DNA from: Sympetrum striolatum
Taxonomy: Eukaryota > Arthropoda > Insecta > Odonata > Libellulidae
Assembly (NCBI GenBank): GCA_947579665.1
Contig: CANPUZ010000058.1
Span: forward strand, 620,001-684,000
DNA length: 64,000 nt
Direction of reading: 5' to 3'
Shown here: one piece after another, positions 1-64,000 of the stretch
Layout: each line of letters opens with the position of its first letter
Position numbering within the stretch: the first letter of the stretch is position 1
Position numbers and translations under genes: made by a program
Notes under the pieces: model-generated
Database searches by the model: none
Told to the model about the DNA's origin: nothing
Seen by the model: only the letters and a program-made list of their open reading frames with translations

Positions 1-512
1 GTTTTCAAGAAGGGAATGATTTTCGTTTGGGGCGATCATTTCGACAAATATCGGAGGAAGTAATCATTCAAAGAGACAAACTATAGTTAAATATATAGTT
101 ATAGTTGAATCCTCTATAAGTACCGGATGTCCGGGTTAACCGTATAAAATAGTACAAACTGTAATAACTTGAGAGTTAATTGAGATATTTATTGGTGGTT
201 TATTTGTAGAAGTATGCCAACTCAACATTTTTATAAACACAGTTAATACACCTCGATGTGTTCACCATTAGAAAGACGTCTAAATCCGTATTCTACCCTA
301 TCCGAGTGTTTTTCTGGCGTGACATTTGCAATAACCAAAAAGGAATTCGATGGCGCAGTTCCGGTAGATCACCAACTGGTGTCTGGTGCACTTGGTTCTC
401 GATAAACACCCACGGAAAAGTCATGTCTTTGAATCGATGGACCAATCAAGCGATCTAAGAACTCATACAAATCCCTCGCAATTGCTGCATAATTGTCTAC
501 GTCTACTTAAGA
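1..512 (-). mobile_element. Mariner-family deletion derivative, minus orientation
   Basis: The minus strand ends a transposase remnant at TAA (245-243), with HIEV just before it. The region 255-470 shares the same remnant as the copies at 3699-3941 and 61011-61250. The terminal part (about 120-240) matches the inverted-repeat sequence of those copies, with AATAACTTGAGAGTTAATTG and GTCCGGGTTAA. Everything between the 5' end and the last ~80 codons of the transposase has been lost, as in the other copies. It abuts a LINE 3' end at 513. Confidence 0.75.
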
Positions 513-1040
513 ACCCTGCAAGCCGCCTTTCGGCGTGTGGTAGGGGTTGACTTGACTCTATTTTCCCAATCGATTGCTTTCGCGTATCGTTTATGAATTC
601 TTGAATCCATTTTATAACCTATTTCCCTACTCTTTCTGGCAGTATCAGAGCATGCAACACAGGGGGGTCGCATTACATCGGTTACGTCATCTGAGAACGT
701 GATTTCTCTGAACTTGTTTCATAAATTTATCCTTTGAATTCTGTTATGATTCCCTGTATCATCTGAGTGACACACTCTGTTTTATCGCAGCAATTCTTTG
801 CCTTTCGTTGTACTTTTTCTAAATCCCGAATACGACATTACAATCAAAAGGTGAGGCCTAACTAACGCTAAGTAACATCGCTCGCGAACTCCTACCGACT
901 ATTCTCTTAACGAAGTTTTTTAATTGCTTTTCCACATATATTATTTCGGATGTGGGCACTCCATTTTATATTATTCGTCTAGAGTTACTCCAAGATACCG
1001 ATTCTACTGTCATTAGGTTTACCCCTCGGAGGCTGTAAGA
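513..1040 (-). mobile_element. 5'-truncated LINE, 3' end copy
   Basis: The minus-strand 3' end carries the hairpin CGCC-GAAA-GGCG inside CCCTGC...GCAGGG-type arms (about 513-545). The body matches 56398-56920 nearly base for base in places, including CGCAGCAATTCTTTGCCTTT. In translation the relative at 56.6-56.9 kb shows a decayed VQRKAKNCCDK-like stretch, typical of the end of L2/CR1-like ORF2. Frames are broken. Confidence 0.75.
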
Positions 1041-1675
1041 ATAAACATTTACCCTGTGTATTTAGCATTACTTTGATATCTCAAAACAACGTCCGTATGC
1101 CCACAATTATATTCCATTGAAAAGGTTTAAATTCTCAATACGTCTCATAAAGTCCTTTTCCGAGCTTATATCAACGTGGCCTCTCTTATCCCCAAATCCG
1201 TCGCTTAACTAAGAGAACAAAAAAGCAAATGCAAGTCGAGAAATTTGTAGCGAACAGATGACTGACGACATCGCGTGTCGGAAAAAACAGGGTTTGCTCG
1301 AAAAAGAAGTCCTCAACTGCCTCTTCCGACCACTCATCGCTTTGAAAAGTGTAAATATAGGTTGCGCATTTATTGAAATGGCGTTTCAATTGTTTCGGGA
1401 ACACCTGTTAGAAGCAGGAAGCAAGTCGTGAAAGGGATCGCGTGTCGATGTGTATAGGGATTTAAGTTTTTATGAGGTCTTCACGAGGATACGTGTAACT
1501 ATACTCTCTCCTTGGCAACCGAGAGGTTGTGCTAGCATTTCCGACCGGTTGTTGAATAAGGAAATCAATTTGCGATAAGAAATAGCGAAATCAAACTCTT
1601 GGGAACCAACGATTTAACGTCCATAAACAAAACAATCGATATACAAGGCAATAATTACAGCAATAAGATAGAAAT
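1041..1675. other. Unassigned AT-rich sequence
   Basis: No coding region or recognisable element seen. Confidence 0.4.
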
Positions 1676-2432
1676 ATCTATTAGTATATATAATTCCTTC
1701 TCCGTATTCATTCATATAGCTATATAAATAGGATACTAATTCACAGGCTAAACCACAAGCGTCATTGACTTGAAATTTTTACGACATATTGGCCATAACG
1801 TGTTAACCGCCAGAAAAACTGCGATTTTGATCCTCAGGGTCATGGGTTCGATTCCAGAGGGCCCCAAAGTCCCGATTTTTCCCGTTTAAAAGCATTGCTT
1901 AGATTTTCGGGAGTTTATAAAAAATACCTTCCGGATAGGTAGAGAATCAAAACTCTAGGAGCCTATATATATGGTCATGATCTATCGAAAACATAAATGA
2001 GTTTTACGGAAAATATCCTGGGTTCGATGCTAGGACGATGCAAAAATCTGCCCTTTAAAATACATTGAGGTAGTTTTTCATTATTTATTTTGATGCACTT
2101 ATCGAAATGATAGGAAGTTCCTGCTTAGAAAGAAGATGTATATTAAGAATCCGTTTAAGAAAAAAAATACATAATACCATGCTATTCCTGGGTTCGATGC
2201 CAGAGCACATTACAATTTCTCTCATAAGGAATATAAGGGAAAAGTAGGACGTCGTTTGAGACAGTTGCAGCCAATATTTTTGCTTGAATTTTTACACATA
2301 GTTAGAGATGGTGCTGTCGTGCTGCATAGTAACACCATGAAGACCCGGGTTCGATGCCGGACGGAGAAATTGCAGCGAATTTTAAGAATATTTTCAATAC
2401 TTTTTCTACTTTTACTCGTATTATACATAATT
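1676..2432 (+). mobile_element. Family A element
   Basis: Contains AGGATACTAATTCACAGGCT at about 1731 and GGTTCGA motifs at 1845, 2021, 2191 and 2348 (176, 170 and 157 bp apart), in the same module order as the copies at 8301-9487 and 38880-39697. The 3' hairpin is missing but TTTTACTCGTAT remains near 2411-2422. Not coding. Confidence 0.8.
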
Positions 2433-2959
2433 ATTAATATTAAGGAAAATTTAACTCGGTGGAGATTTTCTCCGAAATTCCGTGCGTAGGCGTGATGCGT
2501 GCTAGTTCCCGCGGTGAATTCGTGACCCCAATATCAGTATAATTTAGATCAACGCTCTACCGATACTCATAATTTCCAAATGCTAAAACGTGTTAATGTT
2601 TAAGATTTGTAAAGATATGTTTATATATATTAGACATGGAGCTTGATTTTCAGAATATATATATTCCTGATGAAACTGCTGAATCAGGCGAGGGGTTGTG
2701 GTAATCCATGATGGAAAGAATCCAAGAAATAATTGTAATTTTAGCACAAATTTTATTTTTTACAAATAATAGTAATAGATGACGACGATCGAAACCGGGC
2801 GTGTTATTGTTTTTCGTAAAAAATAAAATGGTGTTGAAGTAGAATTCATTCTTAGAGCCTTTCCATGTACTTGATGGTTCCAAATGTTGCTCTTTTTATT
2901 TAAAAACCCCTAAATTACTGATCTAGAAGAAGGCAAACATCGAAGGCATAGCTCAGTTA
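2433..2959. other. Unassigned sequence
   Basis: No coding region or recognisable element seen. Confidence 0.4.
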
Positions 2960-4060
2960 AGAAAACTTTAACCTAACATACAAGGAGTTCGCTATAAAAG
3001 TATAAAAATACAAAATGCAATAACTCGAGAAGTAATTGAGATATTAAATAGCGGTTTGCTTCTCCAAGTAACTCGAAATGTTTTCTATATGATGGTGTAC
3101 ATTGACAAATGACGTAGGAAAAAATGGTTTAAATACATTAAAACGAAAAAAAATGCCGAATTAAGTTGAAATGAGCTTTATTTTCGTATTTTTCAAACTA
3201 TAAATTGATAACAATGCAGCAACAATGATACAATAACGAAACGACAATACTGGGTTAAAATGGGAACAGAATTTCCAATAAACTATAAGATGATAACAAT
3301 GCAGCGAGAATGATACAACAATAAAACAACAATGGCACAATAACGAAGCAACAACACTATGGGATACTATGGAAACACAATTTCCAACAATCGAAGAACG
3401 TGATACTAAAATAATTCCAAGCGAATCTCTAATTAGCGAACCAATCACGAAGCAAGCGGCGTAATCATAAATTAAGCGGCTTCTTAATTTAGTTCGAATA
3501 ATTTTTTAAAATATGATTGTATTTACGAAGAGCAGGCAATTGTCTTATACTACAGGGTACCTGGGTTAAAATCATAGAATAATACAAAATGCAATAACTC
3601 GAGAAGTAATTGAGATATTAATAAGCGTTTTGCTTCTAAATGTAACTCAGAATGTTAGTTCCTGTGTTCGCTTGAAGATGGCACACCGTTTATAAATTGT
3701 GAGGGATTTGTATGAGTTCTTAGATCGCTTGATTAGTCCATCGATTAGATACAAAGACATGACTTTTCCGTGGGTGTTTATCGAGAACCAAGTGCACCAG
3801 ACACCAGTTGGTGATCTACCAGAGCTGCGCCATCGAATTCCTTTTAGTTATCGCAAATGTTACGCCTGCAAAGCATTCGGAGATAAGTTGAATACAGATT
3901 TAAGACGTCTTTCTAATGGTGCACACATCGTGGTGTATTAACTGTGTTTAAAAATACATTTAGAGTTACTTCTTGAAGCAAACCGCTAACAAATAACTTA
4001 ACTTACTCTCAAGTTTTAATAATTTGTATTATCATTGGTTTTTACCAGACAGCCTGTACG
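2960..4060 (+). mobile_element. Composite mariner-derived element, copy 1
   Basis: Starts with a mariner-like terminal sequence (CAATAACTCGAGAAGTAATT at 3021), followed by about 500 bp with repeated GATAACAATGCAGC and AACAACAATG words. A second mariner derivative follows, starting ACAGGGTACCTGGGTTAA (about 3552) and ending near 4060. The complement of the terminal sequence, with GAGTTACTTCTTGAAGCAAA, appears at 3962, so the second unit has long inverted ends. The whole arrangement recurs at 60277-61330 at high identity, so the composite existed before it was copied or duplicated. Confidence 0.8.
3699..3941 (+). pseudogene. Mariner-type transposase C-terminal remnant
   Basis: About 80 codons resemble the end of a mariner/IS630-family transposase: a decayed catalytic-Asp region (YKDMT, where SPDLT is usual), WVFIENQVHQTPVG, LPELRHRI and the final NGAHIVVY before the stop. 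Roughly the first three quarters of the protein are missing, including the first two catalytic Asp, so it cannot be active. The same remnant is at 61011-61250, 63680-63860 and, reversed, 243-480. Confidence 0.85.
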
Positions 4061-5715
4061 TAACTCTACATCTGGTTTTGGAATTTATGTAATAGAAAGT
4101 ACATATATTGTACAAAATGAATCAAGGTTTATAAATGTAATCAACCAGCTTCTATATTCCCCTTCGAGGATCAACTCCAGCTAGCGCGACATAAAACCAA
4201 CCGCAACGCTCTCCAGATTAAAATTCACCCCCACGTTAAAGTGAATTAAAATTCAATCTTCGCTTCCCGAGTTTCATTTGTCACCCTTTTAGTTCCATCA
4301 GCGGCCGCCGACCCAGTGGGTGGCGCTGGATTAAAAGATGGCGGAGAGTGGATCCCGAAACGTCGTTATTCCTTCCCCTTTAACGCGATTACGATCCTCC
4401 GGAGAAGATTAAAAGTGGTTCGCGGGAGAGAGCAATCTCGTCCGATGCGGGATCCGCGTGATTTACGAGATCTGAGTGTTTTAGTCGCGGTAGATTTAGT
4501 TGGGACAATATGGCCGACTGAGTGTTATTGATGGAATTTCAACGAAAGTATTCACCGATAAAACTGATGAATAAACAGTGCTTGAAAGCACTAATGCATG
4601 CGTATATAAGTCCTTAGGACCTGGTTGTCGTTGGATCAACTCCTGAAGGCTTGATAGGTGTAGAAAACGAGATATACAACTTTGTTGTATTTATTAACAA
4701 CAAGACATCTAACTTCTCTCGTCATTGAGCTGCTAATCTACATGCAGCAAATCAAAATTCGATCTCCAGATTTGGTCCAGCGATACAGAGAGCTGAAAAT
4801 TCTGGAATGATAGTTCTGTCTTTCGCGTAAAAGTCCCGGATTCGTCTCCAAAAGCGTCTGCGAATTTAGAAAAGTGAAATTCATTGGAGTTTTTCAGCGA
4901 TGCAATCATGCAATTGGAATTTTTAATTAAGTCACAAAAATAGACCAAATTGATTATTTTCCTTGCTTGATGACCGCGTGTTCGATTCCAGATAGCATTT
5001 TAGTTCCTCTTAAGCTTCAAATTGCGACGGATTAATAGATGTACATTCAAATCGATTGGCAGATGATTAAAGTCATCGTCAGACGAAAGAATGAAGGAAT
5101 GAACAAACTTTTGAGTAACCGGATATAGCCAAATGCATTAATACGCAAATGCTTATAACAATAAGTTGAAATATAGTTGATAAATAGATTGGTGATTCAA
5201 TTAGTGGATTTTTGATTCCAAGTTCGTGTATTTATCCATCAAAATGCATTAAGAATATAAGTTGAAATTAATCCTGATAATACACTTTATGAAGAAATTG
5301 CATGAGATTTTAACATTTGCTGAACAATATCCTGTGAAGAATCGCACGGGAAAAGGACGAACATTTAAATTTTATTACAATTTAGTTTAAACGTCAGTAG
5401 CAACCAAGTTTTATTTACAGCAACGTAATTGTTTACTGATGTTTAGTTTTAAAACGGTTTTACTCTCTCTCTACTCGAGGACTTAGCGTGAGGATTTCAA
5501 TTTTTGTAAACTTCTGAAGATAAGTTCGACATATATAACAAAAATACGACAAATAAATATATAGATAAACCAGATAGAATTAGGTGGTACAAAGTTCACC
5601 TCGTCATCTAGTTTGTAAATAAAATAAGAGGATAATTAATGCATGAAATGGTAAACATATATATATTAGTGATTAAGAGAATAAACATTAACAGAGTAAG
5701 ATTATTAGTGTGGTA
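4061..5715. other. Unassigned region with a GC-rich island
   Basis: Mostly AT-rich and featureless. A GC-rich island at about 4290-4520 (GCGGCCGC near 4301, several GATCC and CCGCG words) stands out. One isolated B-box-like word, CGTGTTCGATTCCAG, is near 4977. I find no supported gene. Confidence 0.4.
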
Positions 5716-5729
5716 GGTAAAAAGTCCTT

Positions 5730-5785
5730 CTGTCGTGACGTCACGTGAGGTCACGCGGCCGTGATGGGGTGAGGTCACGTGTTAA
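5730..5785. promoter_or_regulatory. Dense cluster of CRE, E-box and AGGTCA words
   Basis: TGACGTCACGTGAGGTCACG at 5736-5755 overlaps a full CRE (TGACGTCA), an E-box (CACGTG) and a nuclear-receptor half-site (AGGTCA). A second AGGTCACGTG lies at 5773-5782. These are motif matches only; no gene start is seen beside them. Confidence 0.3.
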
Positions 5786-6029
5786 AGGATAGCATCAACC
5801 CCCGTGGACCTTCGTAGGATGCTGTTAGATCTGTCACTTCCAATGACGCAGATGACAAATTGGGTTAGTGGCAGAGGGTGCTGAAGAGCGTAACTAATCA
5901 ATAAAGAGTGAACCCCCTCTATAATCCCATTGTGGGCACAAACCACAAGCCACAGCACTTGAGAAGCTTCCGGGAGCAAATGCATACAAACATACGATGG
6001 CAAAACGTATAGTCGTCGAAAGATATTGA
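5786..6029. other. Unassigned sequence
   Basis: No supported gene. Confidence 0.3.
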
Positions 6030-7085
6030 CTTGGAAGACATACGGAAGCATTTTTGTGATTGGCTTTTAATTTGAAGTCTTTTTGTCGAAATCTATTGCT
6101 TGTAAGTGTACTGTCGAAGTAATAATTAAGAGCCCATGGTCTTTGTGAATTTATGGCTACTTTAGTACACAACTTACACGAATTATTCTTACGCCAAAAT
6201 AAGCATAATCTTGTTTTCTCTAAGTGAAATTTTTTCCGCCACTGCAAATTGAACGCTCAATTCACCACGAGAGAAAATATATCAACCAATGCACCCAAAA
6301 AAAATCCGATGTGGCCAACACATGACTTTCTCCGTATTTATTGAAAACAGAAGCCTATGCCGGTAATATATAAATAACTCCTAAACAATGAGTGTTACAG
6401 GAAAATGTTTAATACAAAAGTTGTAGTAAAGTACATTATCTAAAACTTTGGTACAAAATCGTATATACCTACATTGCATATTGACAGAGGTATGTATGAA
6501 AAACTTTTATTTCTGGATAAACAACTTCCGGTTAACCATTATTGAAGAATAACTCCTAAACAATCAGTGTTATGAACAAATGTTTCATACAAAAGTTGTA
6601 GCAAAGTACATTATCTACAACTTTTGTGTGTAAATGTATATACCTATATTGCATTTTTTTAGAGATATTTAAGAAACGAAATTTTGTTCCGTATAAACCG
6701 GAACTTCCGGTTAAGTGATATTCACCAAAAACTAATCAACTCTTGGCATTGTTAGGAAAATTCAAAATATGAATTTTTGAAATGATCGGATAATTACTTT
6801 TTAACCACAGACAGAAACACAGACAGACATGTTCGGGAGAATGGCCAAAACATGCTCTATGGGCCCCAAAACATCTATTTCCGTCGAAATCTGGAGGTCG
6901 AATTATTTTACGAATACAATACTTTCTCTATACTACGTACTATAGGGAGAAAGTAAAAATGTAACTTCATGCGAGTTTCGGTTTTTTTGCGATTCATAAA
7001 AGTCGATTGCGAGGAATTGGTACAGCTTACAACAATGCTATCTCTTCCAGAGTTGCACCAGAGACTGATCCCATTGTTGTGTTAT
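6030..7085 (+). repeat. Family F repeat interrupted by a family C element
   Basis: The two flanks (6030-6296 and 6957-7085) match the continuous copy at 34370-34720. The family C insert lies between them, after a run of A on the left and before TGTAACTTCATGCGAG on the right. Confidence 0.65.
6297..6956 (+). mobile_element. Family C element, borders defined by an empty-site relative
   Basis: Runs from an A-run plus ATCCGATGTGGCC and ACATGACTTTCTCC to a terminal hairpin formed by ACTTTCTCTA and TATAGGGAGAAAGT. Inside are repeated modules containing CTTCCGGTTAA, ACTCCTAAACAATNAGTGTTA, ACAAAAGTTGTAG and TATATACCTA. No protein is encoded. It could be a MITE-like element with ACTTTCTCC/GGAGAAAGT ends or a different nonautonomous class. 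Confidence 0.75.
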
Positions 7086-7189
7086 CCCGTAAAAATACTC
7101 GAGGCCCATGAAGATGATGATTAAAGAGGACGGATAAGTTATTATATGGATAAGTATATTTATATCATTTTCATCGCACGCAGGGTTTA

Positions 7190-8000
7190 TTTCTTTCGCA
7201 AAATTAAATTAGAAGGAATAGTCGCACTTCAACGAGACAAACACTAAAAGAAAGAAAATCAAACGAAGATTCTTATTTCTATCGTGGAATCTTACTTTCG
7301 ATTCGAATTTGCGAGAATATCGGTGAAATATACCAATATTTAGTGAAAATTCGAGGTTGTAAACAACTCATCCCCCTGACGACCGATCCCATTGTTGAAT
7401 CCGATGTGTTATCCCGTAAAAATACTCGAGGACTTTAAAAGCTGATGATTAAAGAGGACGATATATTACATGGATAACGGGAAATTCATTGTAAGAAGGT
7501 AACCAGCAATTGCAGGTACGTAATTACAGTCAGGAGATTACCATCTCATGGATGAGGGAAGTTAGATGTCTTGTCTATATATATAAAGCAGAAATTTTGT
7601 GGGTTTGTCTTGGATTGGAGTCCAAACCGTTCGCCCGATTCGCTTCAAATTTTATATACGTATTCTTTGGGATTAAGAAGCAAGTACTGTGTTAATTTAA
7701 TTCGACAAGTTTGCTGGGTTCGAACCAAGATCGCTCAGATAGATTTCCTTAAGAAATGCATGTAAACTTTACTTTCATCGGTTGCTGGCTTTTTTTCTAT
7801 TGAAGAATTAAATTAGAAGGAATTGTCTTAAAGAGTCGAGACAAGCACCAAAAGAAAGAAAATCAAATGAAGATTCTTATAATGGTCGTGGAATACTTTT
7901 TTCGAGTCCAAATTACGAGAATTTCGACAAAATACGCGAAATATTTCGATAAATTTGTGTTCGTAAACAACCCGTCCCCCTGACGACCAATGCGATTGTT
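7190..8000 (+). repeat. Family B repeat, two units in tandem
   Basis: Contains AATTAAATTAGAAGGAAT, GAAAGAAAATCAAA, TCGTGGAAT and CCCCCTGACGACC twice, joined by a head segment with TTGGATTGGAGTCCAAACCG and GGGTTCGAACCAAGATCGCT (about 7711). The GGGTTCGAACC core resembles an RNA polymerase III B box, but no A box or tRNA fold is visible. Confidence 0.8.
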
Positions 8001-8300
8001 GAATGGTGTGAATATGGATTATGGTGGCACATAAAAGGGAATCCATGTGGTCGATTGCACAATCGTAAACTTGACTTGCGTACACGAGCGGAAAGTAAGT
8101 TGTTGTCGTGCACGGCTCCCGGTGCTCACGTGACATTCACGAGAGATCACGATCCGATCCGCGAGGAGCAAATATAGAAAAGTTTGACAAATATTTATAA
8201 AACCGTTTTATACTTTAATTAATCGGGAATCATTTTTCATTGACCACCGAGGAAGACATAGCTGTTTCATTATAAGTATACCTAGCTATTAGTGCATTAT
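8001..8300. other. Unassigned sequence
   Basis: No coding region or recognisable element seen. Confidence 0.3.
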
Positions 8301-9487
8301 TATCTATTAGTATATATGATTCCTTCCCGGGTTCATTCATATCTATTATATATAGATGCTTATCCGGATTCACTCATGATATACCCAGATACCCAGATAC
8401 CCAGATAGGATACTAATTCACAGGCTAAACTACTGGCGTCATTGACTCGAAATTTTTACCACGTATTGGCCATAACGTGAAATCCCCAGGAAAAAAGCGA
8501 CTTTGATCCTCAGTGTCATAGGTTCGATTCCAGAGGGGCCCAAAGTCCCGATTTTTCCCGTTTAAATGCATTACCGTGATTTTCGGGAATAAAAAAAATA
8601 CTTTCCGGATAGGTAGAGAAATAAAACTCAAGGAGCCTATATATATGGTAATGATCTATCGAAATCATAAATGAGTTTTACGGAAAATATCCTAAGTTCG
8701 ATGCTAGGTCGAGGCAAAAATCGGCCGTTTAAAAAGCATTGTGGCGATTTTTATGATTTGTTTTGGACCCTTTCCCGATGGCATGGATACTTGAAATTCG
8801 GCATGAGGTTGGAGATCATAAATTTATTTCATAATCAAATTTTTTGTATTCGCTGATGGTCCTTGGTTCGATCCCAGAGGGCCATTTACATTCCTCAATG
8901 CATTTCTTATGGAGAAAACGGAGACAAATTTTAGGTACTTCCCGGCATGATATCGATTTCAAACTTTGCACAAAATAAGATCAAGTCCTTTAAAATCATA
9001 TTGTGCATTCACAGCGTAAATATATTTCCTGGGTTCGACACCAGGCGTCTCTTATATCAGTAGTTGATCCGATTTTTAATAATTATTTTGAGCCCTATCC
9101 CAATAATATAGAAACTTGAAATTCGGCAAATAGATAGAGATCATAATTAACTTTCATGAACATGTTTTAGATTTCCAAGATCGTCCTTGGTTCGAATCCA
9201 GAGCGCCATTTACATTCCTGAAAAGTAGAATGTCGTTTGAGGCAGTTGTAGCCAATATTTCTGCTTGAATTTTCACACAGAGTAAGAGATGGTGATTTTC
9301 TGTTGTGCTACATAGTAAGCTTACCTGGAAGACCCGGGTTCGATGCCAGACCATTAAATTGCAGCGAATTTTAAGAATATTTTCAATACCTTTTTTTTTT
9401 TTCTTTTGAGGGCCGTCCCGATATGATGCCGACATGAAATTATTGTTGTCGATCTGCTTGCAGTATGCAAGCTACATTTTACTCGTA
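8301..9487 (+). mobile_element. Family A array, six modules and 3' hairpin
   Basis: GGTTCGA motifs or close variants start at 8521, about 8695 (decayed), 8865, 9032, 9188 and 9337, giving spacings of 149-174 bp. The array ends with a perfect 7-bp-stem hairpin, GCTTGCAGTATGCAAGC (9456-9472), then TACATTTTACTCGTA. The next family A copy follows directly, head to tail. Confidence 0.85.
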
Positions 9488-9494
9488 TATATAT

Positions 9495-10145
9495 ATAGAT
9501 AGATTGGATACTAATTCACAGGCTGAACCACAAGCGTCATTGACTTGAAATTTTTACAGCGTATAGGCCCCAACGTAAAACCCCCAGGATAAGTGAGACA
9601 TCGATCATTCTGAGCATGGGTTCGATCCCAGAGGGCCCCAGAATCCGGATTTTCCCCATTTAAATGCATTGCTCTGATTTTCGGGAATTTCTAAAAAAAT
9701 ACCTTCCGAATAGGTAGAGAATCAAAACTCTAGGAGCCTATACATATGGTCATAATCTATCGATAACATAAATGACTTTCACTGAAGATATCCTGGGTTC
9801 GATGCTAGGACGATGCAAATATCTGCCCTTTAAAATACATTGAGGTAGTTTTCCATTTTTTATATTGATGCACTTATCGAAATGATAGGAAGTTCCTGCT
9901 TAGACAGAAGACGTATTTTAAGACTCTGTTCAAGGAAAAATATAGATAAGACGGAACTGTTCCTGGGTTCGATGCAAGAGCACATTACAATTTCTCTCAT
10001 AAGGAATACAAGGGAAAAGTAGGACGTCGTTTGAGGCAGTTGCAGCCAATATTTCTGCTTGAATTTTCACACATAATTAGAGATGGTGATCTTACTCAAA
10101 ATTAAACCATTTGCTTGCCATATGAAAGCAGCATTTCATTCGTAT
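9495..10145 (+). mobile_element. Family A array, second tandem copy
   Basis: Starts GGATACTAATTCACAGGCTG right after the previous copy; GGTTCGA motifs at 9619, 9795 and 9966 (176 and 171 bp apart). The end at 10113-10145 holds a decayed hairpin (GCTTGCCATATGAAAGC) and GCATTTCATTCGTA. Confidence 0.8.
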
Positions 10146-10500
10146 GTAATACAAGAACTATTTCGATAAGTGCATCTAAATCAATAATGAAAACTACCTC
10201 AATGTATTTCAAATGGGGGACATATTTACCGCCTGGCTTCGAACCCGGGTCTTTCTGGCAATACTTTCTATGCAGCACCACAGAAGATCGCCATTTTTAA
10301 TGTCTATGATTCGAAATTTTTACGATATACTGGCCATAACCGCCAGAAAAATATTCGATTTTGAACCTCAGTATCATGGGTTCGATGCCAGATGGCCCCA
10401 CTAGTCACAATTTTCTCCATAAAGATACATTGCGGGCATTTTCGAAAACTATTTTGAGGCACTTTCTGGCAAAGCAGAGAGTTGAAATTCGAGAAATCGC
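10146..10500 (+). repeat. Family A fragment
   Basis: A partial module in mixed order with GAACCCGGGTC (reversed motif, near 10240) and GGTTCGATGCCAG at 10379. Truncated at the LINE 3' end near 10520. Confidence 0.65.
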
Positions 10501-10523
10501 TATAGATTTAAATTTAGATATAT

Positions 10524-11245
10524 ACCCCGCGAGCCGCCGGAGGCGTACGGCAGGGGGTGTAATACACCACCATCATTCATTCCTCCCTATTAGCATCTCT
10601 AATAGCCTGGGGAAAAAACGACCAAAAGTAATTATCCGTCCTTGCGATTACTTCCCTATAACGCTTTGTCGAAGCCTCTCGGAGATCGCTCTTTACTGGC
10701 ACTAACATTTCACTTACTTCGTCTATAAATTCCCTGAACGAATGAACTTTTCGAATGAAGTTTCCGACGATATTCTTCTCATCTGTAGTGAATTCCAACC
10801 GAGGGACTCTATCATAACGCTGCTATCAAACCTGAAATCCAAATCTTCGCTGGACCATCTCTAAATCTGAGGCTACGTCCTCCCAAACCGCACAGCAGTA
10901 TTCTAGACTCAGACGAATAAGAGAAGCTATTTCTTTGACTCTCTTTCCTCTCAACGTAGTTAATCTTTGCATTCTATTCGCTTTTCCTATCGCATCTCGA
11001 ATACGATCTCTAAAAGATAAGTTATTGCTAAACGTGACTCCTAGGTATTTGTTGTCGTGCACTAACTCTAATGGATGCCCTGAGATTTGGTACTGCGCGG
11101 GAATTATGTTTGTGGAGCGCGTAAAACTCATGGCAACGCATTTATTTATGTTTAAATCCAGCTGACAATCTTTACAGCATCCTGATATTACCTCCAGGTC
11201 GTTTTTAAGTACATTATAATCGTTTTCAGACAAAATCTCTCTGTA
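10524..11245 (-). mobile_element. 5'-truncated L2/CR1-like LINE
   Basis: The minus strand encodes the C-terminal part of a reverse transcriptase ORF: LDLNINKCVAMSFTRSTN, YQISGHPLEL, NKYLGVTFSNNLSF, LSLEYCCAVWEDVASDLEMV-like, then, in a shifted frame, DNYFWSFFPQAIRDAN near the end. The catalytic FADD box is not present, because the copy is truncated upstream. The 3' end follows within 60 bp of the last codons with the CCCTGCC...GGGG hairpin (10524-10558). The frame is broken near 10810, so it is dead. Confidence 0.88.
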
Positions 11246-11274
11246 AAAATATATTTATATAGCTATAGACCGTG

Positions 11275-12140
11275 CATAACCGACGTAAACCATAAAGCCA
11301 TCTTCCAGGATTATCCTTGGTTCGATGCTAGGTCAGGGCAAATATTCTCGCTTTTAAAATGCATTGCGGCGATTTTTAAGATGTTTTTTAAATCACTTCC
11401 CGATAAGATGCAAGCAAGAAACTTTGCGTGTGGATAGAGATCATACATAAATTTAATAAACGTTGTTTAACGTTTCCGTGATGGTCCTTGGTTCGATCCC
11501 AGAGAGCCACTTACATTCCTCAATGCATTTCTTATGGAGATAACGGAAACGAATTTTAGGTACTTCCCGGCATGATATCGACTTCAAACTTTGTATGATA
11601 TTAGATCAAGTCCTAACAAATCAAACTGTGCATTCACAGCTATCAATGTGTCCTGGGTTCGACACCAGGCGTCTCTACAATCAGTAACTGATCCGATTTT
11701 TAAGAATTTTTTTGAACCCCTTCCCAATAATATTGAAACTTGAAATTCGGCATATGGATAGAGATCATAGATACATTTTAAAAACATGTTTTAGATTTCC
11801 TTGATCGTCCTTGGTTCGATCCCAGAAAGCCATTTTCATTACCCTATGCATTTCGGATGGGGATAATGGAGTCTTATTTCAGGACCTTCCCGGTATGATA
11901 TGGACTTCAAACTTTGCATTAATTAAGATTAGGTCCTAACAAGTTATTGTGCCTATTCGCATCTTCCAATAGGTACTGGGTTCAACACCAGGCGTTTACA
12001 AAAATTAGAAATTCCCACGATGTTTAAGATTTTTTCAAAATCTCCTACCCGATAACATTGAAACTTAAAACTTTGCGTTTGTGAATAAATATTATAAATA
12101 GATTTCGTATGCAAGCAACTTTTAATCGTGCAACGAATAG
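11275..12140 (+). mobile_element. Family A array, five modules
   Basis: B-box-like motifs at 11319, 11490, 11656, 11813 and 11979 (decayed GGTTCAA), spaced 157-171 bp. Module order matches 8695-9188. A decayed end TATGCAAGCAACTTTTAATC is near 12109. Confidence 0.8.
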
Positions 12141-12689
12141 CAAAAACGCACTGATACACTGCGAATAGAAAAAAACCCTCAGATTTCAAGGATGTCTTAT
12201 TTGCAATACGACGATTTAGCAGTTAATTATTTATTATATTAATTGGATAGCAAGGCGACGCTCCTATGACGTCATTAGATAGCTTTTTGGTACTTCTTGG
12301 GTGAGATCATTGCACATACCTCTTTCAATTAGCTTAGCGATAATGTAAATATGCTTAAGCAATGTGTTGAACCTAATGTTTGCAGAGAAGCGGTAAGTGT
12401 CCATCTACAGAGAAACTTCAGCGTAATAATCATCAATGTCGCTGCAAACAATTTCAAAAAGGAAATAATTTTAACACCCCAAAAGTAATTTCCGGTTTTG
12501 TGTTTGCAGTTTAAGTTAGAAATTCACCTACATTTCACCAAGCCTTTCTGGGATGTACTATTTTTAATTACGAAAATAGGTATTCCTACGGGAAAATTCA
12601 CCATTCTAGAGCCTCCTGGAATCGAACCAATAAATAGATTAAATTCTCACTTATTCCGGGATGATCTCATGCAACAATGTACGAGGTCG
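12141..12689. other. Unassigned sequence
   Basis: No gene seen. A GAATCGAACCA word near 12620 is an isolated reverse B-box-like match. Confidence 0.35.
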
Positions 12690-12985
12690 GATTCAACAAT
12701 GGGCTTGGTTGTCGAGCGTTGTGTACGACCCCTAAATTTCAAGAAATTTACGTTTATTTTTACTGAATTCTCGAAATTTCGACTCGAATACGATATTCCA
12801 CGACCGAAATAAGAATCGTTATTCAATTTCCTTTCTTTTGGTACTAATCTCGATTTCGTACGACCATTATTTCTGATTTAATTTCGCGAAAGAAAAAATG
12901 TCTGCAATCGATCAAAACGGACTTTACGTGCATTTCTTATGCGAGAGACGATTCGAGTCGTCCGGAGTCGAACCAAGGATACTCT
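12690..12985 (-). repeat. Family B repeat, minus orientation
   Basis: Reverse of the family B unit: GATATTCCACGACCGAAATA, CTTTCTTTTGGTAC and GTCGAACCAAGG appear in order. Not coding. Confidence 0.75.
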
Positions 12986-13315
12986 GGACAGACTAAATAT
13001 CTATATTTAAATACTTCATTGAACCTTAACCTACTCACAAAAGTTTATAATCCTATTCTATGTCGGGAAGTGCTTGAAAATAATACTTGAAAATATCTCC
13101 TATTCATTTCTCACGGGAGTTACAGACATCGGATACATAAATATATATTCACAAAGGAGATTGTTACTAACCGAAATGCCCCTTTGATTCTCAACGGGGA
13201 AATTTACAATGATAATTACTCTTGGTACAGTCTTGATCGTAACACTTGCCTCATAATGTTTTGGTAGATAGCTTATGTCACTCTATAATTATTCCAAACT
13301 ATAAATACATGAGCT

Positions 13316-13612
13316 GGGGACTCAACAATCGCCTCGATCGTCAGGGTGATGGGTTGTTTACAATTCGAAATTTCGATAAAATATTCACGTATTTTATCAA
13401 AATGTTCGCAATTTCGAATAGTAAACTATATTCCACGACCACAATAAGAATCTTCATTCTATTATCTTTCTTTTGGTGCTTGATTCGTCTTTCTAGGACC
13501 ATTATTTCTAATTTAATTTTGCAAAAGAAATGAACCCTGCAACGAAAAAAATGATCTTACGTGTATTTCTTATGGAAACGTTTTGACTCGTCTGGGTTCG
13601 AACCATGGACTT
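13316..13612 (-). repeat. Family B repeat, minus orientation
   Basis: Contains TATTCCACGACCACAATAAG, CTTTCTTTTGGTGC and GGGTTCGAACCATGG (13594). Divergent from the neighbouring copy, so it inserted independently or is old. Confidence 0.75.
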
Positions 13613-14279
13613 TAGGGATATAAAATGTAGCCCATACTCTGCGCGGGGTCGACTTTTAATAACGTAGAAAATTTCAAAGTTTTGCGGCTCTCGGTTCTCG
13701 AGTTTTCAGCGAAAATACATACAAACATACACACTCTATTTTATATATCTAGATTGGGAATTGTGTTTATAATCTTTGGTTGAGTATATATATATCTATA
13801 CCCCCGCGTGGTTGCCTACGGATTAGACGGATTATTTATAATGGAGTAATGGATTTATCTGCGCCGGCACTTGACCGCACTCCATTTTCCGTCTTTTGTA
13901 AGCGCATTTAAAGGGAGTGGATGTTGAAGGAGTCACGTGGTCTGACAAATGACTGCCGACAGCCGTAAATCTCTCCCTATGGGGGCCGCGAAGAGGGGGA
14001 GGATGAATGAATTGCGCCCAAATGGGGTCCAAGGGTTAAGAGGGGATCGGATTCGCTTCTCCTAGGGGAAGATATCAAGGGCCCCCCCCCCGTGTTGGGA
14101 CGGTGGCGCCTCCGATGGGAGAAGCCGGCGAGATGGGGAACTAAAAATATCGCGAAATTTGTTAACTTATAATGTTATATATGATTAATATACATCTTAT
14201 CTCTCGTTTAATTGTAATCGTTGGATAATATTATCACGAAAATATTTTTTTCGAAATTCAAAAATTAAAGTCGTTAAAA
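13613..14279. other. Unassigned region with a GC-rich island
   Basis: The stretch 13830-14115 is clearly GC-richer than its flanks, with a C-run at about 14083 and CACGTG near 13935. I find no open frame I can support. Confidence 0.4.
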
Positions 14280-14540
14280 AGTTGTTACCATGGTCACGTG
14301 TTTACTCCAAAAAATTCGAATTGAATAATATTTTGGTCTCCCGCGACGGGCCAATAAGTTTGTTTTCTTTTCCTCAAAAACGAAAATTTTAATTTTTTAA
14401 AATACAAAGAAAATTTTTGTTTTGAAGTAAATTTAAATGCGTTTAATCACGGACGATAAATGAACTTAAAATTGAGTTAAGACGAAATTATTTTTCAGTC
14501 GTATTTATTTAATTTTCAAAGTTTTTAAGAACTAAAATAT
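14280..14540 (-). repeat. Family D repeat, minus orientation
   Basis: Begins GTTGTTACCATGGTCACGTG and shares the AAAATTTTTGTTTTGAAG core with 38530-38870. Not coding. Confidence 0.7.
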
Positions 14541-14649
14541 GCGAAATTATATTCACAAACTCATTTATAGCAAAAAGCATTATAGAAGGTGATATTATTT
14601 AAAAATATATAGCCGAATTTCAATCACCAAAGTTAACGAATGGTTTTAT

Positions 14650-14990
14650 CGCCATAAAATGTCGTCTCTTCTTCCCAATACATTTCATATGAGCTTATCT
14701 TTCCTTTATATTCTTATGAGGGTTCAACAATCACCTTCGTCGTTAAGGAATTGTTTATACCCGCAAAACTACTCTAATATTTCGTCTTTTTTGTCTGATT
14801 TCTCTCGATTTCGACTTGATTACGATATTCCACGACCGAAATAAGAATCTTCGTTCAATTTCCTATCTTTTGGTACTAATCTCGATTTCGTACGACTAAT
14901 ATTTCGTATTTAATTCCGCGAAAGAAAAAATGTCTGCACTCGATCAAAACGAACTTTACGTGCATTTCTCATGGAGATTATTCTAAGGCG
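14650..14990 (-). repeat. Family B repeat, minus orientation
   Basis: Contains AATGTCGTCTCTTCTTCCCA, GATATTCCACGACCGAAATA and GAAAGAAAAAATGTCTGCA, as in 21062-21395, 21885-22235 and 58150-58470. These four form a subgroup. Confidence 0.8.
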
Positions 14991-16205
14991 TCCTTCGCAA
15001 TAGCGGAAAAACGTAAGTTAATGTGGTTTATTTGTGAAATGACCATTATTTGATACATAAAGTTAGATTGACTTATTTTAGAGCTGTTATCGGAGGGAAC
15101 ACCTGAAGATGAGTTTAGCGACAATTCAAAAGGTTTCTTAGGACGATTAAAAGTCTGCACAGTAGACTCTTCATTACTCGGATAGATAGAAAATATACTG
15201 ATCTTTAATTATTCGGGATGATAGAAAATACACTGATCCTTATTTCGTGATTTCCTGTTAATTCTATGCATATTTACGACTATAATTCGATAACCGAATT
15301 TCCGTAGAAAATTTAAAAAGTATTGGAGCAAAAGGAGATATCAGTAAAAATTAATTTCCGATGTTATTAATAATATACCATTTTGGAGGCAAATCTGTCA
15401 GCTGAAAGGTATTGTGCGCGTAAGTTACGCACATATTTATCGGAACTGTGACTTGATATACACTTGATAAACTGTTAAAACTGTGACTTAAATCCTCCAG
15501 CTTCCTTTGTAGCTAATTTTTCTCTGGTGATAGAATCTCATAACTTATCCTGTCAACCACGTGGTCATGCAATGCCCATTCGAAATTTCAATTCATGGAA
15601 CATTTTTGTATTCTTTGAGTACTCAACGCGTAAGACTGGGTTTTGCATCAGCTCTCTGCTGGTTAAACCACCTATCACTTAGTCTAAGTAATTGTGATTT
15701 GACGTCTTCATTTTTTCACCTTGGTATGTGACTTTAATACTGCAAGTTCAATTATAATATCAACTATAATCAAGAGTCCACTGTATTTTTTAATGCTGCC
15801 GAATTTTTAATGTTCGGTATGAGACGCATTCAATTGAATACTTAGCTAATACATAAATAACGAAGTCAGGCTTAATTGTAGGCCTGGCAGAAAATTTCAT
15901 CTGATATAAATGATTTTTTGTTTTTTATATAAACCTTGTGGAATAAGCTGTATACATGCTTCATATTTTTTATACATTGATGGTGTTCTATTCGCAGGCG
16001 ACATTTAAATTAAATACCAAAATCTGCTGATTATATAGTCAAATAACGAAAGATATTGTAATAAGCATGGGCGAGCCAATGTGGAGGATCTAATGAGTGG
16101 ATATTACGTTTAATATCGCTTGCCAAATAACCGTAATTAATTTTATTCCTTCCCACGCTTTGCAACCTCTTGGAAGAAGCTTAGATCTACAACACTAAAA
16201 AACTT
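14991..16205. other. Unassigned AT-rich sequence
   Basis: No coding region or recognisable element seen in about 1.2 kb. Confidence 0.4.
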
Positions 16206-16320
16206 CAGCATATGAAAAAATCCGATGTGGCCAACACACGACTTTCTCCGTATTTATTGAAAACAGAAGCCTATGCCGGTAATATATAAATAACTCCAAA
16301 ACAATGAGTGTTATTAACTT
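16206..16320 (+). repeat. Family C fragment (one end only)
   Basis: Carries the A-run plus ATCCGATGTGGCC, ACTTTCTCCGTATTTATTG and TATGCCGGTAATATATAAAT, then stops. Confidence 0.75.
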
Positions 16321-17029
16321 TTGTACGTATATACTATACTATATATATACTACTATAGTGGCTATTGTGTAATACTCAGGGTGGGATGGATTGATAGTTC
16401 TGGGGTATGAATCACCCCACGTGCTTATCAGGAAGATACCGAGCTATCGAGGTCTTCTGAGTGTGTTTATATGGTGGATTGATTTTTTAAAGAGTGATAA
16501 GTCAGCTTTATAGTGCAAAGTGTGGGGTGTTCTAGACCCCAAGGCGCTGGGGTGTGGTTCACCCCACGTTTTTTCGCAGTCCGTGGAGACAGTGTTATTC
16601 AGTTCTGTGTTTTTTGTTTAAGGTGTGTGTTAGTGCGATGAGGCTTCTGCTAATTGGATTCCGCCCCTAACAAGATGAACCTCACCCTGCAGAAGACCAG
16701 AGAGAAAGGCATTTGTGAGTATTCTCTGCATTCCTTTCAATTTATCAAAGAATGGGCAGCAGAAAATGGGCGTTATTAAGTTATTATATCAACATGTTAT
16801 CTGATTATCTGATTTTATGTGGGACTTCTTAGGACTGAAAACTGTACAGGTGACTAGAGAATAATATGATATAAGTTTTCACTCCAATTTCACCATCTGT
16901 TTGCTTCATCTACTTTCGACATTAGGTGATTCTTGTAAGCAAGTCACTGGCATACCTTTCTGTCGTTCTTGTGTGGTCTGTGATTACGTGAATTGCACGT
17001 TAAGTTCACTTTGATAGATTGAATTGTAT
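16321..17029. other. Unassigned region
   Basis: The word CACCCCACG occurs twice (about 16414 and 16562) in a slightly GC-richer part between 16380 and 16640. No supported gene. Confidence 0.35.
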
Positions 17030-17265
17030 AGCAGATGTTTTTTCTTTTGCGGAATTAAATTAGAAATAATGGTCGTACGAAATCCAGATTAGAACCAAAA
17101 GAAAGGAAATTGAATGAAGATTCTTATTTCGGTCGTGGAATATCGTATTCGAGTCTTAATTGAGAGAAAAAAGGCAAAAAAGGCGAAAAAATTCGTTTGT
17201 TTTCGTGGACGTAAACAATTCCCTAACGACGAAGGTGATTATTGAACTGTCGTACGAATAAACGG
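17030..17265 (+). repeat. Family B repeat
   Basis: GGAATTAAATTAGAAATAAT, GAAAGGAAATTGAATGAAGA and TTCGGTCGTGGAATATCG in order. The B-box-like head is missing. Confidence 0.75.
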
Positions 17266-18270
17266 GAAAGATAGACTCCTAGGATCGTATTTGGATTATT
17301 TTTATTTTTAGTTGCTAAATTTTTTTAATTATTGGCTCAAGAGAAATGTATGGGGAAGAAGAGGGGATAATTGATTTTAATTCCGTCTTTATTGACGCGG
17401 TAATCCATAAGCAATGCTATACTTACGTCTTTCTTCAATGGTCACTGATTTAACCAGCATTCCTTCCCTTATATCAAGACCTTTGCTGTGCCTATCTTCC
17501 ATCGAGTCCTCTGGGATGCTGTGATGGCATCTCAGGACCCCCGCGCCTGCGCTACAGTGGTGCCACCTTCGATTGATCCACCCAGACACGCCCAGGTCTG
17601 TCGCAGCTCGGATTGCCAAAGGGAATGACGACTTATTCCGTCCTGTTGTCTCAATCGGTTAGATCAACAGAAATTCTCCAATACTAGAAGAAACTTTGAG
17701 ATATTGATTCACACGTTGCCGCGCAATGTAGAGTAATGGTTGCTATGTGAGAATTAGATATTAACGTAGGTAAATGCTCCGTAGTTAATGTCTTCGAAAG
17801 GAAAAAAATGCGTCCAAATCACCCGTACAAAATTAATGGAATTAATATAAAGCAGTAGATTCAGTTGAATATCAACATTACTAATAACTTAAATTGGAGC
17901 TTACATATTCGTAAAATCGGTGGCGAAGCAAGTAAAGGGCTTTGTAAAGCGTCAGTAAATGCGATGAAAAGGTGAGAGAGCGATGTTATTTTACCTTGGT
18001 CCTTCTGGAATACGCGGCAAGTATACGGCGGATGGAACGTGTACTCGAGAAAGTGTAAAGCGGTTCGTTTTGTTAAGAAATGCTACGATAAAAAGGGACG
18101 AAAATGCTCTCAGACGTAGGTTGGGAATCCTTGAAAGAAAGGAGATTGGAAGCTGCGATTGGTTGATAAATTCAGGGAAACTTCGGAAGATACGATCGGT
18201 ATCCCCCCTGCTACCGATCCGATAGTGAAGTTAAGAGAAATAGATGCTAGGACGAATCGCTTTAAAAATT
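17266..18270. other. Unassigned region
   Basis: Two short open frames lie here (76 codons on the minus strand at 17389-17619; 80 codons on the plus strand at 17983-18225). I recognise neither and see no splice or codon support. Part of the second may be decayed LINE sequence, since a LINE 3' end follows. Confidence 0.35.
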
Positions 18271-18370
18271 CATTCTTTCCGCGAACGATACAATAACCGA
18301 ATGAGGAAGTAGTTTAGATTCAACTGGTGTTTACACCCCCTGCCACACGCCGAAAGGCGGCTTGCAGGGT
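18271..18370 (+). mobile_element. LINE 3' end, isolated
   Basis: Carries the LINE 3' hairpin in plus orientation, CCCTGCCACACGCCGAAAGG (18339-18358) then CGGCTTGCAGGG, preceded by decayed 3' UTR-like sequence. It ends at TATTAATCTATTATATATAG, which begins a family A fragment. Confidence 0.65.
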
Positions 18371-18450
18371 ATTAATCTATTATATATAGATGCTTCTCCG
18401 GATTCATTCATATATATAGGGATATAGATAGATTCACAGGCTAAACCACA
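18371..18450 (+). repeat. Family A 5' end fragment
   Basis: TATATATAGATGCTTCTCCG and TTCACAGGCTAAACCACAAG, then divergent. Confidence 0.7.
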
Positions 18451-18594
18451 AGAGTTGAGGAGTGACATTAAAAAAATGAAAAAAATATGAAAGATATTTA
18501 AGTCTCGTATCGGAGAACTAACTGTAGAACTCGGTGTCGCCAGGAGACGATTGCAAGTTGTATATTTGCGGAATTTGGCTTAGAATCTTGGACT

Positions 18595-19560
18595 TATTTC
18601 CATAAGGAATACACGTAAAACTCATTTTCATCGCATGCAGGGTTTATTTCTTTCGCGAAATTAAATTAGAAGGAATAGTCGCACGTTAACGAGACAAACT
18701 CCGAAAGAAAGAAAATTGAATAAAAATTCTTATTTTGGTCGTGGAATCTTATTTTCGATTAGAATTCGCGAGAAAATTGGTAAAGTATACAAAACTTTCG
18801 TGAAAATTCGAGGCTATAAACAACTCATTCCCCCTGACGACCGATCCCATTGTTGAATCCGATGTGTTATCCCGTAAAAATACTCGAGGACTTTAAAAGC
18901 TGATGATTGAAGAGGACGATATATTAGATGGATAAGGAGAAATTTTCTGTAAGAAGGTAACCATCAATTGCAGGTACGTAATTACAGTCAGGAGATTGTG
19001 TGTCTTCGATTTTAGTACAAACCGTTTTTGTCAGATTCGCGTCAAACCTTGCGTACGTGTTTTCTGGGACCAGGAACGACGTACTGTCTCAATTTTATTC
19101 GATAATTTTGCTGGCTTCGAACCAAGATCGCTCAGATGAGTTTCCTATATATATTGGTTTGCTATATTTCCTTTGCAAGAATTAAAACAGAAAAATAGTC
19201 GTGCGGAGTCGAAACAAGAAGCAAAAGAACGGAAATTAAATGAATATTCTAATTTTGATAGTGGAATATTGTTTCCGAATCGAAATTTCGAGAATTTCGA
19301 CAAAATACGCGTGAATTATCCAAAATTGTTTGTAAACAGCCAATCCTCCTCACGATCAATGCGATTGCTGAGCCGAGCTCATGAATTTTCCTGTACAGTA
19401 AGAATAGCTTGGGATTTTAGACTGTATTCTAAAGGGAATTCACGCATTGCACGACCGGCAACTTTAGAATTTAATCTACTTCTATATTCCCCAATTAAGA
19501 ATCAACTGGCGCTTCAGCTAGTAATCTGTAATACTAAAATCCTTAGTCAGTGAGTGCGTA
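18595..19560 (+). repeat. Family B repeats in tandem, including an empty-site relative of the Harbinger insertion
   Basis: One full unit (18595-18990), a head with GGCTTCGAACCAAGATCGCT (about 19111), then a second unit through 19560. The tail at about 19411-19490 (GGGATTTTAG, AAAGGGAATTCACGCATTGC, TCTACTTCTATATTCCC) matches the two flanks of the Harbinger element at 23460-27577 joined together. Confidence 0.8.
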
Positions 19561-19664
19561 CGTCACAGCTATAGGCGTCCTAACTACTGGTCTGAAGTCG
19601 ACCAAATTTGTCACACGCATTCCCCAGGTCCCGAAGCTGCCCATGAGTATAAAATTCATTCATT

Positions 19665-20165
19665 CAGTTCTGCTGGGTTCGAACCAGGACGACCAAGATA
19701 GATTTCCATAAGGATTGCACGTAAATCTCTTTTTCATCGCAAGCAGGGTTTGTTTCATTCGCAGAATTAAATTAGTAACGGAAGTCGTACTAAGTAGAGA
19801 CGAGCACCGAAAGAAAGGAAATTGAACGAAGATTCTTATTTCGGTCGTGGAATATCGCATTCGATTCGAATTTGCGAGAACAGCGATGAAATAAACGGAA
19901 AATCCGGGAAAATTTGAGGTTGTAAACAAAAAATTGCCCCTTGACGACCAAAGTGATTGTTGAATCAAAACGTGAGATTTATATAAAACTTCAGCCTGCG
20001 TGTGTTTGTGGCCGCAAAACTCGAGAACCACTCGGTCGATTGACTTGAAATTAAAACGCAACGTTGCATTCATATACGAGAGTGTTTCTATCGTAAAAAA
20101 GTTGACATTTCGTCCTCGGTTCGATCCCAGACGAGTCAAACTTATTCCGTAAGAAATGCACGTAA
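19665..20165 (+). repeat. Family B repeat with a variant head
   Basis: GGGTTCGAACCAGGACGACC at 19676 and GGTTCGATCCCAGACGAGTC at 20119, with the usual body between. The final head (19998-20165) matches 46280-46480. Confidence 0.8.
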
Positions 20166-20204
20166 AGGTTATAATTTTAATAAACAGTATATAAATATTA
20201 TATA

Positions 20205-20600
20205 TGTCGTGTAAAATTTACGCCTCCGAGATTAGCAGTGAAATCATCATTAATTTGCAAAATTACGGTCTTAATTGTTGACCATTTCATTTACTTCTGG
20301 TCAACTTTTTCATCTAGAAATTTCTTAAAACCATACAAATTAAAAGTATTCCCAATAATATAATATATTTTATTCACGATCTAAACTAAACATCTTTGTT
20401 CTTGAAAACAGAATTTTTTTTATTTATGTTTTAAAAATAAATGAAAATCTACGTTTTATAGAAAGAAATCGAACTTTAGGCACGTTGCGAGAGACCTAGG
20501 CAGTTTTCGATTCGATTTAAATTTTTCGGGTAAACATGTAACCATAGCAACGACTTTTCGCGATTTTATTTACGTAATTTCGAATATCGGAAAAAAACTT
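20205..20600 (+). repeat. Family D repeat, plus orientation
   Basis: Starts TTTACGCCTCCGAGATTAGC and ends near AACCATAGCAACGAC; matches 39700-40080. Confidence 0.75.
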
Positions 20601-21061
20601 TTTCGTGATACTCCCTACTGAGTATACAGTATTGTAAAATGTATCCTCTTAGCAAAATGTATAACATAACTTTTTAATAATTCTCGATTTTCTCGTAAAA
20701 TTCCAAATCTTAGTTGATTTGCTGATTTCTCAGTTTGGGCAGTGCTTCAACTTCGATCTCCTGGTCATCATTGTAATGCAGGTCGGCTATGAATGGAAGG
20801 GACCCCCCCTTTCCCAATTTCCATGGAATCAATGAATAATCGATTGATACCCTTAGGGGTCAATTGAGGGTAAGGAGCCATAAACGGGATCCATCGCATG
20901 CGTCTTCCCAACCCCTATTCGATATACGAATAAATATATATGTATCGCTTCGTATGGGATGACTAGAGGCAGGAGGGTTCCTGGAAGACCATGAAAAATC
21001 ATGGGAAGTATCAAAGGATACACTACCAGATTCATCGATAACATTAGAATAGCGATTTGCC
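20601..21061. other. Unassigned sequence
   Basis: No supported gene. A C-run (CCCCCC) occurs near 20803. Confidence 0.35.
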
Positions 21062-21395
21062 TTTAAAATGTCGGCTCTTCTTCCCAATACGTTTCATTAT
21101 TTCCCTTATATATTCGTACGATAGTTCAACAATCACCTTCGTTGTCAAGGAGTTGTTTATGCCCACGAAATGACACGAATTTTCCGTCTTTTTTGTCTGA
21201 ATTCTATCAATTTCGACTCGAATACGATATTCCACGACCGAAATAAGAATCTTCGTTCAATTTCCTTTCTTTTGGTGCTAATCTCGACTTCGTACGGTCA
21301 GTATTTCCTATTTAATTCTTCGAAAGAAAAAATGTCTGCAATCGATCAAAACGAACTTTACGTGCATTTCTTATGAGAGAGGCGATTCGAGTCGA
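21062..21395 (-). repeat. Family B repeat, minus orientation
   Basis: AATGTCGGCTCTTCTTCCCA, GATATTCCACGACCGAAATA and GAAAGAAAAAATGTCTGCA in order. Confidence 0.8.
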
Positions 21396-21884
21396 ATTAC
21401 GTTACCACCTTAAAAATGCGTATGAATGAGGCATAAAAAACATAAATAATTGCTTAATTCATTTAATAAATAGCTCGTTACAAACATAATTCTAGCGTAT
21501 TGTTGGTCTAATTATTAATCCTCCCTTAAATAAATACACGAATGGACAAATCTGTAAATAATTATTTAACTGAACCAATAAAATAATTATTTCTAACATT
21601 AATACGCATTTTCTGTTAACACTTATAGTGATTGTTAATTGTTATAGTGTAGTATTTGTTTATTTTGTTGCTAGGATAATATGAAGTTGGTATACATTGT
21701 TGTCTTTAGATTTATCTAGAAGGCAAAATTTCCATGACTTTGAGAAATTCATTTTTGTTTAATTTATCATTTGAAATTTATTTACGAAGCCAAATTTCAA
21801 ACCTTCATAATAGGAGGTGGTGATATTAGTGAAAATATATAGTTATATATCAATTTCCACAGTTGACTAATGTTTTTATTGCCA
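21396..21884. other. Unassigned AT-rich sequence
   Basis: No coding region or recognisable element seen. Confidence 0.35.
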
Positions 21885-22235
21885 TAAAATGTCGGCTCTT
21901 TCCCCCAATACATTTCATATGAGCCTATCTTTCCCGTATATTCGTATCAGAGTTCAACAATCACCTTCGTCGTTAGGGAACTGTTTACGCCCACGAAAAC
22001 ACACGATTTTTTCGTCTTTTTGCCCAAATTCTCTCAATTTAGACTCGAATACGATATTCTATGACCGAAATAAGAATCTTCATTTAATTTCCTTTCTTTT
22101 GGTGTTCGTCTCGATTTCGTACGACCATTATTTCTGATTAAATTCCGCAAAAGAAAAAATGTCTGCAATCGATCAAAACGAACTTTACGTGCATTTCTTA
22201 TGAGAGAAACGATTCGAGTCGTCCAGGGTCGAACC
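21885..22235 (-). repeat. Family B repeat, minus orientation
   Basis: Same subgroup as 21062-21395; ends with CAGGGTCGAACCAAG, after which a minisatellite begins. Confidence 0.8.
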
Positions 22236-22261
22236 AAGTCTCTGGCAAGGTTTTCTTTGGA

Positions 22262-22460
22262 TCTGGGGAAATCGCGAGAAATCTCGTTGAGTCTCTTAAT
22301 TCTCGGGAAATCTCGGAATTCCCGGGAAATCTCGGATTTTCTGAGAAATCTCGGAGAGTCTCGGTATTCCCGGGAAATCTCGGAATTTCCGGGAAATCTC
22401 GGTTTTTCCGAGAAATCTCGGAATTCCCGGAAAATCTCGGAATCCTCGAGAATTTTCCAA
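22262..22460. repeat. 19-bp minisatellite (GAAATCTCGG units)
   Basis: About nine to ten tandem units near CGGGAAATCTCGGAATTCC, some contracted. Because 19 is not a multiple of 3 and the units lack stops, open frames arise on both strands; I regard those as artefacts. The array lies directly beyond the end of a family B copy. Confidence 0.9.
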
Positions 22461-23095
22461 AATTTCTCTAATTCGTGAATTCTTTCATGTTTTAAGTGTG
22501 CGTCATTGTATACCATCCCCCTGTCGATACATCGTCATCCTAGTTCCGGCAGAAATAAAGCAAAGAAGTGCTAACTCTACAGACTCCGCAAGTGGGGTGT
22601 GGGACCCCTAAGATGTTCTCGGGTTTTTATTCCTTCCGGTGATCTCTTCCGGTTCATTTGCTCCGGGGGGATGCTGTACAAGATCGGAAAGCACAATGGA
22701 ACGAGGGATCCTTTCCTTTTTTTTCGAGATTTCAGCTTTTTTTCGCCTGATTTATCCTCCGCCACCTACAGTACCTACCCTTCGAGCCGTTGGATAAAAG
22801 AGAGAGATTTTTATAGGTATATACGTGTACCACGAGTTTCTGCCTTCTGCTTCCACTTACAGTACAGTATTATCTGTTTAATTTGTCGATATTTCGCGAT
22901 TTTATTGATATTTGTTCTTTATTACTATTGCTAATCGTCAGCAGTAATTGGCATCGTGCTGTATGTCGATGTTTGTTAATAAATAAATAAAAAAATGCAC
23001 GCTGCTGAAGATGGATGGATAATTTAACACACACATACACCGAGGATCACAAAGTGTTTATACTTATTTATTCTTTCATTCATTATTACTTTTTT
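22461..23095. other. Unassigned sequence
   Basis: Short open frames only. No recognised protein or element. Confidence 0.35.
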
Positions 23096-23459
23096 AGCGA
23101 CTGGGTTCGAACCAAGATCGCTCAGACAGATTTCCGTAAGAAATACACGTAAACTTCACTTTTATCGGGTGCAGGCTTTATTTCTTTTGGATAATTAAAT
23201 AAGAAGGAATGGTCTTAAAGAGTCGAGACGAACACCGAAAGAAAGGAAATTGAATAAAGATTCTTATTTTGGTCGTGGAATATTGTTTACGAATCGAAAT
23301 TACAAGAAATTCGACAAAATACTCGTAAATTTCCAAAATTTTCGAGTTTGTAAACAACCGTTCCCCCTGACGACCGATCCCATTGTTGAATCCACGCATT
23401 TCCCTGTAGAGAATAGAATGGGATTTTAGTTGTGTATATTTAAAGGGAATTAACTCATT
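23096..23459 (+). repeat. Family B repeat, left part, interrupted by the Harbinger element
   Basis: GGGTTCGAACCAAGATCGCT (23103), the body and the tail AAAGGGAATTAACTCATT, which continues at 27578 after the Harbinger insertion. Confidence 0.85.
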
Positions 23460-23723
23460 GGGCCGTATGCATAAAAGGAAGCAAAACCTTTTACTTCCAA
23501 AATTTCGAGCAATTGCTTCAACAATTAGGTATTTAAATTGAAGTAAAAGCTTTTACTTTTTTTCATAAGCAAATGCTTCTTCGGCTGACCTTTTGCTCAT
23601 CCGAGAAGTAAAAGGTTATGCATAAAGTTTACCTTTTACTCGCAAAGAAAAGCAAATGCTTCAAATCGGATGCATCTAGTCAGTCGTAGACTCTCTGCGG
23701 CTGAGTAAAAGGTTGTGTCCGGT

Positions 23724-24594
23724 CATGGCAGAAATAGTGAATACTGATAGTATAGAAAACTTGATCGAGTCCACTTAATAAAGACTTAAATATTTGTTCC
23801 GTTTCGAGGAGGACAACGTAAAGTGGTTAACAGATACTTTCTTAGGGGAAGTAATCGAACATCGAGGTGGAGCACTGACTCCCTTGCATAGAATGAAATT
23901 ATTTTGAAGGCATCTCTCGGAGCCGGGATTTCAAAAAGGCGTTGGCGAGGAGCTAGGAGAGGATCAAAGCACAGTATCGCGAGTTGTGTCTAGTACTCTG
24001 GACAGAGTGGTAGCACAACCTGAACACTGGTTTACATTCCCAGAAACAGACGAAGAGGTAATGGAAGCGAAGGAGCTGCGGCAGAGAAGGTTCCATTTTC
24101 TAGCTGCTATTGGGGTAGTGGACTGTACACATGTTGGCATTGAAAAACCTAGATTTCATGAGGATGAGTATGTAAATCGCATCGGTTAGGCTTTGATAAA
24201 TGTTCAGGCAACTTGCAACGCTCGAGAAATGTTTACTAGCATCGATGTAAGTTGGCCTGGATCAGTTCATGATGCCCGGATGTGGAAAAATTCAAGTGTT
24301 AGAGAGACTATTTCTAAAACCAAAAATACAGTGATTATTGGTGAATACGGAATAGAACCGTGGCTGATGATACCGTATCTTATCAGTGCTCCATAATTTA
24401 GCTTTAATAAACTATTAAAAAAAGAAAGAGTATTAATAGAGTGTTGCTTTGGGCAACTGAAACGACGGTTCCCAATTTTGAAGTATGTTTGCAGGGTGAA
24501 GTTGGCAAATATTCTCAAAATTGTAGTGGCATGTGTTGTACTTCACAACATTGCCAAACATTTAAATGACAGTGACTTTAAAGTCTGGGATTAG
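23724..24594 (+). pseudogene. HARBI1-like Harbinger transposase, broken
   Basis: Homology to PIF/Harbinger DDE transposases is clear in order: an N-terminal helix-turn-helix region with STVSRVVS, AAIGVVDCTHVGIEKP (first catalytic Asp), YVNRIG, INVQATCNA, SWPGSVHDARMWKNS, a GEYGIEPWLM stretch where the family has a GDSGY-like catalytic Asp box, and a Glu-containing RVLIECCFGQLKRRFP followed by VVLHNIAKH. In-frame stops occur near 23778, 23905, 24189 and 24394. The second Asp of the triad is lost. No accompanying Myb/SANT-like gene was found. Confidence 0.92.
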
Positions 24595-24619
24595 CTTTCA
24601 ATCAGAAATGTGGGAAAAG

Positions 24620-25916
24620 GGAGGCGGAAAGATATAAGTACTGAAGTTGATAACTAATTTATGGATTAATTTTTATAATCATTAATTCTGCTTTAAAGGA
24701 AAAAAGACGTAGGCTTAATGTAATGGAAGAGAGAGAGATTAACAAAGTGAAGGACTCTAACATTGCCAATGAACATTTTTCATAAATTCCATTCGGTGGG
24801 AATTCTTGAATTTAGTTTCGACCGCTAATAATTTACATTGTAGCCTCCATTGTTCACAACCTCAGTCTAACTTCTCCGCCCCTACTTCCGCTTTAACAAT
24901 GAACTCAACTTTTAGTACTCTCATGTGATTAATTAATTTTCTATCACTTACATCTTACTTTGTAACGCCCATTGTTTCCATCTTCAGTCCTCAAGCCCTC
25001 TCAAATGCCTCCCCTCCCCCATTAATAATCCAGTTGCAAGAGTTGGGTGAATCTGGTGATACCTAACACCAGTTGTTTATGAAAATTAATAGTCGATTTA
25101 CACAAAAACTATATTTCATACATATTATAGTTTTTGTGAAGGTGGATTGAAGTAGCAATTATATTAAATGCATATGTTTCGAAAATGTTGGAAATTATTA
25201 GGGATATTAACACAGTAAATTTGAATAAATTCAATCGAAGAGGCATTACCTTAGTGAAACTCCGAAATTGGATTCATATTAAATAAAAATCCAAAATTCC
25301 ACAAAACAGAAACCGGACGGTCGTACATTAAAGTTTTTGTTTCGCGGAATTTTGAATTTTTATTTAATGTGATCCCGACAGTGAATTTGATTAAAATTTG
25401 TACTAAAAATACTCAAAGCTAGTGAATAGAAATATTGTGATGAGAGAACTTTCACTACAACTTCATTTAGTTCCAATGAATCTTAAGCACCCTAACTCAA
25501 TTATGGGAGCACATCCTCACTACAGGATGTGATTATTATCTTCCACAAACACCACTGATATTCACAATTGAATGGAATTCAAGCCGAAAGTTGATGTATG
25601 AATATATCTGAAGTTCTCTCAAATCTTACTGTTCTAAAAACTTCGTGATGCCACCCGTATTTCCTTCCATGTTCAAAAATGTTTTCGTTTCATTTTTGAA
25701 CTCGATATTTAATTTGCGAAATTTGGTATTATTATAAGACGCGCGGTAGTTTTTGGTGGTACAAAGCGAAACACGTCGGTTTGTGTTGGGTCGATAGTTA
25801 TATAATAAATAGTAATATTTAAGTGATATTTATACCTAATGGTAATATTAATTAATAGTTATCGTATCCTATAGGAATTCCGGTGAGGGCAATGCAAGCG
25901 TCAAAATGATTGCTTA
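24620..25916. other. Harbinger interior without recognised genes
   Basis: AT-rich and without a supported second gene. Two inverted repeats stand out: CACAAAAACTATA and TATAGTTTTTGTG (about 25099-25138), and a longer imperfect pair at about 25275-25310 and 25334-25371 built on AAATAAAAATCCAAAATTCC. Confidence 0.5.
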
Positions 25917-26935
25917 CAAAAAAAATCTGATGTGGCCAGCACATGACTTTCTCCATATATAAAATGTAAATATTTATCTACGACAGTAATTTCGAACTCT
26001 ATATTCCATCTAAACTTGGATATAACTTTATATATTATCTTTGACGCCAAAACATGATAAATAATGTTTTACGGGACATGATCGATAAAAAACGATGAAA
26101 TTGGCCTTTCGCCCATAGAGCCCAGAGCGCCCACTAAGTACATAATCAGCAACTTCCGGTTTATCAGTACTTCCTGAATAACTTCTAAACAATCAGTGAT
26201 ACAAAAATATTTTTCAACCAAAAGTTATAGTAAATTACATTTTCTAAAACTTTTAAAAATAATAGTATATACCTAAATCTCATATTTATGGAGATATTTT
26301 GAAAACCGGAAATGAGCATTGAAGATTGAAGGTCAACTTCCGGTAAACCGATTTACTCAAAAAACTAATCAACTCTAAAAAAACTAACCAAAACTCTATA
26401 TATGAAATTTGGTGTTGATATAATGAATAATTTTTAAGTTAGAGTGCCCACAAAGTACATAACAGCTACTTCCGGTTTATCGGTATTTCACGAATAACTC
26501 GTAATCAACCGGTGATATTAAAATATGTTAAATACAAAAGTTATAGTAAGTTTTATTATCTAAAACTTTTATAAGGTGTATAATATACCTATATATCATA
26601 TTAATGAAGATATTTTGAACCGGAAATGAGCTTTAATGAATGAAGCTCGACTTCCGGTCAACCGATTTACTCCAAAAACTAATCAACTCTGACAGCACAA
26701 ACCACAGTACTATATACTAATTTTGGTATTGATACGACAAACAGTTTTCACGTTAGAGCGCCCACTATCACACACACACACACACACACACATACACACA
26801 GACATCATTCCGAAAATGGTCAAAACGTGTTCTAGGGACCCCAAAACATGTATTTCCGTTGAAATCTCGAAGTCGAATTTTTTCATGAAAATAATACTTT
26901 CTCTATACTTCGTATATGGAGAAAGTAGAAATAGC
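25917..26935 (+). mobile_element. Family C element nested in the Harbinger copy
   Basis: Starts with an A-run and ATCTGATGTGGCC, ACTTTCTCCATATA, and ends with a hairpin from ACTTTCTCTATA and TATATGGAGAAAGT. It has three or more internal modules with ACTTCCGGTTTATC and CTTCCGGTNAACCG. It is longer than the copy at 6297-6956. A (CA)n tract lies at about 26769-26800. Confidence 0.8.
26769..26800. repeat. (CA)n microsatellite
   Basis: About 13 CA units with one interruption, inside a family C element; the related copy at 59120-59140 has a shorter TG tract at the same place. Confidence 0.9.
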
Positions 26936-27577
26936 TTGTTTTCCACCCCTTCTTTTTGCATGTTTTTTTCTTACACCACACATTCATAATCAAACTTTTA
27001 TGCTTTCGAGTATGTATGATTTCTTACTGATCTCCTCAATGTAAGACGACCAGCTTTGGATTAATAAGAAGAATATTTCTCCCTTTGTATCAGATCCTCG
27101 CACCAAGGAGAACAAATAGGTATAAGCCCATATAACTTGAACGCAATTAATCGCGAACGATATTTTCCCAATTATTTCGGATAAAATGCACCGCCATGTT
27201 TCTCATAGACCATTCCTCCAATCATGAGAAATATTACCTCTTCACATGGGAGTTCTCTATCATTTTTCCACACGGTTATAATAATTTTCTTAATCATAAA
27301 GTTAATGAAAACTCATTTGCAAGCAACAGTTACCGATTTACGTTTCAATTGAACAAGTTATTGCTCTCCGTGTGGCGGCTAGAGCTGATTCCTTCGTTTC
27401 CATGAAAACGAGTCGACCTTTTACTCGTCATCTGAAGCATTTGCTTGCAAGTAAAAGCAAATTATTATGCATATTAGGAGAAGGTTTTTGCTTTTACTTC
27501 TACCTTTTGCTCAGAGCATTTGCTTTTACTTCTACCTTTTACTTTTGAGCAAATGCTTCTTTTTATTCATACGGCCC

Positions 27578-28230
27578 ATTGCATTGACCGACACCTTGAA
27601 TTTGATCCACTTCTATATTCCTATTAGAGGATAAAACGGGCACTTCTGCTAGTATATATATAAAATCGAAATTCCGTGGGTGTGTTTGTCTTGGATTGGA
27701 GGCCACACCGTTCCTCCGATTCGCTTGTAACTTTATTATAGACGTGTCCTCTGCAACCTGGAAGGAATCGCTGTCGCCTCTTTATTCCACAATTTCACGG
27801 GGTTCGAACCCAGGTCGCTCAGATAGATTTCCATATGGAATACACGTAAAACACATTTTCATCGCATGCAGGGTTTGTTTCTTACGCGAAATTAAATTAG
27901 AAGGAATGGTCGCACGTTGACGAGACAAACACCGAAAGAAAGAACATCAAACGAAGATTTTTATTTCATTCGTGGATTCTTACTTTCGATTCGAATTTGC
28001 GAGAATATCGGTGAAAAACACGAAAATTTAGTGAAAATTGGAGGTTGTAAACAACTCATCCCCCTGACGACCGATCCCATTGTTGAATCCGAGCTCATGT
28101 GTTATCCCGTAAAAAATACTCGAAGACTTTAAAAACTGATGATTAACGATATATTACATGGATAACGAGGAATTTTCTGTAAGAAGGTAACCAGGAATTA
28201 CAGGTACGTAATTACAGTCGGGAAGGGTAG
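27578..28230 (+). repeat. Family B repeat, right part after Harbinger plus next unit
   Basis: ATTGCATTGACCGACACC continues the interrupted unit; the next head carries TTGGATTGGAGGCCACACCG and GGGGTTCGAACCCAGGTCGC (27800), and a full body follows. Confidence 0.8.
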
Positions 28231-29224
28231 ATAACTAGCTCACTTATGAAGTTAAATGTCTTGTCTCGTATATTTAAAGCAGAAATCTGTACGTTCCCAG
28301 ATCGCAGGTGAATATTTGCCTTGGCAAGAGTCTACGCGATCAGACATTTGAGAAATTACGACTTTTAATTCCCAACTGCCTTTTTCTTGCCTCCCCTAAT
28401 GCAATTCCGTCTTTCTTTTGTCCTCCTCAGTTATGACGTCATCCCTCACCTTTGCGACCTCATTCCCTTATTAACTCTTCATCTCCTCTTTTCTCTTCAT
28501 CTTTGCATTTTTTAACGTAAATAACCGCTAATTTTGTCGTCCATAGCCGTTTTAGCAGCTAAACATATCGTTAGTCGTTTCGTTTAGCTGTTTTAATACC
28601 ATAGTTACCATCTCTCTGTTATTAAGCGTCAGGTTCATACGCCGGTCGATACGTCATACCCCCTCTGAAATGCGCTGTCTATTTTTGGGGGATGAGGTAT
28701 ACCAGGATAGATGAGGAGTGAGGTATTGGTTTTCCTTTTTCGACAATGAAAAGAATTTACGAGTTATGTATGATCCTCGAGCCCATTTTGGAAGATATCC
28801 TGTGTTAGTAGAATCTAGTCGTAGTAAACAACCAGTCCCCGTGACGACCAATTTTATTGTTGAGCCTAGCTCATGCGTTTTCCCGAAGCAATTTAATACG
28901 ATTTCCAGCAACTTTGAAATAGAAAAGTGACTGTACTTATTTTATTGATCTTTTTTAGTTTTCGTGTTTTTTTATTGTCTATTTACTATAATTACTGCTT
29001 CATTATTTATAGGAAATCATGGTTTTGGTCAGTGTTCGTTGATTTGAGATGTTTGTCGTCGTATTTTATAATCATCACCGTGGGGTATGCATTTATACGA
29101 GTTACAGTTCTTATCACTTGATTTTTCGAAAATATTTTTAAGCAACTTCCCCATGAGATAGAGAGCTCAAAATCACGGAGGTCCTTCAAGAGACGCTATT
29201 ATATATTATCAATCATAGAAATCC
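28231..29224. other. Mostly unassigned; decayed family B piece
   Basis: Between about 28690 and 28900 a diverged family B piece is visible (AACAACCAGTCCCCGTGACG). The rest shows only short open frames without support. Confidence 0.4.
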
Positions 29225-29880
29225 CACCAAGTGTGCTTGAATTCGACGCCAGGTGGGTGCAAAATTCACCCTTTGCAATAAATTGCGGAGATTTTTAAGA
29301 TTATTTTAAAATCCTTTACCGATAACATGGAAATGTGAAACTTGGCATGTGAATACAGATCATAAATACAATTAATATACGCTGTTAAATGTTTCCCTGA
29401 TCGTCCTTGGTTCGAACCCAGAGAGCCGTTTACATTGCCCTATGCTTTTATATAGTGATAACAAGGTCTTCATTTTGGCCCTTCCCGGTATGATATCGAC
29501 TTCAAAACTTGAAATAAATAAGTCTTATTCCCACCAGGGCGTTATATGTATATATATTTTCCAAAAATGTCCTGGGTTCGAGACCAGTTTCTCTACCTTT
29601 TGAAATGTACCGCGGTAATTTTCATTTTTTTAACGATTCATTACGAAAAAGGTGAAAATTTTACGTCCATGGGTGAGTACAGAAGAAATGGGTGCTTCCC
29701 ACTTATAGTTCATTCTTACCTTATGATCATTGGTTCGACGCTGGGGCACAATTCGTATTATACCGTATATTTCAAGTGGGGAGCACAGAATTAGGTTCGG
29801 CGACCCTCCCGACGTGATATCGACTTCAAATTCGCTTCTTCAATACGCTTTCAGAATGCAAGCAACTTTTACTAGTAATA
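29225..29880 (+). mobile_element. Family A array
   Basis: B-box-like motifs at about 29241 (decayed), 29408, 29574 and 29731, spaced 157-167 bp; end with GCTTTCAGAATGCAAGC (29847-29863) and ACTTTTACTAGTA. Confidence 0.8.
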
Positions 29881-29948
29881 ACGAACAGGTAAGACCGGTA
29901 ATGCGTTACTTGGTCTTTGTCGTACTTATTAGTAAGTGTTTAGAATAT

Positions 29949-29949
<1 letters not shown>

Positions 29950-30004
<55 letters not shown>
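29950..30004. repeat. (TA)n microsatellite
   Basis: About 27 TA dinucleotides without interruption at the junction of two family A copies. Confidence 0.95.
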
Positions 30005-30007
<3 letters not shown>

Positions 30008-30019
30008 AATGGATCCGGA

Positions 30020-30850
30020 GAAGGAATTACATATAATAGGATGATGCAAAAATCTGCCTTTTAAAATGCATTGAAGTAGTTCTTCATTATTTTTTTATGC
30101 ACTTAGCGAAATGATAGGAAGTTCTCCTTCGGCTACAAGATCTATATTAAGAATAGGTTTAAGAAGTATTTCGTTGAGACCATGCTGTTCCTGGGTTCGA
30201 TGCCAGAGCACATTACAATTTCTCTCGTTAGGAATATAAGGGAAAAGTAGGTCTTCGTTTGAGGCAGTTGCAGCCAATATTTCTGCATAAATTTTCACAC
30301 ATAGTTAGAGGTGGCAATCTTCTGTTGTGCTGCGTAGAAAGTATTACCAAATAGACCCGGGTTCGAAGCCTGGCGGTACATATATATCCCCCATTTAAAA
30401 TACATTGAGGTAGTTTTTCATTATTTTTTTTGATGCACTTATCGAAATGATAGGAAGTTCTTGCTTAGACAGAAGATGTATATTAAGACTCGGTTTAAGA
30501 GAAAAATTTAGATAAGACCCTGCTGTTCCTGGGTTCGATGCCAGAGCACATTAAAATTTCTCACATAAGTATATATATGTGAAAAGTAGGACGTAGTTTG
30601 AGGCAGTTGCAGCCAATATTTCTGCTTGAGTTTTCAAACATAATTAGAGATGGTGATGTTCTGTTGTGCTGCATAGGAAGTATCACCAGGAAGACCCGGG
30701 TTCGATGCAGGACGTATAAATTGCCGCGAATTTTAAGAATAATTTCAATCCATTTTTTTCTTTTAAGGATCCTCTTGATGTGATGCCGACTTAAAATTGG
30801 TATTATCAATATGCTTGCAGAATGCAAGCTACATTTTACTCGTATTCATA
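30020..30850 (+). mobile_element. Family A array with 3' hairpin
   Basis: GGTTCGA motifs at 30194, 30360, 30532 and 30699 (166, 172 and 167 bp apart). The order includes a repeated module type, so the copy is itself rearranged. It ends with GCTTGCAGAATGCAAGC (30813-30829), then TACATTTTACTCGTA. Confidence 0.85.
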
Positions 30851-31050
30851 TAGATAGATAGATAGGATACTAATTCACAGGCTAAACCACAAGCGTCATT
30901 GACTTGAACTTTTTACAGCGTATTGAGAATATCAATTTTCATAATTCTTTCAGTCTTTTACCGTGAAGGCAGATAATTGACACTTTGCATTCATTTATCT
31001 ATATCTATCAAACCATTTCGTTGCAGTATGCAAGCAGCATTATTCTCGTG
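30851..31050 (+). mobile_element. Family A copy, internally deleted
   Basis: Starts AGGATACTAATTCACAGGCT (30865) and reaches the 3' end TTGCAGTATGCAAGCAGCAT (31021-31040) after only about 175 bp. This solo form shows that the two ends travel together even when modules are lost. Confidence 0.75.
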
Positions 31051-31249
31051 TAATGGTATATCAGTAAAGTTAACTAAATAGAGATAAATAGCAAACTAGG
31101 TTAGGTGGAAAACCTAGCCTGTTTAAGGGTTTCTTAGCAACAAATGAAACAATGTCATCACATTAATGAAGCGTTTTATTGAAATATTCAAACTTTTATA
31201 AGCGATATGTATTCCTTTGTTGACAAAGTACATTCAAGGCTTTTCACAA

Positions 31250-31400
31250 ACACACACTCGAATCCGACGCGGCATTTCCCGCCAAAAAAAAACGCAGCGT
31301 AGGCATGGCAACGGGAATTCTGGCGCCAAATTTTTATTTTTAAAATTTATAAATTCCATGACGTCACGAAAGCGCGCGCCGAAAAAATCGCGAATCGAAA
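31250..31400. promoter_or_regulatory. GC-rich stretch with two E2F-like sites and a CRE
   Basis: TTTCCCGCCAAAA (about 31275) and GGCGCCAAATTT (about 31322) match E2F consensus on one or both strands, and ATGACGTCACG (about 31359) is a full CRE; CGCGCGC follows. No gene start is evident on either side, so this is a motif observation. Confidence 0.3.
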
Positions 31401-31855
31401 TCCGCGTACACAAAAAAAACAACAAATGAAATCCGTAATGGAACTAGCACATGAGAAACAATAATGTCAAATTTGGAAGGTCGGCTAGGTCTCCCTGACA
31501 ACGGGCCGACTTCGCCAACAATCCCTCTATTGACTCGACGACGGATAAACAAAATGAGCAGAGGGATAAATTTACGCTAAGAATAGCTTAAGCTAAGGTT
31601 TTTACATCCTAAAAGGCGAACATTTATCTTCCACGTATGTACAGGTAGGTTTCTGCAACCATGGCAACCCGGAAGAAGGGAAGAAATTTGAATTTCCTCC
31701 CTCCTCCGTAAGATTTACAACGATTCGTTTGGGCAGAACGGACAATTCCGCCTTTTTAATCGACGGAATAGACTTTTAAACGCCTTTAAACCTAAGAAAC
31801 ACATCGTCTTTGACACTTTCCCACGCGGACACACATTTGCCACGTGGTATTACGC
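31401..31855. other. Unassigned sequence between motif cluster and 182-bp array
   Basis: No supported gene. It could still be part of the 3' UTR or flank of the Sp8-like gene. Confidence 0.35.
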
Positions 31856-33460
31856 GCAGCGGCCATGTTTGTTTACATCTAAAACATTCCAAAGTTTTTC
31901 TTTGTTCGGTTCCTTCTTTGCAGCTCGTTCAAGGGACGCCGAAATGGAAATTTGAGGTCATTGAATCCTTAATTCCACTGTTTAGGTCATTTTGCGTAAG
32001 AAAATCGGGCGAATTCCATTGTTTTTTGTGATTTTTCAACTCTTTTACGCTTACGTAGAAGGTGATCGTGTGGATAGAAGCTCACGGACCCTTAGTCTTC
32101 ACTTTAAAGCCTTTGTTAACACAATGTTCCCCATGAAGAATAGATATTTATCCAGTTTTACGCGTGGGAGACCCATTTCATATGCTTCTTCGCCTCTAAA
32201 GCTTTCGACTTTCCCGTTTTCACCCCCTGCCATACATCCAGAGAAGACCAGCAATGGAGGATGTCGATGTTGGAACAATTAGCTTCACTTTAAACCAACA
32301 TTTTCGGCACTTTTTCCTGTGAAACGTGAATGAAATACGGTTTCTCACATCGTTCACCACTCGAACTAAGTTTACACCCGAAAGTGTGTTCGGATTACCA
32401 GTTTCATGGTCACTTTAGCACGTCTAGAAGGGGCCAAAATATGGGGAAGGAATGTTCAAGATGGCACCACTTGTCCATCCACATTGAAAGCGAACCAACA
32501 CTCGGTCATTCCTCCGAATGCGCATGGCGGCCATGTTTCTTTGGGCACATTGAGCACTTCCATCTAATGGTTACCTTGTAACTTCCACACGCGGTGAAAC
32601 TTTAAAAATTTCTGATTAGAAACTGTATTCCCCATCGTAAACAGTTCTTGCTGCATTTTCCTCATGGAAAACGGCTTGAATTAGCGTGTTTACTGGATGC
32701 GCCTGGCGGCCATCTTGATTTATATGGAAAACTACCTTATATCCAACTTTTCGTCACCGTAGCAAGTCCAGGGGTGGCTTAAAAGTGGAGAACGACATCT
32801 CACAAACATTCTCGTCCATAGGAAACAGTTCTTCCACTATTTTTCCTCATAGCAACGATGCAGTTAATTTTCTCATGCGATGCGCTCCGTGGCCATGTTG
32901 TTTAGATTCAAAAATCGCCCGACATCAAGGTTCTCAGCACTGTAACGGGTGCAGAGTCGGCAAATAAGGGTTAGAAAACAGCTCAGACACATTCGTCTGT
33001 GTTGAAAACAGTCGATCCACCATTTCCCCACACGAAAAACGACTCCCTCGAACTTTCGCCCGGTGCGCCCGGCAGCCATATTGGATTGCACCGAAAATTG
33101 AAGAACACGAAGCTTTTTGAGGCCAAAACAAGTCCAGAGGTGGCCAAGAAGGGTAAACAACGACTGGTTATCCTCATTTTCATTTAAAACAGTTCGCACG
33201 GTAATTTTCCCTCAATAAACAGACTTATTTGGGGTTTTTCGTGCGTTGCGCACTGCGCCATGTTGGTTTTGATGGAAAACTGACCCGATATCCAGCTTTT
33301 AATCACTGTAACAAGTCCGGAGGAGGCCGAAAACAGAGAATGACCGCCCGAAAAGATTCCTCTCCATCTGAAGTAGTCCATGGAACGTATTTCCCCATTT
33401 AAAAACCATTTCCTTCGTTTTTTCGTGGGTTGCGCTCGTCGGCCATCTTGTCTCAGCTCT
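31856..33460 (-). repeat. Tandem array of ~182-bp monomers behind the Sp8-like stop codon
   Basis: On the + strand, GGCCATnTTG-like words start at 32529, 32708, 32891, 33074 (AGCCATATTG), 33256 (CGCCATGTTG) and 33441, that is every 179-185 bp. A further one stands at 31861 after a more degenerate stretch. Around each word the same order recurs: a TGCGC or GCGC word, the GCCAT word, a segment with AAGTCC and GGTGGC or GGAGGC, and an ATTTTCC/CCTCAT segment. The last monomer ends within about 50 bp of the stop codon, so the array is probably part of the 3' UTR. It carries no supported reading frame. Copies have drifted, so it is old. Function is unknown. Confidence 0.85.
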
Positions 33461-33500
33461 GCATGTAGCAGTACGAGGGACTGTTCCCTCCGAGCCGCAC

Positions 33501-42582
<9,082 letters not shown>

Positions 42583-42659
42583 CTGAAGAGATTAACAAGA
42601 TATATTAAGTAATGGTTGAGTTATTGAAATAAAGCTCGTGGTGGTTTTATTTATATCTC

Positions 42660-43290
42660 GAACAAATCTATTATATATAGACGCTTCTCCGGGTATACCT
42701 AGATATATATAGGGGATCAAAATTCTAACCATGTTCCACAAGTGTCACTGACTTGAAATTTTTACGACGTACAGGCCATAACGTTTAACCAGTCGAAAAA
42801 TGGCGATTTTGAACCTCGGTGTCATGGGTTCGATTCCAGAAGGCCCCAAAGTCCCGATTTTCTCCATAAGGATACATGGTGGGGATTTTCGAAAATTTTT
42901 AAATAATACTTCCCGGATAGGTAGAGAATTAAAATTGTAGGAGCTTATAGATATCGTCTAGAACTATCGAAAACATTAATGACTTCTAATGAGGAAGTCC
43001 TGGGTTCGATGCTAGGAGGATGCAAAAATCACGTATTTAAAATACATGGGGATAGTTTTTCATTATTTTTTTTGATGCACTTATCGGAATGTAAGGAAGT
43101 TCTAGCTCAGCTAGAAGATATATATTAAGAATCTGTTTAAGAAAAAAATTACGTAAGACCATGCTGTTCCTGGGTTCGATGCCAGAGCACATTAAAACTT
43201 CTCTTATAAGGTATATAAGGGAAAAGTAGGACGTCGTTTGAGGCAGTTACAGCCAATATTTCTGCCTGAATTTCACACATAGTTAGAGAA
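42660..43290 (+). mobile_element. Family A element, 3'-truncated
   Basis: Starts CTATTATATATAGACGCTTC; GGTTCGA motifs at 42827, 43003 and 43173 (176 and 170 bp apart). Stops near 43285 before the last module and hairpin. It lies just upstream of the first visible Sp8-like exon, in the presumed first intron. Confidence 0.8.
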
Positions 43291-44339
43291 AGATGTTAAA
43301 GAGAAAATGCTTAGATAACGAAATTGTGCTTATTTTACGTAGAGCTTGCTTGTTTTGTCTGATCGAAGACAATCGAATGAGCACATTGTATGCAATGAGA
43401 AGCGCCTGTACAAGAACTTGAGGGAGTTATTAACTCGCAAGATTGTTGGCACAAAAAGTCGTGCCAATTTATTGCATGTAGTGCAAAGGATAATTCCTTC
43501 TTAATAAATCTCAGCTTGACCTGCGGTGAGGCGAATTAACTGATTTAGAAAGATAAAGAGTAGCTGGAGGAAATCATTAGCAATGCGTAGAGGTGTTTCT
43601 TTTTCGCAATAAGCGATGAAACCTGCAAATAACGCGAATTTTGGCCGATTTAGCAAAATAACGCTTATTTCGACACTTATTATAAGCATTTCTTTGATTT
43701 TGGTGATTTTCGCTTCATTTGTAAGTGAAGGAAATGTCATTTCAGTATAATTTAAATAAATGTACAATATATAATTGCATTAATTACGTATTTTTTGTCA
43801 TATTTTTGATCACTCGTGACATCTTTGCTTGCGTGAATTTGATTTTAGCAATTAATTCACTAAACTTTCTTTCTATTATGGATTATCACAAAATTCCACG
43901 AAGAAATATGTTTTGTTTTTCCTAACATTTATCGTTATCAATATGCTTTTAATGAAAATATAATGTTTCCTTGATCTGTAGCTGTGAAAGCATTTTCCTT
44001 AGGTGTAAACAGCACAATTATGAATAAATTCAATTTAATATTTCGTATAATTTACAGTTAATAATATTTTCACTGCTTTTAATGTTTATGCTGAAGTGTG
44101 CCTAACATTATTCCTTTGCTTAAATGAGACTCTGTGAAAATTAGTAATACTAAATATAGGAAACAGAATAAAAACACCACAATTTGGTTTTAAAATCAAC
44201 AAACTTCAGAAAAAATTAAAAGCATTTTCAAGCACCTCTAGCTATGCGAAATATTGTAAATAAAACTTTTTTTACCACTTGTGTCTTTGTGGTTAGAAAC
44301 CTTACTTTTGTGTCCCAATCGATGTTAGCCCTTCTGTAA
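43291..44339. other. Unassigned AT-rich sequence
   Basis: No coding region or recognisable element seen. It may be intronic to the Sp8-like gene if the start exon lies further right. Confidence 0.35.
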
Positions 44340-44480
44340 TATAGTCTAGATGGTCTGTGAGGTATGCAGACGATATTGTGTGCGATTCCGTAAAGGGCTT
44401 GCAAACACTAGCAAGTGCTCTTAACGATGAAGGAATTAGGGATGAAAATATACGTACGTAAAACTAAAGTAATTCAATAA
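44340..44480 (+). pseudogene. Non-LTR reverse transcriptase fragment (YADDI box)
   Basis: One frame reads SVRYADDIVCDSVKGLQTLA and then SALNDEGI before a frameshift to a KTKVIQ-like stretch. R-Y-A-D-D is the catalytic box of reverse transcriptases, and the LQ-L--LN---G---N--KTK spacing is that of many insect non-LTR elements. The piece is only about 45 codons, and its flanks show no further match. It differs from the LINE at 10524-11245. Confidence 0.8.
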
Positions 44481-44739
44481 GGGAAAGAGAAAGCTAAGTA
44501 GAAATAGTATTGTAGAAGGAAAAGAAAGCCAGACAAAAGCTCTGGAAAATGTACGCCTCAATATCTCATGTATTCATTTCCTTACACGAATTATATTAAT
44601 TTAGTATGCATAGTGTTGGATCGTCAGTCAAACCTTCCTTTATCCTTAAAAAATTCCACCGATTTAAACCAAATTTGGCTTACTTAGCCTTCGTATAATG
44701 CAAAATGAGGCCGCGAATACTTCATTCTATTAATATAGC

Positions 44740-45065
44740 CGGGTTAGACTCCAGAACGATAGGAGAGGGTTCCATAAGAAATGCACGTTAAGTTCGTTTT
44801 AATGCATCGCAGCCTTTTCTTCTTTCGTGAATTTGAATCGGAAATAATGGTCGTACGAAGTCGAAACGATTACCAGAAGAAAGTAAATTTAATGTAGATT
44901 CATACTAATGTCGTTTTATATATCTAAAGATTCTAAATTAGGAGAAAAAAAGGCAATTTAGACGAAGATTTCGTAAAATTTGCTCGTATTAAACAAAAAG
45001 TCCTCTTGGCGACCAAGGCGATTGTTGCATCCGGGCTCATTTGTTGTCTATGTAAGAATACGCGA
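44740..45065 (+). repeat. Family B repeat, diverged
   Basis: GGAAATAATGGTCGTACGAA, GAAGAAAGTAAATTTAATG and CTTGGCGACCAAGGCGATTG in order; the B-box-like word is decayed (GGGTTAGACTCC). Confidence 0.7.
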
Positions 45066-45114
45066 GGAATTTAAGCCCAGATACAATTATTGTTTTTTAA
45101 ATACAATCTATTTA

Positions 45115-45740
45115 TATAAAATCGAAATTCTGATGGGGTGTTTGACTTAGATTGGAGGCAACACCGTTCGTCCGATTTGCTACATACTTTATATACGTGT
45201 CCTCTGCGACCTGGAAGGAATCGCTGTCGCCTCTTTGTTCCACAATTTCACGGGGTTCGAACCCAGGTCGCTCAGATAGTTTTCCATGAAGAACACACGT
45301 AAAACCCATTTTCATCGCATGCAGGGTTTATTTCTTTCGCGAAATTAAATTAGAAGGAATAGTCGCATTTTAACGAGACAAACACTAAAAGAAAGAAAAT
45401 CGAATGGAGTATCTTATTACATTCGTGGAATCTTACTTTCGATTCGAATTTTCGAGAATATCGGTGAAATATACGAAAATTTAGTGAAAATTCGAGGTTG
45501 TAAACAACTCATCCCCCTGACGACCGATCCCATTGTTGAATCCGATGTGTTATCCCGTAAAAATACTCGAGGACTTTAGAAGCTGATGATTTAAGAGGAC
45601 GATATATTACATGGATAACGAGAAATTCTTTGTAAGAAGGTAACCAGCAATTGCAGGTACGTAATGACAGTCAGGATGGGTAGACTACCACTGATGAGGG
45701 AAGTCATAGATGTCTCCTCTGTATGTATACTAAAATTTTA
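45115..45740 (+). repeat. Family B repeat, full unit
   Basis: Head with TTAGATTGGAGGCAACACCG, GGGGTTCGAACCCAGGTCGC (45253), body, and the tail GGTAACCAGCAATTGCAGGT. One of the most complete copies. Confidence 0.85.
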
Positions 45741-46279
45741 CGTATTCAAACTGTTCGTGTCAGAAAAATCCAAATTTATTTTCAAATGCACCTTCATGTG
45801 CCTATCGAATCAAATAAGGAATTGTGTTTCCTCTGAACCCTTTCGTTCCTTCCAGGCCAAGAGTAATTTCGTATTTGAAACAAGCTCGAATCGCCTCCAT
45901 TACAACCGTCGCATAACGCGATAACAACTCCTCTTGGCGATAAAAGGGAAAAACTCGTATAAATGGTAATTCTGAAAAGTCGATTGGACGCTTCGAAATG
46001 ACTGTTTGCCTTTCGAATGTTTAATCTCCTATTGGACTGCTCTTTTACGCGGAACTGCATGGGGAAGGGAAGGTGTTGTCCATTGCGACAGTATCGTCAT
46101 GGTGACAATGCAGTAACTGTATTACTATGAGTGTGGATGAGTACAGTACACCTTCAATAATGACCATGGTAACCATGACTATTTTTTTTTAATCCAACAT
46201 AATTCGCAGTTTTTGAATGCGAATAGTTGTAAAAGATAACAAAAATATTATTAAAAATGCACAAAATATCATACGTACA
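45741..46279. repeat. Low-copy repeat shared with about 50700-50830
   Basis: Around 46020-46180, words such as GGGAAGGGAAGGTGTTGTCC and CATGGTGACAATGCAGTAA resemble GAAGGGAAGGTATTGTCC and its surroundings at 50750-50830. Otherwise unassigned. Confidence 0.5.
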
Positions 46280-46700
46280 AAATTTCAGCCTGCGTATGTT
46301 TGTGGCCGCAAAACTCGAAAAATACTCGTTCCATGGACTTCAAATTTTAACGCAACGTTGCATTCAAATACGAGAGTGTTTCTAACGTAAAAAATGTCGT
46401 CATTTCGTCCTCGGTTCGATCCCAGACGAGTCAAAGCATTTCCATAAGAAATACACGTAGAGTCCATTTTTGCAGCTGCAGGCATCGCTTCTTTTGCAAA
46501 ATTAAATTAGAAAGAATGGTCGCACGACGTTGAAACAAGCACCAAAAGAAAGGAAAATGAATGAAGAATCTTAATTTGGTCGTGGATTATTGTTTTCGAA
46601 TTGAATTATCGAGATTTTACGCGAAATACGCGAGATATTTGTGAAATTTTGAGGGTGTAAACAACCGGTCCCCCTGACGACAAATGCCATTGTTGAATCC
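46280..46700 (+). repeat. Family B repeat with variant head
   Basis: TTCAGCCTGCGTATGTTTGT and GGTTCGATCCCAGACGAGTC (46414) match 19998-20165, followed by the usual body. Confidence 0.8.
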
Positions 46701-47282
46701 TGCATTTAGGCCAATTTAGAGTTAAGAGGAAGAGAGACGCTGTTGATTCCGTTCACATTGACGTGCATAATCAATCGTTGGAAGCGATTTAAATTATCTT
46801 TTTTTAGAAACACGAAATGTGAGTTAATTTGATACCGAATGTTGTATTAATTTGTTTTATTTATGATTTAATAAGCGATTTGAATAACCTAAACCACAGC
46901 GAAGCGTGGTCGGGTTAAGTTAGTAATAGATAAAGCATTCTGCCACTCGGGATGCAGTCAGAGGCTGATCTGGAGGTTGCAAATACAGTCCATGGTAGAC
47001 GGATCATAATTGTGGCATACAATGCTCAAACTGTGCGAAACACAATAAACATTAATGAAATAGACCATCCAATCAACAAATAAGATGCTATGCTACAAGG
47101 TACAATAATTAAACAATCCATTGCTTTCAGTAAAATAATTGTTAATCAAAACGTAGAATGTTTAGTTATAAATAGCTTTATAAGCAACAATATACATTCT
47201 CATACACATCACAGCGACATAACGTAAAAATTCATTATTCCAATAAGTTAAAACTCGTTTTACTTTAACCAACTCTTTTATT
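46701..47282. other. Unassigned sequence
   Basis: No supported gene or named element. Confidence 0.35.
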
Positions 47283-47955
47283 ACTTTCTCCCTATAGTAT
47301 AGAGAAAGTATTGTATTCGCAAAAAAATTCGACCTCCAGATTTCGACGGAAATAGATGTTTTGGGACCCATAGAGCATGTTTTAGCTATTTTCCCGATGT
47401 CTGTGTGTCTGTGGTTAAAAAGTTTGTGGGCGCTCTATCTTAAAAAGTAATTATTCGATCATTTTCAAAATTATATTTAGTATATTCCTAACAATGCCAA
47501 GAGTTGATTAGTCTTTGGTGAATATCGCTTAACCGGAAGTTGCGGTTTATCCGGAACAAACTTTTGTTTCTTAAATATCTCTGTAAGAAGGCAATATAGG
47601 TATATACATTTACACACAAAAAATGTAGATAATGTTTTTTACTATAACTTTTGTATGAAATATTTTTTCGTAACACTGATTGTTTAGGAGTTATTCTTCA
47701 ATAATTGTTAACCGGAAGTTGTTGTTAATCCAGAAATGGAAGTTTTTCATACATATCTCCGTCAAAATGCATTTTAGGTATATACATTTACATACAAAAG
47801 TTATAGATAATGTATTTTACTACATCTTTTGTATGAAACATTTTCCTGTAACACTCATTGTTTTGGAGTTATTTATATATTACCGGCATAGGCTTATGTT
47901 TTCAATAAATATGGAGAAAGTCATGTGTTGGCCACATGGGAATTTTTTTTTAAAT
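47283..47955 (-). mobile_element. Family C element, minus orientation
   Basis: Begins with the hairpin end (ACTTTCTCCCTATAGTATAG then AGAAAGT) and ends with GGAGAAAGTCATGTG, TTGGCCACATGGG and a T-run. Two modules with TTAACCGGAAGTTG lie about 190 bp apart (47531 and 47708). Confidence 0.8.
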
Positions 47956-48534
47956 TAGACAAGTTATTGATGCCTTTTAATTGCATTGGTAATTTATTTA
48001 AGGAAATGGCACAACTTTTCCGCTAAACATTTATCGTTAAAATGGGAATTTCGCGAGATTTTTGAACTTTGAAATAGGATTCGGCAACTTTTCGCATCGA
48101 TTACTCTGAAAATCCATCTCCTTATCACGCATTTAGACCTCCTTTGTCAATAACCGTTTGCTAGACTAAATTAAATTCGTACCGGATACCAAAAAAAAAA
48201 TTAAAAAATCCGGTTAGTTGGATTCCTGAATTTCTTTGTAAAAAAGTGGTGTACAATTTATATTACATCCATTTTGCAAATTCATTTGAGTAATTCCTGG
48301 AGATATGCCCCCCCCCTAAGGAAAAGACATTCAGTTATAACAAGAAGGTGAAACTGCGTGATAAATTATAACATTTATTTGTTATTAACATGATGTAAAC
48401 AAATTATGCTACTATATTATAATTTATCGTAAACAGGAAAACCCCAATTACATGCGATGTAATATACAATATAAATAAAACATACATAAAAATATATACA
48501 TCACAAGAAATTTAAAATAAATTTAAAAAAAGCT
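47956..48534. other. Unassigned AT-rich sequence
   Basis: No coding region seen. Confidence 0.35.
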
Positions 48535-48960
48535 CGACTTCCGGTTAACCGATTTACTCAAAAAGCTAACCAAATCTAACGGTACTAATCAAAATACTAT
48601 TTATGAAATTTGGTGTTGATACGACTAATAGTTTTTATGTTAGAGCGCCCACAAACTACTTAATCAGCTACTTCCGGTTTATCGGTATTTCACGAATAAC
48701 TCCCAAACAATCAGTGATACAAAACCATGTTTAATACAAAAGTTATAGTAAATCACATTATCTAAAACTTTTATGAATAATAGTATATACCTAAATATCA
48801 TATTCATAGAGATATTTCTCAAAAACGGAAATTGGCTTCGAGGAATAAAGCTCAACTTCCGGTTGACCGATTTACTCCAAAAACTAATCAACTCTTACAG
48901 CACACACGACAGTACTATATACGAAGTTTGGTAGTGATACGACGTATTTTCACTTATCAA
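48535..48960 (+). repeat. Family C internal fragment
   Basis: Contains GACTTCCGGTTAACCG, TACTTCCGGTTTATCGG and TTAGAGCGCCCACAAAC in the order seen at 26160-26760. Both ends are missing. Confidence 0.75.
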
Positions 48961-49471
48961 ACTGCACTTTCTCATAGCATTTGAGTGGGGTAATTCCAGG
49001 AGAGATGCCCCTCCAAAATGACTTCATAACAATGACTTCAGCGATGAAAAGAATGTGAAACTGCGTTATATAATAGAGAATTTATCGGTTATCAACAGGA
49101 TATAAACAAATTTCGCTTAAAAACATTTTCACCTGAAATATTAAACTTTTTCTACACTCCTGCATTTGGCCATATCTCCCGAGTGTCCGGGTGAGACCCT
49201 TTGTGGGAGAGATGCCCCATATTATACCCTATCTTATATATACAGGGCGGAAAACACAATGTCTACTGGGAAGGATGCTATAAAACTGCGTAAAAATAAT
49301 TAATCGCCGTGAAACTGTTTGAAGATAGACGGGTGCCTTCCAACTGCACACCGTCAGCAGAGCAATCTTGTGGTTTTCCTTAAAAATACCGCGACTGGGG
49401 CGTCTCTACCTTATCCCAAAGTTACGTTTCAACTAGCTTTTACTAAATTTGTTAATATATTTACGTTTATA
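48961..49471. other. Unassigned sequence
   Basis: Phrases such as GGAGAGATGCCCC recur at 48300 and 49000, suggesting a low-copy repeat. No gene. Confidence 0.4.
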
Positions 49472-49830
49472 CCCTGCAATCCGCCAGTGGTGCGTGGCAG
49501 GGGGTGTAAAACGCCAACATCTAACCTGGAGAGGTATTAGCTTCTCTAATACTTCGCGGGAACCAAATGTTACTATCTGTCCTGGCAACTACTATCTGTC
49601 CTGGCAACTACTACCCTGCATCTCTCTTTCGTTTTCCTCCGAAGATCGCGAAAGTTTACACCTGGGATAACAATATCTCCTCCCCGAAGTAGTGGTAAAT
49701 TTATCAAAAAGCTTCCCTCGACGTCTTCTTAAGAGAGTTCCATCCGAGGGATTCTATCACAGCCACTGCCGTCGAATCTGAAACCTCCCTTGACTAGCTG
49801 CTCCACCATCTCGAGATTGTGTAGCATTCA
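49472..49830 (-). mobile_element. 5'-truncated L2/CR1-like LINE
   Basis: The minus strand ends with the CCCTGCC...GCAGGG 3' hairpin (49472-49508). Just upstream one frame reads VARTDSNIWFPRSIREAN, equivalent to ARTDNYFWSFFPQAIRDAN of the copy at 10524-11245. An internal 18-bp direct duplication (CTATCTGTCCTGGCAACT) is at about 49573-49610. The distal part matches 40985-41120. Confidence 0.8.
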
Positions 49831-49849
49831 ATTCCCCTTTGAGATGAAC

Positions 49850-50360
49850 ATTTTCGCAAATTAATTTGCACTACTTAAAGATGACCAACAGAATTGAAAC
49901 TTTGCATAGCTAAAGGTACGCTATTGAACTATACGAATGTATTTTTGGTTTTGCTCTGGAAGTCATAAATTACATTCCAGAGGCTATTTTAACACAGGAC
50001 ATTTTCCCCATCAAAAATACACGGCCATTACTTTCGACAATTAATTTTAACTATTTAGTGATACTTAACAATTTTGAAACTTCGCATAGATAAAGGTATA
50101 ATATTAGTCTATTTTTATATTATTTGTGTTTTACTCTAAGGGACATGTGTTCGATGCCAAGAGCTTTTAGAGAAAATTGAAACTTTGTATAGTAAAAGGA
50201 AAAAGACCAAACTTTTTTAGGACGTTTTATTTTAACTCTAAAGGTAGTGAATAATAGTTAAATATACAAAATCTAAACTTGGAATAGTGGTTCAATATTG
50301 AGCTGTACGAATATATATTTTTTGTTTTGCTCTATTTATCATGGGACCAGTGGCTAGCAA
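49850..50360 (+). repeat. Distant family A-like modules
   Basis: Three diverged modules about 190 bp long recur with GAAACTTNGCATAG, AAAGGTA, TTTTTGNTTTGCTCT and a terminal word that in one module is GTGTTCGATGCCAAGAG (about 50149). Motif and spacing resemble family A; the rest does not align well. Confidence 0.5.
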
Positions 50361-53035
50361 ACATACGGCGGATTCTACAAAGGTATTTCACGGTTAGTTA
50401 ATACTCGAGTTTCGTTGATTAAACTAATTTAAAAATTTATCCTTCAACCTTTTTTATTTTTGCATCAGTCAATCTGCGCACACAGTAAATGAAAGTACAT
50501 TTCAATTTCGAACATCATTTTTTGAGTTTTATTAATTATTGCTATTATTATTATTTATTATTATCATTATCATTGATATTATAAATCAGTACTGCCGATA
50601 AATCTGAAATTAATTCTCCAATTATTGCAAAAATTCGCGAATAGAAATGTCGCATCTGTATATATCAGTCTGCAGTTCTTTTTTTAAACGAATACTTTGT
50701 AAGTGATCAATCTCTTATTGGATTTTTTCTCTCTGCGGAACTGAATGAAGAAGGGAAGGTATTGTCCATAGCGACGGTATCACTATGGTAACTAAAGAGT
50801 AGTTGCACCATCAATATTAGTAACCGCAACACCATAGTAACTATGAACAATGTAGTAATCAATTAGCTAGCAATATCTAAAAGAGTTCGTAAACTTGAAC
50901 CTCCAAAGTTCGTATTTATAAGTTTAATTTCCGTATGATCTTGCTTGTGGACGCTTGCCGGTTCATCCAGAGTGCCGGTTTATTAAATATCGTAACTCAT
51001 TTATCCTGAATAACTTCTCGAGAATGCTAATTAGGGAATTGCTTGGAAAAGTTGGAGTTAAACAAATTCCGTACGATTTTTCTGCTGAGAATGTTTCGCT
51101 TAAACGTATATTTTGCGAGATCATTGCAATTAACTTAGAATGTTTTTTTTACAACTTTTCGCAAGAATACCAGTTTATTAGTATATTGTATAATGATCAC
51201 CGTTGTGTGTATATTTATGTATCCGATGTCAGCATCTCCCGTAAGAAATAAAAGGGAGGAATATTCGAATTTCATGGACGCACAGTGGGCTAGAATCGAA
51301 AAAAGCCTAAAAAAAGTGCTCTTTTTGAGTGCGGACTTTAAAACTTCGCATGGCCATTCATTAGTAAATTCTGCATTCAACTGTTAAATCATTTGCGTTG
51401 GTTCCCTCGCATAACAATTCTACAGGGGGTCAAAGTTGACCAAATTTCACGAAAAATGCCGGTCTTCGATTTTTCGCAAACTTCTTCAACTTCAAGCCAA
51501 TTCTGAACCAAAATGAGCCAATTCATCGGGTAAAGAACGGTGCAGTATTATAAACCTAATCTTTATGCTTCATAATACTGGGTTTGAATGATCACAGTTG
51601 AATATTTGCATTATTTATACAGCAAAATGGCGAACACTTAATTTAACGGCAAATGTTCACCTAAAGTGAGGAAAGTAATAGTGAATAAGCGAGATGCACG
51701 CGGAGTTATCTACATCAAAATGTTCTTTGAAGCTTTCTGAAGAAGAATCTGAAATAAAATCCTGCAATTATTTGCGACGCCGATAAATAAAGCGACTTTT
51801 CGATGGCGGTGCAAGAGCTATGTCCGGAGCGCCACTTCCTGAGACGACCTCGGTTTTGAGAGGACATGCGGATAAAAACGCAACTGAATGGTTGTGTTTC
51901 GGAAATATTAAGCTGAAGAAAAGTTATATTTTATGTTAAGATGAATAAATAGTAAGACTTTTAAGATTTTCTCATTTAATCCTTAAAGAAAAAGTGAATA
52001 AGTGAATAGTAAGTCACCGCTTTCCCTCAAATTTGTTGATAGAGCCACAATTTCTTAAATTTAAAATTTTTAACAGTAAATCCTTAAAGTTACAGAGGGT
52101 CTTCTCCTCTTTCGACCTTCAATTTGTAGATGAGTAGGCTCACTCCTATTGTCGTCCGCACGACCCTCTCGCGCGCCGGAGTGTGCCCTAAAACCAAACT
52201 TTCGAAGGGGCTTCCGTTTATGATCCCCAGCTGCGTATGTTTTGCAGAAAACGGTACTCATATTGTCGTACCATTTCCGCCAGTTTCAGCTCGAAATATT
52301 CTCTCAGAGTCAGTTATTTTTTGGCTGTGCCGAAGTGAAGTTATGTTCTGACGATGTTTCTGCAGATCATCCATGTCTCCTGCAGAGCTCTCTCGTTGCG
52401 GTGTGGAATATATTTTCGGTGAGTCTCTTTTAATTTTATACTTAATATTTCCTTTCTTTTCACGTAAATTAATAATTCAGTAGCAACACATAGTTTCCTT
52501 ATTCGTGTCGCTAAATCTAGTCATCGTTTTCACACTTTCTACTGCTATTTTTTTTAAATGTGTTACCGAAGAAGGTATTTAAGGAATCTATGTTCAGGAA
52601 ATTGCTATTTGATCCATCTTCAAAATCTATTGCTTCCTTTCTTCGAAAGAGTTGCAAAGCGATGCCAATCAGAAATACGTTTTATAGTTTGGATAATCAA
52701 ACACATTAATACATCACCGATTTGAGTAATCAAGTTGAATATTTGAGTATTTGGGAATGCTTAGTTACTTCCAACAATGGTCCCTAATTTGTTATACTCG
52801 CGAGGGATATTGTTGTCGACTTCGCCTAGTAACGAGGGGGAATTGGCATTGTTTCTTACCGCCATTAGAGTTCCTAATTAATGCCAATTAGAAAAACATT
52901 TTCTCATTTGGATAATTGAACACATTAATAAATCACCGATTTGAGTTACAATTGAGGTGTTGACTCGTATGTCAAAAATAAGAATCTTCGACTTGTTTCG
53001 AATGCAATTTTAAGTATGTTATAAAATTCACAGAA
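50361..53035. other. Unassigned region
   Basis: About 2.7 kb with only short open frames. A 98-codon frame at 50955-51251 has no recognised homology and begins in family C-like words (CCGGTTTATTAAATATCG). At 52130-52330 the sequence is locally GC-richer. Similar lines at 52680-52740 and 52900-52960 (CACATTAATANATCACCGATT) show a small direct repeat. Confidence 0.4.
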
Positions 53036-54610
53036 TCGGGCGAGATCCCTCGATCTTTGCAGAAAACTTGGTGATATTCAACTTCCGCCGAACGCTAAAT
53101 TAGTTTCGTTTGATGCGTCAAACCTATTCGCGAATGTACCCGCGAAAGAAACTTTAAACATTTCGGACAATTTATTAAACAGGACTTGATCCCCTACTAA
53201 AAAGTGACATTTCTTACAAAATTGTGTACTGACCAGAATTATTTCTTGTTTAACGGTGAATTTTACCAACAAGACGAAGGTCTTTTTATGGCTTCTCCAC
53301 TCTCACTTATTTTAGCGGATATTTTTATAAATCACATTGAATGTAAATTATTTGGTTCTTCCTCTGGCATATTCTCAAATTTGTAAAACGTTGGGGTAAA
53401 TTTCTAGAAGAGGTCTGTTTGGGAGAAATTCTATATCTCCCTTCATATTGAAGATAGAAGTATGATTCTTACTCCATTTTATAGAAGAAGGATTGCGGCT
53501 AATATATATGATGAGAAGTCACTCCTAAGTACTGTCATTTCAGGGGAATTTCTAGAAATTTACCAAAGTTGGTATGGATATGAGGAAGACATTTTGTGTA
53601 TCTGGTGTGGAACTGTTCGACAACTTGACCGATTTTTATCTCTCATTAATTCCCTCAATCAATCCAATAAAAAATTAATTGGAAAAAAACCATACTATAA
53701 ACTTTCTGGATCTTATCATCTCTATCCAAAATCAGAAGTTAGATTTCTCTATCTTTCGCAAACCTTCCTACACAGACCACGTCATCCCGTTCAATGCAAA
53801 TCACAGAAATTATCCTCGTTTCATTCCCTCATCAATTGTTCAGTCACCATCCCACTTTCTAAAGAAAATTTCAACAAGTAGCTACAAACAATTAAATTGA
53901 TCGCCCCTAACAACGGTATTCTCTCATTGACAAACTTTTGACCCGTAAACATAGAAGTCTAGCCATTTATAAAATATTTAATGCTCCCAACGGCGATGGT
54001 GATTCCCCCAAATGGTGTAAAATAACTTTCATCAATAATATTTCCCAAAGCATTGCCAATCGTTTCCCCAAAAACACTATCAGACCTTCTTTTAAATCCT
54101 CCATGAATTTGGGAAGAATATTTTGCAATGCTAAAGACATTCACGACCGTCATTCACAAGCTGGGGTCTACAGACTTAAGTGCCAGGGGTGGTGGGTGGT
54201 CTTTCTCCATCAGAACAAAAGAGCATCAAAGTTCCTTTGCTAGTAATTTAAAGAAGTCCCAAACATCTCCTAGAATCCAACCGTGCTGCCGACTTCAATC
54301 CCGATATCCTGCACATTTGAAATAAAGGTCATCGTCTAAACTTCTTGGAACAGTTATAAATCCTTTCCCATACAAATTCCCTGGTTTTTCCGTGCCTAAT
54401 GAGTTCCTTTACCCTTTCCATTCACCGCTGGTCTGTCCTTTTCTTCTCCCCCACTGATAGCGTCCCTTTACCCTTTCTCCCGCGGGCTCCTTTCCGATCC
54501 TCCCTTACTTCACCCTCTCCTCCCTTTTTAGTACATATCTTGTTTGAATTGTACAACTTGTCGGTCCTACGTTGAAAATGGTAGTACAAATAAAAAATTT
54601 TTGTGGAAAA
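53036..54610 (+). mobile_element. Penelope-like retroelement, decayed
   Basis: The plus strand shows, in shifting frames: LPPNAKLVSFDASNLFANVP, then FYQQDEGLFMASPLSLILAD (family: GLAMGSPLSP-like), a decayed catalytic box YGYEEDILCIWCGT where YVDDILCIW-like is expected, NHTINFLDLIISI, FRKPSYTDHVIPFNANH, and near the 3' end GVYRLKC, SFSIRTKEHQSSFASNL and a PDILHI-like run. The last part corresponds to the GIY-YIG endonuclease domain typical of Penelope-like elements. At least four frame changes or stops occur. The N-terminal part is missing. Confidence 0.9.
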
Positions 54611-55042
54611 AGTACCAAATATCTCCTTCATTTTGCAATTTAAGTATGTTGCCGTGGAGATAGATCAATGAAATTTATTCGGTCAATAGTTACTGAATTG
54701 GGACAGTTTTTAAGCTAGTCAACTTACACATTTTTGAGTTACTTTTTTTTAAAATTGGCCTCGAAGATTTTCATCAGATTCGTGTGGTCACAGTTTTCAG
54801 AAGCAGCTGTGGCGACAATTGTTTCTGCGTTGATTAAAACAACTATTCACTTATTCCAGAGAAAATAAATTAACTCAGCATCTTAATTATTTACGTTGCC
54901 ATGGGGAAAACTGTCTTGAAAGTCACGGTCTTTTAAAAACGTACGAATAACAAATCGTAACTCTAAAACGGATAAAGAGCGGGCACCCTACAAAGTGAGG
55001 TGTCGACTATCACTGCTTCTTGGGACACCCTTTATACTAATG
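54611..55042. other. Unassigned sequence
   Basis: No supported gene. Confidence 0.35.
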
Positions 55043-55050
55043 TCAACAAC

Positions 55051-55326
55051 CAGGGCCGGTTTAAGAATGCTGGGGCCCCAGGGCCGATCAATGTGTGGGG
55101 CGGTCACAAATTAATAACATTATACAATAAGATTATGTCTTCAATTAATTTTATTTATTTATCATCACAATTTTAACTTAGCCATCTAATACAGCGGAGA
55201 AGTCAGTTAGCCAGCATTTCGAATCACTTTTTGTCAACTTAAATCCTTGAAAAATTAAAAAAACCTATTTGTTCGCATTTTTTGTGGGGGCCGCGGCCCC
55301 GTCGGCCCTGCCCTTAACCGGCCCTG
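55051..55326. mobile_element. hAT-type MITE, 276 bp
   Basis: Left end CAGGGCCGGTTTAAGAATG; right end reversed reads CAGGGCCGGTTAAGGGCAGG. Flanking octamers TCAACAAC (55043-55050) and TCAACAAG (55327-55334) differ at one base, matching the 8-bp target duplication of hAT elements. A second, inner inverted pair (GGGGCCCCAGGGCCG and its counterpart GGGGCCGCGGCCCC) lies near both ends. No transposase inside, so mobilisation would have needed a partner element. Confidence 0.92.
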
Positions 55327-55334
55327 TCAACAAG

Positions 55335-56112
55335 AGTTAAAGTTAATTAAATTGTCTACAACTATCATAGACAACATTTCTCACCAAAAGATATATCTCT
55401 CGAGATTCTTAAGGAAATACTATCCGAAGTCCTTAACAGTTTTTCGTAATTTCGTTAAAAAATTTAATACTAACTTCGTTGAACGTATCTTAGCGACGAC
55501 TCCGCTGTCATTAAAGAAGTAGACCCCTTAACAACCTACGGGAAACATCGTTCCTCAATCAATTTTAAAAAGAATCCCAATTCCCATTAAAAAAAACGAC
55601 TTTTTTCGTGGAAGTGAAGAGGAAATTGACTTTATACGCGGAAGACAAAATGGCGTCGATCCCAACGAGCTTTAATTCGACGTAATGACGCTCAGATGGC
55701 GTCCTTACAGCCCAATTTCCTAGTAGCGTAAAAAAAGGCTAATTTTCTCGATTGGAAGGTAATTGCGAGATATATCGAGCGGGGGAGCGATTTCGAGGAA
55801 AGATATCTCGAGGTGCAATTATCGAAAGGTCGTAGATAATCGGGGATTTTCTATTACGAGCCGCTTCCTGGTGTATTATAAAAAAAGCCACGGAGACTGA
55901 ATTTGACGAGAGGTGAAGACTTTTGTTGCGAATATCTCGCGAAATATTCGCGCCAGCGAGAAATGTTTCGTATAAAAGTTGTTGCTTATTAGATAAGCTA
56001 CAACTTTTGTGTGCGTTTGTATATACCCAAATTACTTATTAACGAGGTTATTCTGGAAAAATTATAGCAGGTATCGGAAACTGCGTCTAAATAAAAGTAT
56101 TTCTGAGAAAAA
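55335..56112. other. Unassigned sequence with one family C-like module
   Basis: Around 55965-56090, ATAAAAGTTGTTG, CTACAACTTTTGTG and TATATACCC resemble a family C module. No gene. Confidence 0.4.
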
Positions 56113-56395
56113 CTAGCAAAGTATTCGCTCTAGCAATTCGCTTACTTCGCTTAGTTTACGGTTACTTCGCTTAGTTTACGCTTAATTCGCTTAGTTTACG
56201 CCTACTTCGCTTAGTTTACGCCTACTTCGCTTAGTTTACGCTTGCTTCGCTTACTTAATGTTAACAGCGCTTAGTCGGCTTAAGTTTGGTTTACTACGCT
56301 TAGTTTAGGCTTACTTCACTGACTCTACGCTTACTTCGCTTAGTTTACGCTTACTTTGTTTAGTTTACGCTTACTTCGCTTAGTTCTACGTCTAT
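56113..56395. repeat. 20-bp minisatellite (CTTCGCTTAGTTTACGCTTA)
   Basis: About fourteen tandem copies, nearly perfect in the first half and drifting in the second. It ends directly at the 3' end of a LINE (56398). Confidence 0.93.
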
Positions 56396-56397
56396 GT

Positions 56398-57200
56398 AAG
56401 AGCAAGCCGCCTTTCGGGGTGTGGCAGGGGGTGCAGGCACCTTGACTCTATTTTCCCAAACGGTTGCTTTCGCGTATACTTCGCGGAAAAAATGAATTCT
56501 TAAAATCGATTCGTTCCAGCATCTATTTCCCTAATCTATCTCGTAGTATCAGAACATATAACAGGGTTATATCTATTAAGAAGGTAATTTCTCTGAACTT
56601 ATTTAATAAATGTATCCTTTGAATTCTGTTATGATTCCCTGTATCATCTGAGTGACACACTCTGTTTTATCGCAGCAATTCTTTGCCTTTCGTTGTACTT
56701 TTTCTAAATCCCGAATACGACATTACACTCAAAAGGTGAGGCCTAACTAACGCTAAGTAACATCGCGAACTTTATCTCCTATTCTCTTAACGAATTTTCT
56801 CAAGTGCTCTTCCAAATATGTTATTTCGGAGGTGGGCACTCCATTTTAGATTATTCGTCTACAGTTACTCTAAAATACCGATTCTACTGTCATTAGGTTT
56901 ACCCCACGGAGGCTGTAATCATTCATTATATATTTTCTTTCGAAGAAGTTAACTACCGAACACTTTTCTACATTTAGCTCTAATTGCCAATCATAATTTC
57001 ATAATTCTAAGTCGTTCGAAAGGGTTAATCTATCCTCTGAACTAACTATTTCCCTGTAAACGACTGTGTCGTCTGCGAATATCCTAACATTGCTTTCAAT
57101 GTGGTTGCTGAGGTCGTTGATGTATACCAAATATTACAACGGTCCAATTACTCTGCCATTCGTATGAAAGTTGTTGGTAATTAGACATGAGGAAAAGAAC
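56398..57200 (-). mobile_element. 5'-truncated LINE with FADD box
   Basis: The minus strand gives YINDLSNHIESNVRIFADDT, then VVYREIVSSEDRL, WQLELNVEKCSVVNF, decayed LINE C-terminal sequence and the 3' hairpin near 56400-56436. F-A-D-D is the catalytic reverse transcriptase box. Stops interrupt the frame. The 3' half is nearly the same as 513-1040. Confidence 0.87.
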
Positions 57201-58149
57201 AACATCGATAATATCATAAACATTCACCAAATTCTATCCTCGAGAACATTGCGACAGCAAGAAATGCAAATAAAGTTGAGTATATTTTGCAGACAAAACC
57301 CTTTGGCAGGTCATCTTTTGTGAATTGGTTTGAGATGATAATTTAATCAGATATTAGAAGAGTATTAGATTAGAATGGTCGCTTGAAGAGGAGTGAAGCA
57401 CCAGAAGAAATCGTTCAATTGATTGATTCTTATGTTGGTCATTGAATAACAATTAAAATGGTAACGATGTTCATCAAATCACGAAGATTTTGTTAAAATT
57501 TCGAGATAGTGAACAACCCATTGACAATCTAAGGACTTCTTGAGCTCCTGAGTTTATCTATAAGAATAAATCTAGAATGTATGCTCACTTAAAATAAATA
57601 TTGAAAAAGTGATAATGGAAATTTCAATGAACAAATATATGCTGTGGAGACGCAGACAAACGTAGGAACATTTGAAAAAGCTTTTCTAAACTTTAAGTTT
57701 AAGAGCGACCACCTTTTATTAAACTTCTGTAAACATTTCTATGTATCTAAGTCAGGTTTTAAGGAAGATATTCACGAAAAACTACAGAAGACATCACATG
57801 TTGCGTGCATGAAATCTTTCTCATAAATATTGGCCATAGAGAAAAATCTTTCGGGCAATACTTGTGGATAATCGACTTGTCTGAAACTTTTTTTGGCATT
57901 TGTATATACGCAAGTTACCTTTTTAGGTAGTTATTTCGGGAAACCCATCGGAGACGGCGGCAATGCAGATGCCTCTTTGCGTATAACTCGCGAAGTATTG
58001 GTCGCAGAGGGAAATGGTTAAGGATAGTCGAATAATCCAACAATTTCCATGTTTATGGAAAGCATTGATAATTAGCAATTGAATTCATAAAGTCAAATTT
58101 ACATTATTCGTAAAAATAAATACCTTAATTTCAATTTCCCATGTTTACT
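57201..58149. other. Unassigned; decayed family B piece
   Basis: From about 57370 to 57560 a diverged family B body is visible (AGAATGGTCGCTTGAAG, AACAACCCATTGAC). Rest unassigned. Confidence 0.45.
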
Positions 58150-58470
58150 CATGGTTTTATTGCCATAAAATCTCGTCTGTTCTTCCAAATACATTTCATA
58201 TAAGCCTTTCTTTCCCTTATATTCGTACGACAGTTTAACAATCACCTTCGTAGTTAGGGAGTTGTTTACACCCACGAAATCACACGAATATTTCGTCTTT
58301 TTCGTCTGAATTCTCTCAATTTCGACTCGAACACGATATTTCACGACCGAAATAAGAATCTTCGTTCAATTTCCTTTCTTTTGGTGCTAATCTCGATTTC
58401 GTACGACCATTATTTCTGATTTAATTCCGCAAAAGAAAAAATGTCTGCAATCGATCAAGATGAGATCCAC
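58150..58470 (-). repeat. Family B repeat, minus orientation
   Basis: CACGACCGAAATAAGAATCT, CTTTCTTTTGGTGCTAATCT and GCAAAAGAAAAAATGTCTGC; same subgroup as 14650-14990. Confidence 0.8.
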
Positions 58471-59035
58471 CCACAAACGTGTTTCATAAGATTCACTTCT
58501 ATCCTAAATGACACGGGTTCGATTCCAGCCGACTCCTAATCTCCCCATAAGAGTTTCGCCACGCATCAGCTGTGTCATTCCCCCATTGATAGGGAGACGT
58601 GGGTGACAGCTTCCCTAAGGACCACTTATCTCCTCAGAATCCGACCCCAAGGACCTCGTGGGGTCTCCCGTCACCCCAAAACCCTCGGCGGCATTAAAGG
58701 ATCAATTTCCGGCCTAGGTTTCGTATATACACAAAGGGCCTAAATGGGCCTTTTAAGAACTGTGGTTTACGGGCCTTAATGACATCATCGGCCCGGGGCA
58801 AGGGGGGGCGGAACCTGCCCGGGGCGGACTGGATATAAGTTCCGAAGTGTATGATCTGCGAAAGGGGAGTACGCTAATCTGCTGCTCGTGTCTGTGTTTA
58901 TAATTCCGGAAACTAAATGAATACTACATGAAGTAGTATTTCCGGATAAACGAATTCCGGAGTTGGATAAACCGGCATCCATAAAAGTCGGTAATTACGA
59001 ACCGTAACCTGCAATTGAAATGTATAAACTATGCG
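58471..59035. other. Unassigned GC-richer region
   Basis: Contains a B-box-like word (CGGGTTCGATTCCAGCC, 58514-58530) and a GC-rich part (58560-58850). No supported gene. Confidence 0.4.
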
Positions 59036-59665
59036 TCGAAAGCGAGATTTCAACGGAAATACATGATTTGGGGTCCCTAGAACACGTTTTAACCATTTTC
59101 GGAATGATGTCTGTGTGTATGTGTGTGTGTGATAGTGGGCGCTCTAACGTGAAAACTATTGGTTGTATCAATACCAAACTTTATATATAGAACTGTGATG
59201 GGTGCTGTCAGGGTTGATTAGTTTTTGGAGTAAATCGGTTATCCGGAAGTCGAGCTTTATTGTTCGAAGCCAATTTCCGTTTTTGTAAAATATCTCCATT
59301 AATATGATATTTAGGTATATACTATTATTCATAAAAGTTTTAGAAAATGTAATTTACTATAAAATTTGTATTTAACATATTTTTGTATGACTGATTGTTT
59401 AGGAGTTATTCGTGAAATACCGATAAACCGGAAGTTGCTGTACTATGCGGGCGCTGTGGGCGAAAGGCCAATTTCATCATTTTTCATCGAACATGTCCCG
59501 AAAAACACTATTTATAATTTTTGTGACGTAAAAGATAATAATATATAAATTAATCACTCATCTTCAAAGTTTAGATTGAATATAGAGTTCGAAAATACTG
59601 TCGTAGATAAATATTTACATCTTATAAATGGAGAAAGTCATGTGCTGGCCACGTCAGATTTTTTG
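59036..59665 (-). mobile_element. Family C element, minus orientation
   Basis: Words of the long copy at 25917-26935 appear in reverse order: GATTTCAACGGAAATACATG, TG tract, AGTGGGCGCTCTAACGTG, TAAACCGGAAGTTG and finally GGAGAAAGTCATGTGCTGGC then a T-run. The terminal hairpin is missing. Confidence 0.8.
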
Positions 59666-60276
59666 CTATTATTAAGCCATCCAATTTGTGCACCAACTTA
59701 ACACTCGTGGTGCTTCAGCGAATATTCTTGTGGAATTTAGGCGATAAACTCGGAGAGGGAATTCAAATCTATGGGCACATCTAAGATAATATTCCCCATC
59801 ATCTTGTATCCTGCCTGTTTGTCCATACACCACAGCTGTTTCCACTTTATCCCTTCTTCTTTGGTCTCCTCTCCTCATCTTTTATACCTTTTAATCTGCT
59901 ATATTCTCCTTCCCTCATTCGTCACAACATTAACAACTTTATCATTAACTCTCATAGCTTTTGTTATTCTATAGTGTTTATCCTCATCCCATAGGTACTG
60001 TTACCATGGAATATTTCTTATCCATTTAGTTACTAAAGCAATTTCAGTAGGGCTGACAAAGTTTACGTATTTCTGACGATAAGCTAAAGATCGGCAGATG
60101 TTGGAATTCCGGTAGGGGGACCCCAGATTGAATCCATGGTACATGGAAGCGAAATGCACCAGACTCTCGCTAATCCGACTATAGCCTTCCTCAGAAGGGT
60201 GTCGGATTACTGATTAAAATACCACATAAAGCATAAACAGAAACACATACTTTTAATACATTACGTAGGATATATA
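59666..60276. other. Unassigned sequence
   Basis: Only short open frames, none with support. Confidence 0.35.
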
Positions 60277-61330
60277 TACAGGGTGTCCTATTTAAACGTA
60301 TAAAAATACAAATTGTAATAACTTGAGAAGTGATGGAGACATTAAATAGCGGTTTGCTTCTCCAAGTAACTCGAAATGTTTTCTATGTTTGCTATATGAT
60401 GGTGTACATTGACAAATGACATAGGAAAAAAATGGTTTAAACACATTAAAACGAAAAAAATTGCCGAATTAAGTTGAAATGGGCTTTATTATCGTCTTTT
60501 TCAAACTATAAATTAATAACAATGCAGTAAGAATGATACAATAACGAGACGACAATACTATGGGTTACTATGGAAACAGAATTGCCAATAAACTATAAGA
60601 TGATAACAATGCAGCGAGAATGATACAACAATAAAACAACAATGACACAATAACGAAACAACAACACTATGGGTTACTATGGAAACGGAATTTCCAACAA
60701 TCGAAGAACGTGATACTAAAATAATTCCAAGCGAATCTCTAATTAGCGAACCAATCAAGAAGCAAGCGAAATAATCATAAATTCAGTAGCTTCTTAATTT
60801 AGTTCGAATACATTTTTTAAAATATGATTGTATTTATGAAGAGCAGGCAATTGTCTTATACAGGGTACCTGGGTTAATATCCTGGGTAATAATACAAAAT
60901 GCAATAACTCGAGAAGTAATTGAGATATTAATAAGCGGTTTGCTTCTAAATGTAACTCAGAATGTTATTTCCAATGTTCGCTTGATGATGGCGCACCATA
61001 ATTAATTGTATGGGATTTCTATGAGTTATTAGATCGCTTGATTAGTCCATCGATTAGGAACCCAGACATGACTTTTCCGTGGGTGTTTATCGAGAACCAA
61101 GTGCACCAGACACCAGTTGGTGATCCACCGGAACTGCGCCATCGAATTCCTTTTAGTTATTGCAAACGTCACGCCTGCAAAACACTCGGAGAGAAGTTGA
61201 ATACAGATTTAAGACGTCTTTCTAATGGTGCACACATCGAGGCGTATTAACTGTGTTTAGAAAATATTTTGAGTTACTTCTAAAAACTAACCACCGATAA
61301 ATATCTCAATTATTTCTCAAGTTAAATATA
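60277..61330 (+). mobile_element. Composite mariner-derived element, copy 2
   Basis: Starts ACAGGGTGTCCTATTTAAAC, a better preserved mariner end than in copy 1, then follows the same order as 2985-4030: first unit, repeated GATAACAATGCAGC part, second unit from CAGGGTACCTGGGTTAA (about 60860), transposase remnant and inverted end. Differences between the two copies are scattered point changes and small gaps. Confidence 0.85.
61011..61250 (+). pseudogene. Mariner-type transposase C-terminal remnant
   Basis: Same remnant as 3699-3941. Here the third-Asp region reads NPDMT, closer to the SPDLT of active relatives. WVFIENQVHQTPVG, PELRHRI and NGAHIEAY before the stop are present. The front of the protein is absent. 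Confidence 0.85.
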
Positions 61331-61849
61331 TTTTCGATTTAATAATGTTTGATCGAAATTTTTAAACGATTTTCATGTTTTAATTTGATGACGAATGTCA
61401 TTGTTATGAATTTAACCTGCATAAAACGATGTGTAATGATTAATGCGCGATAAATATATGTAAAGTATAATATGTTATTAATAAATGCATGTAAAATTTC
61501 TATAAAGGGCAGTAATTTAAATTAATGTATTTTACTATAATTATAATGAATTATACATTGCATAATAAGTTCAATAATGACTTCAATTTAATCAGTTTTA
61601 ACAACATTAATTCATGCTGAATCATTAGTTATTTTGTCGCTAAAATAATAAATACTCTAATTTAATATTCTTCGATTTTGCTTTGTTTATTGAAAGTGAT
61701 TTATTTTTTAATTTAACGAAAGATATCGATATTTATCATCAATTAAAATAAATATTACATATACGTATCACATTTCGAGAAAACAGCGAATGTCTTCGAA
61801 AAATGTAATTCGATAACGAAATATTTCGATCAGACTTCGATTGTTACCG
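61331..61849. other. Unassigned AT-rich sequence
   Basis: No coding region seen. Confidence 0.35.
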
Positions 61850-62115
61850 TATCGAGGCAACGCAAGTTCCCGCCCACCTCAATAATTGGCCCAATAAACA
61901 AGGGATACAATCGCTTCCAACAATCCCATTGGCCGGCTCGTCGTCAAGGTAACTCAACGTGGGGAACGCCCCCTTCCTCCCCCACCCCCCGCATTTTTTC
62001 ACCCGTTTCCTCCAAAAGGAAAGCGACCTATCGCCGCGGAACCGAGCGTGGGCGGTGACGTCATCTCGAAAGGGGGCGTGGCTTGATATCTTGGAAACAA
62101 CACACATTAAATAGA
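61850..62115. promoter_or_regulatory. GC-rich island with CCAAT, CRE and GC-box-like words
   Basis: Against an AT-rich background this stretch carries CCCATTGGCC (about 61925), GAGCGTGGGCGG (about 62044), TGACGTCATC (about 62056) and GGGGGCGTGGC (about 62073). Such clusters mark promoters in many animals. No coding exon is evident nearby, so a transcript start here is only a suggestion. Confidence 0.35.
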
Positions 62116-63107
62116 CTCCATCTTTAGGTGTCCTCATACGTTTCGAGCTGTAACTCCTAAATTATTTAAGTCATCTTCGCCAGACTTGGAACGTAAAATT
62201 TTTATGTTGATACCTACCCAGGTAATTAATTTGACTCATGCCGGTTTAACCGTAGTTCCGGTTTATACTAGGCACAAATTCGTTTCTACGGCATAACTTC
62301 CGTAAAACACAATTTAAGTATATGCAAATGTTTACAAAACTTGTAGATTATTAAATTCTCTACAATTTTTCTATTTAACATTTTTCGCTAAGATCAATAT
62401 TTCGCGAGTTATTTGCGAAGGAAGAATCTGGTTACGTCATAGCAATTAAAATTCATGGCTCTACCGAACACCATGATTCATGCCCCTCTTGAACGTCTTC
62501 CCTAAAGAGTAAGGAAGCTCTTTTTTTGGCTGCTAACAGAACTTACTAACATGACGGAGTGAATATGGTTCCGTGATCTGAAGGTCGCGGGTTCGAGTGC
62601 AAACGTTAATTAAACTTGGGGTAGACTTGGCCCAAAATTTCCACATTCCTATACTTTGTAATTTTTTTAAGGTACTTGTATGAAAGATAAAAGTTTGAAA
62701 TTTTTTTTTATTAAAGAAGACACTTTTAGTTATGTTCTCTGATTATTTTTTAGTCCTAACTCAAAGAATGTTGCTGAAAAAAATTCGTATGTAATCGGAA
62801 AATTTCTCTGGTCTTACAAAATTAGTCATCGTGTTTCGGAAATTATTTAAGACATTTAAAATAGTGGTAGATACGTCACAATTTATGTGCTCAGTAATAA
62901 TTATATATTCTATACACTGAATTATTTTTGAAATCCTATCTTGAACAGTTTGAGCACCAAAAATTCTAAAAGGTAATCATGTTATCGAGGCTGACAGATA
63001 GGCTACATTGAGATAGAAACCTTAGAGTTTCCCTAGTTATATGCGAGACCAACGCTTATTTTTTTTCTAATTAAGAACCATACTTTATGATATCTTACTT
63101 TTTAATT
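62116..63107. other. Mostly unassigned; one family C-like module and one tRNA-like word
   Basis: 62150-62420 carries GTAACTCCTAAA, AGTTCCGGTTTATAC and ACAAAACTTGTAG, like a diverged family C module. CGCGGGTTCGAGTGC (62587-62601) resembles a tRNA T arm, but there is no cloverleaf around it. Confidence 0.45.
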
Positions 63108-63672
63108 TCTCTCGTAGTTTAGAGCAAGTATTGTATTCGCAAAAAAATCGATCTCCAGATTTCGACGGAAATACATGTTTTGGGACCCATAGAGCTCGTT
63201 TTCCCTATTTTCCCGAACATGTCTGTCTGTGGTTAAAAAGTTTGTGGGCGCTCTATCTTAAAAAGTAATCATCCGATCATTTCCAAAATTCATATTTAAT
63301 ATTTTCCTAACAATGCCAAGATTTGATTAGTTTTTGGTGAACACCGCTTAACCGGAAGTTGCAGTTTATCCGGAACAAAATTTTATTTCTTAAATATCTC
63401 TGTCAGAATGCAATTAAAGTATATATCATTATACACAAAAGTTATAGATAATGTATTTTACTACAACTTTTAAAAAAATATTTTTCGTAACACTGATTGT
63501 TTAGGAGTTATTCTTCAGTAATGGTTAACCGGAAGTTGTTGTTTACCCAGAAATGGAAGTTTTTCTTAAATATCTCTGTCAGAATGCAATTTAGGTATAT
63601 ACAATTACATACAAAAGTTATAGATAATGTATTTTACTACAACTTTTGTATGAAACAATTTTCTGTAACAGT
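63108..63672 (-). mobile_element. Family C element, minus orientation, truncated
   Basis: Matches 47283-47860 with two modules (TTAACCGGAAGTTG at about 63349 and 63525), then changes abruptly at about 63673 into a mariner fragment, so the ACATGACTTTCTCC end is lost. Confidence 0.8.
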
Positions 63673-63940
63673 TTAGTTTATGTGAGTGTTTATCGAGAAC
63701 CAAGTGCACCAGACACCAGTTGGTGATCTACCGGAACTGCGCCATCGAATTCCTTTTAGTTATTGCAAATATTACGCCTGCAAAACACTCGGAGATAAGT
63801 TGAATACAGATTTAAGAAGTCTTTCTAATGGTGCACACATCGTGGTGTATTAACCGTGTTTAAAAAATGCATTTTGAGTTACTTCTAGAGGGAAACTGCC
63901 CATAAATGTCTCAATTATTTCTCAAGTTATTACACTTTTT
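63673..63940 (+). mobile_element. Mariner-family fragment
   Basis: From GTGTTTATCGAGAACCAAGT to the stop after HIVVY-coding sequence and the terminal part with GAGTTACTTCTAGAG. Only the last ~55 codons of the transposase remain. Confidence 0.8.
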
Positions 63941-64000
63941 CTTATTACAGTTTCAACCCGTTTGCTGGCTAGAAATGTCACTAAAAATACCCAGAGTTAT

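What the first reader, a model, noticed from the sequence alone, without database searches (positions are those of the whole stretch)
8301..12140. Family A: arrays of ~150-180-bp modules, each with a tRNA-like B-box word, closed by a conserved hairpin
Across at least eight places (1.7, 8.3, 9.5, 11.3, 29.2, 30.0, 38.9 and 42.7 kb), GGTTCGA words recur every 149-176 bp in a fixed order of module types. Copies start with TATATATAGATGCTTC/ATACTAATTCACAGGCT and several end with GCTTGCAGNATGCAAGC, then ATTTTACTCGTA. A palindromic start, a central array of ~160-bp modules and a 3' hairpin resemble nonautonomous Helentron-type (HINE/DINE-1-like) rolling-circle elements as described in other animals. 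The B-box word in every module is not part of that description and is the new element here.
Basis: partly seen in the sequence, partly recalled or inferred. Interest (0 to 1): 0.75.

Follow-up and report, generated by a model that had tools for sequence, protein, structure and literature searches.

The report
Rolling-circle transposon family with tRNA-like words
These repeats are copies of a very abundant jumping-gene family that most likely copies itself by rolling-circle replication, and each of its internal building blocks keeps the same short word that tRNA genes use as a promoter signal, for a reason not yet known.

Summary
GGTTCGA occurs 56 times against 6.85 expected; 33 lie in family A and 19 in a second family. 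Family A has precise ends, ATCTATTATATATAGAT ... GCTTGCAG-N-ATGCAAGC ... TTTTACTCG|T. The exact 3' end occurs 30,700 times in the 1.35-Gb genome, reversed control 0. In 26 copies the flanking base is T on the 5' side in 19 and on the 3' side in 26, without target duplication. Rep-helicase (PF14214) genes carry this 3' end on the same strand: the C10 copy plus 4 of 5 others read; the gene-to-module junction recurs at five places. The 5' gene-module junction was found at one place only. So family A is most likely a non-autonomous rolling-circle element, close to Helitron2/HINE, although the defining inverted repeats were not found. The word is constrained: 2 of 42 core columns vary, against 415 of 1061 elsewhere. 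No A box, tRNA or Pol III promoter was found, so what the word does is inferred. Verdict: new variant of a known kind.

The parts
1676..2418 (+). copy c1: modules A1-A2-A3-A4, hairpin deleted
8302..8340 (+). 5' end of outer element c3, split by c2
8341..9485 (+). copy c2, complete six-module form A1-A2-M5-M6-M5/A3-A4, nested in c3
8341..8357 (+). 5' terminal palindrome ATCTATTATATATAGAT
8412..8426 (+). leader motif ACTAATTCACAGGCT
8521..8531 (+). B-box-like core of module A1
8695..8705 (+). core of module A2 (AGTTCGA)
8865..8875 (+). core of module M5
9032..9042 (+). core of module M6
9189..9199 (+). core of chimeric module M5/A3
9337..9347 (+). core of module A4
9456..9472 (+). 3' hairpin GCTTGCAGTATGCAAGC
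9477..9485 (+). 3' terminus TTTTACTCG, followed by T
9486..10142 (+). rest of outer element c3 (A1-A2-A3, imperfect hairpin 10113-10129)
10160..10362 (-). inverted A-module fragment (A4/A2 chimera)
10301..10510 (+). fragment of module A1
11247..12128 (+). copy c4, 5'-truncated: A2-M5-M6-M5-M6, half hairpin
18375..18455 (+). copy c9: 5' end only
29147..29875 (+). copy c5, M5/M6-type modules
29985..30040 (-). inverted 5' end next to c6
30037..30842 (+). copy c6: A2-A3-A4/A2-A3-A4 with hairpin
30843..31048 (+). copy c6b: leader and 3' end, no module
38881..39690 (+). copy c7: complete A1-A2-A3-A4, used as genome query
42666..43289 (+). copy c8: A1-A2-A3, 3' end lost

Best explanation
Family A is a non-autonomous transposon of the Helitron superfamily (rolling-circle; closest to Helitron2/HINE). 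A Rep-helicase made by larger elements with the same 3' end recognises the 3' hairpin and TTTTACTCG terminus and copies the element into a site usually just after a T, without duplicating it; failure to stop at the 3' end gives head-to-tail copies and arrays. Shown: ends, flanks, copy number, tandem copies, and Rep-helicase genes with this 3' end. Inferred: that this Rep-helicase moves the family, and the rolling-circle mechanism. The central modules are old, distantly related tandem repeats of about 160 bp, each holding one constrained word, typically CCTGGGTTCGATGCCAG. The word most likely acts as a repeated protein-binding site: a B-box-only TFIIIC site (about 0.35) or a site for the element's own Rep protein (about 0.3). 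A complete Pol III promoter is unlikely.
For: 3'-end pattern 15,269 + 15,431 exact matches, control 0. 26 copies: -1 T 19, +1 T 26, then A 24; a perfect target duplication of 2 or more in 2 of 26 against 0.89 expected. Nested insertions show single clean insertions. Head-to-tail copies joined at CTCG|T. PF14214: 93 matches, 104 candidates scored. C10:6994415-7005254 has A-type modules, a Rep-helicase frame of 2578 aa, A3 and A4 modules and the A 3' end on one strand. Four of five further genes end in the A 3' end, 4,489-4,635 bp from the start of the PF14214 match, against 4,481 in C10. The gene-A3 junction aligns end to end at 5 places, the query's own included. Core constraint: 2 of 42 variable columns against 415 of 1061, P 8e-7; pairwise 8 of 469 against 2593 of 10,644 in window modules, which were picked by the word or a near variant.
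Against: Terminal inverted repeats not found. The 5' gene-module junction of C10 aligned whole only to itself among 40 scored of 1089 candidates; C49 (7.11 Mb) matches from query position 290 and C27 (89.76 Mb) from 276, the latter in two pieces about 8.7 kb apart, so the 5' half of the partner is unsettled. The C10 5' end itself lacks the start of the palindrome. 1 of 5 further genes showed no A end in 901 bp (L099). Three gene copies share only about the last 120 bp, without module cores. Of the eight cores I read in the C10 element, four are exact words. The helicase matches at its C-terminus are below Pfam's cut-offs. Among 26 close copies the cores are not unusual (ranks 61 to 218 of 796 windows): constraint is visible between subfamilies, not after insertion.
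Confidence: 0.75

Rival explanations
1. Each module is a Pol III unit (SINE-like, A box plus B box), and the family spreads as a retroelement.
For: The core matches the B-box consensus as I recall it and lies on one strand of the element. TTTT runs follow the core in five of six module consensuses.
Against: No A box better than shuffles in any of six module consensuses. No tRNA in the window by ARAGORN or by Rfam at gathering scores, and no tRNA at E up to 10 in 8301-12140. Fixed ends, no target duplication, no 3' tail.
Confidence: 0.07
2. The Rep-helicase genes merely landed beside old A elements, and family A is moved by something not yet seen.
For: A elements do insert into Helitrons: one CTAGT-ended Helitron family carries a nested A element in all six copies read. 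The C10 5' junction is not shared.
Against: The gene-A3 junction is the same at five dispersed places. Three copies of another gene subfamily also end in the A terminus, same strand, at nearly the same distance.
Confidence: 0.15
3. The core is not a binding site: it stays the same because it is the exchange point where module types recombine, or by array homogenisation.
For: One chimeric module type (A4/A2, at 30360 and 10235) switches at or next to the core.
Against: The other chimera (M5/A3 at 9189) appears to switch about 30 bp downstream (read by eye; one search does not fix the point). A second family, B, keeps the same word.
Confidence: 0.25

Closest known systems
HINE / DINE-1 (non-autonomous Helentrons), PMC4067079 and PMC2374699
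   Same: Palindromic 5' end, microsatellite, central tandem repeats, 3' palindrome, T flanks, no target duplication, very high copy number.
   Different: No inverted subterminal repeats found. PMC2374699 (passages) states that DINE-1 lacks Pol III promoter consensus or tRNA similarity; here each module has a B-box-like word.
Helitron2, PMC3627910 (passages)
   Same: Hairpins at both ends, single Rep-helicase frame without a C-terminal endonuclease, no target duplication.
   Different: The 8-15 bp asymmetric inverted repeats were not found. The partner has an N-terminal Ulp1-like domain (E 5e-4, just under Pfam's cut-off; 8 of 17 relatives found bear PF02902) and 55 exact copies of a 15-aa repeat.
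Bivalve Pearl / Cg_HINE elements with about 160-bp repeats (BIV160/Cg170), PMC7492417 and PMC5139131
   Same: Central monomers of about 160 bp, conserved motifs within otherwise diverged monomers, tandem and dispersed forms.
   Different: No B-box word is mentioned in the passages read; monomer sequences were not compared here.
Canonical Helitron (Helitron1)
   Same: Rep-helicase, 3' hairpin, no target duplication.
   Different: Two Helitron families of this genome read to the end finish in CTAGT; family A ends in CTCG|T and has a 5' hairpin.

Membership tests
Helitron superfamily (rolling-circle) | Rep-helicase partner with matching terminus | tested here: met
   Met for the 3' end only: C10 plus 4 of 5 and five shared junctions; the 5' end is inconclusive.
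Helitron superfamily (rolling-circle) | No target-site duplication | tested here: met
   2 of 26 with a perfect duplication of 2 or more, 0.89 expected. Of 16 boundary settings 15 give 0-5 of 26 duplications of 3 or more; one gives 12, explained by the element's own AT and the invariant 3' T.
HINE / DINE-1 | Insertion between T and T | tested here: inconclusive
   -1 T 19 of 26, +1 T 26 of 26. Two nested cases favour the 3' T belonging to the element, so that the target would be T|A (my reading).
HINE / DINE-1 | Inverted subterminal repeats at both ends | tested here: not met
   Consensus: 914 of 1000 shuffles as good. Copies: c6b 102 and c4 226 of 2000, other five 914-1799.
HINE / DINE-1 | 3' palindrome near the end | tested here: met
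   GCTTGCAG-N-ATGCAAGC, 13-14 bp from the end in three window copies measured.
Helentron | AP endonuclease fused to the Rep-helicase C-terminus | tested here: not met
   The frame stops 25 aa after the helicase C-terminal match, itself sub-threshold; the middle of the gene was not fetched.
Helitron2 | 5' hairpin at the terminus | tested here: met
   ATCTAT-TATAT-ATAGAT.
Helitron2 | Asymmetric terminal inverted repeats of 8-15 bp | tested here: not met
   c4 has an 11-of-12 match just upstream of its hairpin, not significant.
Helitron2 | Phylogenetic clustering of the Rep-helicase with Helitron2 | not tested
   Middle of the gene not fetched; no tree was built.
Canonical Helitron | 3' CTRR end, A|T target | tested here: not met
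   Ends in CTCG; -1 is A in 1 of 26.
SINE / Pol III type 2 promoter | A box 30-40 bp upstream of the B box | tested here: not met
   Best sites 5-6 of 9 positions, matched by 218-300 of 300 shuffles.
TFIIIC-bound site | TFIIIC occupancy | not testable with these tools
   Needs chromatin immunoprecipitation.

The most novel reading that the evidence does not exclude
A rolling-circle transposon has built arrays of B-box-only TFIIIC sites, one per nucleosome-sized module, and spread perhaps 100,000 or more of them through a genome (my estimate from 30,700 ends and four to six modules in the copies read), using the Pol III factor for targeting, for chromatin boundaries or for starting its own replication.
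Probability: 0.22. Interest if true: 0.85.

Novelty: new variant of a known kind. Interest (0 to 1): 0.55.

Why it matters
Why many rolling-circle elements carry central arrays of about 160-bp repeats, and how they turn into satellites, is open. Here the ends, a likely partner, tandem arrays of complete units and a sharply constrained word inside each repeat occur together. The word gives a concrete candidate for what the repeats are for, and protein binding and small-RNA data can test it directly.

Tried and rejected
Rejected: tRNA genes or tRNA-derived SINE. A viral-contig hit for the leader motif lies in what reads as a phage gene and shares only that stretch with family A; taken as a chance match. 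No exact match to one 26-base module word in genome contigs and no relative of c7 in phages. I first took family B to be part of a Helitron because three B units follow its gene in L082 (note 2). A second copy lacks them and B also lies upstream, so that Helitron sits inside a B array; withdrawn. Note 1's statement that chimeric modules switch exactly at the core holds at most for A4/A2, and its T/T empty site is better read as T|A. The frame at 10829-11233 (-), which looked reverse-transcriptase-like, has no Pfam match. A count of 20 T at -1 became 19 once the boundary of c7 was set right. Species not identified; the 38-kb exon is an Sp8/Sp9-like gene of an animal.

Not answered: the genome-wide counts of GGTTCGANNCC (nine tries) and of the 5' end (one try); the tool was busy.
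Full report
Observation. In the 64-kb window GGTTCGA occurs 56 times, against a mean of 6.85 and a maximum of 14 in 100 dinucleotide shuffles. By position 33 lie in family A, 19 in stretches related to a second family, B, and 4 elsewhere, two of which look A-like to me. The named places are real and share long alignments. Masked-core HMMs recover six module types, A1 to A4, M5 and M6, and all but two full-length hits keep the exact word.

Ends. Thirty-nine genome copies were fetched, from the 40 scored of 12,443 first-look candidates for c7. Nearly all begin ATCTATTATATATAGATGC or a close variant and end ATTTTACTCG or a one-base variant, followed by T. Twenty-five of the 39, plus c7 of the window, entered the end statistics. 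Fourteen were dropped: nine because their flanks repeat those of a kept copy, five for tandem or unclear ends. L016 and L027 were both kept although they share a 3' flank. One search gives -1 T in 20 of 26; it had set the 5' boundary of c7 three bases too far in, and the corrected count is 19 T, 5 C, 1 A, 1 G. +1 is T in 26 and +2 is A in 24. A perfect target duplication of two or more bases occurs in 2 against 0.89 expected. Of 16 boundary settings one gives duplications of three or more in 12 of 26; it arises because the element starts AT and the 3' flank starts TAT. The seven copies with a base other than T at -1 still have T on the 3' side, which a TA duplication would not give.

Nested insertions. 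Element 8341-9485 splits an older A element: 8302-8340 and 9486-10142 join into a normal 5' region. L010 lies in an old M5/M6 array. Both read more simply as insertion between T or C and A, with the 3' T belonging to the element; the alignments are only 68-83% identical, so this is not settled. Head-to-tail pairs occur (L015, L018, L024, L038). Near the start of contig C1 seven 3' ends lie 1,074-1,278 bp apart, and three units read there are six-module elements.

Copy number. The 30-base 3' end has 15,269 + 15,431 exact matches in 1.35 Gb; the reversed pattern has none.

Partner. PF14214 gives 93 matches from 104 scored candidates. The thirty loci cut out fall into six DNA families. Two of them, read to the 3' end, finish in hairpin plus CTAGT, as canonical Helitrons do, so they are not the partner; the ends of the other four were not determined. 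The frame of 2578 aa at C10 is different: A-type leader and six modules, then 5' unique sequence, a frame with a Ulp1-like domain and 55 exact copies of a 15-aa repeat, a helicase C-terminus, 3' unique sequence, modules A3 and A4, hairpin and TTTTACTCG|T, 10,840 bp in all. The Ulp1-like and helicase C-terminal Pfam matches are below the curated cut-offs; 8 of 17 relatives of the N-terminal part bear the Ulp1 family PF02902. Bases 7000001-7003599 were not fetched. Its 5' end lacks the first part of the palindrome. Four of five other genes end in the same terminus on the same strand, 4,489, 4,618, 4,635 and 4,635 bp from the start of the PF14214 match against 4,481 in C10: L098 with the A3-A4 modules, L100, L101 and L102 with about 120 bp only; L099 showed none in 901 bp. 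The stretch running from 3' unique sequence into A3 aligns end to end at five places including its own (89-91% identity elsewhere), is split at two and partial at one; 40 of 2348 candidates were scored. Three of the four others (C47, C27, C49) lie beside a PF14214 match, C8 does not. The 5' junction of C10 aligned whole only to itself; C49 (7.11 Mb) matches from position 290 and C27 (89.76 Mb) from 276 in two pieces; 40 of 1089 candidates were scored. The partner is therefore secured by its 3' end, not by its 5' end.

Modules and word. In window alignments by type the 7-base core differs in 8 of 469 pairwise comparisons, all other columns in 2593 of 10,644; these modules had been picked by the word or a near variant, which favours the core. 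Less biased: in six aligned copies of the six-module form the core has 2 variable columns of 42, the rest 415 of 1061 (Fisher P 8e-7), with pairwise difference 1.6% against 17.9%; core columns were taken wherever at least one copy reads GGTTCGA. Masked-core HMMs over the window and fetched loci, repeats of the same flanks not removed, give the exact word in 228 of 296 full module copies: A1 43/61, A2 46/58, A3 55/74, A4 48/63, M5 25/27, M6 11/13 (my sum). Core identity is 0.951-0.989 against 0.778-0.894 elsewhere; 6/150, 6/150, 14/150, 8/145, 0/150 and 0/150 other 7-base windows are as conserved. Against this, among 26 close copies the cores rank only 61 to 218 of 796 windows. So constraint acted on source lineages, not after insertion. 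Module types are weakly related outside the core: the downstream halves of five of 15 pairs (A1-M5, A2-A4, A2-M6, A3-M5, A4-M6) beat all 300 shuffles, no upstream half does. No module has an A box better than shuffles. No tRNA is found in the window, nor at E up to 10 in 8301-12140, where only two chance-level microRNA matches appear. The extended word is gTCCTGGGTTCGATgCCAGa in family A; words outside family A, mostly family B, read CtnGGTTCGAacCCAG.

Literature. From PMC4067079 (section 5 and passages), PMC7492417 (section 6 and passages), and PMC3627910, PMC2374699 and PMC5139131 (passages): HINEs have inverted subterminal repeats, central repeats and 3' palindrome; Helitron2 has two hairpins and asymmetric inverted repeats; DINE-1 lacks Pol III promoter consensus; bivalve elements carry about 160-bp monomers, some with two conserved motifs. 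Full-text searches, of which I saw the listings: Helitron with TFIIIC (5 papers), four of five terms on TFIIIC, B box and Helitron (25 papers, 20 listed), Pearl with box B (1 paper), GGTTCGA with tandem repeat (1 paper). No title or abstract start there reports B-box words in such elements. The library lacks most subscription papers. The B-box and A-box consensus and TFIIIC preference are recalled.

Verdict. A real, very abundant rolling-circle family close to Helitron2/HINE, with a likely partner and a constrained B-box-like word per module. Membership in HINE or Helitron2 is not claimed, because a defining feature was tested and not met. What the word does is open.

Noticed in passing
window 7166-8069, 12700-13604 (-), 18600-20160, 27680-28220, 45140-46760: A second repeat family (B), copies often 512-604 bp apart, also carries GGTTCGAncCCAG; it holds 19 of the 56 words in the window and forms 1156-bp tandem units elsewhere (L082).
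   Followed up: partly
L083, L087, L090-L093: A Helitron family with CTAGT ends carries a nested A element in reverse orientation, about 120 bp after its gene, in all six copies read; L090-L093 are 99.3-99.9% and L087 98% identical to L083 there, so A elements ride on a young Helitron.
   Followed up: partly
L097 2700-3200 and L095 1-2300: The Rep-helicase frame of the C10 element contains 55 exact copies of the 15-residue repeat REAVKKYQAANPEVN, a coding minisatellite.
   Followed up: no
L088 (C1:12400-16000) and listing: Complete six-module A elements form tandem arrays of about 1.1-kb units near the start of contig C1, a satellite made of whole transposons.
   Followed up: partly
L016 against L027, L029, L030: L016 aligns to the other three at 93% from the element start through about 500 bp of 3' flank, but its 5' flank differs, as expected if replication of one copy had read through into its 3' flank.
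   Followed up: no
L082 and L085: A canonical Helitron has inserted into a family-B array, B units lying on both sides.
   Followed up: partly
window 37961-38449 (-): Exon of an Sp8/Sp9-like transcription factor, which marks the window as animal DNA.
   Followed up: partly
window 35332-36613: Long arrays of a 21-bp repeat (47.4 units at 35617-36613).
   Followed up: no
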